DNA of 59,124 bases from Anabaena subtropica FACHB-260 (GTDB lineage: Bacteria; Cyanobacteriota; Cyanobacteriia; Cyanobacteriales; Nostocaceae). This document shows positions 1-59,124 of the stretch, piece after piece. Location: assembly GCF_014697105.1 (NCBI RefSeq), contig NZ_JACJRF010000033.1:1-59124 (forward strand), in the 5' to 3' direction. A program made the position numbers and the translations under genes. Every line of letters starts with the position of its first letter. Position 1 is the stretch's first letter. The notes under the pieces were generated by a model. The model was not told where the DNA came from. It saw only the letters and a list, made by a program, of their open reading frames with translations, and did no database searches.

Positions 1-90
1 CCTGAGCCTATTTTATTAAACCAGATTTTTGCCAAGCTTACTTCTTTAGGACGTATTCATCCCGTTTCTACGGGCGTTGAACCCTCGTAA
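1..90 (+). CDS. C-terminal end of an unidentified gene (partial, runs off left edge)
   Basis: An open frame runs from base 1 to a TAA at 88-90 and encodes 29 residues ending in ...RIHPVSTGVEPS. The composition looks like normal protein, and the frame ends about 50 bases before the convergent stop of the P-type ATPase gene. I do not recognise the family from this fragment. It may be the tail of a real gene starting outside the window, or a chance open frame. Confidence 0.35.
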   Translation, partial: PEPILLNQIFAKLTSLGRIHPVSTGVEPS

Positions 91-138
91 TTTGGCAAAG
101 GTATTGTTAAGAAAGACGTATTTTCAATCAGCCAGTCC

Positions 139-2064
139 TTATTTCAGCAACCGTAAACCACTCAGGGTAACTAACACTGTGGAACCTTCATGACCGATTA
201 CACCAATGGGTAAGTTGACATTGCCAAGAAAGTTACCAATTAACAATAGAGCAATAAATCCTAAGGCTATAACTATATTTTGCTTGACGATGCTTTGCGA
301 TCGCCTACCCAATTCCATAGCTGAGGCAATTTTCTCTAATTTATCTGCCATCAATACGATATCTGCGGTTTCCAGAGCCACATCACTACCAGCCACACCC
401 ATCGCAATACCTACAGAAGCTTGAGCTAGAGCAGGTGCATCATTAATACCATCCCCCACCATTGCCACTGTTTGATACTTTTGCTGCAAACTGCGAATCA
501 CATCTAATTTATCTTCAGGTAAGAGTTCGGCAAACACTTGGTCAATCCCCACCGTTTGCGCCACACTCTCAGCAGTGCGTTGATTATCCCCCGTAATCAT
601 CACAATTTGTTCTATGCCCAACTTCCGCAGCCGGACAATAGTTTCAGCTGCTTCTGCTCTTACCATATCTGCAATCGCAATTATACCCATTACCTCATAT
701 TCATCTTCCCTGCGCCTTCCCTGTGCTACCCAAACAACAGTTTTCCCCTGATTTTCCAAAGATGGCGCTACCTTGAGTAATTTCTCTGGTAACTTATTCA
801 CATACTGCTGGACAAAAGCTGCATTCCCCACAATTACTTGATGCTCATTGGCAATACCCACAATTCCCTGTCCTGGTATCGCTTGTACCTCACTTGCACG
901 TACCCATACCAAATCATTAGCCGCCTGAACAATAGCTTGAGCGATGGGATGTTCTGAAGATGATTCCAAACCTGCTGCTACTTTTAAAACATCTGCATCT
1001 GTATAATTACTAGCAGCAATTACCTGAGATACCCTGACTTGTCCTGTAGTCAGAGTACCAGTTTTATCGAAGGCGATCGCGCGGACTTTAGCAATCTTCT
1101 CCAACTGCGCCCCATTTTTAAATAAAATCCCTTGTCTTGCGCCATTGGCAATACCTGATAATAATGTAGGCATAATTGCCGCCATCAATGCACAAGGAGA
1201 AGCGACTACCAAAAAAGTTAAGGCACGGTAAATAGTTGTTTCCCAATTCCAACCCCAAATAAACGGCGGTAAAGTTGCCAATAATATCCCAGCAATCACA
1301 ATTACCCGTGCATATCCCCTCTCAAAACCTTCAATAAACTGTTGCGATGGAGGCGCTTCTGTTTGCGCTTGTTCTACTAAGCGAATTACACGCTGAATTA
1401 AACTGCTGGCGGCTGGTTTGTGTACCTTTAACTTCAGCGCCCCATAACCGTTGAGTGTCCCAGCAAATACTTCCTCACCTATCGTCTTTTCTATAGGTAA
1501 AGATTCACCCGTAATTGCGGCTTGATTAATAGTGCTGTAACCAGACACAATAATCCCATCAGTAGGAATCAACTCCCCGGGCTTAACAACAATCTCATCC
1601 CCTACTTGTAACTGACTAATGGGAATAGTTTCTTCACCACCTTGATTGACAACCCTGGCTGTATCTGGTGTCAAGCTCATCAAACTGCGGATACTTTTTT
1701 CAGTACGGCGCATGGCGTAACCTTCCAATGCACCACTGATAGCAAAGATGAGAATCAAAATTGCCCCATCAATAATTAAATAATATTCCCTACGCCATAA
1801 ACCCAAAGCTGCTGCACCAAGAGCTGCAACAATCATCAGCAAATCAACATCTAATTCTTTCTCCTGAATCAGCGTCGTCATTCCCTCACGGGCGCTTTCG
1901 TAACCACCAATCACATAAGCAGCAGGTAGTAGCAGCAACGCCAACCCCAACCAACCTAAATGTAAAGCGAACCATCCCAAAAATAACAACACTCCACAAA
2001 CCAGGGCGGCTAAGGTGTCAGTGTGTTCTTTGGTGAATTTGTGAAAACTTTGGGGGTAAAGCAT
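139..2064 (-). CDS. coaT: Heavy-metal P1B-type ATPase, cobalt-exporting CoaT type
   Basis: This is a 641-residue inner-membrane metal-export ATPase. The phosphorylated Asp is D333 in DKTGTLT, the TGES actuator motif lies near residue 190, and the hinge motif GDGINDAP lies near the C-terminus. The metal-binding helix carries SPC (S289-P290-C291) instead of CPC, typical of the cobalt (P1B-4) group. There is no N-terminal HMA domain with CxxC, which also fits CoaT rather than ZiaA or copper ATPases. The divergent neighbour is a MerR regulator with a precorrin-isomerase-like C-terminus, the arrangement known for coaT-coaR in Synechocystis. Cobalt specificity is inferred from motif plus neighbour; zinc or cadmium export remains possible. 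Confidence 0.85.
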   Translation of the reverse strand: MLYPQSFHKFTKEHTDTLAALVCGVLLFLGWFALHLGWLGLALLLLPAAYVIGGYESAREGMTTLIQEKELDVDLLMIVAALGAAALGLWRREYYLIIDGAILILIFAISGALEGYAMRRTEKSIRSLMSLTPDTARVVNQGGEETIPISQLQVGDEIVVKPGELIPTDGIIVSGYSTINQAAITGESLPIEKTIGEEVFAGTLNGYGALKLKVHKPAASSLIQRVIRLVEQAQTEAPPSQQFIEGFERGYARVIVIAGILLATLPPFIWGWNWETTIYRALTFLVVASPCALMAAIMPTLLSGIANGARQGILFKNGAQLEKIAKVRAIAFDKTGTLTTGQVRVSQVIAASNYTDADVLKVAAGLESSSEHPIAQAIVQAANDLVWVRASEVQAIPGQGIVGIANEHQVIVGNAAFVQQYVNKLPEKLLKVAPSLENQGKTVVWVAQGRRREDEYEVMGIIAIADMVRAEAAETIVRLRKLGIEQIVMITGDNQRTAESVAQTVGIDQVFAELLPEDKLDVIRSLQQKYQTVAMVGDGINDAPALAQASVGIAMGVAGSDVALETADIVLMADKLEKIASAMELGRRSQSIVKQNIVIALGFIALLLIGNFLGNVNLPIGVIGHEGSTVLVTLSGLRLLK

Positions 2065-2066
2065 AG

Positions 2067-2140
2067 AGTTGCATGAGTCAGGAATACTTTTAGCCTAAAC
2101 CTTGACATTGATGTTAATGTCAAGGTATTGACAGCAAAAA
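2067..2140 (-). promoter_or_regulatory. Candidate CoaR operator and stretched coaT promoter
   Basis: A perfect inverted repeat with 11-bp arms (2099-2109 and 2116-2126) and a 6-bp spacer lies just upstream of coaT. Read on the coaT strand, a TTGACA box sits inside the first arm and is followed about 20 bp later by TAGGCT. The overlong spacing with a dyad between the two boxes is the hallmark of MerR-family activated promoters. The site is inferred to bind the CoaR encoded divergently. The -10 box is a weak match. Confidence 0.75.
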
Positions 2141-2251
2141 TGGTGAAAGTAGTGATTACAGCAGAATTCTTATAAACTGCTAAATGATTTTTGATTGTTG
2201 TAACCTGCGAAACTCTGACTTTTCACGTTATGTGGAAAAGCTAACGTAAAA

Positions 2252-2370
2252 CCTAACCCCCTAACCCCCTTCCCTGCGAGGGAAGGGGGAAAAATTAAAG
2301 CCCCTCTCCTTGTAGGGGAAGCGCTGAGTGCAAAGCACACGCTACGCGAACGCTCTATGGGGAGGGGTTT
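2252..2370. repeat. Dispersed hairpin repeat with a nested small dispersed repeat
   Basis: The coaT-coaR spacer holds a perfect hairpin with 11-bp arms and a 3-base loop (2265-2289). It is followed by a second CCCCTCTCC / GGGGAGGGG pair (about 2301-2367) whose interior contains a sequence of the type ACGCTACGCGAACGC. Such compound elements are common in Nostoc-type intergenic DNA. It lies between the MerR-type operator and the coaR start, so it could affect coaR expression, but nothing here shows that. Confidence 0.6.
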
Positions 2371-2420
2371 TCCAGATCCCGTGAAAAGTCAGGCGAAACT
2401 CCACTGAGAAGAAAAATCTT

Positions 2421-3542
2421 ATGCTAAAGCGAATTTATTCCGGTTGCTTAACAATTAAAGAACTCACCCAAGCAGTGGGAGGCGGTATCACTCCCCGGAT
2501 GGTGCGCCATTACCATGAGCTTGGATTGTTACCCCAGCCTGAGCGATCGCCTAGCAATTACCGCCTTTACAATCAACAAGATGTGATCAGACTACAACGG
2601 ATTGTGGCCCTGAAAGAGCAAGGATTCCAACTCAACCACATCCGTAACATCTTGGAAGTAGAACTAGAAACAGATAACAATGCCAATTTCATGGCACAGT
2701 TACAGCAACAATATCGCTCAGTCATGCAGCAAATAGCCCAACTGCGACAAACAGCATCGGCGTTAGAAGGTTTATTAGGACGCGATCGCCATTGTCAAAT
2801 TATGCAGGCGGAAGTATTAGCACAACTTAAATTATTGGAAGTGGAAACCAAAGTTGGGTTAGGAGGGTTAGCAAGACTTTGGCATGGTTTAGATGCAGAA
2901 GTTCACACCCACCCAGAAGTATTTGCCGAATCTTTGCAACACATACTACCTGATTTATCCGAGCGATCAGAAATTGAACAACATCTAATCTCTCAGCTAG
3001 TTTTGGCTTGTGGTGATGTGAGTTTGGTATCTTTTATCAGGGTAAGCAAAGAAGCGATCGCTGTGAGTCGTCAAGCCCTGGCTTCAGCTTGCGAGATTGT
3101 CGTTGATATCCGCACCATTGCCACAGCCATAGACCAAACAAGATTAGTGCATCTAGGCTGTAAAGTCACCACCTTAATTAATAATCCCCACATCACCACA
3201 GCCATTGAAGCAGAAAAAGAATTTTGGCAGCATCAACAATGGCGGGAAACATTAGAAAAAGTGAGTGAGGGTTGCATAGTAGTCATTGGTTATGCTCCTT
3301 CAGTACTCTTAGAAGTCTGCACACTGATTAACCAGGAAAAAATCCAACCTTCACTGGTGATTGGAATGCCAATTGGTTTTAGTCATGCTCCCGCCGCCAA
3401 AAGACGATTAATGCAACAAACATCACCTTTCATTACAATTGAGGGGACTATAGGAGGTGGTTTGCTGGCTGCTACTGCACTGAATGCCTTGGTTGAGTCA
3501 TTGATTGAAAAGCCAAATTGTCATTGTTACTTAAATTTTTAG
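2421..3542 (+). CDS. coaR: CoaR-like cobalt-responsive MerR regulator with precorrin isomerase-like domain
   Basis: This 373-residue protein starts with a MerR helix-turn-helix (about residues 10-80, including ITPRMVRHYHELGLLPQPER), then a coiled linker (to about 125). A long C-terminal domain resembles CbiC/CobH precorrin-8X methylmutase, with segments such as VVDIRTIATAID and GMPIGFSHAPAAKRRL. The extreme C-terminus carries Cys-His-Cys (C367-H368-C369), the motif reported to be needed for cobalt sensing in Synechocystis CoaR. It is expected to activate the divergent coaT promoter and may read corrinoid precursors. Its stop codon overlaps the stop of the convergent phosphorylase gene by four bases. 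Confidence 0.87.
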   Translation: MLKRIYSGCLTIKELTQAVGGGITPRMVRHYHELGLLPQPERSPSNYRLYNQQDVIRLQRIVALKEQGFQLNHIRNILEVELETDNNANFMAQLQQQYRSVMQQIAQLRQTASALEGLLGRDRHCQIMQAEVLAQLKLLEVETKVGLGGLARLWHGLDAEVHTHPEVFAESLQHILPDLSERSEIEQHLISQLVLACGDVSLVSFIRVSKEAIAVSRQALASACEIVVDIRTIATAIDQTRLVHLGCKVTTLINNPHITTAIEAEKEFWQHQQWRETLEKVSEGCIVVIGYAPSVLLEVCTLINQEKIQPSLVIGMPIGFSHAPAAKRRLMQQTSPFITIEGTIGGGLLAATALNALVESLIEKPNCHCYLNF

Positions 3543-4240
3543 ACTTTAAATTTTTCCGAAAATAGTGATGTTGTCAATTGCTCAAGTACTTTTAGCCCCC
3601 GTAGAGAACCCCGAATTAGGCGAGTAGCGGCAATAGGTTGACGAAGAAAACTCAATGTTAGAGGTAAAGGTTGTAGAGAACCATCAACATTGATAGCTGC
3701 TGTGATGTCAGGGATATCATGACGACAATCATCGCTGACTACCCGCAGCATCGCCACTGTCGCACCAACTTTATTTAACAACTCTAGGGCAGCAAATCCC
3801 TCCATATCAACCACATCAGCCCCCAAAGTTTCACCTAGATAGCGTTTTTCCACAGCAGAGCAAACCACGCGATCGCTTGTCAATGATTTAACTAAATTCA
3901 GTGCTGGGTACTGAGTCTGAAGTGCTGAGTAGATTTTTGTAGTCAAAGAGCGATCGCACTCTTGCAATCTTTGCTGATAAATACAACTCTCATACAACAC
4001 AACATCACCTACACAATGGTCAGTTGTCAAACTGCCACACAAACCCATCACTAAAACTTTTGATTGTTGGGCATTTTGCCAGTGTTCCTGCTTTTGCCAT
4101 TGTTGCAAGTATGTTGTCAACGGCTTTACGCCTACTGGTATAGCCACAACCTTTGGTATCTTACCACTTATGCGGCGCAATCCACGACACACAGCCCCAT
4201 ATTCAGATCCCTGCGGTACAAAAATTGTGTCAATAATCAT
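3539..4240 (-). CDS. hpnG: HpnG-like hopanoid-associated nucleoside phosphorylase
   Basis: This 233-residue protein is of the purine nucleoside phosphorylase / MTA-SAH nucleosidase fold. Visible signatures are the GLCGSL glycine loop near residue 67 and the nucleoside-binding segment VVDMEGFAALE, followed by LRVVSDD. The tail (NVDGSLQPLPLTLSFLRQP...) matches my memory of HpnG proteins, which remove adenine from adenosylhopane. hpnA and hpnH lie just downstream on the other strand, which supports this reading. It is transcribed away from the RND-hpnA-hpnH operon and convergently with coaR. A general nucleoside phosphorylase role is the alternative. Confidence 0.68.
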   Translation of the reverse strand: MIIDTIFVPQGSEYGAVCRGLRRISGKIPKVVAIPVGVKPLTTYLQQWQKQEHWQNAQQSKVLVMGLCGSLTTDHCVGDVVLYESCIYQQRLQECDRSLTTKIYSALQTQYPALNLVKSLTSDRVVCSAVEKRYLGETLGADVVDMEGFAALELLNKVGATVAMLRVVSDDCRHDIPDITAAINVDGSLQPLPLTLSFLRQPIAATRLIRGSLRGLKVLEQLTTSLFSEKFKV

Positions 4241-4430
4241 CAGTCAGTTGTCATTTGCTAAGGGACTTCCAGAAAATAAAATATTCAATGGTTCAGAACA
4301 AATATTACTGTTAGATTTTCCTCCCCTGCACCCCTGCTCCCTGCCCCTCTGCCTCTTCTTTGACTCGCAAAGTTCCCTGGATTACTGTAGCATGACAATA
4401 ATTGTGTCTTCAGCATGATGATTTTCCAAG

Positions 4431-7148
4431 ATGGTAAAGCTAAATAGCTCAAAATCAGTACGGCAACGCTTCAACTTTTCCCGATGGGCAATTGAGTATT
4501 CGTGGCTGACTGTTAGTTTTTGGATTGCTGTAGCGGTAGCTGGTGCGCTGGCGTTCAGTTCTCTTAAGTATGCTTTGTTTCCAGACATTACCTTTCCGGT
4601 AGTAGTGGTAAATGCTACGGCTCCTCTGAAAACTGCGGTTGATACTGAAGCAAGGCTTACCATACCCATAGAAGAGCGTCTGCGTTCTGTGGCAGGTCTA
4701 GATAATCTCCGTTCATCTAGCTATCCTGGACAAGCTGCTGTGAGTTTGGCTTTTAGTGTAGGGACAAATCTGGAAACATCAACAAGCCAAGTAGAAACAG
4801 CACTTCAAGAATTAACTCTCCCTCAAGGGGCAAGTTACAAGATTATTCCCTTGAACCTGAACGAGTCAGCATCCGTGAGTTATGCCATTGAAAGTAATTC
4901 TCGGAATTTAGCAGATTTAACGAAATTAGCCCAAGACCAAATTACACCAGCGATCGCTCAATTACCAGGAGTCCTCAGAGTCTCACTTTTGGGCGCTCCT
5001 ACAGCATCACCGCCTCTGAGTCCAGCGAGTAGTAATAACAGTGCGGCTCTCGGTCAAGGCGCAGGTACACTAGTTAGGTTCAATGGTCGAGAAGCTCTGG
5101 CATTTCAGGTAATTAAACGAGGTAACGCCAACACCTTAGAAGTTGTCAGTCAAGTTGAGCAGGAAGTCCAGAAACTCCGCGCCAACCTCAAAGATGTCAC
5201 ACTTACCATAGCCGCAACTCAAGCCAAATATATCAACCAAGCCACACAATCAACTATCAATGCGCTGATGGAAGCCATTGTCTTGTCGATTGTGGTGATC
5301 TTTCCTTTCTTGTGGAATTGGCGAGCAACTTTCATCTCTGCCTTAGCTATTCCTACGTCTTTGTTGGCGACGTTTATTGTTATGGCTAGTTTTGGCTTTA
5401 ACTTAGAAACAATCACCTTGTTGGCTCTAGCCTTGGTCATTGGCAGCGTAATCGATGATGCCATCCTTGACGTAGAAAACATCACTCGCCACATCGAAGA
5501 AGGAGAAACCCCCCGCCAAGCCGCTTACTCAGCTACAGACGAAATTGGTTTAGCCGTCATCGCCACCACAGCCACATCTGTAGCAGTTTTCTTACCCATT
5601 GGTTTGATGGGTGGAGTCGTTGGGCAATTCTTCAAACCATTCGGAATCACCGTTTCGGCTGCTTACATAGCTTCTACTTTAGTCGCTCGTACCCTATCAC
5701 CAGTTTTAGCTACCTACTTTCTCAAACCTGTAACTGGAAATTCTCAACGTCGAAAAGACAACATCTGGGGAAAATTCACCAAATCATATAGAAACCTACT
5801 CAACTGGTCTCTAAACCATCGTAAGACAGTTATCGCATTAGCAATACTCAGTTTTATTGCAGGGATAGCATTAATACCATTCATCCCCAAAGGCTTTATT
5901 CCCAAATTAGATCGGGGTGAATTTAACATTACCTACACCGCACCTTTACCGCAAATCCCCCCCGATTTAGCAGCCTTACAGCTACAAGCAGCACAAGCAG
6001 CACAAGCAAACAATCTTTCTCCCTCCTCATCTTCCCCCACTCCCTCATTTCCCATCCCCAACCCCCTCAACGACTCTCTAGAAGTAGCCAAACAACTAGA
6101 AGATGTGGTGAGAAAATCCCCAGATGTGGAAACAGTATTTACTACAGTGGGTTCTCGTGAAGGCGAACCAAATAAAGGCACTCTCTACGTGCGCCTGAAA
6201 GACGATCGCCAAATCCAGACTGCGGAACTGCAAGACCAATTACGGGAAACTTTGCCCAATCTTCCTGGTGTGAATACCAGCGTAGAAGATATCCAATTTG
6301 TGGACACTGGTGGACAAAAACCCCTGCAAGTTGCCTTAAGTGGTAATGATTTACAAGCTCTCAACCAAGCCGCTAGGACAATCAAGGAGAGCATCGAGAA
6401 AATACCTGGATTTGCTGATGTGTCAATTACAGGTGAAACCAATACCCAAGAGCAGGTTTTACAAATTGAACGGCTCAACAATCAACGGGTAGCTTATATC
6501 AGTGCTAACTTAGGACAGGAATTGTCTTTAGGTAATGCTACTGATAAGATAGTAGAGGAAGCAAGAAAAATTTTACCTGCTGATATCACTTTAGAGTTGG
6601 GAGGAGATTCTGCTCGTCAAAGTGAAGTCTTTGGTAGTTTTGTGTCTACTTTGTTGCTGTCAGCCCTTTGTATCGTTGCAGTCCTAATTTTATTATTCAA
6701 AAGTTGGATAGACCCGGTAATTATCGGGGTTTCTTTACCCCTGTCAATTGTCGGTGCAATGCTGGCGTTACTTTTTACCAAGAGTGACTTTGGCATGATC
6801 TCGTTGATTGGTTTCGTCTTCCTGCTGGGATTGGCAAATAAGAATGCCATTGTCCTGGTAGATTACATTAACCAACTCCGTAAAGCTGGATTAACCCGCA
6901 CAGAAGCAATTCTCAAAGCCGGGCCAGTCCGTCTGCGCCCAATCATGATGACCACCATTTCTACAATTATCGGGATGCTACCCATCGCCTTAGGTTTAGG
7001 TGCAGGTTCAGAATTGCGATCGCCTATGGCTGTAGCGATCGCCGGGGGGCTAGTAACTTCCACAATCCTCAGCTTAATTGTGATACCCGTGGTTTACTCC
7101 TTCTTAGATGACTGGTTTCCCCGATTTGCCCGCAAGGAGGACAATTAA
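4431..7148 (+). CDS. RND-family efflux permease (AcrB/HAE1-like), first gene of hpnA-hpnH operon
   Basis: This 905-residue inner-membrane transporter has the duplicated RND layout: an N-terminal TM, a periplasmic domain, a TM bundle with the paired acidic residues D342-D343, a second periplasmic domain, then the second bundle with K804 in NKNAIVLVDY. These are the residues that carry the proton relay in AcrB. It is about 130 residues shorter than AcrB. A Ser/Pro-rich insert (LSPSSSSPTPSFPIPNP) sits at the start of the second periplasmic region. No membrane-fusion or outer-membrane partner is encoded nearby. The stop overlaps the hpnA start (TAATG), so the genes are translationally coupled. 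The substrate is unknown; a hopanoid-related role is inferred from context. Confidence 0.88.
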   Translation: MVKLNSSKSVRQRFNFSRWAIEYSWLTVSFWIAVAVAGALAFSSLKYALFPDITFPVVVVNATAPLKTAVDTEARLTIPIEERLRSVAGLDNLRSSSYPGQAAVSLAFSVGTNLETSTSQVETALQELTLPQGASYKIIPLNLNESASVSYAIESNSRNLADLTKLAQDQITPAIAQLPGVLRVSLLGAPTASPPLSPASSNNSAALGQGAGTLVRFNGREALAFQVIKRGNANTLEVVSQVEQEVQKLRANLKDVTLTIAATQAKYINQATQSTINALMEAIVLSIVVIFPFLWNWRATFISALAIPTSLLATFIVMASFGFNLETITLLALALVIGSVIDDAILDVENITRHIEEGETPRQAAYSATDEIGLAVIATTATSVAVFLPIGLMGGVVGQFFKPFGITVSAAYIASTLVARTLSPVLATYFLKPVTGNSQRRKDNIWGKFTKSYRNLLNWSLNHRKTVIALAILSFIAGIALIPFIPKGFIPKLDRGEFNITYTAPLPQIPPDLAALQLQAAQAAQANNLSPSSSSPTPSFPIPNPLNDSLEVAKQLEDVVRKSPDVETVFTTVGSREGEPNKGTLYVRLKDDRQIQTAELQDQLRETLPNLPGVNTSVEDIQFVDTGGQKPLQVALSGNDLQALNQAARTIKESIEKIPGFADVSITGETNTQEQVLQIERLNNQRVAYISANLGQELSLGNATDKIVEEARKILPADITLELGGDSARQSEVFGSFVSTLLLSALCIVAVLILLFKSWIDPVIIGVSLPLSIVGAMLALLFTKSDFGMISLIGFVFLLGLANKNAIVLVDYINQLRKAGLTRTEAILKAGPVRLRPIMMTTISTIIGMLPIALGLGAGSELRSPMAVAIAGGLVTSTILSLIVIPVVYSFLDDWFPRFARKEDN

Positions 7149-8134
7149 TGCGGGTCTTTGTCACAGGGGCTACTGGTTTTGTTGGTGCTAATTTAGTCCG
7201 GTTGTTACTGCAACAAGGATACACAGTTAAAACCTTAGTTCGTCCTCACAGCAACTTGGGTAACTTACACGGTTTGGATGTGGAGATTGTCGAAGGCGAT
7301 TTCCAAAATCCATACCTTTGGAAACAAATGGCTGATTGTCGCTACCTATTCCATGTAGCAGCCCAATATTCCCTATGGCAAAAAGACCGCGATTTACTCT
7401 ATCAAAACAACGTCCTTGGCACTTTTCAGATGTTAGATGCAGCCCAAAAAGCTGGAATTGAACGCACCGTTTACACAAGTTCTGTAGCAGCCATTGGGGT
7501 AAATCCCTCTGGTGGCGTGGTGGATGAAACTTATCAAAGTCCTGTAGATAAGCTAATTGGACATTATAAAAAATCCAAGTTTTTAGCAGAACAAGAAGCT
7601 ATACAAGCCGCAGCCAAAGGACAAGATGTAGTCATAGTCAACCCCAGCACCCCCATCGGCCCTTGGGACATCAAACCCACACCCACCGGCGATATTATTC
7701 TCCGCTTCTTGCGGCGACAAATGCCCGCTTACGTCAACACAGGATTGAATTTAATCGATGTACGGGATGTAGCTTGGGGACATTTACTAGCTTTAGAAAA
7801 AGGAAAAAGTGGCGATCGCTATATTCTAGGACATCAAAACATCAGCCTCAAGCAATTACTTGAGCAACTCGCCGAAATCACAGGTTTATCAGCACCCCAA
7901 TGGATAGTCCCTGGCTGGCTACCCCTAAGTGTCGCCTGGATTGAAGAAAACATCCTCGCACCAATCGGAAAGCAGCCTTCAGTACCCATAGATGGTGTCC
8001 GCATGGCACAGCAAACCATGTACTACGATGCCTCAAAAGCAGTCAAAGAATTAGGTTTGCCCCAATCTCCGATAAATACTGCCCTGAAAGATGCAGTGAA
8101 TTGGTTTGTTTCTCAGGGTTATGTGAGGTGCTGA
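7148..8134 (+). CDS. hpnA: Hopanoid-associated sugar epimerase HpnA
   Basis: This is a 328-residue extended short-chain dehydrogenase. The NAD-binding motif TGATGFVG is at residues 6-13, and the catalytic Tyr-Lys pair is Y140 and K144. Overall it reads like HpnA, which is thought to act on the sugar-derived part of the hopanoid side chain; its exact reaction is not settled. A strong AGGAGG site lies inside the end of the RND gene, and the start overlaps the RND stop by one base. hpnH follows about 50 bases later, so the three genes probably form one transcript. A related NAD(P)-dependent reductase is the main alternative. Confidence 0.83.
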   Translation: MRVFVTGATGFVGANLVRLLLQQGYTVKTLVRPHSNLGNLHGLDVEIVEGDFQNPYLWKQMADCRYLFHVAAQYSLWQKDRDLLYQNNVLGTFQMLDAAQKAGIERTVYTSSVAAIGVNPSGGVVDETYQSPVDKLIGHYKKSKFLAEQEAIQAAAKGQDVVIVNPSTPIGPWDIKPTPTGDIILRFLRRQMPAYVNTGLNLIDVRDVAWGHLLALEKGKSGDRYILGHQNISLKQLLEQLAEITGLSAPQWIVPGWLPLSVAWIEENILAPIGKQPSVPIDGVRMAQQTMYYDASKAVKELGLPQSPINTALKDAVNWFVSQGYVRC

Positions 8135-8184
8135 GTGTTGACTGTTGACCAACGATCAATCAAAAATGAGGAGTGATAGGAACA

Positions 8185-9201
8185 ATGGCGGTTAATTTAC
8201 AACAAGCGATCGATATTGGTAAGTATTTAGTTACGCAACGTTTTTTAGGACGCAAACGTTTTCCCTTGGTATTGATGCTAGAACCACTTTTTCGCTGTAA
8301 CTTAGCGTGTTCTGGTTGTGGAAAAATTCAGCATCCGACAGAGATATTGAAGCAAAATTTGACTCCCCAACAGTGCTTCGCCGCAGTAGATGAGTGTGGC
8401 GCACCAGTGGTTTCTATTCCTGGGGGAGAACCCCTGCTGCATCCCCAGATTGACGAGATTGTCAAGGGTTTAGTCGAACGGAAAAAATATGTTTACTTAT
8501 GTACCAATGGTTTGTTATTAGAAAAAAACCTAGATAAATTTCAACCATCACCTTATTTGACTTTTAGCGTCCATTTAGATGGGTTGCGGGAATGGCACGA
8601 TAAATGTGTAGACAGGCAAGGGGTATTTGATATTGCGGTGAAAGCCATCAAAGCTGCTAAAGCTAAAGGGTTTCGCGTCACCACCAACACCACTATTTTT
8701 GAGGGTTGCGATCCCAAAGAAATGCAAGAGTTTTTCGACTTCTTGGAAACCCTCAAGACAGATGGCATGATGATCTCTCCTGGTTATGGTTACGACTGGG
8801 CCCCAGATCAAGACCATTTCCTCAAACGAGAGCAAACACGCGCCCTGTTTCGGGAAATCCTCACCCCCTACAAAACTGGCAAGAAAAACTGGAACTTCAA
8901 CCACAATCCTTTATTCCTAGATTTTCTAGTAGGTGAGAAAGATTATGAATGCACACCTTGGGGTAGCCCTAGTTATAGTGTTCTTGGTTGGCAAAAACCT
9001 TGTTATCTCTTAAATGAAGGACATTACACCAGCTTCAAACAATTGCTAGAAGAAACAGACTGGAGCAAATATGGTCGTGCTAGTGGTAATCCTAAGTGTG
9101 CCGATTGCATGGTTCACTGCGGCTATGAACCCACAGCCGCAATGGACGCTATGCAGCCACAAAATATTAGCCGTTCTTTGGGGAGTGTTTTTGGTAGATA
9201 G
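8185..9201 (+). CDS. hpnH: Adenosyl-hopene transferase HpnH (radical SAM)
   Basis: HpnH joins the 5'-deoxyadenosyl group to diploptene, the first step of hopanoid side-chain extension. The [4Fe-4S] motif CX3CX2C is C38, C42 and C45 counted from ATG 8185, followed by the SPIRASM-like tail cysteines CADCMVHC near the C-terminus. A GTG at 8173 would add four residues. I prefer ATG 8185 because AGGAG at 8169-8173 lies at usable distance and MAVNLQQ is the usual family beginning. It ends the RND-hpnA-hpnH operon. The squalene-hopene cyclase gene is not in the window. Confidence 0.9.
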
Positions 9202-9212
9202 GATGGGAGAGG

Positions 9213-9296
9213 ATTCGTTTCGTAGTAAGAAGGACTTTAGTCCTTTTTTGTTCGTGGAGCGTCTCAAAGAGAGAACTAAAGTTCTCACTACAAACC
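9213..9296. repeat. Palindromic MITE-like repeat, copy 1
   Basis: This 84-bp unit begins TTCGTTTCGTAGTAAG and ends CTCACTACAAACC. It contains two small hairpins, AGGACT/AGTCCT and GAGAACT/AGTTCTC, and its ends are imperfect inverted repeats. A second copy lies 30 bases downstream in the same orientation. It follows hpnH directly and may act as a terminator or processing site for that operon. Confidence 0.75.
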
Positions 9297-9327
9297 AGGC
9301 TAATTGTAGCAATGTAAAGATAGTAGT

Positions 9328-9408
9328 ATTCGTTTTGTAGTAAGGACCTTAGTCCTTTTTTGTTTACGGAGCGTCTCAAAGAGAGAACTAAAGTTCTCAC
9401 TACAAACC
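9328..9408. repeat. Palindromic MITE-like repeat, copy 2
   Basis: This is a direct copy of the unit at 9213-9296, with a few substitutions and a 3-base difference in the first hairpin. The right half, from GGAGCGTCTC to CACTACAAACC, is identical in both. It ends about 35 bases before the DUF2237 gene. Confidence 0.75.
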
Positions 9409-9444
9409 TATGCACCAACCATTGAAAAAATTAAGGCATTCAAT

Positions 9445-9819
9445 ATGGCAAAGGCAAAAAACGTCATCGGCACAGACTTAGAGCTTTGTTGTTCCTCTCC
9501 CGTCACTGGGTTTTATCGTGACGGCTTTTGTCAAACAGGTGCTTATGATACGGGGATGCACGTTGTTTGCGCTCAGGTGACAGCAGAATTTCTAGAGTTT
9601 ACCAAATCTCGTGGTAATGACCTGAGTACGCCCCATCCTGAGTATAATTTCCCCGGTTTGAAACCAGGCGATCGCTGGTGTTTATGTGCAGCCCGTTGGC
9701 AAGAAGCCCTGGAAGCTGGAGTTGCACCACCTGTAATCCTGTCAGCCACTCATGCTAGAGCCTTGGAAGTCTCTTCTCTCGCTGATTTGAAAGAACACGC
9801 CCTACTTAATGGGGAGTAA
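9445..9819 (+). CDS. DUF2237 family protein
   Basis: This is a short, complete cytosolic protein of 124 residues. Recognisable family features are the start region KNVIGTDLELCC, the segment GFYRDGFCQTG, and the conserved PGDRWCLCAARWQEA block in the second half. Several conserved cysteines (CC near residue 15, C29, C42, CLC near 90) suggest metal binding or redox chemistry, but no function is established that I know of. It ends exactly where the left 152-bp inverted repeat begins: the last base of its TAA is the first base of the repeat. Confidence 0.8.
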   Translation: MAKAKNVIGTDLELCCSSPVTGFYRDGFCQTGAYDTGMHVVCAQVTAEFLEFTKSRGNDLSTPHPEYNFPGLKPGDRWCLCAARWQEALEAGVAPPVILSATHARALEVSSLADLKEHALLNGE

Positions 9820-9970
9820 TACCAATTCAAAATTCAAAATTCGTCTTGAAAAGTTTCCTACGGCGGGAAACCCGCCTACAGAACTTTCCGCAAAATTCAA
9901 AATTAAGAAATCTAGATTTTGCAAAGGTTTCTGGGTTTGGATCTCCATCAGAATTTTAGTGAAATGGTAT
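9819..9970 (+). repeat. 152-bp dispersed element, left inverted copy
   Basis: The unit begins ATACCAATTCAAAATTC and ends GAATTTTAGTGAAATGGTAT, so its own ends are short inverted repeats (ATACCAnTTC). Inside is a GGCGGG-AAA-CCCGCC hairpin (9862-9876). A copy in opposite orientation at 11058-11209 differs at only about 5 of 152 positions. It looks like a non-autonomous mobile element, but no transposase is nearby. Confidence 0.85.
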
Positions 9971-10041
9971 GAGCAATCAATATTTTCCTCATACCCCAAT
10001 GTTTTTGCTGTCACTTTGCCAAAATATACAAAAACTTGCCG

Positions 10042-10096
10042 CGATTTTTGCCAATATAATATATTATTTCCCAAAAAAATCGCTTGGCAAAAATCG
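10042..10096. promoter_or_regulatory. 13-bp inverted repeat over an AT-rich promoter-like region
   Basis: The arms CGATTTTTGCCAA (10042-10054) and TTGGCAAAAATCG (10084-10096) are perfectly complementary and flank a 29-bp segment containing TATAATATATTAT. The right arm ends 2 bases before the preferred start codon of the next gene. This is a plausible operator for that gene, perhaps autoregulatory since the product has HTH-like regions; it could also form an mRNA hairpin that hides the start. Confidence 0.5.
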
Positions 10097-10098
10097 GC

Positions 10099-10851
10099 AT
10101 GAGTGAAAAAACATTAGAAAGTAACGGGAAGGCGTTTCTCGTTCTACTTTTGCCAATATCGTTTTTGGTCATTTTCTTAGTTTCTACCTGGAGATTTTTG
10201 CTTGCTCTGATTGTCCTGGTCATTGGTTTCAAAATTTTTCAGGAATATCAATGGCAACAGTGGTGTCAGCAAGTTAACCCAATTTTCAGTCAGTTAATTA
10301 GGGAAAACCAAGGCAAAATTACCCCAATGGATTTGGCGATTCGTGGCAACTTCCCCGGCCCGACGGCAAAACGTTATTTAGATGGTAAAGCTTCAGAATT
10401 TGGTGCAAGTTTACTACCAGCTGGAGAAGGAGGTGAAGTTTACTACTTCATCACAGCAAGTATTTTAGGAAATATCTTAGATAGCAGTGATCCTGTTAAA
10501 GAACTTGCGCCTCAACCAGTAACTACGGAAATGCGATCGCTCTTAGCGCCACCGTCACCACCAGAAGCAGTAGTAACAGAACCCGAAACTGAAACCGAAC
10601 CTGAATTACCACCACCCGCGACTCATCAAGAAGTTAAGCCAAACCTGGAAAGACAGCTAATTTTTGGCTCTCTAATTCAATCAGAATTGGCAAAACGGCT
10701 TAGTGTTTACTCCAGTACTGTCTATAAACGTCGTAATGATCCAGATTTTCCCGAATGGACTCGCACTCGTGATCCTGATGGAATTGCCTGGACTTTTTCC
10801 GAAAGAACTAAGGAATTTTTCCCATTAGAAGAAAATGAAGGCAAAAATTAA
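10099..10851 (+). CDS. Membrane-anchored protein with two HTH-like regions (uncharacterised)
   Basis: I do not recognise a named family. From ATG 10099 the product is 250 residues (a TTG at 10084 would add five). Residues about 12-45 are hydrophobic and probably form one or two membrane segments. Residues about 60-118 (KITPMDLAIRGNFPGPTAKRYL, then GEVYYFI) look like a winged helix. Residues about 130-172 are a Pro/Glu-rich linker. Residues about 175-235 (QSELAKRLSVYSSTVYKRR, then DPDGIAWTF) look like a second helix-turn-helix of excisionase/MerR style. It could be a membrane-tethered regulator or a DNA-membrane tether. It is the only gene between the two 152-bp inverted repeats. Confidence 0.7.
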   Translation: MSEKTLESNGKAFLVLLLPISFLVIFLVSTWRFLLALIVLVIGFKIFQEYQWQQWCQQVNPIFSQLIRENQGKITPMDLAIRGNFPGPTAKRYLDGKASEFGASLLPAGEGGEVYYFITASILGNILDSSDPVKELAPQPVTTEMRSLLAPPSPPEAVVTEPETETEPELPPPATHQEVKPNLERQLIFGSLIQSELAKRLSVYSSTVYKRRNDPDFPEWTRTRDPDGIAWTFSERTKEFFPLEENEGKN

Positions 10852-10852
10852 T

Positions 10853-10884
10853 CAAAACTCCATCCCTTCACGGGTGGAGTTTTG
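10853..10884 (+). terminator. Rho-independent-type hairpin
   Basis: The arms CAAAACTCCA (10853-10862) and TGGAGTTTTG (10875-10884) pair perfectly right after the stop of the membrane-anchored HTH gene. The descending arm itself contains TTTT, but there is no long U-run after it. Confidence 0.6.
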
Positions 10885-10894
10885 TCAGTGGTCA

Positions 10895-11016
10895 GTAGTC
10901 AGTGGCGTTCACGCAGCGTGTCCCCTTGGGACAAGACACTTAAAAACCACACACTAGGAGATGGGGTATTAAACCAGATCCAAAACAACTGACAACTGAC
11001 AACTAACAACTGACAC
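10895..11016. repeat. Small dispersed repeat plus heptameric tandem repeats
   Basis: The stretch GGCGTTCACGCAGCGTGTCC (from about 10902) is a typical Nostoc small dispersed repeat. It is followed at about 10986-11016 by short tandem units of the CTGACAA type. With the terminator and the right 152-bp repeat, this fills the 360-base gap before pyrD; no gene is visible in it. Confidence 0.6.
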
Positions 11017-11057
11017 ACGCAGTGGATCAAAAATTACCCAATAGTCCATGACTACTG

Positions 11058-11209
11058 ATACCATTTCACTAAAATTCTGATACAAATCCAAACCCAGAAA
11101 CCTTTGCAAAATATAGGTTTCTTAATTTTGAATTTTGCGGAAAGTTCTGTAGGCGGGTTTCCCGCCGTAGGAAACTTTTCAAGACGAATTTTGAATTTTG
11201 AATTGGTAT
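11058..11209 (-). repeat. 152-bp dispersed element, right inverted copy
   Basis: This is the reverse complement of 9819-9970 with about 5 mismatches, clustered near the centre and toward the inner end. It ends three bases before the pyrD stop codon. Together the copies form a 1.39-kb inverted-repeat-bounded segment sitting exactly between two convergent genes. Confidence 0.85.
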
Positions 11210-11212
11210 GAC

Positions 11213-12346
11213 TCATTCACCCTTAAATTCTAAACCTACAGCTTCGCTGATGGAATTTAGTTCATGTTCTTCTAACTTGGCAAGCAACCCAGTTAAAATA
11301 CGACGTACCATCATTGGGCCTTCATAAATCCAGCCTGTATACACTTGGATCAGGCTGGCTCCAGCAGTAATTTTTGTCCAAGCATCTCCAGGGGTAAATA
11401 TACCGCCAACCCCAATTATGGGTATTTGTCCTTGGGTTTGCTGCCAAATAAAACGAATGATTTCCGTAGAGCGATCGCGCACTGGCGCACCGCTAATTCC
11501 ACCAGCTTCTTCTTGGGGTGATTTACCTGTTTGCTCAATTACTTGAGTTTTCAGTCCATCACGGCGAATGGTCGTATTAGTGGCAATAATCCCCGCTAAC
11601 TGGTAGGTTTTAGCTAATCCGATAATGTCCGCGATCGCTTCCCATGATAAATCCGGCGCTATCTTGACAAATATTGGCTTATGTGAATTATTTTCTTGTT
11701 GTAATACATCTAATATAGAACCGAGCATAGAAGCATCTTGGAGCGATCGCAAACCCGGAGTATTGGGAGAAGACACATTAACTACAAAATAGTCTCCCAA
11801 CTCCTTCAGTAAGCGAAAACTATTTAAATAATCTTCTGCGGCTGCTTCTAGAGGTGTCACCTTAGATTTACCCAAATTGACACCTATAGGTATGGAAAAC
11901 TGCCCTTGTTCCTGAGCCAAACGCGCCGCCATTGCTGCTGCACCATGATTATTAAAACCCATACGATTAAGAGCAGCATAATCCAACGGCAAGCGAAACA
12001 GGCGCGGAGGGGGATTACCAGGCTGGGGGACAAACGTCACAGTTCCCAATTCCGCAAACCCAAAACCCAAACTAGACCAAATCCTAGCAGCTACACCATC
12101 TTTATCAAAACCAGCCGCTAAACCGACAGGGTTAGAAAACTTCAAACCAAACAAACTCTGTTCCAGACGGGAATCTTGTAGACACAGAGACTTTTGTAAT
12201 AAATTCTGCACCCATCTAGTACTTGAACTATTACCTGTTTGCGAAAGCCAACTAAAACTCCGCATAGTCTGCTGATGCAGCCACTCCGGATCAGCCTTCA
12301 CCAAATCAAATAAAACTGGACGAAGGGCAAATTTATATATATCCAT
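11213..12346 (-). CDS. pyrD: Quinone-dependent dihydroorotate dehydrogenase
   Basis: This is class 2 DHODH, which oxidises dihydroorotate to orotate with a membrane quinone in pyrimidine synthesis. Visible motifs are the N-terminal helix region ([13 protein letters not shown]), AAGFDKDG in the FMN barrel, the catalytic-loop segment [12 protein letters not shown] with its Ser, IATNTT, and the phosphate-binding IGVGGI. An upstream in-frame ATG at 12397 would add 17 residues translated from spacer repeats; the family start MDIYK fixes ATG 12346 as more likely (377 residues). It is divergent from the GAF-domain gene, and its stop abuts the right 152-bp inverted repeat. Confidence 0.93.
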
Positions 12347-12519
12347 AGTCATTAGTCGGTTGCTATTTACAGTAATGAGTAATGAGTAGTGAGTCAATAC
12401 TCCCCCTGTTCCCCTGCTCCTTCTCCTCCCACTCCCCCACCTCTTTTATCCCGAAGTATAAAAAAACGCTTGTAAAGATATTAGTGAGTGTAATTTGGGC
12501 ATCTTATATATTACAAGCT

Positions 12520-15408
12520 ATGTTCATCAAAAATCAGATGGGGCAGCCACACAAATCGATAGCCGCCGAACAACCAATTCTTGCCTTGGGGCGTGTTTTA
12601 CAAAGCCTGAGGGAAGGAGATGATGTTGACGTTCTGATTGAAACTACGATTCATTACATTCATCAAGAATTTAACTATAAGCTGATTTGGATTGCTGCTT
12701 ACGATCGCCTCAAGCACAGTTTATTTGGTAAGGGTGGTATTACTCCTGGTGGTGATGTTAATTTTTTACGAAAACGGCTGGTTCTTCAACCAGGGGATCT
12801 ATTAGAACAAGTAGTGATTCAACAGTCTCCTTTGGGTGTGGCTGATATCCGCAACGAAAAGCGCGCTGGAGAATGGCGAGAAGTTGGCACAAAATTTAAT
12901 ATCCAAGGGACAATAATTCTACCCATGCGTCATAAAGACCGATGTATGGGCGTGCTTTTACTAGGTTCGGAACGCTGGGGTTACTTGCTACCAGAAGATG
13001 CCAAAGCTCGTTTAATGATGGTATTGGGTGAACTGGGAGCAATACTGTATCAACACGAAATACATTTACAGCAGAAACAAATCAAGCGTCCAGATGAACC
13101 TCTATTACATTTATTGGAAAACGTCCGTAACCTAAACAATTTAGAAGAAAGGCTAAAAGCAGTAGTAGAAGCCACCCAAGATTTTGTTTCTCCTAGTCGT
13201 ACCAATGTTTACTGGTTTGAGAGACAAGGGCGCTATTTTTGGTGTCGCATGGGCAATCAATTAGTCAATCTTCACCGAGATGCTAATAAAGAAAAACTAG
13301 CCGCAGGCATGACGGTACAAGAATTGAGCGAATTATATTATGCTTTATCTGTTAATCAAATAGTCTGGATTGGTGACGCTCGTAGTTCCTTAGAAGGCCA
13401 GTTTACTGCTAAGTTGTTGCAAAAGTTGCGGGTGCGATCGCTCCTAGCAGCTCCTATTATCTGGCAAAAAGACCTATTGGGTTTTCTCGCGGTAGAAGGT
13501 TATGAGCCACGGATTTGGACAGAGGCTGATAAAAATTTTGTCCAAGGTGCAGCAGGATTTATTTCTCTGGTGGCTCCCAATGACAAGATAGAAAATACTG
13601 TTAAACAAATTCAAGAAGACTCCCAGTTAACTAGTGAAGTTGCCCAAAGTATTTATACTCACCAAGACCTGAAGGAAACTTTACATACTTGTGCATCTAG
13701 AGTACTAACTCGATTAAATGCTACCCGCTTTTTACTCTTACATTACGACCAAGACCAAAATAATTATCAAGTTATTTACCAAACCCAACCCCATAATCGC
13801 CGCCCTTTAATCAGTGGGTTTAGTTTATTGTCAGAGACTGACAGGCAGATGTTAAAATCTACCAAGACTACAGTAGAAATTGAGAACGTAGAAGAAGATT
13901 TACGGTTTTTTAATTGGCGTTCTCTGCTATTAGAAAATGGCGTGCGATCGCTATTAATTTGCAATTGCGCTCAAGGTCATAAAGCAGAGGCATTATTAAT
14001 TGTCACCCACACAAACCATCGCAGTTGGACAAATTTAGAGAAGGAAATGCTGTGGATTGTGAGTCAACAAATTGGCGTAGTTGTCAGACAATGGCGACTA
14101 CAAACTAATAACGAACAACAGCAACACATACTCCACAGTATCCAACAATGTTTAAGAATAGAAGGAACTGAAAGCCCAAACAGCCAAACGGAGCAACATC
14201 ATTTAGAATGCACTGCACTCAGGCAAATTGCATCTGTACTTAACTGTCCTTTGGCACTGTTATTATCTTGGTCACATGGTGAGTCAACAGCAGAAATTAT
14301 CCCTGGGGTAATTGCCGATAGCCGATTTGAAGTAGTGCTAAAGTCCAAACTCTCCATTCAGTATGAAGCCTTGATTCAATGGGCGCTGGCTGAAAATAGT
14401 TACTTAAACGTAAGTGTAGATCATTTGCCTCCAGAAACGCGCCAATGGTTACATGGTTCTGGTATTGGACAAGTTTTGCTGATGGCTTTACGCACTGGGG
14501 TTGATCATCAACCGACAGGGGTAATATTGTTAGCAGACCATCGAGAACGCCACTGGCCACAACATAGCCTCAATACAGGAGAAATTTTAATTGATCAGTT
14601 GGCTTGGTTGCGTCGTCAACAACAAATTAGTCAACGTCTAGAGTCCACAACTCAGGAATTACGCCAACTCAATTGGTACAAACATCGTCGTTTGGAAGAG
14701 ATTCAGCGTACAGCCATACACTTACTGGGTCAAATTCATGATTTGGGCATTCCTAGCAACGACCTAACACAGACACGATATCAATTATTGCTGCGGCAAT
14801 TAGACCACACAACTGCTTCAATGACAAGTATAGTCAAACTGGAACAATGGCAGTTACACGTAAGCTGGGAAACTATGCCCATATCCAGTTTACTCAAGCG
14901 ATCGCTCGAACGCATAGATAACTTAGTCCAGCAAAAAAAACTCTGGATTGGTGTCCACGGTTTGGGACAACCCACCACAGAAAAGGAAGCAGCAAATAGT
15001 CCGGCATTTCTCAAAGGCGTTCCTACCGCAGCTAACCCATCGACAATGGCGATCTCTGGCGACATTGGGAAATTTGAATTAGTCCTCCATGAATTATTAC
15101 TCGCCGCCTGTCATCGTTCTCCCAACGGTAGCAGAATAGATATTTGGTGTCGTCGTCTAGATGAACAATTTTTAGAGGTATCAATTACAGATAACGGCAC
15201 AATTGAAACACAATTACTCACAGAATTACAGCAAAAAACACACAAGGATGTTCTCGCTTTCTGCCATTTCGATCAATCACCAAATCTAAATTTGCTAATT
15301 TGCCAACAGATGATGCAACAATTAGGAGGGGAATTGGATATTTATCAGTTGCCCGATCATCGGGTAGTTAGCCGCTTGGTGTTGCCATTGGCTGATGTTA
15401 ATTCGTAA
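12520..15408 (+). CDS. Multi-GAF sensor protein with degenerate histidine kinase end
   Basis: Counted from ATG 12520 the protein has 962 residues. A longer in-frame start at 12382 would add low-complexity residues encoded by a C-rich spacer, so I reject it. Three GAF-like domains are visible (about 40-175, 185-345 and 370-525), plus a weaker fourth (about 545-700). A helical region follows, with no His-Glu-x-x-Arg-Thr-Pro phosphoacceptor motif. The last about 140 residues resemble a HATPase domain: a helix around LVLHELLLAACHRSP stands where the N-box belongs, and ITDNGT replaces the usual DxGxG. It may bind signals without being an active kinase. The ligand is unknown; no bilin-type cysteine context is obvious. 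Confidence 0.75.
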   Translation: MFIKNQMGQPHKSIAAEQPILALGRVLQSLREGDDVDVLIETTIHYIHQEFNYKLIWIAAYDRLKHSLFGKGGITPGGDVNFLRKRLVLQPGDLLEQVVIQQSPLGVADIRNEKRAGEWREVGTKFNIQGTIILPMRHKDRCMGVLLLGSERWGYLLPEDAKARLMMVLGELGAILYQHEIHLQQKQIKRPDEPLLHLLENVRNLNNLEERLKAVVEATQDFVSPSRTNVYWFERQGRYFWCRMGNQLVNLHRDANKEKLAAGMTVQELSELYYALSVNQIVWIGDARSSLEGQFTAKLLQKLRVRSLLAAPIIWQKDLLGFLAVEGYEPRIWTEADKNFVQGAAGFISLVAPNDKIENTVKQIQEDSQLTSEVAQSIYTHQDLKETLHTCASRVLTRLNATRFLLLHYDQDQNNYQVIYQTQPHNRRPLISGFSLLSETDRQMLKSTKTTVEIENVEEDLRFFNWRSLLLENGVRSLLICNCAQGHKAEALLIVTHTNHRSWTNLEKEMLWIVSQQIGVVVRQWRLQTNNEQQQHILHSIQQCLRIEGTESPNSQTEQHHLECTALRQIASVLNCPLALLLSWSHGESTAEIIPGVIADSRFEVVLKSKLSIQYEALIQWALAENSYLNVSVDHLPPETRQWLHGSGIGQVLLMALRTGVDHQPTGVILLADHRERHWPQHSLNTGEILIDQLAWLRRQQQISQRLESTTQELRQLNWYKHRRLEEIQRTAIHLLGQIHDLGIPSNDLTQTRYQLLLRQLDHTTASMTSIVKLEQWQLHVSWETMPISSLLKRSLERIDNLVQQKKLWIGVHGLGQPTTEKEAANSPAFLKGVPTAANPSTMAISGDIGKFELVLHELLLAACHRSPNGSRIDIWCRRLDEQFLEVSITDNGTIETQLLTELQQKTHKDVLAFCHFDQSPNLNLLICQQMMQQLGGELDIYQLPDHRVVSRLVLPLADVNS

Positions 15409-15414
15409 TACTGC

Positions 15415-15510
15415 TACTCGGTGAATCCTTATCTTACGAGACGCTGCGCGTTAGTGTCCCCTAAAGAGCGCGGTTACCTAGCAAAGCAAGCTGCGTAATT
15501 CGTAATTCAA
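15415..15510. repeat. Small dispersed repeat
   Basis: The segment around TTACGAGACGCTGCGCGTTA and the following GCAAAGCAAGCTGCG belong to the short palindromic repeats scattered through this window. It fills most of the 150-base gap after the GAF gene. Confidence 0.45.
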
Positions 15511-15561
15511 ATTGGAACTACGCATTTTTTTGAGCCACTCTCTCTTACTTACAGACTGCTA

Positions 15562-15897
15562 ATGTTTAACAACATCTCAGCTAAAGCTGACAAATATATT
15601 GTTTTTATACTAATATTTATTCTTTCAAATATCTTGGCATACCCAGCTTTTTCTAGTGTATGCCGTAATTATAATGGTCAAAATATTTGTATTCTTAACA
15701 TTAACCGCAGTGCCAAAAATTATTGGGAATATAGGGCAAGTATCACTGTTGATGGACAAAAAAAGCCTTTGGAAGTCTACAACTGTCGCCAACGATTTAA
15801 AGTGCAACCAAATGGAACTGTAGTGCCATTTGAACACCAAGATCCTGGTGATTTGATCTGTAGATTTTTCAAAAATACCTCATATGAGCGAAATTGA
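15562..15897 (+). CDS. Small putative secreted protein, unknown
   Basis: This 111-residue open frame has a hydrophobic N-terminal segment (about 12-30, YIVFILIFILSNILA) that looks like a signal peptide ending near AFSS. The mature part contains four cysteines (about C35, C44, C75 and C100) that could form two disulfides. No family is recognised. It stands alone between the GAF gene and padR with repeats on both sides. Normal residue composition supports a real gene. Confidence 0.5.
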   Translation: MFNNISAKADKYIVFILIFILSNILAYPAFSSVCRNYNGQNICILNINRSAKNYWEYRASITVDGQKKPLEVYNCRQRFKVQPNGTVVPFEHQDPGDLICRFFKNTSYERN

Positions 15898-15904
15898 AGA
15901 AGGC

Positions 15905-15950
15905 AAAAGTTCGTTCACGTAGCGTCCCGTAGGGAAGGGGCAGAGAGAGA
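15905..15950. repeat. Small dispersed repeat
   Basis: GTTCACGTAGCGTCCCGTAG is one of the short dispersed repeats common in Nostoc spacers. The rest of the gap to the padR gene shows nothing recognisable. Confidence 0.4.
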
Positions 15951-16038
15951 GCAGGAAGCATAATTCCCTTCAGCATAGCGGCCTCCAGGATAGCTGCCTT
16001 TCTTGATAAAATTCTCAGTGTTGTAAAAGTATTGCTTG

Positions 16039-16341
16039 ATGGATGGACGTGAGTTTTACTCTAGCTTGATTCGGCTTCATATTCTGCACCATGCAGTTCA
16101 GGAGCCAATTTTTGGGCTAGGCATTATCGAAGAACTGGCACATCATGGTTATAAACTCAGTGCTGGAACCCTATACCCAATGCTACACGATATGGAGCGT
16201 AAGGGATATTTGTATTCCTTAGAGGAAAAAACAGGGCGGCAAAGTCGCAGACTCTACAGAGCCACTGATTTAGGAAAAATCATGTTAGAGAATGCGAAAG
16301 AAAAAGTACGAGAATTATTTGGGGAATTGTTCGAGGAGTAA
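16039..16341 (+). CDS. PadR-family transcriptional regulator
   Basis: This compact 100-residue regulator is essentially a single winged helix. It contains the family core FGLGIIEELAHHGYKLSAGT followed by LYPMLHDMERKGYL and a wing with RRLYRAT. The C-terminal helix is short, as in the small PadR subgroup. ATG 16039 is preferred over TTG 16036. No target gene is adjacent in an obvious operon, so its regulon cannot be read from context. Confidence 0.85.
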   Translation: MDGREFYSSLIRLHILHHAVQEPIFGLGIIEELAHHGYKLSAGTLYPMLHDMERKGYLYSLEEKTGRQSRRLYRATDLGKIMLENAKEKVRELFGELFEE

Positions 16342-16629
16342 TGCCACGCTGAGTCATAATGCGATCGCTATTTGTTTGACTCCTGCTAAGTTTTTTCTCC
16401 TTCTCTAGTCAGTTTTATTTGTGACCTTTTCTTTCTTTTTCAGCAAGCCCTACTTAATGACCAATTACTCCATCGGCGCGTGGCTATTTCTCTTCCCGTT
16501 TGAAAAAATAGAATACCCACCAATTTTTTTGAATCTAAACTATTGATAAAAAAACATCATCCATAAGACAGAAGTCATTGCCAATATACTAATCACAGTA
16601 TTAATTAAGAGAGATTATGGTATACAACA

Positions 16630-16869
16630 ATGATTAAATTGTCTAACCCGGCTCTCCACGAAGAACCCCGTCACCAGCTAGGCGCTATCATTCCTCTCAA
16701 GCAAGAAGAATCGTTGCTTAATTGGTTGCAAAGTACAGGTCGATTAGTTTCTTTCCAACCTATTGACTACTATTATGAAGACGAGGTAGAAGACGAAGAA
16801 GAATACGTGGAAGAGTTTGTAGATACCTATGACTTGGATGCAGAAGAAATCGAGGATTTAGAAGAGTAA
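16630..16869 (+). CDS. Small acidic cyanobacterial protein (DUF3134-like)
   Basis: This 79-residue protein has a conserved-looking N-terminal half (NPALHEEPRHQLGAIIPLKQ followed by ESLLNWLQSTGRLV). Its second half is extremely acidic (EDEVEDEEEYVEEF...EEIEDLEE). The first half matches my memory of the cyanobacterial DUF3134 family, whose role is unknown. It is monocistronic, with about 290 bases upstream and 270 downstream that hold no gene. Confidence 0.6.
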   Translation: MIKLSNPALHEEPRHQLGAIIPLKQEESLLNWLQSTGRLVSFQPIDYYYEDEVEDEEEYVEEFVDTYDLDAEEIEDLEE

Positions 16870-17081
16870 AATGATACCAGTTGCTAAATAGCAATTACTG
16901 GGAGTTTGTGGAAGCGCTTAGACAAAACTTAAGTGCCAATATCATTGACCCAATTAATACCCAAGGTTTCTTCCTTTCTCCTGAGTTTTTGTACTCTTTA
17001 CAGGTAACGTAGAAGTGTTTAGGTGACAGAGTTGATTTTGAAGTATCTGAAAAATTTAAACTTCAAACTCTGACTGCTTCC

Positions 17082-17113
17082 TAAAATGAAAGGGCGATCG
17101 CCCTTTCATTTTA
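17082..17113. terminator. Perfect 32-bp palindrome with HIP1 core
   Basis: All 32 bases form a perfect palindrome centred on GGGCGATCGCCC, flanked by TTTCATTTTA and its complement. It lies just downstream of the rpe stop, and with T-rich tails on both strands could terminate transcription in both directions. The core contains the HIP1 octamer. Confidence 0.65.
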
Positions 17114-17142
17114 CTAATTATTTTATTTTACAGTGACTGAAA

Positions 17143-17850
17143 CTAAACCTTAGCCAATTCTGGCGTAGGACGCTTGCTGTTGCGAATATTAGTAATCGCC
17201 TCTGCATAATCCTTAGCGTTAAATACAGCAGAACCAGCAACGATCGCATTAGCGCCTGCTTCTAAAACTTGCCAAGTATTATTAGCTTTAAGTCCACCAT
17301 CCACTTCAATCCAGGGATCTAAACCGCGTTCCTCGCACATTTGACGTAACTGGCGAATTTTAGGTAATACGCCAGGAATGAAACTTTGACCACCAAAGCC
17401 TGGGTTAACGCTCATGATTAGTACTAGATCGCACAATTCTAGAACATATTCGATCAGTTCTAGAGGTGTACCAGGATTAAGTACTACCCCGGCTTTTTTG
17501 CCAAGCTCTTTGATTTGTCCAAGGGTGCGGTGCAGATGTGGTGAAGCATTGTGTTCAGCATGGACAGAAATAATATCAGCACCCGCTTTAGCAAATCCTT
17601 CTACATACTTTTCTGGTTCCACAATCATTAAGTGAACATCCAGAGGTTTAGTTGTCACCGGACGAATCGCCTCCACTACCAGAGGACCTATCGTAATATT
17701 AGGTACGAAACGACCGTCCATTACATCAACATGAATCCAATCGGCTCCAGCAGCATCTACGGCGCGAATTTCGTCACCTAAACGGCTAAAGTCGGCTGAT
17801 AGGATAGATGGAGCAATTACTATGGGTTTTTCAGATCGGTTTTGGGTCAT
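17143..17850 (-). CDS. rpe: Ribulose-phosphate 3-epimerase
   Basis: This Calvin-cycle and pentose-phosphate enzyme interconverts ribulose-5-P and xylulose-5-P. It is a 235-residue TIM barrel with the family blocks [29 protein letters not shown] (metal-binding His/Asp), [10 protein letters not shown], the flexible loop [11 protein letters not shown], and EVDGGLK with the second catalytic Asp. It has normal length, a single gene unit, and a strong palindromic terminator 30 bases downstream. Confidence 0.95.
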
Positions 17851-17983
17851 GGCTAGTGGGTTTCTAAGCGTCCTCGTCTGTAAGCATTGTAATAAAATAC
17901 TGTAACAAAATATTGAGAATTTTTGAAAGTGAGGGGCAGGGAGCAGGGAGCAGGGAGAGAACTATAGATGTTGAGTAATAACG

Positions 17984-19591
17984 ATGAACTTATGGACTAT
18001 GAGAAAACTAACTTGGATAATTTTTGGATTGAGTGCTTCTTGTTTGAGTGTGCCTGTATTAGCTTCAGCTTTAAGAAGTTCTTTAGGAACTAATGGTATT
18101 GATGCTTTAAAGTTACATCAAATTCCTTATAATTTGCTCGGTCGCAAGATTGCTATCGGTCAGGTGGAAATCGGTCGTCCGGGGATGTTTGGTTGGGATA
18201 AGGCTGTTGCTAAAAATCGTGCTGTTTCATTAGCAGCTGTTTTTTTACGCAATGGCCCAGCTAAGTCTAATAATGGTGTTGACCCCCATGCTTATAACGT
18301 TGCTGGTGTGATGGTCAGTAGGGACAAAGGTTTACCTGGGGTGGCGCCAGAAGCGAGATTATATTCGTCGGCGGTAGGTTCTACAAAAAATATGGGTCAA
18401 CCGGAGGAGTGTTTATCGGCCCAGCATATAGCCTTACAAAATGGTGGTGATGTCAGGGCTATTAATTTTAGCTTTGGTGAACCTCTCAACCGCGACCCCC
18501 GACCAGAGGCTGTTTTAGATGGTAATGCTTTACTCACTATGTGTATTGACTGGTCGAGTCGTGTCCACGATGTCTTGTATGCGATCGCAGGCAATCAGGG
18601 TAAAGGGGGTATACCCATCCCTACAGACAATTTTAACGGAATAAACGTGGCTTTTTCATCCCGAAGAGGAGGGATTTTTAATAAAGTTGATGTTTCTAAC
18701 CTAGCTGGGGTAAACCAAGGTGTGAGTGGTCGCTTGGCTGGCAAGGAATTTAATATAGATGGCCGTCGTTCAGTTGCCATAGTAGCGCCGGGTAGTAATA
18801 TTACTTTGCTCAATCCCGATGGCAAGTTGAACAAGGTTACAGGTACAAGTTTTGCTGCACCACATCTCACTGCTACTGTGGCTTTGCTACAAGAATTTGG
18901 TGACAGACAGCTACGCACAAAAAAACCCAACTGGAGCATTGATAGCCGCCGTCAGCAAGTGATGAAAGCAGTACTACTCAATTCAGCCGAAAAAATTCAA
19001 GATAGTGGTGACGGTTTAAGGCTGGATATGACTCGCACACTGATTGATAAACAAAGTCAAGACTGGCTGACTTCTGATGCCTACCTAGACCCGAAAATTC
19101 CCTTGGATGCTCAAATGGGAACAGGTCATTTAAATGCTTTTCGTGCTTACCAACAATTTAATGCAGGTCAATGGCAGCCAACAGATCCAGTTCCAGGGAT
19201 TGGGTGGGATTATCGACAGGTAGATGTGGGTAAATCTGTTGATTATGCGTTAGCAAAACCGTTAAAGCAAGGCAGTTTTGTAGCTATTACTTTAAGTTGG
19301 AATCGTTTGGTAGAGCTAAATGATACTAATAAAAATCAGGAATTTGATGTAGGTGAAAATTTTAGCGATCGCGGTTTGAATAACCTCGACCTTTATTTAG
19401 TGAAAGCTGATGCGAATAATACAGATCCTGGTGTTGTTTGTTCTTCAATTAGTGAGATTGATAGTGTAGAACATATTTTTTGTCCCGTTCCTGCTAATGG
19501 GAACTACAAAATCCGCGTTCAGTATCAAAAGCAGGTTAACGAAGCAACTCAACCCTATGCCTTAGCTTGGTGGACTGTTCCTGTTAACTAA
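17984..19591 (+). CDS. Secreted S8 (subtilisin-like) serine peptidase, atypical first catalytic residue
   Basis: This is a 535-residue protein with an N-terminal signal peptide (hydrophobic about 9-27, ending near VLASA). Subtilase landmarks are H102 in HAYNVAG, the oxyanion N204 in AIAGNQG and the nucleophile S289 in GTSFAAPH. At the position of the catalytic Asp I read E62 (AIGQVEIGRPG), an unusual substitution. About 170 residues after the catalytic domain probably form a beta-rich domain. The first ATG (17984) is followed by a second at 17999, which would give a tighter signal peptide. A serpin gene follows on the same strand. Confidence 0.8.
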   Translation: MNLWTMRKLTWIIFGLSASCLSVPVLASALRSSLGTNGIDALKLHQIPYNLLGRKIAIGQVEIGRPGMFGWDKAVAKNRAVSLAAVFLRNGPAKSNNGVDPHAYNVAGVMVSRDKGLPGVAPEARLYSSAVGSTKNMGQPEECLSAQHIALQNGGDVRAINFSFGEPLNRDPRPEAVLDGNALLTMCIDWSSRVHDVLYAIAGNQGKGGIPIPTDNFNGINVAFSSRRGGIFNKVDVSNLAGVNQGVSGRLAGKEFNIDGRRSVAIVAPGSNITLLNPDGKLNKVTGTSFAAPHLTATVALLQEFGDRQLRTKKPNWSIDSRRQQVMKAVLLNSAEKIQDSGDGLRLDMTRTLIDKQSQDWLTSDAYLDPKIPLDAQMGTGHLNAFRAYQQFNAGQWQPTDPVPGIGWDYRQVDVGKSVDYALAKPLKQGSFVAITLSWNRLVELNDTNKNQEFDVGENFSDRGLNNLDLYLVKADANNTDPGVVCSSISEIDSVEHIFCPVPANGNYKIRVQYQKQVNEATQPYALAWWTVPVN

Positions 19592-20078
19592 AATCAACGT
19601 GAGTTCGGCAGAACCTAACCCCAATCCCTTCCCTACATTCTCTACTAGAGGCTACGCCAACGCGCAGCGCGCTGGGAGACAGGGAAGGGACAAAAAATCT
19701 ATAACGGTTAAAATCAAATTCTTTCTCTTGTCTCTGTGATAAAAAATCTTCACCTACAAAGATACAAGGGTTCTTCAAGCTCTTTAGTTAACTAAAAGGT
19801 TTAGTTACCTTAGAAAAATTATTATTCAGTAGTTTAAAATACAAATATTCAATCTCAAGATAAACTAAAAAAATCAGATGCTGCAAAATTAATCTGCGTT
19901 GCCATATTAATGAAAATTTTGCAATAGTTATATTTACTTCTTTTGGCAAATTTACTGTTACCAAAACTGTAACCATCGAGTGTTTCATTTGTGTTAATGC
20001 AATAGTAAATAATTAATACAGTATTAACAACGTCAAGTTTGGTAGACAGCTAAAAACTTTGGCAAGTGAGGTAGGAAA
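19592..20078. other. 487-base spacer: dispersed repeat then AT-rich DNA
   Basis: The first 110 bases hold a dispersed repeat: a TCCCTTCCCT / AGGGAAGGGA pair around an inserted GCTACGCCAACGCGCAGCGC. The remainder is AT-rich, with a small dyad GTTAC-caaaact-GTAAC near 19957-19974. Only short unconvincing open frames occur. Promoter elements for the serpin gene presumably lie here, but I cannot place them with confidence. Confidence 0.5.
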
Positions 20079-21407
20079 ATGAATCGGCAGAAGTTCAGTG
20101 GTGTGAAAAACAGTTTCTTGCAAAGACGTTACGCGGTTAGTCTAGGAAGACGTTATGTTCTAGCAGCAGCTAGCGTTGTTTTGTTCAGTGTATTAGGTTG
20201 TTCTCAAGTAAATACTAATACTAGTGCGCTAGCCCAACCTGGGCTATCTCAACCAGAGCCATCATTGCAAAAAAAAACAGTAGTAATTGATACCAAAATT
20301 GTTGATGCGAACAATAAGTTTGGCTTTAAGCTGTTTTCGGAAATAGCAAAACCAGACATTAATGCCAAAAACATTAATGTTTCACCGACAAGTATAGCGA
20401 TCGCCCTAGCCATGACCTACAATGGCGCTAACGGCTCCACTCAACAAGCAATGGCTAAAACCTTGGAGTTACAGGGTATCAGTCTACCAGAACTCAACTC
20501 TGCTTACGCTTCCTTAAACAAGCAGCTACAAAATCCTGATGAAAATGTGCAATTAAATATTGCTAATTCCCTGTGGGTAAATCAAGATATTAGTTTGCGT
20601 CCCGATTTTGTGCAAACAACCAGCAATTTTTATCAAGCCAAGGTGACAAATTTAGACTTTCAAAATGTCACGGCTACAAGTACAATCAATGATTGGGTGA
20701 AAGACAATACCAAAGGTAAAATCGATAAAATTGTCGATAAAATTGAACCAAATCAGGCACTATTTTTAATTAATGCCATATATTTCAATGGGAAATGGAG
20801 CCAAGAATTTGATAAATCCCAGACAAAGCCACAACCATTCTATACTGCGTCTGGTCAACAGAAACAACACCCAATGATGTCACAAACGGGTGAATATAGA
20901 TATTATGAAAATCCACAATTCCAGGCTGTAAGTTTACCTTATGGTAAAGATGGTAAGACGAGTTTATATATATTTTTGCCCAAACAAAACTCTAACCTAA
21001 AAGCCTTCTCGGAAAACTTAAATGCAGAGAACTGGGAAAAATGGATGTCTAATTTTAGTAAGCGTGAAGGAGCTATTAGTTTACCGCGTTTTCAAACAAA
21101 CTATGACATTACACTCAACGATACACTCAAAGCTTTAGGCATGGGAGAGGCTTTTAGTAATAAAGCCAATTTTTCCGGTATTGGAGACAACTTAACTATT
21201 AGTCAAGTTAAACACAAAACTTTTATCGATGTGAATGAAGAGGGTACAGAAGCTAGTGCAGTGACTTCTGTAGGGATAGTAGCGACATCTTTAAGAGAGC
21301 CACAAGAGCCATTTAAAATGATTGTTGATCGTCCCTTCTTCTATGCAATTCGTGATAATCAAAGCAAAAATATCTGGTTCATGGGTGTAATTGTAGAACC
21401 AGCGTGA
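20079..21407 (+). CDS. Lipoprotein serpin (serine protease inhibitor)
   Basis: This is a 442-residue serpin with a lipoprotein signal: the hydrophobic segment ends in VLGC, with C41 as the likely lipidated cysteine. Serpin landmarks include NVSPTSIAIALAMTYNGANG, NDWVKDNTKGKI, LFLINAIYFNGKW, and the hinge EEGTEASAVTS (E387 at P17). Counting as in antithrombin puts P1-P1' at T403-S404, followed by LRE. The hinge has small residues, as required for an inhibitory serpin. The closest gene upstream is a secreted subtilase, a possible target or partner. Location is probably periplasm or outer membrane. Confidence 0.92.
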   Translation: MNRQKFSGVKNSFLQRRYAVSLGRRYVLAAASVVLFSVLGCSQVNTNTSALAQPGLSQPEPSLQKKTVVIDTKIVDANNKFGFKLFSEIAKPDINAKNINVSPTSIAIALAMTYNGANGSTQQAMAKTLELQGISLPELNSAYASLNKQLQNPDENVQLNIANSLWVNQDISLRPDFVQTTSNFYQAKVTNLDFQNVTATSTINDWVKDNTKGKIDKIVDKIEPNQALFLINAIYFNGKWSQEFDKSQTKPQPFYTASGQQKQHPMMSQTGEYRYYENPQFQAVSLPYGKDGKTSLYIFLPKQNSNLKAFSENLNAENWEKWMSNFSKREGAISLPRFQTNYDITLNDTLKALGMGEAFSNKANFSGIGDNLTISQVKHKTFIDVNEEGTEASAVTSVGIVATSLREPQEPFKMIVDRPFFYAIRDNQSKNIWFMGVIVEPA

Positions 21408-21424
21408 AATCAATTCACAATAAA

Positions 21425-21449
21425 AAGGACAGGCAAGATGCCTATCCCA
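21425..21449 (+). terminator. Hairpin after the serpin gene
   Basis: GGACAGGC and GCCTATCC pair with one mismatch around a short loop, followed by CCCAAAAAAC. The same hairpin type recurs in Nostoc spacers. It is a plausible weak terminator. Confidence 0.4.
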
Positions 21450-21569
21450 AAAAACTAGTTAAATTATCCCGTAATTGTGCAACGCCCAAAATGTAAAATT
21501 CAAGGCGATCGCTCAACCATCTAACATATCTACTGGACAATTTTAGATGGGAAGTAACTGAGAAACCAG

Positions 21570-22133
21570 TTATACATTACGGTTTTCTGGAATTACAGCA
21601 TAAGCATCAATTTCAAACAACATATCATCAAGTGCCAGTCTAGGAACGGGAATGAGGGTGTTCGCTGGTGGTTTATTCCCCCATAAGTTGATAATTTCAC
21701 GTCCTAACGGGGGCAATTTACTTTGATCGTAATCTACTATAAGAACAGTCGTTTTTGCTACATCAGATGGCTTCGCACCAACTGCATTTAAGGCAAAGCG
21801 GAGGTTCTGAAAAGCTTGGATTAACTGCTCTTCAAAGTCATTAGAGACAATATTGCCGTCTAAATCTGAACCAAATTGACCAGAAATATAAACTGTTCTT
21901 GTCCTTGGTGGTGTAACAGCTATATGACTATAGCCATTTTGGGTGGCATCATATAAAGTTGGTGGGTTCAGCAACTTCACATCCCTGTTTTGGGGGCCAT
22001 TGGCACTTACCTCTTTTTGTGTTCCCACAGCAAAAGCAGTACCTAATCCGCTACCTCCAAGCCAAAGCAGGGCATTTCGTCGTGAGAATTTTGTCACTAA
22101 TGAATTTACTGCACTTTTAATAGGTCGATTCAT
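21570..22133 (-). CDS. RidA/YjgF-family protein with Tat signal
   Basis: This is a 187-residue protein whose N-terminus contains SRRNALLWLGGSGLGTAFA, a twin-arginine export signal. The remaining about 130 residues are a RidA/YER057c/UK114 domain: YISGQFG, then QAFQNLRFALNAVGA, then KTTVLIVDYD, ending NTLIPVPRLALDDMLFEIDAYAVI. Canonical RidA hydrolyses reactive enamines/imines in the cytosol; here the conserved Arg is in VPR. Export to the periplasm is unusual, and the substrate is unknown. It is convergent with the serpin gene. Confidence 0.82.
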   Translation of the reverse strand: MNRPIKSAVNSLVTKFSRRNALLWLGGSGLGTAFAVGTQKEVSANGPQNRDVKLLNPPTLYDATQNGYSHIAVTPPRTRTVYISGQFGSDLDGNIVSNDFEEQLIQAFQNLRFALNAVGAKPSDVAKTTVLIVDYDQSKLPPLGREIINLWGNKPPANTLIPVPRLALDDMLFEIDAYAVIPENRNV

Positions 22134-22684
22134 TGAGGCTCCTTTAATATGAGTTGTCTATTTTTGCTCATACCTAGTTATATTATGTACTCATTTAGAG
22201 TAAAAAAGCACTAATAAAAAATAAACTTGAGTGTACTTACTTAATTATAATTAGAACAAAATACTTATAAAATTTAGAACTATTTTTTAGAAGATACTTA
22301 AGTATTATTAGCAGTATATCTACCAATGTATTTTTTGGGAAGCTTAAATGAGAAAGAGTAATATTAATTTTCTATGAAGGAGTGCTTGATTATACTTTTT
22401 TATAATTCTATTTGAAGGGTTATGGTGTTAAACGCAATGTAAAATATATGGCAGCTTCATGAAGAAATCACATGACACGGGGATTAATTTCTGGGTAATT
22501 GGTACTGGAGATGGAGAAAGAAAAACCAATGCCTAAAAATGAGCAAATTTTCGCCATCTTTTTAGCCTGCTTTAATCTATTTATCAACCTTAATTAAGGA
22601 AGATAAGTAATTCTTGGTGTCAAGGTAGAGAAATCCCAACATAGTTACTGGGATGGCTAAGTAAAAATAGAAAATAATAGATAT
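22134..22684. other. 551-base AT-rich spacer without a recognisable gene
   Basis: This divergent region between the RidA-like and msrB genes is unusually AT-rich. It contains only tiny open frames and a few short dyads such as GATACTTAAGTATT (about 22291-22304). It should hold both promoters. I see no tRNA, riboswitch or repeat that I can name. Confidence 0.5.
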
Positions 22685-23179
22685 ATGAAGAAACGCTATT
22701 TTTTACAAACTGGTGCTGCGTTAGCTGGCACAGCTTTGTTACCACCCTATATTCTGCAAAGGTCAAGCATTATGGCAGCGTCTAATACTAAGTTTGAAAT
22801 CACCAAGCCTGAACAAGAGTGGCAAACAATTTTAACCCCTGAACAGTTTCGCGTCTTGCGGAAACATGGAACTGAACGGGCTTTTACCAGTCCACTCGAT
22901 AAGGAATATAGTCAAGGGACTTATGTCTGCGCTGGTTGCGGACAAGCCTTGTTTACATCTGATACTAAATTTAACAGTGGTACTGGCTGGCCTAGTTTTT
23001 TCAACCCTATTGAAGGTGCAATTGGTACTACTACAGATAGATCATTTTTCATGACTAGAGTAGAAGTGCATTGCAACCGTTGTGGTGGACATCTAGGCCA
23101 TGTTTTTGATGATGGCCCTGCACCCACTGGAAAGCGCTACTGTATGAATGGTGTATCGTTGAAGTTTGTCCCTGCATAA
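22685..23179 (+). CDS. msrB: Peptide-methionine (R)-S-oxide reductase, probably exported
   Basis: MsrB reduces the R epimer of oxidised methionine in proteins. This 164-residue version has all landmarks: zinc cysteines C82/C85 and C130/C133, GTGWPSF, RVEVHCNRCGGHLGHVFDDGP, and the catalytic C153 in RYCMNG. The N-terminal about 30 residues (KKRYFLQTGAALAGTALLPP) look like a signal peptide with a Tat-like but single-Arg start, so the enzyme may act in the periplasm or lumen. MSKF-type internal starts (ATG at 22772) would give a cytosolic form. Confidence 0.92.
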   Translation: MKKRYFLQTGAALAGTALLPPYILQRSSIMAASNTKFEITKPEQEWQTILTPEQFRVLRKHGTERAFTSPLDKEYSQGTYVCAGCGQALFTSDTKFNSGTGWPSFFNPIEGAIGTTTDRSFFMTRVEVHCNRCGGHLGHVFDDGPAPTGKRYCMNGVSLKFVPA

Positions 23180-23190
23180 CAAAATAATAA

Positions 23191-23228
23191 AGCGATCGCT
23201 CCCAACCATATAATAAAAGAGCGATCGC
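23191..23228. terminator. HIP1-pair hairpin between convergent genes
   Basis: Two HIP1-containing segments, GCGATCGCTC (23192-23201) and GAGCGATCGC (23219-23228), pair across a 17-base loop between the msrB stop and the radical SAM stop. This is a plausible bidirectional terminator. Confidence 0.5.
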
Positions 23229-23246
23229 CTATTATTTCTGATTTAT

Positions 23247-24836
23247 TTAACTAACTACTGCTTCAGCTTTTGCCTCAACAACAGGTACATAGGGTTTCTC
23301 TACACCTTGTGCTATGTATTCAGCCAGTTGTTTTTCAATTTGATCGCGCACAATTTGGCGATATTCGAGAAAATGCTCGTTATGAGCGCAGACAGAAATA
23401 TAATGCTCGACAACTCCGGGGTTGCGCTTGAGGATACTAAACAAGTGATGCCAGAATTTCCAACGAGTTTCTCGTTTAATACCTTGTCGCCAAATGACAA
23501 TTAACAAGGCTTTAACTACTACCCACTCTGGCATTTTGAATGGGGTTTTGTAACGTGGCGCACCCAACATGAGGAAACAGCGATAGGTGCGGTCTAAATA
23601 CTGTACGGGGTCATATAAAGTACAAAAGGCTTCGATATACTCCCTACCAATGTCTTCTAGAGGACGGGTGGGAATAAAGTTCATCAAGGTTGTTTGGTTG
23701 ATGTTACCATCTTGATTTTCCCGTAGTCGTCCTTCTCTCTTCAGGCGATGCCACAATGCTGTATTGGGTAGTGCTTGCAACATGGCGAAGGTGGTGGAAG
23801 GGATACCGGCTTGTTCTGCAAAACGGACAATGCGATCGCCTGCGCCTGCTTTTTCACCATCAAACCCGATAATAAACCCAGCCATTGGGCGCAACCCAGC
23901 TTTAATGATGGTTTGCACTGCATCAGTCAAGGAACTGCGGGTGTTTTGAAACTTCTTGGTTAGTTGCAAGCTATCTTCATCCGGCGTTTCAATTCCTAAG
24001 AAAACGGCGGAGAAACCAGACTCGACCATTAAATCCAGCATTTCTTGGTCTTGTGCTAGGTCAACGGAAGCCTCGGTATCAAATTTAAAGGGATATTGAT
24101 GTTCAACCATCCAGACTTTTAACTCTTTCAGTAACAATTTCACATTGCGTTTGTTACCGATAAAGTTGTCATCTACCATGAACACACCACGCCGCCAGCC
24201 TAAGTTGTAGAGACAATCTAACTCTGCTAATAATTGTGCTGGGGTTTTGGTGCGTGGTTTGCGTCCGTAGAGAACGATGATGTCACAAAATTCGCACTGG
24301 AAAGGACATCCGCGCGAGAATTGCACCGACATCATGTCATAGGCATCTAATTCTAGTAAATCAAACCTGGGTACTGGTGTGCTTGTCACATCTGGCTTTT
24401 CTGCGGTGCGGAAAGTACCAGAAGTTTCCCCCCGTTGGACTGCTTCTACAAACATGGGTAGGGTAATTTCCCCTTCATCAAGGATGAGAAAATCTGCCCC
24501 GACGTTTTCCACATCATGAGGTGTAGAGGTGGGATAGGGGCCACCTACGGCGACTAATTTACCACGTCGTTTTGCTTCTTGAATTTGCTCAAGTAAATCT
24601 TGTTTCTGGACAATCATCGCAGAGAAGATAACGATATCCGCCCAGTTCCATTCTTCCTCAGTGGCTGGACGGATATTGCGGTCTACCAGCTTAAATTCCC
24701 ATTCTTGGGGCAAAATCGCTGCCACTGTTACTAAACCTAAGGGTGGTAACAACACCTTGCGATCGACTAAAGCTAGAATTTTTTCGTATGACCAAAAGGT
24801 TTTTGGAAATACTGGATACACTAGTAGAATTCGCAT
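23247..24836 (-). CDS. B12-binding radical SAM enzyme (DUF4070 group; HpnP-like is possible)
   Basis: This is a 529-residue enzyme: a cobalamin-binding Rossmann domain first (about 1-140, with PPLGLVTVAAILP and FLILDEGEITLP), then a radical SAM barrel with CPFQCEFC (CX3CX2C, about 195-202). A C-terminal extension of about 150 residues is typical of the DUF4070 group. That group includes the hopanoid C-2 methylase HpnP, and hopanoid genes hpnG/A/H lie 15 kb away, so a methylation of hopanoid or another lipid is conceivable. Many cyanobacterial paralogues have no known role, so I do not assign hpnP. Confidence 0.78.
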   Translation of the reverse strand: MRILLVYPVFPKTFWSYEKILALVDRKVLLPPLGLVTVAAILPQEWEFKLVDRNIRPATEEEWNWADIVIFSAMIVQKQDLLEQIQEAKRRGKLVAVGGPYPTSTPHDVENVGADFLILDEGEITLPMFVEAVQRGETSGTFRTAEKPDVTSTPVPRFDLLELDAYDMMSVQFSRGCPFQCEFCDIIVLYGRKPRTKTPAQLLAELDCLYNLGWRRGVFMVDDNFIGNKRNVKLLLKELKVWMVEHQYPFKFDTEASVDLAQDQEMLDLMVESGFSAVFLGIETPDEDSLQLTKKFQNTRSSLTDAVQTIIKAGLRPMAGFIIGFDGEKAGAGDRIVRFAEQAGIPSTTFAMLQALPNTALWHRLKREGRLRENQDGNINQTTLMNFIPTRPLEDIGREYIEAFCTLYDPVQYLDRTYRCFLMLGAPRYKTPFKMPEWVVVKALLIVIWRQGIKRETRWKFWHHLFSILKRNPGVVEHYISVCAHNEHFLEYRQIVRDQIEKQLAEYIAQGVEKPYVPVVEAKAEAVVS

Positions 24837-25031
24837 CTCGTATCAATCCTCACGCTGTGATTGTGATCCCACGCTAACAAAAATAATTACTTATTAACTT
24901 GTTTTCTAAATTGGCTTTAGTTTACCGTTAATGCTTTTGCTTGGCAATTATTAAAACAATACGCTACGTATTTGACTTGATTTTATAGTGTCATGTTCCA
25001 TAAATCTGGGGAAATTTCAGGTTTATGTGAA

Positions 25032-25385
25032 TCAACTGTGAATTCCTAAAGCACTATTCTCTAGTTGTTTGAGTTGTTGTGACTTCTCTGCTAATTGCAG
25101 CGCTAAACGCTGACAAACTAACTCACACAACTCAAAAATTATCGGATCAGCGATTTCATAAAATACACTCACTCCTTGGGGTTGGCGCTTGATAATACCA
25201 GTCTGCGCCAAAATTTGCAGATGTTTGGAAACATTCGCCTGTTTGAGTTGCGTAATTTCCATGATTTCAGTTACATTTTTTGCTCCTGATTTGAGCGCAC
25301 ACAATACTTGTAAGCGGCTCACTTCAGACAATACCTTGAAATAATCGGCTATTGGTGCAAGTGCTGTTGGTGACGCTTCGAGCAT
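25032..25385 (-). CDS. ArsR-family repressor, probably persulfide-sensing (BigR/SqrR-like)
   Basis: This is a 117-residue winged-helix regulator with the ArsR core VLSEVSRLQVLCALKSG, then the recognition helix LKQANVSKHLQILAQTG and the wing RQPQGVSVFYEIADP. It has a Cys in the first helix region (C29) and two in the last helix (C87, C91). BigR/SqrR sensors use one Cys at each of these places to form a tetrasulfide bridge. No metal-site ELCVCDL motif is present. It faces a persulfide dioxygenase-rhodanese-exporter operon and most likely represses it and itself. Confidence 0.8.
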   Translation of the reverse strand: MLEASPTALAPIADYFKVLSEVSRLQVLCALKSGAKNVTEIMEITQLKQANVSKHLQILAQTGIIKRQPQGVSVFYEIADPIIFELCELVCQRLALQLAEKSQQLKQLENSALGIHS

Positions 25386-25415
25386 AGTTTTAGAACAATC
25401 TCAGTATATTGTTTA

Positions 25416-25480
25416 TTGACAATTTATCTAAAAATATTATACAACATAACTATTGTATTACTATACAGTAGTATAATAGA
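25416..25480. promoter_or_regulatory. Divergent promoter and candidate ArsR operator
   Basis: Between the divergent genes a forward TTGACA (25416-25421) is followed 16 bases later by TATACA. The arms TATTATAC (25435-25442) and GTATAATA (25471-25478) form an inverted repeat that includes a reverse-strand TATAAT. A smaller dyad TACTA-TACAG-TAGTA (25459-25473) lies inside. The overlap of dyads with both promoters fits a shared repressor site. Confidence 0.55.
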
Positions 25481-25508
25481 AAGGTAAATCATCGGGGAAC
25501 AACAAGCT

Positions 25509-26198
25509 ATGTTATTTCGGCAACTATTTGACCCAGAAACAAGCACTTACACCTATTTGATTGCAGACTTAGAAACCAAAACGACTGCATTATTTGACCC
25601 AGTATTAGAACAAATCGAACGTGACCAAAAGTTAATTACAGAACTGGGTTTAACATTACGCTACTGTCTAGAGACACATATCCACGCCGACCACATCACC
25701 GGAACAGGAAAACTGCGGGAGATTACAGGATGTGAAAGTATTGTGCCTTTTGGTGCAAATGCAGCTTGTGCTGACCGGAAAATGCAACATGGCGATGTGC
25801 TGCAATTCGGGACAGTTGACATTGAAGCTATTGCTACACCAGGACACACTGATAGTCACATGGCTTATTTGGTTAATAAAAAATACTTACTTACAGGAGA
25901 TTCACTACTGATTCGTGGATGTGGACGCGCTGATTTCCAAGGTGGTGATGCAGGAACGCTTTACGACAGCATTACCAAAAACCTCTGGACACTACCTGAG
26001 ACGACACTCGTTTATCCAGGACATGATTATCATGGACACACGGTTTCCACAATTGGCGAAGAAAAAAGCTTTAATCTGCGATTAGCAGGCCGCACTCGTC
26101 CAGAATTTATCGAATTGATGGGTAACTTAAATCTGCCAAATCCGCAAAAGATTATGGAAGCTGTACCAGCAAATCAGCGTTGCGGAAATTTACGGTAA
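25509..26198 (+). CDS. MBL-fold hydrolase, persulfide dioxygenase (ETHE1/Blh)-like
   Basis: This 229-residue metallo-beta-lactamase-fold protein has the metal motif THIHADH near residue 58, TPGHTDSH near 115, and DSLLIRGCGRADFQGGD. The last segment is typical of ETHE1-type persulfide dioxygenases, which oxidise glutathione persulfide to sulfite. It is the first gene of an operon with a rhodanese and a sulfite-exporter family permease, behind an ArsR-type repressor. The alternative is a glyoxalase II-like hydrolase, but the gene neighbourhood favours sulfur oxidation. Confidence 0.87.
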   Translation: MLFRQLFDPETSTYTYLIADLETKTTALFDPVLEQIERDQKLITELGLTLRYCLETHIHADHITGTGKLREITGCESIVPFGANAACADRKMQHGDVLQFGTVDIEAIATPGHTDSHMAYLVNKKYLLTGDSLLIRGCGRADFQGGDAGTLYDSITKNLWTLPETTLVYPGHDYHGHTVSTIGEEKSFNLRLAGRTRPEFIELMGNLNLPNPQKIMEAVPANQRCGNLR

Positions 26199-26238
26199 GG
26201 GTTGACAGACTAATATTTTTGACAAGGAATTAAAAAAA

Positions 26239-26772
26239 ATGACGCAAACTAAAAACTTGACTGACATCGATGCAAGTACTCTCAAGCAATGGATGGATAA
26301 AAATACAGTCCAATTAATTGATGTGCGCGAAGCTGCGGAGTATGCAGCAGAACATATTTCTGGTGCAAAGCTACTTCCTTTGTCTAATTTTCGTGCTGAC
26401 CAAGTAACACCGCACAATGAAAACATAGTCTTATATTGTCGCTCAGGGAATCGCTCAAATCAAGCTTTGCAGAAATTGATAGATGCGGGTGTTAGCAACG
26501 TCTATCAACTCCAAGGCGGACTACCTACTTGGAAAGCCGCAGGTTTATCAACAAATATCAACCCCCGCGCACCTATTAGCTTGATGAGACAAGTACAAAT
26601 TGTGGCGGGTTCGTTGGTTTTTCTGGGAACAGTGTTAGGTGCGTTTGTCTCACCTTGGTTCTTAATATTGAGTGGCTTTGTTGGTGGGGGTTTGGTATTT
26701 GCGGGGGTGACAAATACCTGTGCGATGGCTAATTTACTGGCGAAACTTCCCTATAACCGTCGAATGGTGTAA
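26239..26772 (+). CDS. Rhodanese-domain protein with membrane tail (DUF2892)
   Basis: This is a 177-residue protein with one rhodanese domain (about 10-110) carrying the active-site Cys in LYCRSGNRSNQA. A C-terminal DUF2892-like pair of membrane helices follows (about 118-165, QIVAGSLVFLGTVLG and FLILSGFVGGGLVF). It probably moves sulfane sulfur to or from the MBL enzyme at the membrane. It is 40 bases behind the MBL gene, and only 2 bases separate its stop from the next start. Confidence 0.9.
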   Translation: MTQTKNLTDIDASTLKQWMDKNTVQLIDVREAAEYAAEHISGAKLLPLSNFRADQVTPHNENIVLYCRSGNRSNQALQKLIDAGVSNVYQLQGGLPTWKAAGLSTNINPRAPISLMRQVQIVAGSLVFLGTVLGAFVSPWFLILSGFVGGGLVFAGVTNTCAMANLLAKLPYNRRMV

Positions 26773-26774
26773 AT

Positions 26775-27623
26775 ATGACTTGGATAATTGGTCATCTTCT
26801 CGCCATTGGTATTGGTATTAGTTTAGGGTTACTTGGTGGTGGTGGTTCCGTGCTGGCTTTACCTGTGTTGGTATATGTCATGGGAATTGCGCCCAAAAAT
26901 GCGATCGCTATGACTTTAGTGATTGTTGGTACAGTTAGTTTATTAGGTAGCATCTCCCATTGGCGTGCAGGAAATATCCAGTGGAAAACTGGTTATATTT
27001 TTGGTGCGGCGACAATGTTAGGAGCTTTTTTTGGGGCTAGGTTGGCTACACTGCCATTTATTACTGATAATATCCAAATGTTGCTGTTTGCGCTGTTGAT
27101 GTTGGTGGCTAGTATCATCATGATTCAGCGCAGCACCCGCACTCAAAAATCTGACGATACAATACCTTACCCACCACCAGTATGTAAATATTGCTGGCTG
27201 TGGTTGATGAGTGAAGGAATTATAGTTGGTGGTTTGACTGGTTTGGTTGGTGTTGGTGGCGGGTTTGCGATTATTCCGGCTTTGGTGTTACTTGGTAAAG
27301 TACCAATGAAAGCAGCAATTGGCACATCTTTATTCATTATCGCCATGAATGCGATCGCTGGCTTTCTCGGTTATTTAGGACACGTCACTTTAGACTGGAA
27401 TCTCATATTTAGTTTTATACTCGCTGCTAGTGGTGGAACTTTGCTTGGTGCATATTTGACTAGGTTTGTCCCTGCGGCTAGATTGCAAAAGAGTTTTGGC
27501 TATTTTCTGTTAGCAGTAGCAGCATTTGTATTATTTCAAAACCGTGGCGTATTTTCACCAAAACCCACAGCTTCTACAAAACTTAATTTGCAAATGAACG
27601 CATCTGTTAGGGATACTTTCTAA
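26775..27623 (+). CDS. TauE/SafE-family permease (putative sulfite exporter)
   Basis: This is a 282-residue polytopic membrane protein with about eight hydrophobic segments and the family's repeated glycine-rich motifs GLLGGGGSVLALPVLVYV and GLVGVGGGFAIIPALVLL at the start of each half. It is the third gene of the ArsR-controlled operon, directly after the rhodanese. Sulfite, the product of persulfide oxidation, is the natural substrate guess; thiosulfate or other organosulfonates are alternatives. Confidence 0.9.
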   Translation: MTWIIGHLLAIGIGISLGLLGGGGSVLALPVLVYVMGIAPKNAIAMTLVIVGTVSLLGSISHWRAGNIQWKTGYIFGAATMLGAFFGARLATLPFITDNIQMLLFALLMLVASIIMIQRSTRTQKSDDTIPYPPPVCKYCWLWLMSEGIIVGGLTGLVGVGGGFAIIPALVLLGKVPMKAAIGTSLFIIAMNAIAGFLGYLGHVTLDWNLIFSFILAASGGTLLGAYLTRFVPAARLQKSFGYFLLAVAAFVLFQNRGVFSPKPTASTKLNLQMNASVRDTF

Positions 27624-27697
27624 AGTAAAGTGAGAAGCTAACCTGTTGCTTGTATATAAGTTTGACGCACGCTGATTTTAGTAGAGAAAAATGGATT

Positions 27698-28276
27698 ATG
27701 ACTGCTTTAACTTTACAGTTACCACCTCATCTCAAATTGACAGATGAAGAATTTGAGCAAATTGTGGCTGTGAATCAAGAATTACGTTTGGAATTAACTG
27801 CTGACGGGGAATTAGTAATCATGTCACCCACTGGGGGAGAAACGGGAAACCGTAATTTCGATTTATTAGGTCAACTATGGTTGTGGAACAGTCAAAATAA
27901 TTTAGGAAAAGCTTTTGATTCTTCCACTGGTTTTAAACTTCCTAATGGCGCAACTCGTTCTCCTGATGCTTCTTGGTTAAAAATGGAACGGTGGGATATT
28001 CTCATACCACAACAAAGAAAAAAATATCTTCCCTTGTGTCCAGATTTTGCGGTGGAATTGGTTTCGGAAACTGATGATGTAGAAGATACTCAAGGCAAAA
28101 TGCTGGAATATTTGGCAAATGGATTACAACTGGGTTGGTTAATTAATCCCAAAGATAAACTGATAATAATTTATCGTCCCCATCAAGCCCCAGAAGTTTT
28201 ACAATCTCCTACAAATTTATCTGGTGAAGATGTTCTTCCTGGGTTTATTTTAAATTTACAGCCTATTTTTGCATAG
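27698..28276 (+). CDS. Uma2-family (PD-(D/E)XK nuclease-fold) protein
   Basis: This is a 192-residue protein of the Uma2 family, which is greatly expanded in cyanobacteria. Landmarks are ELRLELTADGELVIMSPTGG, then FKLPNGATRSPDASWL (nuclease-like Asp) and FAVELVSETDD with the catalytic-type Glu. ATG 27698 is chosen over an upstream TTG at 27650. The biological role of these nuclease-fold proteins is unknown; they often travel as solitary genes. It follows the sulfur operon by 75 bases and may be separate. Confidence 0.88.
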   Translation: MTALTLQLPPHLKLTDEEFEQIVAVNQELRLELTADGELVIMSPTGGETGNRNFDLLGQLWLWNSQNNLGKAFDSSTGFKLPNGATRSPDASWLKMERWDILIPQQRKKYLPLCPDFAVELVSETDDVEDTQGKMLEYLANGLQLGWLINPKDKLIIIYRPHQAPEVLQSPTNLSGEDVLPGFILNLQPIFA

Positions 28277-28311
28277 CTTTGATTTTGATCATTTTTTGAG
28301 AAAGATTTTTG

Positions 28312-28393
28312 CCCCTCTCCTCGTCGGATCGAAAAGTCTGAGCAGAGGCTTCCTCCACTCAGAACTTTTCAAGACAGAAGAGTTGGGGAGAGG
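28312..28393. repeat. Nested dispersed hairpin repeat
   Basis: An outer pair CCCCTCTCC / GGGGAGAGG encloses a second pair GAAAAGTCTGAG / CTCAGAACTTTTC with an AGAGG/CCTCC core. The smaller hairpin appears inserted into the larger, as is typical of small dispersed repeats. It sits between convergent genes and may terminate both. Confidence 0.6.
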
Positions 28394-28423
28394 TTCATCA
28401 AACTCACGTTAATGTCATTATTT

Positions 28424-29386
28424 CTATAGAGAATGTGGACTATCAACACCACTAATTTTTAATACATCACTCATGGTTACACAGTAATTAGGTAAGCCGA
28501 AACTATCAGGATTAATGACTGTATCATAGGTAAAATGGCGATAGTTCATACAGAAGCGATCCCAATCTGCCATTTGAATCCGAAATACAGCAATAATTAA
28601 ATTTGCCAATGATAAAGATAGGGGGATACGGAAAGAAATCTTTTTGCCGAGATAAGCGCAGACTTCTTCTATTGCTTGATTAGCAGTTAAACGCTTTTGA
28701 CCTAGAACCAGTTTACGTGGTGTATCTTCTGTGGGAGGATTAACTATTAAATATTTAACTACGCTGGCGATATCTTTGCCGTGAATGAAGTGAAAACTAC
28801 CATCGGCTTGCAAGAAGCGAGCTAAATTCATGTACTTGGTAACTTCTGGGATACCAGATGTGAGATGAGAATAGGGTTTTTTGGCATCACCACCTAAAAC
28901 TAAGGTGGGGAAAACAGTGGTAATTTTAGGTGCAATACTTAATTCTGCTATTTTGTGTAAACACTCATATTTAGAACGGATATAATCTGTGCCAATTTCC
29001 CCAGCTTCTTTGAGTGGTTGATTTTTACTATCTAAAACACTGGCGGTAGAAAAATAAATAACTTGTTGACAACGGTCGGGATCTAATAGATTAAGTAACT
29101 CTATAGTTTTAGATACATTAATATCAAAGGTTTGTTCACCACCCCAAGCTGTTGCTGTGAGTACGGCTACATCAATTGTGGATAATAAATCAGCAAATTG
29201 ACTAATATTTTGCATATCACCCTGTAATACAGTAATACCAGGACGAATCTGAGTATCAACTTGTAATTTACTGGGGTTTCTGACTAATAAATATAGTTCA
29301 TAATCTGTTTCTTGAATTAGGGCTTCGCTAATATAGTGACCTATACAACCACTAGCACCGGTCACAAAAATTCTTTTTTTAGTCAT
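28424..29386 (-). CDS. NAD(P)-dependent epimerase/dehydratase family protein
   Basis: This is a 320-residue extended short-chain dehydrogenase: the nucleotide motif VTGASGCIGHYI near the start and a catalytic Tyr-Lys pair in TDYIRSKYECLHK. The C-terminal half (FHFIHGKDIASVVKYLI) is normal for the family. The substrate cannot be read from sequence. It is a single gene upstream of hemE on the same strand, with about 175 bases containing repeats between them, so co-transcription is uncertain. Confidence 0.8.
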   Translation of the reverse strand: MTKKRIFVTGASGCIGHYISEALIQETDYELYLLVRNPSKLQVDTQIRPGITVLQGDMQNISQFADLLSTIDVAVLTATAWGGEQTFDINVSKTIELLNLLDPDRCQQVIYFSTASVLDSKNQPLKEAGEIGTDYIRSKYECLHKIAELSIAPKITTVFPTLVLGGDAKKPYSHLTSGIPEVTKYMNLARFLQADGSFHFIHGKDIASVVKYLIVNPPTEDTPRKLVLGQKRLTANQAIEEVCAYLGKKISFRIPLSLSLANLIIAVFRIQMADWDRFCMNYRHFTYDTVINPDSFGLPNYCVTMSDVLKISGVDSPHSL

Positions 29387-29523
29387 GTGTTTGAAGTTTG
29401 GTTATTAGTTGTAGTGATAAATGGACAACTAATAAATACGCTAAGTTCCTAATTATGATTTATTCACGCAGTAGACGCTTTGCGGCTAACCCACAGGGTG
29501 GCGCAGAGAAGAAATTAGAGAGT

Positions 29524-29564
29524 TTGTCAGTTGTCAACCGACAACCGACAACTGACAACTGACT
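29524..29564. repeat. Short tandem repeats of CTGACAA / CCGACAA type
   Basis: About five heptamer-like units in a row (GTTGTCAACCGACAACCGAC...) end at the hemE stop. These are the heptameric STRR repeats known from filamentous cyanobacteria. Confidence 0.65.
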
Positions 29565-30615
29565 ACACCAAAACATTTAATTGCTTGGCTGTTTCAAAGA
29601 AGAAGGCGACATTTTCTTCTGGTGTGTCTGGTAGTACACCGTGTCCGAGGTTGAGAATATGACCCCAGTTACCAGCTTTGCGAACGGTATCGATGATGCG
29701 ATCGCGGATAAACTCTTTAGAGGCATAAAGTACACCAGGGTCAAGATTGCCCTGTACTTTCATCTGTTTGCCTAATCTAGCTCTAGCATCAGCCATGTCT
29801 ACTGTCCAATCTACAGTGACAATATCAGCACCAGATTGTCCCATGCGTTCTAGTACCCCAGCGCTACCACTTACGAGCAAAATCAAGGGTGTATCAGGAT
29901 GGGTTTGCTTGATTTGCTGGAATACTCGTTGCTGATAGGGTAGGGCAAAGGTGTCATAATCTTGGGGGCTGAGTTGTCCTGCCCAAGAGTCAAACATTTG
30001 TACTACTTGCGCGCCGGAGTCGATTTGGTAACGGGCATAAATGGCGATCGCATCGGCTAATTTAGTTAACAGTTGATGCAGAATCGCTGGCTCTGAGAAT
30101 GCCAGATTTTTGATGATGGAGTAGGTTTTGGAACCTTTACCCTCCACAGCATAGGCGGCTAGCGTCCAAGGCGCACCTACAAAGCCTAATACCGTTGATT
30201 GATTACCCACTTCTTGGCGTAATGCCTGCAATATGGTTTTAATGAACGGTAAAGCTGCTTCTGGTTCTAAGGGACGCAGTTGTTCAATTTGTGCTTGAGT
30301 GCGAATGGGCGCATGAATGATGGGGCCTTTACCTTCCGCAATGTCCATGTCAATTCCCAAGCCTGGCAAGGGGGTGACAATATCGGAAAATAAAATTACT
30401 CCGTCTGGCTGGAAAGCTTTCCAAGGTTGCAGGGAAACTTCAATCGCTACCTCTGGAATTTCAGAGCGATCGCGAAAAGAAGGATACTTTTCCCTTAAGT
30501 CTCGATATGCTTTCATATATCGTCCCGCTTGTCGCATCATCCAGACGGGGGGACGATCTACAATTTCACCACGAGCAGCCCGCAAAAGGTGAGGAGCCGT
30601 TGAAGTAACACCCAT
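29563..30615 (-). CDS. hemE: Uroporphyrinogen decarboxylase
   Basis: HemE converts uroporphyrinogen III to coproporphyrinogen III for heme and chlorophyll. This 350-residue protein has the family blocks [13 protein letters not shown] (substrate Arg), [39 protein letters not shown] and [11 protein letters not shown]. Length and all motifs are normal. hemF, the next enzyme of the aerobic pathway, is also in this window at 47.7 kb but not linked. Confidence 0.96.
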
Positions 30616-30886
30616 TTAACACTTCATCCTAAGTCACTTTTTTATGTCACTGTTTAGCTTATCATTCTGAGATTACGCTTTATTCAAGTCAGGTAGGGGG
30701 CAAAAGGTAGGAGGTTGGAGGAAAGAAATAAATTTACGGTTTAGTATTGCTTTTTTGCTTAAGCCAAAATAACTTGAAAACGCCGATGAAACGGAAATTT
30801 AGTAGTTGAGTTATAAACATCTTTAATCAACTTCTGCCCCCTGCTTCCTTCCCTCAACTTTTTTCCCTAGCTTTACTAAACTTAAT

Positions 30887-31645
30887 ATGCAAGCCAACTC
30901 TCATAGCTCACCTCGTGTTGCATCTACTAATAGTAATTCGCACTTAAGCAAGTTATTGATACCCCGTTCCCAACGTCGAATGTTCTTTTGCCAATTTACT
31001 TTAATGACCATTATGGGTTGGGTGGTAGGTGGTATTGCTAGTATTGCTTTAGAAAAAATTATCTGGGAAAGTTTGCCTACTGTTTTTGCTTTTGCGCCAC
31101 AAACCTCGGCTTTTTGGGTAAAACTAATGAGTAATGTTTTATTTGCTTTAGTTTTTGCGGCTGATCAAGCTTTGGTTATCCGTCGCTACCTTTCTGGGCG
31201 CTTGTGGTTGATTGCTACTAGCATCGGTTGGTTAATTGCCCATAGTGTGGCTAGTGCCTGGATTAACTATATTTCATCTATTGCAATTTCCCTTAACGAA
31301 AATCTAACTTTTGAAATAACGTTTATTTTGGGCTTTTTGTCAACATTTTCATATATTTTTTCGGGAATTTGGCTGGGATTCTTTCAATGGTTAGTTCTAC
31401 GGCGCTACACAACTAAATCTTGGTGGTGGAATTTTTTCCCTTCAGTTTCTTTCCTGTGTATCAGTTTGTTCGTTTGGTTGCTTTCTTTGGGACAAACTTT
31501 ACTTCCCGAAACTTACCGAACTCCTATATTGTATTGGAGTCAACAAGGATTTACAGCTATCATTCTGGGAATTATCCCAGCAATTGGCTTGTGTACTTTA
31601 AAAAGAAACTTACATAGGAAAGCTGGAATTACTAGCCCATCATAA
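30887..31645 (+). CDS. Polytopic membrane protein with internal repeat, unknown
   Basis: This is a 252-residue protein with about six hydrophobic segments after a polar N-terminus of some 35 residues. Two similar units are visible, ADQALVIRRYLSGRLWLIAT and FFQWLVLRRYTTKSWWWNFF. Each has a membrane helix ending in a Q-x-L-V-[IL]-R-R-Y motif followed by a Trp-rich segment. Such xQWLVLR repeats occur in several uncharacterised cyanobacterial membrane proteins. No function is known to me. It lies 40 bases before the oligopeptidase gene and may be co-transcribed. Confidence 0.65.
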   Translation: MQANSHSSPRVASTNSNSHLSKLLIPRSQRRMFFCQFTLMTIMGWVVGGIASIALEKIIWESLPTVFAFAPQTSAFWVKLMSNVLFALVFAADQALVIRRYLSGRLWLIATSIGWLIAHSVASAWINYISSIAISLNENLTFEITFILGFLSTFSYIFSGIWLGFFQWLVLRRYTTKSWWWNFFPSVSFLCISLFVWLLSLGQTLLPETYRTPILYWSQQGFTAIILGIIPAIGLCTLKRNLHRKAGITSPS

Positions 31646-31686
31646 GTGGCTATTTGCTGAATCTAGAGTACAGGTTGCATATTATA

Positions 31687-33753
31687 ATGAGTAAGTATAG
31701 TATTTTACAAAATCATCTCACACCGCCCATTGCGGATAAAGATTCCCAAGTTTTAGAGTTACATGGCGATCGCCGAATAGACAATTACTTTTGGATGCGC
31801 GATATAGATAACCCAAAAGTAGTTGAATATCTAGAAGCAGAAAATTCGTATACAACAGCAATGATGCAGCATACAGAAACGCTGCAAACAACACTCTACA
31901 ATGAAATGCTTTCGCGGATTAAAGAAACAGATTTATCAGTACCTTATCGCAAAGATAATTATTATTATTATTCCCGTACTGAAGCCGGAAAAGCTTATAG
32001 GATTTATTGCCGAAAAAAAGGTGGTCTTGATGCTCCTGAAGAAGTATTATTAGATGAAAATGAATTAGCCGCAGGACAGGATTTTTTTGAATTAGGTATA
32101 TTTGCTATTAGCCCTAATCATCAAATATTAGCTTACTCCTATGACACCAGTGGTTCTGAGCAATATACACTTTTATTTCTTGACTTGAACACACACCAAT
32201 TATATCCAGAAACTATTTCTGATACTTATTTTTCTTTTTGTTGGTGTAACGATAATCAAACTTCATTCTATACCAAAATTGATGCAGCAAATCGTCCTTA
32301 CCAACTTTTTAAACACACTTTAGGAACACACCCAAAAAACGATGAATTAATCTACCATGAACCGGATCATGCTTATGCTTTATCTGTAGGAAAAACTCGC
32401 AGTCAAGCATATATATTGATGTCTTTGCAAAGCAGCATCACGTCAGAGGTTCACTATCTAGATGCTAATAATCCTCATAGTGATTTTCAGATAATTTATT
32501 CACGGGAACCAGGAATAGAATATGAAGTTGAGCATCATAGTGATTACTTTTATATAGTCACAAATGAAGCTGCTACCAACTTTAAATTAGTCAAAACACC
32601 ATTAGCTGCAACATCGAAAGAGAATTGGCAAACCATAATTCCTCACCAGGAAGATGTGCTGTTATCAGGAGTCAGCCTGTTTATTAATCACTTAGTCATC
32701 TATGAAAGAAAGGATGGCTTGCAAACTGCGAGGGTACAAAATCTATCTACAGGGAATGAAAGTAATATCATTTTTCCTGAACCAACTTATCAATTTTCTG
32801 AAGGAAATAATCCAGAGTTCAATACTAATATCTTACGATTTAATTATACTTCTTTGATCACACCGCCATCTGTGTTTGATTATGATATGGAAACCCAGGA
32901 ACAAGAGTTGAAAAAACAGACAGAAGTTCTGGGAAACTACGATAAAACTCAATATCAAAGTGAGTGGTTACTGGCTACTGCTGAAGATGGTACACAAATT
33001 CCCATATCAATTGTTTACAAACAGGACATTAAAAAAGACGGTAAAAACCCTTTGCTGCTGACAGGATATGGTGCTTATGGTGCATCTTACCCGTCATCCT
33101 TTTCATCAGCGAGACTAGCATTGCTAGATAGAGGAGTAGTGTTTGCTATCGCTCACATTCGCGGTGGTGAAGAGATGGGGCGCAAGTGGTATGAAGATGG
33201 CAAATTTTTACATAAAAAGAACACCTTTACAGATTTTATCGCCTGTGCTGAGTATTTAATCAAAGAAGGTTGGACACAGAGCGATCGCCTAGCGATTACA
33301 GGTGGAAGCGCCGGGGGTTTATTAATGGGAGCAGTGATTAATTTGCGTCCCGAATTATTTCAAGTTGTAGTTGCCGATGTACCCTTTGTAGATGTAGTGA
33401 CAACAATTTTGGATACCTCTTTACCTCTATCAGCAATGGAATGGGAAGAATGGGGTAATCCCAACGATCAAGTCTACTATGACTATATGAAATCTTACTC
33501 ACCCTACGATAATGTTGAAGCGAAAGACTACCCCCATTTGCTAATTACTGCTGGTTTAAACGATTCTCGTGTCAAATACTGGGAACCAGCCAAATGGACA
33601 GCCAAACTGCGACAACTCAAAACAGATAACAATATTCTCCTGCTAAAAACCAATATGGAAGCCGGACATAGCGGTGCATCAGGGCGTTATGAAAGCTTAC
33701 GAGAACTAGCTTTTGAGTATGCTTTCATTTTGGATCGTTTAGGTTTAGTTTAA
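31687..33753 (+). CDS. ptrB: Oligopeptidase B-like S9A peptidase
   Basis: This is a prolyl-oligopeptidase-family cytosolic peptidase of 688 residues from ATG 31687 (a TTG at 31654 would add eleven). The N-terminus (DNYFWMRDIDNPKVVEYLEAENSYT) and the beta-propeller are typical of oligopeptidase B. The catalytic domain shows GGSAGG for the nucleophile, LNDSRVKYWEP for the Asp and EAGHSGASGR for the His. It likely cleaves small peptides after basic residues. A hairpin repeat follows the gene. Confidence 0.9.
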   Translation: MSKYSILQNHLTPPIADKDSQVLELHGDRRIDNYFWMRDIDNPKVVEYLEAENSYTTAMMQHTETLQTTLYNEMLSRIKETDLSVPYRKDNYYYYSRTEAGKAYRIYCRKKGGLDAPEEVLLDENELAAGQDFFELGIFAISPNHQILAYSYDTSGSEQYTLLFLDLNTHQLYPETISDTYFSFCWCNDNQTSFYTKIDAANRPYQLFKHTLGTHPKNDELIYHEPDHAYALSVGKTRSQAYILMSLQSSITSEVHYLDANNPHSDFQIIYSREPGIEYEVEHHSDYFYIVTNEAATNFKLVKTPLAATSKENWQTIIPHQEDVLLSGVSLFINHLVIYERKDGLQTARVQNLSTGNESNIIFPEPTYQFSEGNNPEFNTNILRFNYTSLITPPSVFDYDMETQEQELKKQTEVLGNYDKTQYQSEWLLATAEDGTQIPISIVYKQDIKKDGKNPLLLTGYGAYGASYPSSFSSARLALLDRGVVFAIAHIRGGEEMGRKWYEDGKFLHKKNTFTDFIACAEYLIKEGWTQSDRLAITGGSAGGLLMGAVINLRPELFQVVVADVPFVDVVTTILDTSLPLSAMEWEEWGNPNDQVYYDYMKSYSPYDNVEAKDYPHLLITAGLNDSRVKYWEPAKWTAKLRQLKTDNNILLLKTNMEAGHSGASGRYESLRELAFEYAFILDRLGLV

Positions 33754-33850
33754 GAAAGTTAGGTAGGAAACGGTACAACTTTATACAGTAAAGTTCCCCC
33801 ACAATCACCAGACAAAATTCACCATTGAACATTAGACACAGATCAAATTG

Positions 33851-33890
33851 ATGTAGAGATGTAGAGATGTAGCAATGCTACATCTCTACC
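33851..33890. terminator. Hairpin repeat between convergent genes
   Basis: GATGTAGA units are tandemly repeated, and GTAGAGATGTAGC (33861-33873) pairs with GCTACATCTCTAC (33877-33889) around a 3-base loop. This is a strong stem between the convergent oligopeptidase and DUF3370 genes. It resembles a common Nostoc dispersed hairpin. Confidence 0.6.
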
Positions 33891-33907
33891 AAGGGTTTTG
33901 CGTAATG

Positions 33908-35263
33908 CTACTGAGTGGCTACTGTTAATACCTGCGGTGGTGAAGCATCGGGGGGATAGAGAAAGTCTACCTCTACCAAACGGCGATCGCCTGTCTTCAT
34001 ATTCAATCTAGCCAAAGCTTCCCCAGGTTGACCCCGCCTCTGGACTAAATGTACAAATCGAGTTTGTTGTTGTCCTTGATCATCTCTGTAACGTATCCGC
34101 ACACTCCCCCGAAAGAAGACTTGACGAGCTGGTGTAGTAAAAAAGCGTAGTCCCTGTTTCGTCAGCTGATCTTCCTTAATCGGAGTCTGCACAGATACAC
34201 TCACAGTTTGAGCATTAGGAGTATTGTTATGCAAGGGCAACTTTAAACTATATTGAATAGCGTAATTACCATGAGCGCGATAGGCGGTATCAGGATAACG
34301 CACCAACATAGGCGCACTCTGAATTTGACCAGTCCCTAAAGTTCCACCATGTAAGGTACTTAGAGCATAAGAAAAAGCCTGTCCTGATTGGGGAATCGTT
34401 AAACTTCTGGCTTTGGGACTATCTACTATAAAAGAGCGCCAATAGGAACCACGAGCCACCCCAGCCACGCGTCCATAAATTCTCGGTTTACCAGTTTCGT
34501 CTAGGGGTGTAGGTGTCCTATCCCTGGGACTGGACACATCACTATTATCTAGTAAATTTTGCCACTCTTCTATAGTCGGCGCACGCTCACTACCATCAGC
34601 GTTGGTACGAGCAAACATAGCCAGACTAGCTGCATAGACTGTACCATTAGTCCGCAGTCGGGCAAAAGTTGAGCGACCATTTAAGGGTGGTGTCAATTCC
34701 CGCACAGGTATAGGTTGATTCAAGAGCATTCGACTTTGCCCTGGTGGTATGACAATTTGAGCCGGGAAAATCTCTTGTCGCCGTCCTCTTAATACATCAG
34801 CCGTAACACGACTACCAGGCCCCGCAAACACGTTACCCAAATTATTCTCAACAAAAGATGCTAACTCAATAAACGGTGCATCCGGTTGACTTAAATAACT
34901 CGCTCCTTGCAAAACATTTATCGTCACTGGTTGGGATGTAGGATTATGCAAAAGTATCCCTAAATATAATGAGCGTAAATCTTCCGGTGGTTCCGCTCTA
35001 GCAACGTGGTGGGCAAACACATCAAATCGCCCACGAAAAGGATAATTCAAATGAGCTGATGGTGCTTTTTTTCCTGCTGGTGGAAAAGTTGAAAGTAAAA
35101 TTCCTTCTTTTAAAACTAATTCTGGACTATTGCTATTAAATGTGGGTATTGAATCTAACTGTCCTGGTAAAGCACGGACTTCTTGAGGTTGCACTACTTC
35201 TTCAGGCGGTGGTGCAGTAGGAGTTGATTGAGCCACTAAAAAACTTAGTAATAAAGACAACAT
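33908..35263 (-). CDS. DUF3370 family exported protein
   Basis: This is a 451-residue protein with a short hydrophobic N-terminus (LSLLLSFLVAQ) that serves as a signal peptide, then a Pro-rich stretch. The body has the cyanobacterial DUF3370 features EVRALPGQLD, LYLGILLHNPTSQPVTI, FAGPGSRVTADVLRG and VIPPGQSRMLL. It looks all-beta and probably resides in the periplasm or cell envelope. The function is unknown. It is a monocistronic unit. Confidence 0.82.
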   Translation of the reverse strand: MLSLLLSFLVAQSTPTAPPPEEVVQPQEVRALPGQLDSIPTFNSNSPELVLKEGILLSTFPPAGKKAPSAHLNYPFRGRFDVFAHHVARAEPPEDLRSLYLGILLHNPTSQPVTINVLQGASYLSQPDAPFIELASFVENNLGNVFAGPGSRVTADVLRGRRQEIFPAQIVIPPGQSRMLLNQPIPVRELTPPLNGRSTFARLRTNGTVYAASLAMFARTNADGSERAPTIEEWQNLLDNSDVSSPRDRTPTPLDETGKPRIYGRVAGVARGSYWRSFIVDSPKARSLTIPQSGQAFSYALSTLHGGTLGTGQIQSAPMLVRYPDTAYRAHGNYAIQYSLKLPLHNNTPNAQTVSVSVQTPIKEDQLTKQGLRFFTTPARQVFFRGSVRIRYRDDQGQQQTRFVHLVQRRGQPGEALARLNMKTGDRRLVEVDFLYPPDASPPQVLTVATQ

Positions 35264-35441
35264 AGGTGAAATTCAAAATTAAATAGTAACTGGGATTGGC
35301 GATTAAGAACTGGTCAAAAGGGGCAAGGTGTAGGAGGAAAATGGAAAATCTTTACCTAAGTTTATCCCCCTTGCTCCCTATCCCTCTGCTCCCCCGCTTC
35401 TTCTTCCTCATCTTCCCGCCCTCGCCTCGACGGTAATAATT

Positions 35442-35954
35442 TTATAAAAGTGCCAGATTGTTAATAATTAATAAGAAATCTGCGAGAATTGCCATCAAAT
35501 TTTCCTGATTCAATACTGGAACATGAACAAAAACACAATGAGATGATAGTTTCTTTTGTCCTAAGTAGTCTAGTACTGAATAATAAAGACCTTCACAAAC
35601 AAATTTACCGCAGTCTTCACTAATATCAGTTACCGTTGCTCCCACGAGTAATTGTTTTAAATCAATTGTGGTCTGTAAAAAGGTTTCTCCACAGGTCGCA
35701 CCTACTTCTACACTCAATTTTTTACGGCTTGCCGCCATGCCACAACAGATAATGTAATCTGGTGAGAATTCCTCTATCTTTGCCATCACTAGGGAACTAG
35801 CAACCCCGGTATCAACTGGTAACAAGCGCAAAAAATTTAAATCTAATGGAAGTGAGTTAAGTTTAGTGACTTCAAATAATAAATCATCAGAAGAATTTGA
35901 CTCTTGATCATCAAGCCAAATATCAAAAGAAGTTAATAGAATTCTTTTCTTCAT
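35442..35954 (-). CDS. Short C15 (pyroglutamyl-peptidase I)-like protein
   Basis: This 170-residue protein resembles pyrrolidone-carboxylate peptidases, which are usually about 205-220 residues. The presumed triad is present: Glu in KKLSVEVGA, Cys in DCGKFVCEGLYY and His in FVHVPVL. The N-terminal loops are shortened, and the usual GFEPFGG start motif has become TSFDIWLDD, so substrate choice may differ. It is divergent from hisH with 58 bases between the starts. Confidence 0.75.
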   Translation of the reverse strand: MKKRILLTSFDIWLDDQESNSSDDLLFEVTKLNSLPLDLNFLRLLPVDTGVASSLVMAKIEEFSPDYIICCGMAASRKKLSVEVGATCGETFLQTTIDLKQLLVGATVTDISEDCGKFVCEGLYYSVLDYLGQKKLSSHCVFVHVPVLNQENLMAILADFLLIINNLALL

Positions 35955-36012
35955 GGAAAATATTATTTAGAATAGAAAAACCCTCCATAAACAATTTACA
36001 AGGAGAAGGTCA

Positions 36013-36648
36013 ATGCCAGTTATTGCTGTTGTAGATTACGAGATGGGAAATTTGCATTCAGTTTGCAAAGGATTAGAAAAAGCAGGGGCGACTCCTATAA
36101 TCACTCATTCTCATAAGGAATTAACCAAGGCTGATGCAGTGATATTGCCGGGAGTGGGAGCATTTGATCCAGCAGTCCAGAGCCTGCGATCGCGTGATTT
36201 AGAACAACCAATTAAAGATACAATCGCCTCTGGCAAACCCTTCTTAGGCATCTGTTTAGGGCTGCAAATTCTTTTCGAAGCGAGTGCGGAAGGTAATCAA
36301 CCAGGACTAGGAATTATCAAAGGAAAAGTGAGGCGGTTTGTTTCTGAACCAGAAATTACCATTCCCCACATGGGGTGGAATCAATTGGAATTAACCCAAC
36401 CAAAAAGTATTTTGTGGGAGCATTTACCGCCCCAACCTTGGGTATATTTTGTGCATTCCTACTATGTTGACCCAGTTGAGCCTCAAGTTCGTGCTGCAAC
36501 CGTCACTCACGGTACGCAAACCGTCACAGCAGCCATTGCCCATGAAAACCTGATGGCAGTACAATTTCACCCAGAAAAATCATCAAATATTGGACTGCAA
36601 ATTCTGTCTAATTTTGTCTCTCAAGTACGGGAAAAAATCGCAGCATAA
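36013..36648 (+). CDS. hisH: Imidazole glycerol phosphate synthase subunit HisH
   Basis: This is the glutamine amidotransferase subunit that feeds ammonia to HisF in histidine synthesis. It has 211 residues: nucleophile C81 in GICLGLQ, the family PHMGWNQL segment, and the His/Glu pair in VQFHPEKSS. A strong AAGGAGAA ribosome-binding site precedes ATG 36013. hisF is not nearby, as usual in cyanobacteria with scattered his genes. Confidence 0.96.
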   Translation: MPVIAVVDYEMGNLHSVCKGLEKAGATPIITHSHKELTKADAVILPGVGAFDPAVQSLRSRDLEQPIKDTIASGKPFLGICLGLQILFEASAEGNQPGLGIIKGKVRRFVSEPEITIPHMGWNQLELTQPKSILWEHLPPQPWVYFVHSYYVDPVEPQVRAATVTHGTQTVTAAIAHENLMAVQFHPEKSSNIGLQILSNFVSQVREKIAA

Positions 36649-36660
36649 TATTAATTTGTC

Positions 36661-36736
36661 GGTCGTCAGTTGTCACTTGTCAGTAGACTAATTACTAGTA
36701 ACTAATGATTAATGACTAATGACCATTGACTAATGA
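36661..36736. repeat. Heptamer-like short tandem repeats up to the rsmD start
   Basis: Degenerate TAATGAC / TTGTCAG units fill the spacer between hisH and rsmD, and the last unit contributes the rsmD start codon (ACTAATGACTC). This is the STRR type found in several spacers here. Confidence 0.6.
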
Positions 36737-37287
36737 CTCTAAGAATTTACGGGAATCGCCAAATTAAAACTTTACCAGGGCAAGAAACCCGACCCACCAG
36801 TGCGCGGGTTAGGGAAGCTGTTTTTAATATTTGGCAGGGAGAAATAGAAGGGTGTCACTGGCTAGATTTGTGCGCCGGTAATGGTTCAATGGGTGCAGAG
36901 GCTTTGTGTCGAGGTGCTAGCTTGGTGGTCGGAATTGAAAAATCAAGCCGAGCCTGTGCAGTAATTGAAGAAAATTGGCAGCTTATAGCCCATAGCGAGC
37001 AAAAATGGCGATTATTGCGCGGAGACGTTATTCAGCATTTAAAAAAATTATCAGGGCAGCAATTTGACAGAATATATTTTGACCCGCCCTATGCTAGTGG
37101 ATTATATCAGTCAGTGCTAGAAGCGATCGCTCACTATCAATTATTAGATCCAAGCGGTGAAATTGCGATCGAACATAATCCCCACGGATGGGTAGATATA
37201 TTAATTCCTAATTGGGAAATTTGCCGCCAGAAAGTCTACGGTAACACAGCACTTACTTTCTATAGAAGCGAGGAATTAGGGGAGTAG
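36733..37287 (+). CDS. rsmD: 16S rRNA (guanine966-N2)-methyltransferase RsmD
   Basis: This is a 184-residue SAM-dependent methyltransferase. The start MTLRIYGNRQIKTLPGQETRPTS matches the RsmD N-terminus, the SAM loop is LDLCAGNGSMGAEAL, and the catalytic motif is FDPPYASG. Normal length. It follows hisH on the same strand with a repeat-filled 84-base gap. Its start codon is embedded in tandem repeats without a clear ribosome-binding site. Confidence 0.93.
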   Translation: MTLRIYGNRQIKTLPGQETRPTSARVREAVFNIWQGEIEGCHWLDLCAGNGSMGAEALCRGASLVVGIEKSSRACAVIEENWQLIAHSEQKWRLLRGDVIQHLKKLSGQQFDRIYFDPPYASGLYQSVLEAIAHYQLLDPSGEIAIEHNPHGWVDILIPNWEICRQKVYGNTALTFYRSEELGE

Positions 37288-37299
37288 GGACTGGGAGAG

Positions 37300-37436
37300 G
37301 CAGGGAGCAGGGGGAGCAGGGGGAGCTAAAAAAGCTTTTTACTCACTACTCCCCACTCAGCACCGACTACACGCCCCACTACCGCTTTAAGCGCAGCTAT
37401 GCCCGCAGCGCTTTACAGCACTCAGCACTTCAAAAC
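37300..37436. repeat. Spacer with G-rich run, AT hairpin and small dispersed repeat
   Basis: GGGAGCAGGGGGAGCAGGGG is followed by AGCTAAAAAAGCTTTTTACT, a small hairpin, and by a dispersed repeat around CCGCTTTAAGCGCAGC and GCCCGCAGCGCTTTA. It lies between convergent rsmD and petG. Confidence 0.45.
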
Positions 37437-37550
37437 TCAACCACCCAACTCGTTGGGGCGCTTGTATTGCTTATAGGCGGCGTAAAACAGTCCAGCTAGG
37501 GTGACAACAATCAAACCAAGAACAATGCCTGAAAGTAGGGGTTCAACCAC
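37437..37550 (-). CDS. petG: Cytochrome b6f complex subunit 5 (PetG)
   Basis: The product is only 37 residues, so it is easily missed. The reverse strand from GTG 37550 to TGA 37437 encodes (M)[18 protein letters not shown], then [18 protein letters not shown], the PetG sequence: a single membrane helix with the conserved YKRPNELGG tail. AGGAG lies 8 bases before the GTG start. It is divergent from the CytM-like cytochrome gene. Confidence 0.96.
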
Positions 37551-37759
37551 TTTAAAATCTCCTGTTACGATTATTCATTATTGATTTCCCGCTTCTGATT
37601 TTACCAAATCGCGGATGAATCCTGCTTCCTACAGTATTTTTAGGCAAACTTTATATCTCAAAAAACTGTAGTTTATGCTTGCAGACATCATCAAGAACTT
37701 TTAAGCTATGTGTAGGAAATGAAAAATTTGAGTAAACCTAGACTTTTACAGCACACCTT

Positions 37760-38134
37760 TTGGATAACCAGATTACTAAACCTGAAATTCTGATTCAGCG
37801 TATCGCTTTAGTGGCGCTAGTGATACTGCTAGCAGTCCCTTTGGGCTTTTTTGGTGTTCAGTTGGTGAAAGCCTCTGACCCTTATGTTAAGAGTGTTTTT
37901 GCCATTAAAGGAGACCCAATACAGGGACACGCTATTTTTCAAATAAATTGTGCTGGCTGTCACGGTTTAGAAGCAGATGGTCGAGTCGGCCCTAGCTTAC
38001 AAGCTGTGTCTAAGCGTAAGTCCAAGTATGGACTCATTCACCAAGTCATTAGTGGAGACACGCCACCAATGCCAAAATTTCAGCCCAGCACCCAAGAAAT
38101 GGCAGACCTTTTGAGCTTTTTGGAGACTCTATAG
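37760..38134 (+). CDS. cytM: Membrane-anchored c-type cytochrome, probably CytM
   Basis: This is a 124-residue protein with one N-terminal hydrophobic anchor (about 12-35), the heme motif CAGCH (about 60-64) and a Met ligand in TPPMPKF. Length, uncleaved anchor and tail MADLLSFLETL fit the cyanobacterial cytochrome cM, which moderates photosynthetic and respiratory electron flow. No ATG is in frame after the upstream stop at 37739; TTG 37760 is the only usual start. An ATG with a possible AGGA at 37719 is in another frame, joined to this one across a T-run. It is divergent from petG. Confidence 0.75.
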   Translation: MDNQITKPEILIQRIALVALVILLAVPLGFFGVQLVKASDPYVKSVFAIKGDPIQGHAIFQINCAGCHGLEADGRVGPSLQAVSKRKSKYGLIHQVISGDTPPMPKFQPSTQEMADLLSFLETL

Positions 38135-38163
38135 CTCAATCAAGTTTAGATGCGCGCAGACCT

Positions 38164-38197
38164 AAAACCCCGATTTTTTTAAGAAATCGGGGTTTTT
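38164..38197. terminator. Strong intrinsic terminator between convergent genes
   Basis: AAAACCCCGATTT (38164-38176) pairs perfectly with AAATCGGGGTTTT (38184-38196) across a 7-base loop, with T-runs available on both strands. It serves the cytochrome gene and the convergent TPR gene. Confidence 0.88.
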
Positions 38198-38225
38198 ACA
38201 TCAGTAATTCATATTTTAATGATGA

Positions 38226-39131
38226 TTAAAATTTATTACGGCGAATTAATGATTCTAATTCACTTTTTTGACTATCAATTACCCCAATGATAGGACTGTC
38301 AAGGGTATATTTTGTCAAAAGTTGCGATGGGCTACGCCCCACCGTAGGTGATCGCTCTATTTTTAGATTATCTATTTTTTCATACGCTGCATTCGCTATC
38401 AGGTTTTTTACTACTTTTTGGTCTACTTGCGGTTGTGTGTTTACCAGTTGCTTATACAAATCCTGAAGTTGAGCATCAAAATTTTTCACTATAGGATGTT
38501 GAGACTGAAGTCTAGCTAGATTTAATGCCCGTTCAACTTCTGTTTTAGCAATTGTGTGTAAAATAGTACCAGTTGTTGTCTTGGGTACTGTGACAGCTAC
38601 ACCCATATTTGATAGCTCATTTCTGACTTGATCCAACATCTGTTGATATCTGGTGTCCATCATCCCAGTGTCAAAAACACCATCTGCATATTGCTGCAAC
38701 AGTTTTTCTGCTATCTTATAGTCAGCGATCGCACTTTCTTTATTCCCTGATGCTTTATAAAGATTTGCTCTTAATAAATATTCATCAGCATTAGAACTTT
38801 TATTCTTCCCAATTAATTGAGTTAAATCGGAAATTGCTTTCTGCTTTTCACCCAACTTTTCATAAGCTCTGGCTCTGTTCCAATATGTACCACTACTAAA
38901 ACCCAATCTACCCGTATTTTGCCTAATCACTTCGGTATAGTCTGTCACGGCTGCCTGATAATTTCCCATTGCAGCGTAAGCATTTGCACGATGATAGTAG
39001 GGTTCTTCAGCTTTGGGATTAAGTTTAATCGCTTGGGTGAAAGCAGCAACCGCCGCCGATAAATCTTTTTTACAATCTTGCTGAAAGATTTTCCCTGAGG
39101 ATTGTTGAGTGTTGTGATCTACATCTATCAC
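38226..39131 (-). CDS. Tetratricopeptide-repeat protein
   Basis: This is a 301-residue protein with about four TPR units in the first 160 residues (for example AFTQAIKLNPKAEEPYYHRA, YQAAVTDYTEVI, KAISDLTQLI, ESAIADYKIAEKLL). A helical C-terminal part lacks named motifs. No clear signal peptide is seen. Near the C-terminus the residues RSPTVGRSPS are encoded by a 32-bp small dispersed repeat (38324-38355) inserted in frame. It is probably a scaffold for protein-protein contacts; partner unknown. Confidence 0.8.
   Translation of the reverse strand: MIDVDHNTQQSSGKIFQQDCKKDLSAAVAAFTQAIKLNPKAEEPYYHRANAYAAMGNYQAAVTDYTEVIRQNTGRLGFSSGTYWNRARAYEKLGEKQKAISDLTQLIGKNKSSNADEYLLRANLYKASGNKESAIADYKIAEKLLQQYADGVFDTGMMDTRYQQMLDQVRNELSNMGVAVTVPKTTTGTILHTIAKTEVERALNLARLQSQHPIVKNFDAQLQDLYKQLVNTQPQVDQKVVKNLIANAAYEKIDNLKIERSPTVGRSPSQLLTKYTLDSPIIGVIDSQKSELESLIRRNKF
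38324..38355. repeat. Small dispersed repeat inside the TPR coding frame
   Basis: GCGATGGGCTACGCC and CCACCGTAGGTGATCGC form an imperfect palindromic element of the Nostoc SDR type. It lies within the reading frame of the TPR gene without breaking it, adding about ten residues. Confidence 0.7.
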
Positions 39132-39331
39132 TTCATCCCTACAGGACTAATTTAACTTTGACAGCACTATATTTGCCACAAGAGTAGATTGGGTATTATC
39201 AATGATGTCTTGTAACTAAAAGCGAGTATACTACTTGCACACAAATCAGGTTGATTTTCGATAAAACTTTACATAAATTGCGTATTCTTGCTATTAGAAT
39301 CTAAAAGCTAGAATGTCAAGGCATCACTGTT

Positions 39332-40108
39332 ATGCAGGATACTAACTCAGCATCTATCACTCCAGAGTGCCAAAATGAACAGACAACAACTGAAGTGCTG
39401 CAAATTGGCAACCGTACCATTCAAGCCAGTGAACTCATTCCCTTACTGGCTAATTATCAATTGCTGCCGCAATTATTACGGGAATTAATTATTGATGAAG
39501 CAATAGCAGCAATAGAGTGTAAGCCTGAGGAATTAGCCCAAGCTAAACAGAGGTTTTTTGCTGAGAAACAGTTAACACAAGCAACTGATATTCAAGCATG
39601 GTTAGCCCATCAAGGCTTGAGTGACGCACAATTAGACAATATTATTGTTCGGAAGATTAAGCTAGACAAATATAAACAAGTCACTTGGGGGCCGAAACTA
39701 GAATCTTATTTTTTCCAGTTGAAGGCGAAACTAGATAAAGTAATTTACTCCCTGCTGCGAACTCAAGACCCAGGATTGGCGCAAGAACTCTACTTCCGCC
39801 TGCAAGCCAAAGAGCAATCTTTTGCAGAAGTAGCACAGAAATATTCTCAAGGCCCAGAATCTCAAACTGGTGGATTAGTTGGGCCTGTCGAGCAGAGTAC
39901 ACTGCATCCGGCAATGGTACAACTACTTTCTAGTTGTCAACCAGGTCAAATCTCACCTCCATCTCGTATTGCTGAGTGGTATGTCATTGTGCGGGTGGAG
40001 AAATTTGTCCCAGCGCAATTAGATGAACCAATGAAAGCTCGTCTGTTAAATGATTTGTTTGAAGGTTGGATGCAGGAACAACAAAGGGAAGTGGTTATTA
40101 GTCATTAG
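39332..40108 (+). CDS. Parvulin-type peptidyl-prolyl isomerase family protein
   Basis: This is a 258-residue protein. The N-terminal half is helical and SurA-like (LPLLANYQLLPQLLRELIIDEAIA). The C-terminal half is a parvulin domain (FAEVAQKYSQGPESQTGGLVGPVEQSTLHPAMVQLL, then GQISPPSRIAEWYVIVRVEK). There is no signal peptide, so it acts in the cytosol. It is convergent with an ABC exporter gene. In other cyanobacteria such parvulin-like proteins sit beside peptide exporters, which makes a secretion-linked role possible. Confidence 0.82.
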   Translation: MQDTNSASITPECQNEQTTTEVLQIGNRTIQASELIPLLANYQLLPQLLRELIIDEAIAAIECKPEELAQAKQRFFAEKQLTQATDIQAWLAHQGLSDAQLDNIIVRKIKLDKYKQVTWGPKLESYFFQLKAKLDKVIYSLLRTQDPGLAQELYFRLQAKEQSFAEVAQKYSQGPESQTGGLVGPVEQSTLHPAMVQLLSSCQPGQISPPSRIAEWYVIVRVEKFVPAQLDEPMKARLLNDLFEGWMQEQQREVVISH

Positions 40109-40147
40109 TCATTGGTCATTGGTCATGACAAATAAGTGAGATTCAAC

Positions 40148-41872
40148 TTATGAAAATTGTTGAGTGTAAAATCTGGCATAACGATGTTCCAGGGCTAATA
40201 GTTCTTCATGTGTGCCTGATTCGACTATTTGACCACGTTCTAAAACTAAAATACGATCGCATCTTCTCACTGTACTTAAACGGTGAGCAATAATAAACAC
40301 TGTGCGATTCTCCATTAATCTTTCTAAGGCTTCTTGCACTAACGCCTCTGACTCGGAATCTAAGGCTGATGTGGCCTCATCTAATATCAAAATTTGCGGG
40401 TTCAGTAATACAGCACGGGCAATAGCGATTCTTTGGCGTTGTCCACCAGATAAATTTACACCTCGTTCACCAACCCAGGTATTGTAGCCTTCTGGGAGTT
40501 GGCTAATAAATTGATGGGCGTTAGCAATTTTCGCCGCCGTAGCGACTGCTTCTAAATCAAATATGTCTTTTCCAAAGGCAATATTTTGGGCTACTGTCCC
40601 AGAAAACATAATAGTTTCTTGGGGAACAATCCCGATTTGTTGCCGCAAACTCTCTAAAGATACATCCCGAATATCAACGCCATCAATCAAGATTTCTCCG
40701 ACTGAAGGGTCATAAAAGCGGGGAAGGAGATTGACAAAAGTAGTTTTACCAGCACCAGAAGCACCTACAAGAGCGATCGCTTCCCCTGGTAATGCCGATA
40801 AACTGATATCTTTTAAGACGGGTTCCCCTGGTTTATAGGCGAATGTCACGCGACGGTATTCTACTTTCCCCTTGACTGGCGGTAAGGTGACAGCATTGGG
40901 CTTTTCTAAGACCGTAGGTTCCATAGCCATTAATTCAAATATCCGGTCAACCGAGGCTTCCCCTTGCTTAAATTCGTTGTAGTTGTTAGTTACGTGACCG
41001 ATGGGATCAATTAACAACCCGGCTGCGGCTAGGTAGCTAAAAAATTCTCCCACAGTTAAATTATTCTGCTGAATTTGCCATGCTCCCACCATCAACAAAG
41101 ATAAAGCACTCAAGGCTTCCAAAAATCCCACAATGGGAATCTGCACTGCTTTCAGTCGTTCGGCTGAGTATTTGGCTTGAAAACTGCGTTCCGCTTCCCG
41201 GCTAAATCTAGCAATTTCGTAATTCTCGGCGGCGAATGCTCGTACTAGACGAATACCACTGAAAACTTCCGTCAAAATTGCCGATAAATCGGATACGCGA
41301 CTTTGGCTTTTGAGAGAGTATTTACGTAAACGCTCACCAAACCAACCAATTAAAATCCCCATGAATGGAGCAACAATCACCGTTGCTAAGGTTAGTTGCC
41401 AATTCAAATAAATCATGTAAATGGGGATTGCCAGTAACTGCAATACACAGGGGATAAAGTCGTGGAAGAGTTTATTGACTACTTCACCAATGCGGTCAAT
41501 ATCTTCGGTGAGGCGGTAAGATAAATCACCTGCTTTAGCTGTTTCAAAATAGCTTAAATCTAACTTTTGCAAATGTCCATATACCTGTTTGCGGAGATAA
41601 AAAGCCACTCGCAAAGCAGCTTTGGACATATAGATATCTTGCACAGACTGAAAAAAGCCACGGACAAGAAACACCAAGCCCAAAATGGCAGCTAATTGAG
41701 CGATCGCCACTACATTACCTTGTCCAAAGGGATTGGCTAACCTACCTGCAAAATTAATTAAAGTTAAAGTCGCCAGCACATATCCCACAATGCCAACTAG
41801 CCCCTTAGTAATATTCTGCCACTGGGGTCTAACATAGGGCAGCAATTGCCAATAATTAGAACGAGTTTTCAA
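40148..41872 (-). CDS. ABC exporter half-transporter (permease fused to ATPase)
   Basis: This is a 574-residue MsbA-type half-transporter: six membrane segments in residues about 20-300, then a nucleotide-binding domain. That domain has Walker A GASGAGKTT, the Q-loop in IVPQET, signature LSGGQRQR, Walker B ILILDEATSAL and the H-loop AHRLST. No N-terminal peptidase domain is present, so it is not a classic bacteriocin processor. It probably works as a homodimer exporting a lipid, polysaccharide precursor or drug. It resembles heterocyst-envelope exporters such as HepA only at family level. Confidence 0.9.
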   Translation of the reverse strand: MKTRSNYWQLLPYVRPQWQNITKGLVGIVGYVLATLTLINFAGRLANPFGQGNVVAIAQLAAILGLVFLVRGFFQSVQDIYMSKAALRVAFYLRKQVYGHLQKLDLSYFETAKAGDLSYRLTEDIDRIGEVVNKLFHDFIPCVLQLLAIPIYMIYLNWQLTLATVIVAPFMGILIGWFGERLRKYSLKSQSRVSDLSAILTEVFSGIRLVRAFAAENYEIARFSREAERSFQAKYSAERLKAVQIPIVGFLEALSALSLLMVGAWQIQQNNLTVGEFFSYLAAAGLLIDPIGHVTNNYNEFKQGEASVDRIFELMAMEPTVLEKPNAVTLPPVKGKVEYRRVTFAYKPGEPVLKDISLSALPGEAIALVGASGAGKTTFVNLLPRFYDPSVGEILIDGVDIRDVSLESLRQQIGIVPQETIMFSGTVAQNIAFGKDIFDLEAVATAAKIANAHQFISQLPEGYNTWVGERGVNLSGGQRQRIAIARAVLLNPQILILDEATSALDSESEALVQEALERLMENRTVFIIAHRLSTVRRCDRILVLERGQIVESGTHEELLALEHRYARFYTQQFS

Positions 41873-41998
41873 GCTCTCACATCCACAAAAATATTGTTCT
41901 TTGTTTGACGCTACCAGCTTTTGTGTAGTTTCAGCATATTAAAAATCCCCTACTGACCATCACAATAGGAGATTAAAAATTTGATTTAATTAACCTAA

Positions 41999-42298
41999 TT
42001 ACTTGACAGGAACAGCATTAACATCGACTGTTGCTTCAGTAGAAGTAGAATTCGCTACAGTATTAGACTCGCCCTTACGCGCTTTCCAACCGTCCAGCAC
42101 CAGCCCAGATACTTCAGTAACTAAAATCGACAAAACTAAAAAATCATCGATTTGCCCTACAACAGGAATAAAATCTGGAGCAATATCAATTGGGCTGACG
42201 ATGTAAACTATTGTTCCTAAAATTACCCACCAACGGTATTTTGGATTACGTAGTAAACCACGATACCAGTTATACAATCCTTGGATGGAAAAATTCAT
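41999..42298 (-). CDS. YkvA-like DUF1232 membrane protein
   Basis: This is a 99-residue protein. The DUF1232 core is intact: NPKYRWWVILGTIVYIVSPIDIAPDFIPVVGQIDD, a hydrophobic segment followed by the SPIDxxPDxIPxxGxxDD motif. The C-terminal 30 residues are polar and probably disordered. Function unknown; it is probably an inner-membrane accessory protein. It lies about 125 bases upstream of the ABC exporter on the same strand and could be co-transcribed. Confidence 0.88.
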   Translation of the reverse strand: MNFSIQGLYNWYRGLLRNPKYRWWVILGTIVYIVSPIDIAPDFIPVVGQIDDFLVLSILVTEVSGLVLDGWKARKGESNTVANSTSTEATVDVNAVPVK

Positions 42299-42438
42299 CT
42301 TTTAATCCTCTGTTTATTTTTAATTCTGACAAATCGACTGAAGAAATTCCGGTGGGAATAACCGCCCTAATTATTCTGGAAGACGCTACATAGAAACCGA
42401 TTAGGGAGTTATGAGTGGGGAGTAAGCAATTATTTAAC

Positions 42439-42561
42439 AGTTATCAAATCATCACAGAAAAGCATGGCGGCAAATTAGAGTGCTTCTCAACCCTTGGTCA
42501 AGGATCTGAATTTAGAATTCAAGTACCTATTCAACAAAAAATTCTGCATCAGTCTCAGTAA
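42439..42561 (+). pseudogene. Remnant of a histidine kinase C-terminus
   Basis: The frame encodes SYQIITEKHGGKLECF, then STLGQGSEFRIQVPI and a short tail to TAA at 42559. This matches the final part of hybrid-type cyanobacterial histidine kinases (...SYQIVxEKHGGxLxCxSxxGxGTEFxIxIPI), including the G2 box GQGSEF. The rest of the kinase is absent: 18 codons upstream of the match there is a TGA, and no ATPase N-box or DHp region precedes it. A GTG at 42413 could start a 48-residue peptide, but a functional product is unlikely. It is a decayed fragment in a 480-base spacer. Confidence 0.75.
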
Positions 42562-42780
42562 ATTTCCCAGACAGAAAGTTTTTTCGTCATACTCCCGCGT
42601 TAAGCTAATTCTCAAGTTGTAAAATTCGAGTGTTCAATTCAAGAGCCTTAAATTTATATTCCAGATGATCTCTAATTGTGCTGGAAATTTATTTTTGTCA
42701 GTTCTGAGTTGTGCATTAATCTCTAAAATTAAAATGCTTTGGGATAGTTGCTTAAGCAATGGCGGGAGGAAACTTAAACA

Positions 42781-43500
42781 GTGGATATTATAGATTTGTT
42801 TTACAAGGGCGGGCCAGCTATGTGGCCTTTGCTGGCTCTGTCGATTTTATCTTTAAGTGTGATTTTTGAGCGTCTTTGGTTCTGGCTACGAATTTTTTCC
42901 CAAGAAAAGGAAATTGTTGATCGTGTCATAGATGCAGCTCATGATAATTGGGAAATAGCGGCGGATATTGCTAGACAGGCTACAGATCAACCAATTGGTC
43001 GATTTCTCTACGCTCCTTTACATTTACAAAAAACTGACGCAGAAACTTTTCGATTAGCTCTGGAGTCCACAGCAGAAGATGAATTAGCAGGGATGCGGCG
43101 CGGCGAAAAGCTATTAGAAGCTGTCATTGCCCTCGCACCGTTATTGGGATTGTTGGGTACAGTTTTAGGCTTAATCCAGTCTTTGCGGTCAATTCGCATC
43201 GGTGATTTGGGAACCGAATCTGCGGCTGGTGTGACTACTGGTATTGGTGAATCCTTAATTAGTACAGCAGCAGGGCTAATCGTTGCCATTGTTAGTTTGG
43301 TATTTTACCGATTATTTCAAAGTTTTGTTGTCAATCAACTCAAAGTTTTTCGGAAAGCAGGGAATGAAATGGAATTGCTATATCGTCAATCTCCCCCTGA
43401 TTTGAGCAATACCACCCCAGTAATTGTCCGTGATAGTTTGCCCAGCAAAACAGGTAGAAGTAAGTTTCCTCAACCTCCTGAACCACCGGATCTCACCTAA
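42781..43500 (+). CDS. exbB: MotA/TolQ/ExbB proton-channel family protein
   Basis: This is a 239-residue membrane protein starting at GTG 42781, with GGGAGGA about 14 bases upstream. Three hydrophobic segments are visible (about 12-35, 115-140 and 155-180). The channel motif is [22 protein letters not shown], followed by [17 protein letters not shown] with its conserved Thr-Ala. It should pair with the ExbD-like protein encoded 325 bases downstream to use proton flow for TonB- or Tol-type work. No TonB or receptor is nearby. The symbol is family-level only. Confidence 0.88.
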
Positions 43501-43540
43501 GGGAACACCAAAAAATAAATTATTCCAAATTGACGGTTAG

Positions 43541-43603
43541 TAGGGTGCGTCAGTATGAATAATTTCTTGGTACAGCTAGGTTTTCTTGCACTGACGTACC
43601 CTA
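43541..43603. repeat. MITE-like inverted repeat (TAGGGTGCGTCAGT ends)
   Basis: TAGGGTGCGTCAGT (43541-43554) and ACTGACGTACCCTA (43590-43603) are inverted with one mismatch around a 35-base core. Elements with these ends are widespread in filamentous cyanobacteria. It lies between the exbB and exbD genes. Confidence 0.7.
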
Positions 43604-43682
43604 AATTTTGGATATTTTTTTATCTGGAAGTCCCTAAGTGCAAATCAAAGTGTAGTATTTTGTCAGGTTAGTTTTGAGGGTT

Positions 43683-43710
43683 TGTAGTAAGCACTCCAGT
43701 GCTTACTACA
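43683..43710. repeat. Palindromic repeat related to the 9.2-kb elements
   Basis: GTAGTAAGCACT and AGTGCTTACTAC pair perfectly across two bases. The outer sequence GTTTGTAGTAAG...CTTACTAC matches the ends of the repeats at 9213-9296 and 9328-9408, so this is probably a shorter member of the same family. Confidence 0.7.
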
Positions 43711-43825
43711 CTACGAATTTGTTTATCTATCAATTTAAACCTGATGCCATAAAATCAAAAATTACCAAGATTTTTTGAGTCTTAGCCGAGAATACAAACC
43801 CAGTCATAAGTATAAAAATCAGGCA

Positions 43826-44479
43826 ATGAAAGTTAATTTACATACTCCGGTCGAAGAAGTACAAATCCAAATTATTCCCTTAATTGATGTTGTTTTTTGT
43901 ATTTTGACCTTTTTTTTGTTGGCTGCTTTGCAATTTACTCGACAGCAAGCGATAAACGTTGATTTGCCCAAAGCTAGTACTAGTACAGCCGCCGGGATAA
44001 ATTCCACAGGCGGAAACCTGATTGTTACTATTGATGCAGTTGGCAATACCTATGTAGAGAAACAACTAGTAAGAAGAGAAGAGTTAACACAAAGCTTAAG
44101 GCAGTATGTGCAGGCAAACCCTAATGGTGTTTTAGTACTCAACGCTTCACGCACAGCTACTTACAACGATGTTGTTGAGACACTGGATTTGCTGCGGCAA
44201 GTGGGAGGCGATCGCGTATCCTTAGGTATTATCCCTACTTCTGCTCAACCCCAACCCAATATTCCTAACTTCCCAATTAATCCTGGTGTAGCACCCATAC
44301 CCAACGTTGCACCAGTCCCAGGAATTAATCCTCCACCCAGTGAACTTACTCCCAACTTTCCCACAGACCCTAATCAACCCCCAAGCGGACAAAGTACCAT
44401 TCCTGTAAATCCCGGTGTTTCTCCAGTCGTTCCTCCGGTTCCTGTAGCACCGGGGACTAACCCTGCACCGCAGCAATGA
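43826..44479 (+). CDS. exbD: ExbD/TolR-family protein with Pro-rich tail
   Basis: The N-terminal 140 residues form the family domain: one membrane helix with the essential Asp (IIPLIDVVFCILTFFLL) and a periplasmic part (NVDLPKAST...VLVLNASRTATYNDVVETLDLLRQ). The last about 75 residues are rich in Pro, Asn and Gly with loose NPGVAPVP / PVPGINPPP repeats, not found in canonical ExbD. ATG 43826 (MKVNLHTP) is preferred; a TTG at 43775 would add 17 residues. It is the partner of the ExbB-like channel upstream. Confidence 0.87.
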   Translation: MKVNLHTPVEEVQIQIIPLIDVVFCILTFFLLAALQFTRQQAINVDLPKASTSTAAGINSTGGNLIVTIDAVGNTYVEKQLVRREELTQSLRQYVQANPNGVLVLNASRTATYNDVVETLDLLRQVGGDRVSLGIIPTSAQPQPNIPNFPINPGVAPIPNVAPVPGINPPPSELTPNFPTDPNQPPSGQSTIPVNPGVSPVVPPVPVAPGTNPAPQQ

Positions 44480-44804
44480 GATAAGAGAGTAGGAAAGATG
44501 AGGAAGTTGGGGAGAAGGGGAAGAGAGGGCAAGTTTAACCTATCTTCTTCATCTCCTCTCATCTTCTACCAAACCTAAAGATATACAAAATATTTTCTAT
44601 GCAGATAATATTTTCCTGGTAACTTACAAATAATTGGTTAAGCTTCAAATTCAAATACAGCAGTTTGCAACTCAGGGAAGTAGAAAATTGATGACGCGCC
44701 CTAGAGATTCAGAGTCTTCTAGTTCTGACTTCTGCTGTATTTTTCTATAGAATAAACTGGGTAATTTATCGCCAAGCACCATACACGTTTCAGGGGTTGA
44801 GGCA
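44480..44804. other. 325-base spacer with no recognisable gene
   Basis: The first 95 bases are purine- then pyrimidine-rich (GGGGAGAAGGGGAAGAGAGG opposite a CTTCTTCATCTCCTCTC run) and can form a long imperfect stem. The rest is AT-rich. No gene, RNA or named repeat is visible. Confidence 0.45.
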
Positions 44805-45170
44805 ATGAACGAAATTGTGACGCTGCTAATTGTTTGGGTAGTTACATCAATCAGCTTATTGATTATTAGTAAGTTACCTTTAGGTGTTGAAGTTGATACT
44901 CCACAAAAAGCTTTTCTTTCGGCTGCTGTTCTGGGTATTGTGACGGCAATAATCAGACCGATTTTACGCCTAATATTTGTAGTTCCCGATATACTCACAT
45001 TTAACTTGTTATCGGGTGTGTTTACCTTTATGATTGCCGTTGTTTGTTTTAGTATTGCAGCTTGGCTAGTCGAGGGTTTCCGCTTGCGTTTCGGCATTTG
45101 GAGTGCCGTTCTCGGGGCATTTACCCTCACTATTATTAACAGCTTAATCTACAAGTTGTTGGGATTATAA
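44805..45170 (+). CDS. Phage-holin-family (DUF360-like) small membrane protein
   Basis: This is a 121-residue protein with four hydrophobic segments covering nearly the whole length. The motif AAVLGIVTAIIRPILRLI, followed by PDILTFNLLSGVFTFMI, is typical of the mycobacteriophage-type holin 4 superfamily found in most cyanobacterial and other bacterial chromosomes. In this setting there is no endolysin or phage gene, so the name describes the fold only. Its role is unknown. Confidence 0.83.
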   Translation: MNEIVTLLIVWVVTSISLLIISKLPLGVEVDTPQKAFLSAAVLGIVTAIIRPILRLIFVVPDILTFNLLSGVFTFMIAVVCFSIAAWLVEGFRLRFGIWSAVLGAFTLTIINSLIYKLLGL

Positions 45171-45210
45171 AAAAGTCCATAGTCTATAGTCCATTAAGAC
45201 AGAGTAAAAA

Positions 45211-45256
45211 CTGTTGACTATTGACTATTGACTATTGACTGTTGACTATTGACTAC
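45211..45256. repeat. Heptamer tandem repeat TTGACTA (STRR)
   Basis: About six units of TTGACTA / TTGACTG run without interruption up to the thf1 stop codon, whose TAG comes from the last unit. This is the cleanest STRR of the window. Confidence 0.8.
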
Positions 45257-45954
45257 TCATTTGGAGGAGCCACAGAGGTACTAGCTTGTTGTTGACGTTG
45301 TTCGCGTTTTTTGCGATCTGCTGATAGCATATCAGCCATGACTATCAATGCTTGAGTCATTTTATCTAGGTTAGAGCGATATAACTCTAAATCCTTATTG
45401 AGTTTATCTTCAGAGAGATGCAAGCCAGTGGCAATGGTTTTTAGTGCCTCAGTGCGTTGCTTTTCGTCCTTGACTAAATCTGGATTTGATAGTTCTAACA
45501 ATGTAAACAGGCCGATCGCAAATAAACGGCTGTATTTAAAGTTAGGATTATTAGCGATCGCTTGTAGTTGCGATTGTAAGTCAGCATCTTGCTGTAAATG
45601 ATTAGCTTGACTCAGCCACGCTACTAAATCATTAACAGGTAAGCTTTGAGCTACAGATTGTAACCGTTCAGCATCCTGTCTGTAGCGTTGTGGTTCTTGC
45701 TCTACAGCCTGACATATAGCATTAAAAATCGATTCTTTATCCCGTTCGGGTGTATAGCCTTCCATGAAGCGGTCAAAGGTAGTGACAACGCCCAAGGCAT
45801 AAATAGGATTGTAGCTAAAATCTACATTTACTAATAGCAGGTGCATTTCTACCATTAACTCCTCTACCACCCGACGATAAATTGTGTTAATCGGTCGGGT
45901 ATGTAGAGAGTAGAAAGTTCGCTTTGTATCAGAAACAGTACGGACGTTATTCAC
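45253..45954 (-). CDS. thf1: Photosystem II biogenesis protein Psp29 / Thf1
   Basis: This is a 233-residue protein with the family start NNVRTVSDTKRTFYSLHTRPIN, then the blocks RRVVEELMVEMHLL, FSYNPIYALGVVTTFDRFMEGY and YSRLFAIGLFTLLE, and a coiled C-terminus ending in basic and Gln-rich residues. Thf1/Psb29 supports FtsH protease function in photosystem II repair and thylakoid formation. It is complete and of usual length. The gene ends inside the heptamer repeat. Confidence 0.96.
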   Translation of the reverse strand: MNNVRTVSDTKRTFYSLHTRPINTIYRRVVEELMVEMHLLLVNVDFSYNPIYALGVVTTFDRFMEGYTPERDKESIFNAICQAVEQEPQRYRQDAERLQSVAQSLPVNDLVAWLSQANHLQQDADLQSQLQAIANNPNFKYSRLFAIGLFTLLELSNPDLVKDEKQRTEALKTIATGLHLSEDKLNKDLELYRSNLDKMTQALIVMADMLSADRKKREQRQQQASTSVAPPNE

Positions 45955-46019
45955 AAAGAAAATATTAAGGGCGACGTTATCTTATTTTCTACTTTAAAGG
46001 CTACTTTGCCAAGTTGGGG

Positions 46020-46085
46020 TTTCCCTATGGCAAGGAAGTAACTTTACGGGAGGCATAGCTTACCGTAGGCATCGCTTTTGCAAAA
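46020..46085. repeat. Small dispersed repeat
   Basis: GGGAGGCATAGCTTACCGTA and the following GGCATCGCTTTTGC are of the SDR type. It occupies the divergent spacer between thf1 and the CpcT/CpeT gene. Confidence 0.4.
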
Positions 46086-46140
46086 ATCCAATAAATGTCA
46101 ATATATTCTGTGAGTATATTTGCCATCATGCCTCACATTT

Positions 46141-46737
46141 ATGGATTTTTCACCCGATTTACTCACCTTAGGTAAGTACCTAACTGGAGAATTTGATAAT
46201 CGAGAACAAGCCTTAGCAGAACCAGTTTGGTTTGTTCACTTGCGTTTATGGCAAAGACCTGTTGATTTGTTTCCAGACGATAGCATTACCCTGTTTGCCG
46301 AACAAGCCAACATTGTTAATTTAGACCGTCCTTATCGCCAGCGCATTTTTAGGTTAATGCCCAATCCTAACTCGGAAACTGGGCTGTACGTACAGTATTA
46401 TATGCCCAAAAATCCCAGTGCTTTAACTGGTGCAGGTCGTAACCCTGACTTACTCAAAACTTTAACTCCAGACCAATTAGAACTACTCCCTGGCTGCATT
46501 CTCTCAGTTAGTCAGCAAACAGTAGCATCTAACCGCTATCAGTTTACTGCGTCTCCTCTGCCAGATACTCGCTGTACTTTCACTTACTTGGGTAATACGG
46601 TACAAGTTTCTTTAGGGTTTGAAGTTACCGAGACAGAACTGTATACCTATGATAAAGGAATTGACCAAGAGACTGGCAAGGCTACTTGGGGGGCAATTAC
46701 AGGCCCCTATCGTTACACCAAGCGAGAACAGTATTGA
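46141..46737 (+). CDS. CpcT/CpeT-family chromophore lyase
   Basis: This is a 198-residue protein from ATG 46141 (a TTG at 46120 would add seven). Family features are TLGKYLTGEFDNREQALAEP, WFVHLRLWQRPV, YRQRIFRL and the tail WGAITGPYRYTKREQY. CpcT attaches phycocyanobilin to Cys-153 of phycocyanin beta. Nostoc has several paralogues, and which one this is cannot be decided from sequence alone. No phycobiliprotein genes are adjacent. Confidence 0.88.
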   Translation: MDFSPDLLTLGKYLTGEFDNREQALAEPVWFVHLRLWQRPVDLFPDDSITLFAEQANIVNLDRPYRQRIFRLMPNPNSETGLYVQYYMPKNPSALTGAGRNPDLLKTLTPDQLELLPGCILSVSQQTVASNRYQFTASPLPDTRCTFTYLGNTVQVSLGFEVTETELYTYDKGIDQETGKATWGAITGPYRYTKREQY

Positions 46738-46814
46738 GTGCTGAGTGTTGAGTGTTGAGAAAATGTCAATCATTAAGTAGGTAGACACAAATAAAATCTG
46801 ATTTTCTTAATTAC

Positions 46815-46860
46815 GTAGCTTGCTTTGCTACGCAGGCGTAAGCCTACCCATAGCGGTATT
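46815..46860. repeat. Small dispersed repeat
   Basis: GTAGCTTGCTTTGCTACGCA followed by GGCGTAAGCCTACCC is an SDR-type palindromic element between the convergent CpcT/CpeT and STAS genes. Confidence 0.5.
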
Positions 46861-46900
46861 ATAAATGACGAATTGGTAGTACTCAGCAATCAATACACTA

Positions 46901-47287
46901 CTAGCTAGCCATGCTACGAGGTACACCTTCTAAAGCTTCCTCTTCAGTCTCAAAGATTTCAAAGACTGTATCCATCATTGTTACTTCAAAGACGAGTTTA
47001 GCTTCCGGGTGGACATTACAGATGCGAAAACTACCATTCACTTTATCTGCATCACGCATTCCGGCGACTAAAGACGTGAGTCCAGAACTATCTATAAAAT
47101 TTACCTGACCAAGATTTACAACTACATGATGACTAAGTTTAGAAATACACTCCTGCAATTTCAGACGAAATTGCCAGGCTGTGGTGATGTCTAAGCGACC
47201 TGCTGGTTTCAAGACAATAACAGCATTACCGTCTTGGGTTGTATATGTGGTTTGTTCTATTTGAATCACTGGTCTTTCCCTTGACAC
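46901..47287 (-). CDS. STAS-domain protein (anti-sigma factor antagonist type)
   Basis: This is a 128-residue single STAS domain. The phosphorylation loop FIDSSGLTSLV is intact, preceded by the beta strand VVVNLGQVN. Such proteins switch partners with an anti-sigma kinase when their Ser is phosphorylated. No cognate kinase or PP2C phosphatase is adjacent. The start is GTG 47287; a second GTG six codons later has a better-placed AGGGA, so the true N-terminus is uncertain. Confidence 0.87.
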   Translation of the reverse strand: MSRERPVIQIEQTTYTTQDGNAVIVLKPAGRLDITTAWQFRLKLQECISKLSHHVVVNLGQVNFIDSSGLTSLVAGMRDADKVNGSFRICNVHPEAKLVFEVTMMDTVFEIFETEEEALEGVPRSMAS

Positions 47288-47683
47288 TCATCTCAACATT
47301 GACTGTGGCTGGGTCAGTCCTGAAATTGATGAGCCAAAACCTAATTGTTGGCAACAATTATTACTGATTCTTCAGCAAAAAGATTTGAAAAAAAGCAGTA
47401 ATTTATTTAACCCATCAATTACAGGACTGCATTTAAGTGCTGAAACTCAATTTTCATAAGTTACAGCTAAATTCATCACCTTTTTGACTAGGTGCTTACT
47501 TTTAGTAGTTTAACTCACCAAAACTGAGGTGAGTACCCAGGCAACAGTACTGAAATAGAGAAGGCAATTTTTTTTGACCCCCATATTGATGAGTTCGTTA
47601 TGTCTAAGCAAAGTCAGTTCCTATGCCATAGGAGGGGATAGTGCTGATACTTGGAAAAAATTACCATTGCCCAATTCTCAAAA
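47288..47683. other. 396-base spacer between STAS and hemF genes
   Basis: It contains a small hairpin, ACTCACC (47513-47519) with GGTGAGT (47528-47534), and a 33-codon open frame 47589-47690 on the plus strand that overlaps the hemF end and is probably fortuitous. No named RNA or repeat is visible. Confidence 0.45.
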
Positions 47684-48727
47684 TTACTGATTTGGTTTCC
47701 AGTTGCTCCAATCTTGGGGCTTGAGGAAGGTATCATATAACTCTGCTTCTGGAGAATTGGGTTCTGGCTGATAACCGTATTCCCAACGAACTAGAGGTGG
47801 TAAAGACATCAAAATAGATTCAGTACGTCCGTTGGTTTGCAAGCCAAAAATTGTTCCTCGGTCATAAACCAAGTTAAATTCGACATACCTACCGCGACGA
47901 TAAAGTTGGAAATTCCGTTGGCGATCGCCATATTCTATCCCATGACGGCGTTCCACGATGGGGACGTAGGCGGGTAAAAAGGCTTTACCAGAACCTTGGA
48001 CAAAACTGAACAAATCTTCCCAATCCCGTTGTGCTGGTTCTCCTACTTGGTTACTGTAATTGGCTGCTTCTCCTTTGGGGTTGGGGCCGCGATATAAAAC
48101 ACCTTGTCCATCTTGATAATCAAAAAATAGACCTCCTACACCCCTAGTTTCATCACGGTGCTTGAGATAGAAGTATTCATCACACCAACGTTTAAACACT
48201 GGGTAATACTCTGGGTGATGTTCGTCGCAAGCCTGCTTCAGTGTGTTGTGGAAATGGGCTGCATCTTCTGCAAAGGGGTAATATGGTGTTAAGTCCGCAC
48301 CACCACCGAACCACCACACTGGGCCGGCTTCAAAATAACGGTAGTTGAGGTGAACCGTTGGGATATAAGGGTTACGTGGATGTAATACCAAGGATGTACC
48401 TGTGGCATAAAAACCATGTCCTTCCGCTTCTGGACGCTGGGCTAAAATTGAAGGAGGCAGATGAGAACCCCAAACTTCCGAAAAATTTACACCTGCTTGT
48501 TCAAATATTGCACCATCACGTAGCACACGCGATCGCCCGCCACCCCCCTCAGGACGTTCCCAACTATCTTCGTGAAACTCCCCCACACCATCAAGTTTTG
48601 TTAAGGCTTGTGTAATATCATCTTGTAGCTGTTTCATAAAATGACTGACTCTAGCTTTAGCGTCAGTCGCTGGTAGAGACGGGGATACTTTTGCTTTTAC
48701 CGTTGGGGTTTGCGAGTTTGTCACCAT
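47684..48727 (-). CDS. hemF: Oxygen-dependent coproporphyrinogen III oxidase
   Basis: This is the aerobic enzyme converting coproporphyrinogen III to protoporphyrinogen IX. It is a 347-residue protein with all family blocks: [67 protein letters not shown], and the C-terminal [18 protein letters not shown]. Length and motifs are normal. It catalyses the step after HemE, which is also encoded in the window. Confidence 0.96.
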
Positions 48728-48950
48728 AGATTCCCGAACCTAAATTACAATTTCCTAAAAAAAGCCGCAAATTTCTAGTTTAAAAACTTTTGGGCTACAC
48801 GAACCAAAAATCAGGCTCAAATTACCCAAGTAGTTTTTTTACTTGTTAAACGTTTACACGATTAATAGGCATGACTAGAGTTATTTTCCCTCAAATGCGT
48901 ATAGGCTTGTATATTGACTAAGTTTTTGTTGTACTTCTTGATGGAAACAT

Positions 48951-48976
48951 TCTGGTGTTAACACCAGACTCTGGTG
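48951..48976. promoter_or_regulatory. Three-arm alternative hairpin
   Basis: TCTGGTG (48951-48957), CACCAGA (48962-48968) and TCTGGTG (48970-48976) mean the middle arm can pair with either outer arm: TCTGGTG-TTAA-CACCAGA, or CACCAGA-C-TCTGGTG with an impossibly tight loop in RNA unless arms fray. As DNA it is two overlapping dyads. It sits 260 bases upstream of the SRPBCC gene and 225 upstream of hemF. It may be an operator with three half-sites. Confidence 0.5.
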
Positions 48977-49234
48977 AACTAGTCTACAAATACCTTGACC
49001 GTGAGGTTATACTTTCAGGTTCTCAATGAACCATGTACAAATTTCATGCTGTACGGATTATGGTGATACCCCACGAGTTGAAGTTTCAACCCCAGATCAA
49101 TCTTGTTGTTCTTTATGCCTAATCGAGATTTATCATACTGAAGGCAATTGTGAGCAAATGTATTTTAGGGTTGAATCACAGTAGCCAACTATTCCAGAGT
49201 TACCAGCAAGTGTGTAGGTAGGAGGATTAGGCAA
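48977..49234. other. Rest of the 507-base hemF-SRPBCC spacer
   Basis: It contains one further small hairpin, GGTTC-TCAAT-GAACC (49018-49032), and otherwise AT-rich sequence. AGGAGGATTAGGCAA just before 49235 is the ribosome-binding site of the next gene. No small gene is convincing. Confidence 0.45.
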
Positions 49235-49759
49235 ATGGGAACGTGGTTATCCAAATTCGTCCACCGCAAACGCCGTAGATTTTGCGTTTCTCTGGTACAG
49301 ACATATCGAGAAATTAGTTATGCGTCCGTAGATGAACTGTGGCAAAAAGTAGTCGATCTAACAGATGTTTCTTGGCATCCACTACTTAAAAGTACCAATG
49401 TACCTTACGGATTAGTACCCAAACCTGGATTAATTTACCAAGCAGTGACACGCTTTTCCCCAATTCCCATCCAGATTTTTGTAGAACGTGTCAACCCCAG
49501 GGAATTACTTTGTATCCGGGTCATGGCGATTCCTGGTGTGGAAGAACGGGTTACTTACCAGGTAGAATCTACAGTTTGTGGAACGTGTTTATCGTATTCT
49601 GTGACATTACGCGGTTGGTTATCACCACTAGTTTGGTCATTCTCCCGTCCTTACGTAGACCGTGTAGCACGTTCCTTAGTAGAATCCGTAGAAAAAGCCA
49701 CATTACAAGCGGTTTCAGGGAAGAAAAAGAGCCTAAATGATAATTGTTTTGATTTTTAG
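49235..49759 (+). CDS. SRPBCC-superfamily (START-like) protein
   Basis: This is a 174-residue protein. After a basic N-terminus the START/polyketide-cyclase-like fold is suggested by VDELWQKVVDLTDVSWHPLL, then GLIYQAVTRFSPIPIQIFVERVNP, VTYQVESTVCGTCLSYSVTLRGW and the long C-terminal helix VDRVARSLVESVEKA. It probably binds a hydrophobic ligand in its cavity; ligand unknown. The AGGAGG site before ATG 49235 is strong. Single gene. Confidence 0.75.
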   Translation: MGTWLSKFVHRKRRRFCVSLVQTYREISYASVDELWQKVVDLTDVSWHPLLKSTNVPYGLVPKPGLIYQAVTRFSPIPIQIFVERVNPRELLCIRVMAIPGVEERVTYQVESTVCGTCLSYSVTLRGWLSPLVWSFSRPYVDRVARSLVESVEKATLQAVSGKKKSLNDNCFDF

Positions 49760-49962
49760 GCTAGGGAATTTTGACGTGCTGAGTTGCAATTTGCTCTTAC
49801 GCCCCACTCCCGAATCTTTAATCCCTAAAGAAAGTTAAGATTTTATTAGGTGATAATAAAAATTTCTTAAATTTTATTATGCCGATCCAAGAGGAAATAC
49901 TCAGCAATTTTTGCTGATCTAATTTGCAGCTGGTCAAAAACCAAGTCGCATCTATCTCTAGC

Positions 49963-49993
49963 TTGAATTTTGAATTTTGAATTTTGAATTGTA
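49963..49993. repeat. TTGAATTT tandem run resembling the end of the 152-bp element
   Basis: Four TTGAATTT units ending in GAATTGTAT repeat the terminal sequence of the right copy at 11186-11209 (which ends GAATTGGTAT). It lies right before the mrp start, and is probably a remnant end of the same element family. Confidence 0.5.
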
Positions 49994-49994
49994 T

Positions 49995-51065
49995 ATGTAC
50001 GATGTCCTCGATTCACAATCTGTCTTAGAAGTGTTGCGACCAGTGCAAGACCCAGAACTGCGTAAGAGTCTGGTAGAACTGAATATGATTCGCAACGTCA
50101 AAATTGATGGTGGTCTCGTAAGCTTCACCTTGGTTTTGACTACACCTGCTTGCCCATTGCGGGAATTCATTGTCGAAGACTGTCAAAGAGCGGTGAAAAA
50201 GCTACCTGGGGTAACAGATGTCAGTGTAGATGTGACAGCAGAGACACCTCAACAAAAAAGTTTGCCAGACCGCAATGGTGTTCCTGGGGTAAAAAATATT
50301 ATTGCTGTCTCCAGTGGTAAAGGTGGTGTAGGTAAAAGTACGGTCGCAGTCAATGTTGCTGTGGCTTTAGCGCAAACAGGGGCGAAAGTCGGCTTACTGG
50401 ATGCGGATATTTACGGCCCCAACGACCCCACAATGCTGGGGCTGGGTGATGCTCAAATTGTTGTGCGTTCCACAGAAAAAGGTGAGGTGCTGGAACCTGC
50501 CTTTAATCATGGTGTCAAATTAGTCTCAATGGGCTTTTTGATTGACCGAGACCAACCAGTAATTTGGCGTGGGCCGATGCTAAATGGGGTAATCCGCCAG
50601 TTTCTCTATCAAGTAGAATGGGGCGAACTTGACTATTTAATCGTGGATATGCCTCCAGGAACTGGAGATGCTCAGTTAACCTTAACTCAGGCTGTACCAA
50701 TGTCTGGAGCAGTAATTGTGACTACACCCCAAAACGTAGCTTTATTAGATTCTCGTAAAGGTTTGCGGATGTTCCAGCAAATGAACGTCTCTGTTTTGGG
50801 AATAGTAGAAAACATGAGCTACTTCATTCCCCCTGATATGCCAGATAAACATTACGATATCTTTGGTTCCGGTGGCGGTTCCAAAACAGCAGCAGAATTA
50901 GGAGTACCTTTATTAGGCTGCATACCCTTGGAAATTTCCACCAGAATCGGTGGTGATAATGGTGTTCCTATCGTTGTGGCTGACCCAGATTCAGCGTCAG
51001 CAAAAGCACTAAAAGCGATCGCTTTAGCAATTGCTGGTAAAGTATCAGTCGCCGCCTTAACATAA
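49995..51065 (+). CDS. mrp: Mrp/ApbC-type Fe-S carrier P-loop ATPase
   Basis: This is a 356-residue protein from ATG 49995; a TTG at 49977 lies within the TTGAATTT repeat and is rejected. An N-terminal MIP18/FeS-assembly domain (about 1-90, VLRPVQDPELRKSLVELNMI) is followed by a P-loop domain with the deviant Walker A GKGGVGKST, the DADIYGPNDPTMLG segment and MPPGTGDAQLTL. The typical CxxC between protomers is not evident in the C-terminal part I can read, so the cluster ligands are uncertain. It probably carries Fe-S clusters to target proteins. Confidence 0.9.
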   Translation: MYDVLDSQSVLEVLRPVQDPELRKSLVELNMIRNVKIDGGLVSFTLVLTTPACPLREFIVEDCQRAVKKLPGVTDVSVDVTAETPQQKSLPDRNGVPGVKNIIAVSSGKGGVGKSTVAVNVAVALAQTGAKVGLLDADIYGPNDPTMLGLGDAQIVVRSTEKGEVLEPAFNHGVKLVSMGFLIDRDQPVIWRGPMLNGVIRQFLYQVEWGELDYLIVDMPPGTGDAQLTLTQAVPMSGAVIVTTPQNVALLDSRKGLRMFQQMNVSVLGIVENMSYFIPPDMPDKHYDIFGSGGGSKTAAELGVPLLGCIPLEISTRIGGDNGVPIVVADPDSASAKALKAIALAIAGKVSVAALT

Positions 51066-51233
51066 TAAAAATTATGCGTTCTGAGTGCTAAGTACCAAGT
51101 TAAAACTCATTACTCAGCACTCAGTACTAAATTTGCTCAGGGGAAATTTTTGTCTGATTCCTACGTCACAACTTAGGAATACAGAGTTATTAATATTGAA
51201 TAAATCTAACAGCTAAACTTTTAACTCACAAAA

Positions 51234-52547
51234 ATGCTATTAAAACGTTCGCTCCCCAAAATGCGCTGGAAGTCTTGGGTTAAGCCTTGGCAACAAATAG
51301 ATTTGCCCCTGTTTTTTTTGCCTATTGGGGTCAGCTTTTTTGGCGGTTTGATGATTCTTAGTACAGAACTTAAGCAGCCAGTAACAGACTGGTGGTGGCA
51401 CTGGTTAGTAGCGAGTATCGGTGTTTTGATAGCGTTGTTTATCTCTCGTTTTCGTTACGAAAATTTACTTCAGTGGCATTGGGTGACTTATGCACTCACC
51501 AACTTCAGCCTGATTATAGTAATGATTGCTGGGACTAGCGCCAAAGGGGCCCAAAGGTGGATTAGTATTGCTGGTTTTAACGTGCAACCGTCAGAATTTG
51601 CCAAAGTAGGGATCATCATTACCTTAGCGGCTTTATTACACAAGACTACGGCTGCTACCTTACCTAACTTTTGCCGTGCTTTGGCATTTACTGCCATACC
51701 TTGGTTGTTAGTATTTTTACAGCCGGATTTGGCAACATCTTTAGTATTTGGAGCGATCGTTTTAGGGATGCTGTATTGGGCAAATGCTAATCCAGGTTGG
51801 TTAATATTGTTGATTTCTCCCATCATCGCAGCTATTTTATTTGGCATATACTGGCCGCTATCAGAACCCTTGGTATTTAAAGAAATATCTTTTGGCCCCT
51901 TAGGGATAATTTGGTCAATTGCTATGGGCATTGTCGGTTGGCAAACTCTCCCTTGGCGACGGTTTGGTCTTAGTGGTATTGGTGCCTTTTCACTCAATAT
52001 GTTAGGTGGTGAATTAGGTATATTTGCCTGGAACAATATTTTAAAAGAGTATCAAAAAGACAGATTAACAACATTTCTTCGCCCCGGACAAGACCTTTTG
52101 GGGGCTGGCTATCACCAACACCAATCTCGCATTGCCATTGGTGCTGGGGAAACCTGGGGTTGGGGTTTGTTTAAAGGGCCGATGACGCAATTAAATTTTG
52201 TGCCTGAACAGCACACCGATTTTATTTTCTCTGCGGTGGGTGAAGAATTCGGTTTTGTAGGATGTTTAATTGTTTTATTTGTGTTTTGCTTTATTTGCTT
52301 CCGGTTACTGCACGTCGCGCAAACTGCCAAAGATAACTTTGGTTCTTTGTTGGCGATTGGCGTTTTATCGATGATTGTGTTCCAGTTGGTTGTTAATGTA
52401 GGTATGACTGTAGGTTTAGCACCAGTAGCAGGTATTCCCTTACCGTGGATGAGTTATGGACGTTCTGCCATGCTGACCAATTTCATAGCTTTAGGAATAG
52501 TAGAATCGGTAGCAAACTTCCGACAGCGACAAAAGTATTATTTTTGA
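51234..52547 (+). CDS. rodA: Rod shape-determining SEDS glycosyltransferase RodA
   Basis: This is a 437-residue SEDS-family peptidoglycan polymerase with about ten membrane segments. Typical blocks are KGAQRWISIAGFNVQPSEFAKV, LQPDLATSLVFGAIV, LRPGQDLLGAGYHQHQSRIAIGAG, the catalytic-Asp region FVPEQHTDFIFSAVGEEFG and the C-terminal GIPLPWMSYGRSAML. The whole pattern suits RodA better than FtsW. It works with a class B penicillin-binding protein in side-wall growth. It is a single gene, with STRR repeats after it. Confidence 0.93.
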   Translation: MLLKRSLPKMRWKSWVKPWQQIDLPLFFLPIGVSFFGGLMILSTELKQPVTDWWWHWLVASIGVLIALFISRFRYENLLQWHWVTYALTNFSLIIVMIAGTSAKGAQRWISIAGFNVQPSEFAKVGIIITLAALLHKTTAATLPNFCRALAFTAIPWLLVFLQPDLATSLVFGAIVLGMLYWANANPGWLILLISPIIAAILFGIYWPLSEPLVFKEISFGPLGIIWSIAMGIVGWQTLPWRRFGLSGIGAFSLNMLGGELGIFAWNNILKEYQKDRLTTFLRPGQDLLGAGYHQHQSRIAIGAGETWGWGLFKGPMTQLNFVPEQHTDFIFSAVGEEFGFVGCLIVLFVFCFICFRLLHVAQTAKDNFGSLLAIGVLSMIVFQLVVNVGMTVGLAPVAGIPLPWMSYGRSAMLTNFIALGIVESVANFRQRQKYYF

Positions 52548-52552
52548 GTAAA

Positions 52553-52605
52553 TAGTCAGTTGTTTTTCCACTGACCACTGACAACTAACAACTGACATCT
52601 CACAA
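52553..52605. repeat. CTGACAA-type heptamer repeats
   Basis: Units such as CTGACCA, CTGACAA and CTAACAA occupy most of the 100-base spacer between rodA and ndhS. Confidence 0.6.
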
Positions 52606-52645
52606 GTATTAAGCTAATAACAGGAAGTAAGCGAGGCAAGAAATC

Positions 52646-52843
52646 ATGATCCTACCTGGAGCCACTGTTCGCGTCAAAAATCCCAATGATACTTATTATC
52701 GCTACGAAGGACTTGTACAAAGGGTAAGTGATGGTAAAGTAGCTGTTTTGTTTGAAGGCGGTAACTGGGACAAGTTAATTACCTTTCGTTTATCGGAATT
52801 AGAAGCAGTCGAAATCACTGCCGGCAAGAAGAAAGGAAAATGA
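52646..52843 (+). CDS. ndhS: NAD(P)H dehydrogenase-like complex subunit NdhS
   Basis: This is a 65-residue SH3-like subunit of the photosynthetic NDH-1 complex that contributes to ferredoxin binding on the cytosolic face. The sequence [20 protein letters not shown], then [20 protein letters not shown] and [13 protein letters not shown], fits NdhS, with a basic tail KKKGK. Complete and of normal length. It stands alone, as ndhS usually does. Confidence 0.93.
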
Positions 52844-52849
52844 TTTAGT

Positions 52850-52912
52850 CCAAAGTCAATAGTCAATAGTCCCAGCTATTTGACTGTTGACTGTTGACCT
52901 TTGACTCTTAAC
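52850..52912. repeat. TTGACTG-type heptamer repeats
   Basis: AGTCAATAGTCAATAGTC followed by TTGACTGTTGACTGTTGACC units fills the 73-base spacer between ndhS and the HAS-barrel gene. The two runs are inverted relative to each other. Confidence 0.65.
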
Positions 52913-52916
52913 TATC

Positions 52917-53573
52917 ATGCGCCTCCCCTTACCACAGTTTGACAAAAGCGATCGCCACCCCAGCCACATTGCTGAGGTGATAGAAACGGCTAGCACTGAA
53001 TTTTTGGCGCAGTGTCTAGAACCGGAAGACTTGACCTTTCCCTCAATGCCGCCGTTTGGGAGTTGGGTGTGTGCTGTGGATGAAGAGTCAGGTAATCAAG
53101 TCTACGCGATCGTCTATCATGCTACGACTATGCCTGTGGATTCCGTTCACCGAGCAGTAGCTATGGGGATGTCATTGCAAGATTTGCGAGAAGAACAACC
53201 CCAGATATTTGCTATGCTGAAGACGGAATTTCGAGCTGCGATCGTGGGGTTTGAGCAGTCACCAACCTCTCCCAATGCCAGCAGAAGAGTATACCAGTAT
53301 TTACCACCACGTCCTCCACAAATTCACCAAGCCGTGTATCAGTGTGAACCTGAGGTGATAGTTAAATTCACTGAAGAATTAGAATTTTTGCGGACGTTAC
53401 TTTCTATTAATGGCGCACCAGTAGAATCGTTAACCGCAGCTGCCATTCGGGAAGTCTACCAACTACGCAAAGCTGATCGGGAATGGTTAATCAAAGCTGG
53501 GCGTACTTTAAGCATATTGCTAAAAGACGATTACGATCGCCTAAGATTCATTCTCAGCCAGATCCATCCATAG
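52917..53573 (+). CDS. HAS-barrel domain-containing protein
   Basis: This is a 218-residue protein conserved in cyanobacteria. The N-terminal part (HIAEVIETASTEFLAQCL, then FGSWVCAVDEESGNQVYAIVYHATTMPVD) is the HAS-barrel found at the front of HerA-type ATPases. Here it is not attached to any ATPase domain. The C-terminal half (FLRTLLSINGAPVESLTAAAIREVY...WLIKAGRTLSILLKDDYDRL) is helical. It may be an adaptor or a free partner of another ATPase. Function unknown. Confidence 0.75.
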   Translation: MRLPLPQFDKSDRHPSHIAEVIETASTEFLAQCLEPEDLTFPSMPPFGSWVCAVDEESGNQVYAIVYHATTMPVDSVHRAVAMGMSLQDLREEQPQIFAMLKTEFRAAIVGFEQSPTSPNASRRVYQYLPPRPPQIHQAVYQCEPEVIVKFTEELEFLRTLLSINGAPVESLTAAAIREVYQLRKADREWLIKAGRTLSILLKDDYDRLRFILSQIHP

Positions 53574-53719
53574 GTAGTTAGTTCAAATACTATTACCTCG
53601 GTACTTTAGGTTAAGGCTTTTTGATTTTTTACAGGGTAGCTTTCACAGTTATGTATGATTGATCGGACGATTACCTCAGGGTAATCTCCCTCTTACCGTC
53701 GCCCTTTCAAATTCCACCT

Positions 53720-55858
53720 ATGGAACCCTTATCACCAGTTCTTGCTCTAGAACAAACTTCTCAAGTTCTCGGTAAGGAACCAATTGTTCCCTTTGCAATT
53801 TTACTGGTAATTCTCTTAGTTGTACCCATCCTATTTGAAAGACTGAGATTACCAGGAATAGTAGGTTTAGTCCTCGCTGGATTAATATTAGGGCCGTCGG
53901 GTTGGAACTTATTCCATACAGAATCACCCATGATTGGCCTGCTATCAGAGATTGGCTTAGTTTATTTAATGTTTGTAGCAGGCTTAGAAGTTGACTTAAA
54001 ATTGTGGCGGCGGCAAAGAAAACGTGCCTTTGGGTTTGGCTGCTTTAGTTTTACTGTGCCTTTGTTGATGGGAACTGTGTTGGGGCGATTTTTGAACCTA
54101 GATTGGAATACTTCAGTATTACTTGGCTCATTATTCGCTTCTCATACCCTCTTGGCTTATCCTATTATCAATCGTTTAGGTGTAATCAGTAACCAAGCTG
54201 TCACTGTGGCGATTGGCGCTACGGTGCTGACAGATATTGGCGCACTTTTAGTATTAGCTATTTGTGTATCTGCATCACAAATTACTGTATTAAATTTATC
54301 TCAGTTATTCAGCTTGTTAGGCTGGTTAATTATTTACTCTGTGGCAATTTTGCTGGGATTTGATTGGGCTGGTAAAGAGTTTTTTCGGCGTTCAGGGGAC
54401 GATGAGGGTAACAAGTTTTTATTTGTATTACTAACAGTGTTTCTGGCAACTGTAGTAGCTCAATTTATCGATATAGAAAAAATTTTGGGAGCATTTTTAG
54501 CAGGTTTAGCAGTCAATGAAGCTGTTGGTGAAGGGCCTGTCAAAGAAAAAATAGTTTTTGTTGGTAGTGTCTTATTTATCCCAATTTTCTTTATTAACCT
54601 TGGTTTGCTGATTGATTTACCTAATTTAATTAATAATCTTTTTACTCTAAAGTTAACTTTTTTGATTGTATTCGGTTTGATTGCTAGCAAATTTATTGCT
54701 GCTTGGTTAGCAAAGTTTTTCTATGGCTATAGTTGGCAGGAAATGTTAACCATGTGGTCTTTATCCATACCTCAAGTTGGTACAACATTAGCTGCAACTT
54801 TCGTAGGGTATAAAGCAGGTTTATTATCACCAGCAGTTTTAACCAGCGTCATTGTCTTAATGTTAGTGACTGCAACTTTAGGGCCGTTGCTTACTAGTCG
54901 CACATCTGTAGCTTTAACTACCGGAGCAGTTACAGAGCCAGTTACTTCAAAATTGCCTGAGCAACAGAGAGAAGAAATCCACAAAAGTGATTTTACTATT
55001 GTTGTACCTATCTATAATCCCCATACTCAGCCATATTTGATCGAAATGGCGGCATTATTGGCAAGTCAAGCTCAAGGGCGAATTATACCATTAGCGATCG
55101 CCTCAGCTGCGGCTCACATGGATGCACCCCAATTAGAATCTTCCCTGCAAAGAAGTGAACGGTTACTCACAAAAGCCACCACCCAAAGCCAAGTCTTGGG
55201 TGTGGAAGCATCGCCATTACTCCGCATTGATGATGCTTTTGCACCAGGGATTAGTAGAGCAGCTCGTGAACAAAAAGCGAATTTAATTGTCATGGGTTGG
55301 GGTAAACGGACTGGGTTAAGAGCGCGCTTATTTGGCAATGTAATTGATAATGTATTGTGGTCTTCCCATTGTCCCGTCGCTGTGACACGTCTTGTAGAAT
55401 CACCCAAGAAAATTCAACGCATCTTAGTACCGTTGGAAAATTTAATCACACCAACACTACAGCCAGTCCAGTTTGCTCAGATGTTAGCAGAAGCAAACCA
55501 AGCCCAAGTGACAGTGTTAAATGTGTGCGATCGCCACACGAGTTCTAGTAAAATTGCTTCACGGCGATCGCAACTTGCCTTGTTGGTGTCTACATTAGCT
55601 TTGCCAAATTCACCAGAAATTCAAATTATTGCTCATGAAAATGTTGCTCAAGCAATTTTGCAAGCAGCACGATTATATGACTTAGTAGTCTTACCGTTTA
55701 ACCGTAACCGGACAAGTCCTGGGGGATTAGCTCTGAGTGATGTCACAACCCAACTAGCTAGTTACATTACCTGCTCTATTGTGATGTTGGGAGAACCGCA
55801 GCGCGTGCAAACAAGTACTGTCACAACAGGTTTTTCTAATCCTACAGCTACTGTATAA
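53720..55858 (+). CDS. CPA2 cation:proton antiporter with C-terminal universal-stress domains
   Basis: This is a 712-residue protein. Residues about 20-400 form the twelve-helix antiporter domain (GIVGLVLAGLILGPSGWNLF, VYLMFVAGLEVDLKLW, ATVLTDIGALLVLA with the Asp of the ion site). After a short linker, two universal-stress-protein-like domains follow (about 425-565, ending VMGWGKRTGLRARLFGNVIDNVLWSSHCPVAV, and about 570-695). It probably exchanges Na+ or K+ for H+ under control of nucleotide binding in the tail. It resembles NapA/NhaS3-type cyanobacterial antiporters in the membrane part only. Confidence 0.9.
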   Translation: MEPLSPVLALEQTSQVLGKEPIVPFAILLVILLVVPILFERLRLPGIVGLVLAGLILGPSGWNLFHTESPMIGLLSEIGLVYLMFVAGLEVDLKLWRRQRKRAFGFGCFSFTVPLLMGTVLGRFLNLDWNTSVLLGSLFASHTLLAYPIINRLGVISNQAVTVAIGATVLTDIGALLVLAICVSASQITVLNLSQLFSLLGWLIIYSVAILLGFDWAGKEFFRRSGDDEGNKFLFVLLTVFLATVVAQFIDIEKILGAFLAGLAVNEAVGEGPVKEKIVFVGSVLFIPIFFINLGLLIDLPNLINNLFTLKLTFLIVFGLIASKFIAAWLAKFFYGYSWQEMLTMWSLSIPQVGTTLAATFVGYKAGLLSPAVLTSVIVLMLVTATLGPLLTSRTSVALTTGAVTEPVTSKLPEQQREEIHKSDFTIVVPIYNPHTQPYLIEMAALLASQAQGRIIPLAIASAAAHMDAPQLESSLQRSERLLTKATTQSQVLGVEASPLLRIDDAFAPGISRAAREQKANLIVMGWGKRTGLRARLFGNVIDNVLWSSHCPVAVTRLVESPKKIQRILVPLENLITPTLQPVQFAQMLAEANQAQVTVLNVCDRHTSSSKIASRRSQLALLVSTLALPNSPEIQIIAHENVAQAILQAARLYDLVVLPFNRNRTSPGGLALSDVTTQLASYITCSIVMLGEPQRVQTSTVTTGFSNPTATV

Positions 55859-56102
55859 GTACAGAACTATAACAACACTTTACTTTGTTGAAGATTTGAT
55901 GAAGTCTTGGTTAAAACACACAAATACTTCATGATGTTTGTTATTTTTCTAAGTGAATTCACAAAAATATTAAAAAAATGTAAATATCCTCAATCAAAAA
56001 TCTGGAATTATTCTTGTTCGTGCTGTATTGTCATATCTGGGCTAGATCGTTTAGAAACAATATCACAAGCCACTAACAGTATTTGTAAGCAACTGGGAAA
56101 AT
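55859..56102. other. 244-base spacer upstream of uxs
   Basis: AT-rich sequence with only short open frames. GGGAAAAT precedes the uxs ATG as a ribosome-binding site. I see no repeat or RNA. Confidence 0.4.
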
Positions 56103-57038
56103 ATGAGAATTTTGGTGACGGGCGGTGCAGGGTTTATTGGTTCTCATCTGATCGACAGACTCATACCTCAAGGCCATGAAGTTATTTGTTTAGACAACTT
56201 CTATACAGGCGACAAACGCAATATCCAGAAATGGACGAATCATCCCAATTTTGAAGTCATTCGTCATGATATCACTGAACCAATTCGGTTAGAAGTTGAT
56301 CAAATCTATCATTTAGCTTGCCCAGCTTCCCCAGTACACTATCAGTACAACCCAGTCAAAACTGTTAAAACTAACGTGATGGGTACACTGAATATGTTAG
56401 GGCTAGCTAAACGTGTCAAAGCCAGGTTTTTCTTAGCTTCTACTAGCGAAGTATACGGTGATCCAGAGGTTCACCCCCAACCAGAAGAGTATAGAGGTAA
56501 CGTTAACCCTATCGGTATACGTTCGTGCTATGACGAAGGAAAAAGAATTGCCGAAACTCTAGCATTTGACTACTACCGACAAAATAAAGTTGATATTCGC
56601 GTCGTCCGTATATTTAACACCTACGGCCCCAGAATGCTAGAAAATGACGGGCGGGTGGTAAGTAATTTTATAGTTCAAGCCTTGCGAGGAACACCCCTCA
56701 CTGTGTACGGAGATGGTTCACAAACTCGTAGTTTTTGCTATGTTTCTGACTTGGTAGAAGGGTTTATTCGCTTGATGAATAGCGACTATGTGGGGCCAGT
56801 GAATTTAGGAAATCCTGGTGAATACACTATTCTGGAATTGGCGCAAGCTGTGCAAAATTTGATCAATCCAGATGCACAAATCAAGTTTGAATCATTACCA
56901 GCTGATGATCCACGTCGTCGCCAACCAGATATCACAAAAGCCAAAACCTTGTTAAATTGGGAACCTACCATTCCTCTGCAAGAAGGGTTAAAACTGACAA
57001 TAGAAGATTTCCGCGATCGCATCAAGAGTGCAGTCTAG
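56103..57038 (+). CDS. uxs: UDP-glucuronate decarboxylase (UDP-xylose synthase)
   Basis: This extended SDR enzyme converts UDP-glucuronate to UDP-xylose. It has 311 residues: NAD motif [10 protein letters not shown] at 7-16, [16 protein letters not shown], the catalytic Tyr-Lys in SCYDEGKR, and [18 protein letters not shown], all typical of UXS. The neighbour ugd supplies its substrate, which supports the identification over a generic epimerase. The pair feeds xylose-containing polysaccharide or glycan synthesis. Confidence 0.92.
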
Positions 57039-57192
57039 GATACAGGCTCCTGAGCAGCCTGAGGCACTGTGTTAAAGTGGTAGCTGACTTTTTTGAGCAA
57101 GTACTTTAGCAACAGTGCAACCAGAAAGAGTGTAAGTGTCATCTTGACAAATTTTTGCTTTAAAAATAACCCCAAGTGAGGAGTTAAACAAA

Positions 57193-58581
57193 ATGCGTGT
57201 TTGTGTAATTGGGACTGGTTATGTTGGCTTGGTTACAGGAGCTTGTTTAGCTCACATCGGGCATGATGTGATCTGCGTAGACAATAACGAAGAGAAAGTC
57301 AAGATTATGAAAGCTGGGCAGTCACCAATTTTCGAGCCTGGACTTTCAGAAATTATGCAGTCGGCAATCCAAACTGGGAAGATCGAGTTTAGCACAGATT
57401 TAGCAGCAGGAGTAGCCCACGGAGAAATTTTATTTATTGCTGTCGGTACACCACCTTTACCTACCGGTGAAAGTGATACCCGTTACGTTGAAGCTGTAGC
57501 CCGTGGTATCGGTGCTAACCTCAATGGTGGTTATAAAGTAATTGTTAATAAATCTACAGTACCCATCGGTTCTGGTGACTGGGTGCGAATGATTGTTCTA
57601 GATGGTATTGCTGAACGTCAAAAAAACCTCGTAACCGCAGGTGGCGGAGTAATTGAGGATAAATTACCTGAATTACCTCAGTTTGATGTCGTTAGCAACC
57701 CAGAGTTTCTGCGGGAAGGTTCAGCCGTATACGATACATTCAACCCTGACCGCATTGTTTTGGGAGGTAATAGCCCCAGAGCGATCGCCATGATGCAAGA
57801 ATTATATGCGCCAATTGTCGAGCGCAAATTTGCAGAAAACCAATCTTTACACCCTGTACCCATCCTGGCTACAGACTTAAGTTCCGCAGAAATGATCAAA
57901 TATGCGGCGAATGCTTTCCTAGCCACTAAGATTAGTTTCATTAACGAAGTAGCTAACATTTGCGATCGCGTTGGTGCTGATGTTACCCAAGTTGCCAAAG
58001 GTATTGGTTTAGACTCCCGTATTGGTAACAAGTTCTTACAAGCTGGTATTGGTTGGGGTGGTTCCTGCTTCCCCAAAGACGTAGCTGCATTGATTCACAC
58101 AGCCGATGATTACGGCTATGAAGCCCAATTATTAAAATCTGCTGTCAGCGTCAACGAACGTCAGCGTTTGATTGCTTTAGAAAAACTACAACAAGTCCTG
58201 AAAATCCTCAAAGGTAAAACTGTAGGTTTACTCGGTCTGACCTTTAAGCCAGACACCGACGATTTACGTGATGCACCTGCATTGAACTTAATCGAGCAAC
58301 TAAACCGCCTGGGTGCTAAAGTCAAAGCCTACGACCCCATCGTTTCCCAAACTGGTATGCGTCATGGTCTTTCTGGTGTATTAGTAGAAACTGATGCTGA
58401 ACGTTTAGCTGATGGTTGTGATGCGTTGGTACTTGTGACTGAATGGCAACAATTTAGCAGTCTCGACTATGCCAAGATGGCTCAATTAATGAGTAACCCT
58501 GTAATTATCGATGGTCGTAACTTCCTTGACCCCGAAACTTTGGTACGGGCTGGATTCCAATATGTAGGTGTTGGACGATAA
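57193..58581 (+). CDS. ugd: UDP-glucose 6-dehydrogenase
   Basis: This enzyme oxidises UDP-glucose to UDP-glucuronate with NAD. It has 462 residues: the nucleotide motif GTGYVGLVTG at 7-16, SNPEFLREGSAV, the catalytic Cys in GWGGSCFPKDV and the C-terminal block LTFKPDTDDLRDAPAL. GAGGAG precedes ATG 57193. It is about 155 bases behind uxs on the same strand, a short pathway UDP-Glc to UDP-GlcA to UDP-Xyl. Confidence 0.96.
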   Translation: MRVCVIGTGYVGLVTGACLAHIGHDVICVDNNEEKVKIMKAGQSPIFEPGLSEIMQSAIQTGKIEFSTDLAAGVAHGEILFIAVGTPPLPTGESDTRYVEAVARGIGANLNGGYKVIVNKSTVPIGSGDWVRMIVLDGIAERQKNLVTAGGGVIEDKLPELPQFDVVSNPEFLREGSAVYDTFNPDRIVLGGNSPRAIAMMQELYAPIVERKFAENQSLHPVPILATDLSSAEMIKYAANAFLATKISFINEVANICDRVGADVTQVAKGIGLDSRIGNKFLQAGIGWGGSCFPKDVAALIHTADDYGYEAQLLKSAVSVNERQRLIALEKLQQVLKILKGKTVGLLGLTFKPDTDDLRDAPALNLIEQLNRLGAKVKAYDPIVSQTGMRHGLSGVLVETDAERLADGCDALVLVTEWQQFSSLDYAKMAQLMSNPVIIDGRNFLDPETLVRAGFQYVGVGR

Positions 58582-58624
58582 AAATATTCTTTGTTCAAGA
58601 AATCTGATTAATTCAATCTATCTC

Positions 58625-58655
58625 AATACCGCTTAGAAATAGGCGGTATTTTATT
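58625..58655 (+). terminator. Intrinsic terminator after ugd
   Basis: AATACCGC (58625-58632) pairs with GCGGTATT (58643-58650), followed by TTATT. It separates ugd from the CRISPR leader side. Confidence 0.75.
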
Positions 58656-58697
58656 GGTCGAATGTTGATAAATTTTTATTGCAAAGAAAGGTAGGTA

Positions 58698-59017
58698 GTT
58701 TCAATCCCTGATAGGGATTTTAATTAGTTGGAACAATTGCGATATTAGTTGTATCGAAAGCGAGGGAGGAGTTTCAATCCCTGATAGGGATTTTAATTAA
58801 TTGGAACTTGAGTCTGGTAACAGCATAGATGTATTTGAAGTAGTTTCAATCCCTGATAGGGATTTTAATTAATTGGAACGTTCTGGATTAGGTTTGGGCG
58901 CGGGAACAATTGCGTTTCAATCCCTGATAGGGATTTTAATTAATTGGAACATTCTGGATGTTGTACTTCCAGGTCTTTTACTAAAGTTTCAATCCCTGAT
59001 AGGGATTTTAATTAATT
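58698..59017 (+). CRISPR. CRISPR array: five 37-bp repeats, four spacers, last repeat truncated
   Basis: Repeats lie at 58698-58734, 58771-58807, 58843-58879, 58914-58950 and 58986-59017. They begin GTTTCAATCCCTGATAGGGA and end TTAATTAATTGGAAC, with a 7-bp stem AATCCCT/AGGGATT. The spacers are 36, 35, 34 and 35 bases. Repeat 1 has one A-to-G change (TTAGTTGG). The fifth repeat loses its last five bases (TTCAATACC instead of TTGGAAC), which marks the old end, so the leader is probably on the ugd side. No cas gene is in the window, so the array depends on cas genes elsewhere. The repeat style is of the type I-D/III kind common in Nostoc. Confidence 0.95.
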
Positions 59018-59124
59018 CAATACCTTAGCCAAAATAAGAGGATGAAGAGAGAGGGCCGATGTAGTAGAGTTATTGTCTCTCACAACGACAACTCAAAAAC
59101 CACAATCAGCCCATGCCCGATATC
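59018..59124. other. Right edge after the CRISPR array
   Basis: A little over 100 bases follow the degenerate last repeat. No coding frame or further repeat can be supported. Confidence 0.4.

Follow-up and report, generated by a model that had tools for sequence, protein, structure and literature searches.

Two near-identical inverted repeats that enclose a single gene in Anabaena subtropica FACHB-260 are very probably separate insertions of a non-autonomous, IS630-type MITE, which were moved in trans into TNA targets on either side of an old gene and which carry a modular slot. The window, that is, the whole stretch of DNA analyzed (59,124 nucleotides), is one contig from a draft assembly of 5.8 Mb, and its named relatives (Anabaena, Nostoc) mark the organism as a heterocystous cyanobacterium. 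Each 150-bp repeat would have inserted by itself into a TNA trinucleotide, duplicating it; the transposase for this movement would have been supplied in trans, and the inner gene would have been present before the insertions. The MITE itself would consist of an 87-bp backbone with a slot of CAAAATT heptamers in its left arm, here holding a 49-bp hairpin module; this module is probably gained and lost either through recombination at short homologies or through transposition, from one dispersed array of heptamers to another. That the two insertions lie in adjacent gaps would be a coincidence, and so would the apparent cassette. The features of the locus, in window coordinates, are as follows.

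9445–9819, plus strand: gene for a DUF2237 protein (PF09996)
9817–9819, plus strand: target duplication on the left of copy 1, TAA, also the stop codon of the DUF2237 gene
9820–9969, plus strand: copy 1 of the MITE (TACCAATTC ... GAAATGGTA), 150 bp, with a hairpin module in its left arm
9842–9890, plus strand: hairpin module of copy 1, between CAAAATT heptamers
9970–9972, plus strand: target duplication on the right of copy 1, TGA, with one base changed relative to the left
10099–10851, plus strand: inner gene, ATG at 10099, for a conserved protein with no function assigned; not part of the mobile element
11056–11058, plus strand: inner target duplication of copy 2, TGA
11059–11208, minus strand: copy 2 of the MITE, 150 bp, in the opposite orientation
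11138–11186, minus strand: hairpin module of copy 2, with 0 of 49 differences from that of copy 1
11209–11211, plus strand: outer target duplication of copy 2, TGA, the same as the inner one
11213–12397, minus strand: pyrD, dihydroorotate dehydrogenase (PF01180)

An earlier note on this DNA had described two near-identical 152-bp inverted copies around one gene, and the alignment confirmed them. With those limits, copy 1 (9819–9970, plus strand) and copy 2 (11058–11209, minus strand) differed at 5 of 152 positions (93, 97, 125, 127 and 128), the first 92 positions being identical. No exact inverted match in the window was longer than these 92 nt, and 20 first-order Markov resamples gave 14–18 nt, which excludes a chance origin of the match. 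The note had placed both copies in one gap between two genes, touching the stop codons on each side. There are in fact two gaps, one on each side of the inner gene, of which copy 1 occupies the one towards DUF2237 and copy 2 the one towards pyrD; copy 1 does touch a stop codon, whereas copy 2 does not, the stop codon of pyrD (11213–11215) being one base away from its outer duplication. Other repeats were also observed in the window. Two direct 72-nt copies (9225–9296 and 9337–9408), 92% alike, lie just upstream of the DUF2237 gene, contain the internal palindromes GGACTTTAGTCC and GAACTAAAGTTC, and possibly represent a further dispersed repeat family; near the window end (58698–59031) there is a CRISPR-like array of five repeats starting GTTTCAATCCCTGATAGGGATTTTAATTA, with a spacing of 71–73 nt.

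The ends ATACCA(A/T)TTC reported in the earlier note were found on both copies, in agreement with its description of the repeats as non-autonomous elements with short terminal inverted repeats. The element proper, which has the same TNA trinucleotide on either side, spans from TACC to GGTA; it is 150 bp long, is devoid of a transposase and has the terminal inverted repeats TACCAATTC/GAAATGGTA. In the FACHB-260 genome the 152-bp unit was matched, in whole or in part, at least 45 times (40 of 192 first-look candidates were scored) and, among the matches listed, 13 of 13 genomes of the genus contained the repeat. Flanking trinucleotides were compared in 49 distinct pairs of strict ends, which came from loci fetched in earlier searches and may include chance end pairs and insertions common to sister genomes. 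They were identical in 37 of the 49 pairs, every one of them TNA (TTA 12, TAA 12, TGA 7, TCA 6), and the next three trinucleotide blocks outward matched in 3/49, 1/49 and 2/49. Among pairs of IS size, the flanking trinucleotides matched in eight of eight. Flanks were unequal in 12 of the 49 pairs, copy 1 included (TAA/TGA), and those of copy 2 were TGA/TGA. Judged from these features of sequence, both repeats are MITEs, which end in TACCA(A/T)TTC and duplicate a TNA target of 3 bp. A description of the element was not found in the excerpts of the literature covered, which included PMC10969869, PMC3733652, PMC3542288, PMC2170065, PMC2246112, PMC3049150 and PMC4476775. The element may already have been published and novelty is not claimed.

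Sites filled by the family in one genome were found empty in others. Joined, element-free sites were built for 28 insertions and ten of them were searched, which provided clear empty sites for three, belonging to two MITEs and one IS. For the IS copy (L123, in genome G008), seven places in genome G006 matched the joined flanks along their full length of 157 bases at 84%, and one aligned G006 site was ungapped, with CAA where the filled site has TAA. For one MITE (L244, also in G008), a site of G003 at 93% was ungapped in 155 columns, with TGA for TAA. For the other (L231, in G003), sites of G008 and G005 were ungapped across the junction in 104 and 107 columns, with a single TTA, and those of G006 and G002 aligned with a gap of 2 bases, located several positions to the right. 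Dispersed-repeat copies of G004 compared with L125 showed a single TCA, plus another 3-bp difference two bases away that leaves this case ambiguous; the joined site of L241 gave one gapped match at 71%, and for L232, L255, L260, L134 and L143 no spanning match was present among the matches listed. For copies 1 and 2, the gaps of the relatives are too diverged for a base-exact empty site. The empty sites observed therefore indicate that the family has been mobile since the divergence of these species, and that its duplication is of 3 bp.

Contig C38 of the FACHB-260 genome ends in an incomplete IS630-family transposase, which stops at the same terminal sequence as the MITE, and the ends of contigs C51 and C69 lie in that same element. 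These three contig ends (L067, L071 and L072) fall inside a repeated IS630-family element, by which the draft assembly therefore seems to be broken. A complete copy of the IS with the closest ends was not detected in this genome, the close copies being the partial ones at those contig ends. Other DDE_3 matches of the same genome were located on C29, 46% identical to the C38 fragment, and on C98, where no such ends were seen. Larger elements with such ends and a transposase, envisaged in the earlier note, were found in genomes of the genus: they are 1.14 kb long, with TACCA(A/T)TTC ends and TNA duplications, and one of them (L143) encodes a protein of 356 amino acids with 200 bits for the NCBIfam IS630 model NF033545 (cut-off 100) and a match to Pfam DDE_3 (PF13358). 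By BLAST, the right end of the MITE matched IS ends over up to 30 bp at 83–90%, and the left end over 11 bp, or 14 bp against the C38 element by eye. The MITE would thus have been mobilised in trans by an IS630-type transposase. According to excerpts of PMC2170065, IS630 and ISY100 insert at TA and duplicate it. The TA duplication typical of IS630/Tc1 is not that of the MITE family, in which 3-bp TNA is duplicated instead, so that in sequence the family departs from the IS630 pattern.

The age of the inner gene was assessed from its surroundings in other genomes. A search of 59 genomes (that of FACHB-260 and 58 relatives) was followed by retrieval of the best 30 loci, 29 from relatives plus that of the window. 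The gene was convergent with pyrD in 26 of the 29 relatives (27 of 30 with the window's own locus), and in L037, L051 and L057 no pyrD was present inside the fetched 1.5 kb. Named genomes provided 85 loci, the best 80 of which form a set that overlaps the 29 relatives in organisms; in 79 of these 80, pyrD was on the opposite strand past the end of the gene, counting one in which it lies 1.8 kb beyond (L191), and in the 80th (L226) the contig stops 132 bases after the gene. An upstream DUF2237 gene with the same orientation was found, besides the window, in five of the 29 relatives (L032–L036). No MITE copy was detected in either gap of these five loci, by eye or by BLAST of the repeat, and a block just upstream of the inner gene, from about 10014 in the window, was conserved by eye in six of six. 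When the repeat was compared by BLAST with the 29 relative loci, a single hairpin match of 77 bp came up (L052, outside both gaps), and otherwise fragments of 25 bp or less, and the matches in the best 80 named loci were fragments of 46 bp at most. By this comparison of loci, the inner gene is old and predates the MITE insertions, and it is placed outside the mobile element because relatives without the MITE carry it at the same place and in the same orientation. The encoded protein is strongly conserved, with a mean column identity of 72% in 30 sequences. It matched no Pfam family over the cut-off (the best was YuiB, with 16.4 bits versus 27), no NCBIfam family over the cut-off and no PHROG. 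Its structure model is poor (mean pLDDT 52.5, pTM 0.34) and hints at a long helix at the N-terminus and, after it, a small helix-helix-strand-strand region, possibly a winged helix.

The presence of a single gene flanked by inverted copies of one element favors the idea, raised in the earlier note, of a composite transposon in which both copies and the inner gene move as one unit. The note had held that the opposite would be evident if relatives lacking the repeats carried the gene at the same place and orientation, and this is what the DUF2237–pyrD junctions of the relatives revealed. In addition, no single outer target duplication surrounds the pair: its outer flanks differ (TAA and TGA), whereas the two flanks of copy 2 are identical to each other. 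A composite unit is thus hardly credible. The note had also proposed that the gene could be inverted. Inverted copies of 150 bp at 97% identity are a plausible substrate for recombination, and RecA-type recombination between them could flip the gene in part of the population. However, its present orientation with respect to pyrD equals that of 26/29 and 79/80 loci, and the flanking trinucleotides need one base change as they stand and two if the segment were inverted, a weak argument counted by hand. Inversion of the inner gene is possible, the probability that it operates here being very slight.

Two separate insertions are also what the comparison with other members of the family points to. 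In the 87-bp backbone, copies 1 and 2 differed from each other at 5 of 87 positions, whereas copy 2 differed at only 1 of 87 from L231 (G003) and likewise from L092 (G008); copy 1 had 1 difference in 80 positions from L004, an element of the FACHB-260 genome. Over the whole element, copy 1 was nearest to copy 2 (5/150), followed by L003 (6/143) and L004 (8/136, with an altered hairpin), and copy 2 was nearest to L003 (3/143). Copy 1 is nearest to copy 2 over the whole element because the hairpin is common to both. The backbones thus fall into sublineages, the division into backbone and hairpin having been chosen after viewing the alignment, and the case for an independent origin of copy 1 depends on a small number of backbone positions. 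The near identity of the copies does not call for duplication in place or for conversion of the entire unit, as each backbone groups with other elements elsewhere, different for the two copies. Gene conversion could still have homogenised the copies after insertion, wholly or in their left parts, which would fit the identity of their first 92 positions, the extra heptamer that both have and that is missing from L003 and L004, and the position of copy 2 as the nearest relative of copy 1 over the whole element. However, the identical hairpin is also present in L003 and L103, the extra heptamer in L091–L094 and L103, and the right-hand part of the backbone was not homogenised. Conversion is therefore considered rather unlikely, and two independent insertions are preferred. 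More generally, a gene "cassette" between inverted repeats can consist of two separate insertions, and inspection of the flanking trinucleotides and of the neighbours in relatives is a simple test for such cassettes.

Comparison of the elements revealed the slot in the left arm. Some elements are uninterrupted and 87 bp long, and copies 1 and 2 add a hairpin module between CAAAATT heptamers. The backbones of L092 and L231 were identical (0/87), yet L231 is without a hairpin and that of L092 is off by 10 of 49 positions from the hairpin of copy 2. Conversely, the hairpin of L103 was identical to those of copies 1 and 2 (0/49), and its backbone differed at 15 of 87 positions from copy 2 and at 18 of 87 from copy 1. 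Therefore, the histories of hairpin and backbone disagree. The contents of the slot were surveyed in 30 listed elements, which were chosen by their right-end pattern, so that insertions breaking the right end are missed, and which include one (L253, 344 bp) whose left end looks wrong. The slot contained two to four heptamers alone, variants of the GTCTTG hairpin, or other inserts (L012, L241, L255 and L260, those of L255 and L260 beside CGCAATT-type heptamers). The notion that all inserts are hairpins was borne out for L092 and L255, whose folds were equalled by 1 and 2 of 100 composition shuffles, respectively, and not clearly for L260 (9/100), L012 (18/100) and L241 (29/100). Related hairpins are also present outside this MITE, for instance at L015, L018 and L024. 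Another type of MITE, of 142–143 bp, was observed in the FACHB-260 genome (L007, L008 and L009), with a right end that resembles the C38 IS630 element (CTGTCGCA or CTGTCACA); it carries the same hairpin, which is therefore common to different MITE types. Combined, these sequence relationships are read as repeated, independent entry or exchange of slot contents. We infer the mechanism of hairpin exchange, and the same holds for any effect on neighbouring genes. As a tentative proposal, to which we give somewhat less than an even chance, the MITE would be a carrier with an exchange bay in which various short modules, including hairpins, land and are swapped, nested families travelling together and evolving separately, and would belong with an IS630 subgroup that uses 3-bp TNA and not TA. 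The heptamer slot offers a countable natural system in which to follow the spread of small repeats without genes, by transposition versus recombination between short repeats.

The location of the repeats next to stop codons raised the question of whether they are functional elements of the 3' end, terminators or stabilisers of mRNA, kept there for that reason. Copy 1 has a stop codon as its target and the end of copy 2 is four bases away from another, several of 23 matches in the FACHB-260 genome lie at, or up to 16 bases from, the 3' end of a gene, and a terminator-like site (minus strand, 11058–11038) begins at the inner edge of copy 2. As RNA, the 150-nt repeat folds with −35.8 kcal/mol (shuffle mean −26.6, z −2.5, 3 of 200 as good) and the hairpin alone (9842–9891) with −16.0 kcal/mol (shuffle mean −9.9, z −2.4, 5 of 200 as good), a stability that fits a palindromic element and is not evidence of function. 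Targeting of stop codons was not clearly enriched. A facing stop codon coincided with 2 of 49 element sites versus 74 of 3325 intergenic TNA sites (p = 0.30, open reading frames of at least 100 amino acids), or 1 of 49 versus 63 of 4049 with frames of at least 150 amino acids (p = 0.54); inclusion of L019, which has a stop codon as its target but had not passed the strict-end rule, gave 3 of 50 (p = 0.10). Because TNA includes TAA and TGA, a stop codon hit by the element is restored after insertion. Moreover, the three terminator-like sites of the region (shuffle mean 2.3) all lie outside the repeats, and no Rfam match at gathering scores was obtained in 9000–12000. A role at the 3' end is, on balance, improbable.

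A pair of MITEs around an old gene is ordinary, whereas the site of internal exchange is unusual; what deserves further attention is the modular slot, together with the TNA duplication. The ability to nest within other repeats is reportedly a trait of the small dispersed repeats of cyanobacteria that Elhai et al. treated in 2008. The Nezha MITE of cyanobacteria (Zhou et al. 2008), for which excerpts of PMC3049150 give a proposed mobilisation by ISNpu3-like elements via similar ends, is likewise a cyanobacterial MITE with IS-like ends; the likeness is drawn from its description only, and the element studied here may or may not be Nezha. The IS630 family and ISY100 of Synechocystis are comparable in that the full-length element with MITE-type ends encodes an IS630-family transposase, and differ in that, in the excerpted account (PMC2170065), they duplicate TA, whereas the elements described here are flanked by 3-bp TNA. 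In Anabaena sp. 90, 147 complete or partial MITEs of 77–541 bp were counted, 132 of them intergenic, and as far as excerpts of that report go (PMC3542288) they have no evident similarity to the ends of its own IS; by contrast, IS630 elements of the genus have the ends of the MITE analyzed here. A parallel to the slot is provided by the tRNA-Leu intron of lichen Nostoc, in the P6b loop of which, according to parts of PMC4476775, side stem-loop insertions favour one position among seven-base repeats and the P6b region has been replaced repeatedly. Both systems display parallel insertions among seven-base repeats, the intron having other heptamers and holding them within intron RNA.
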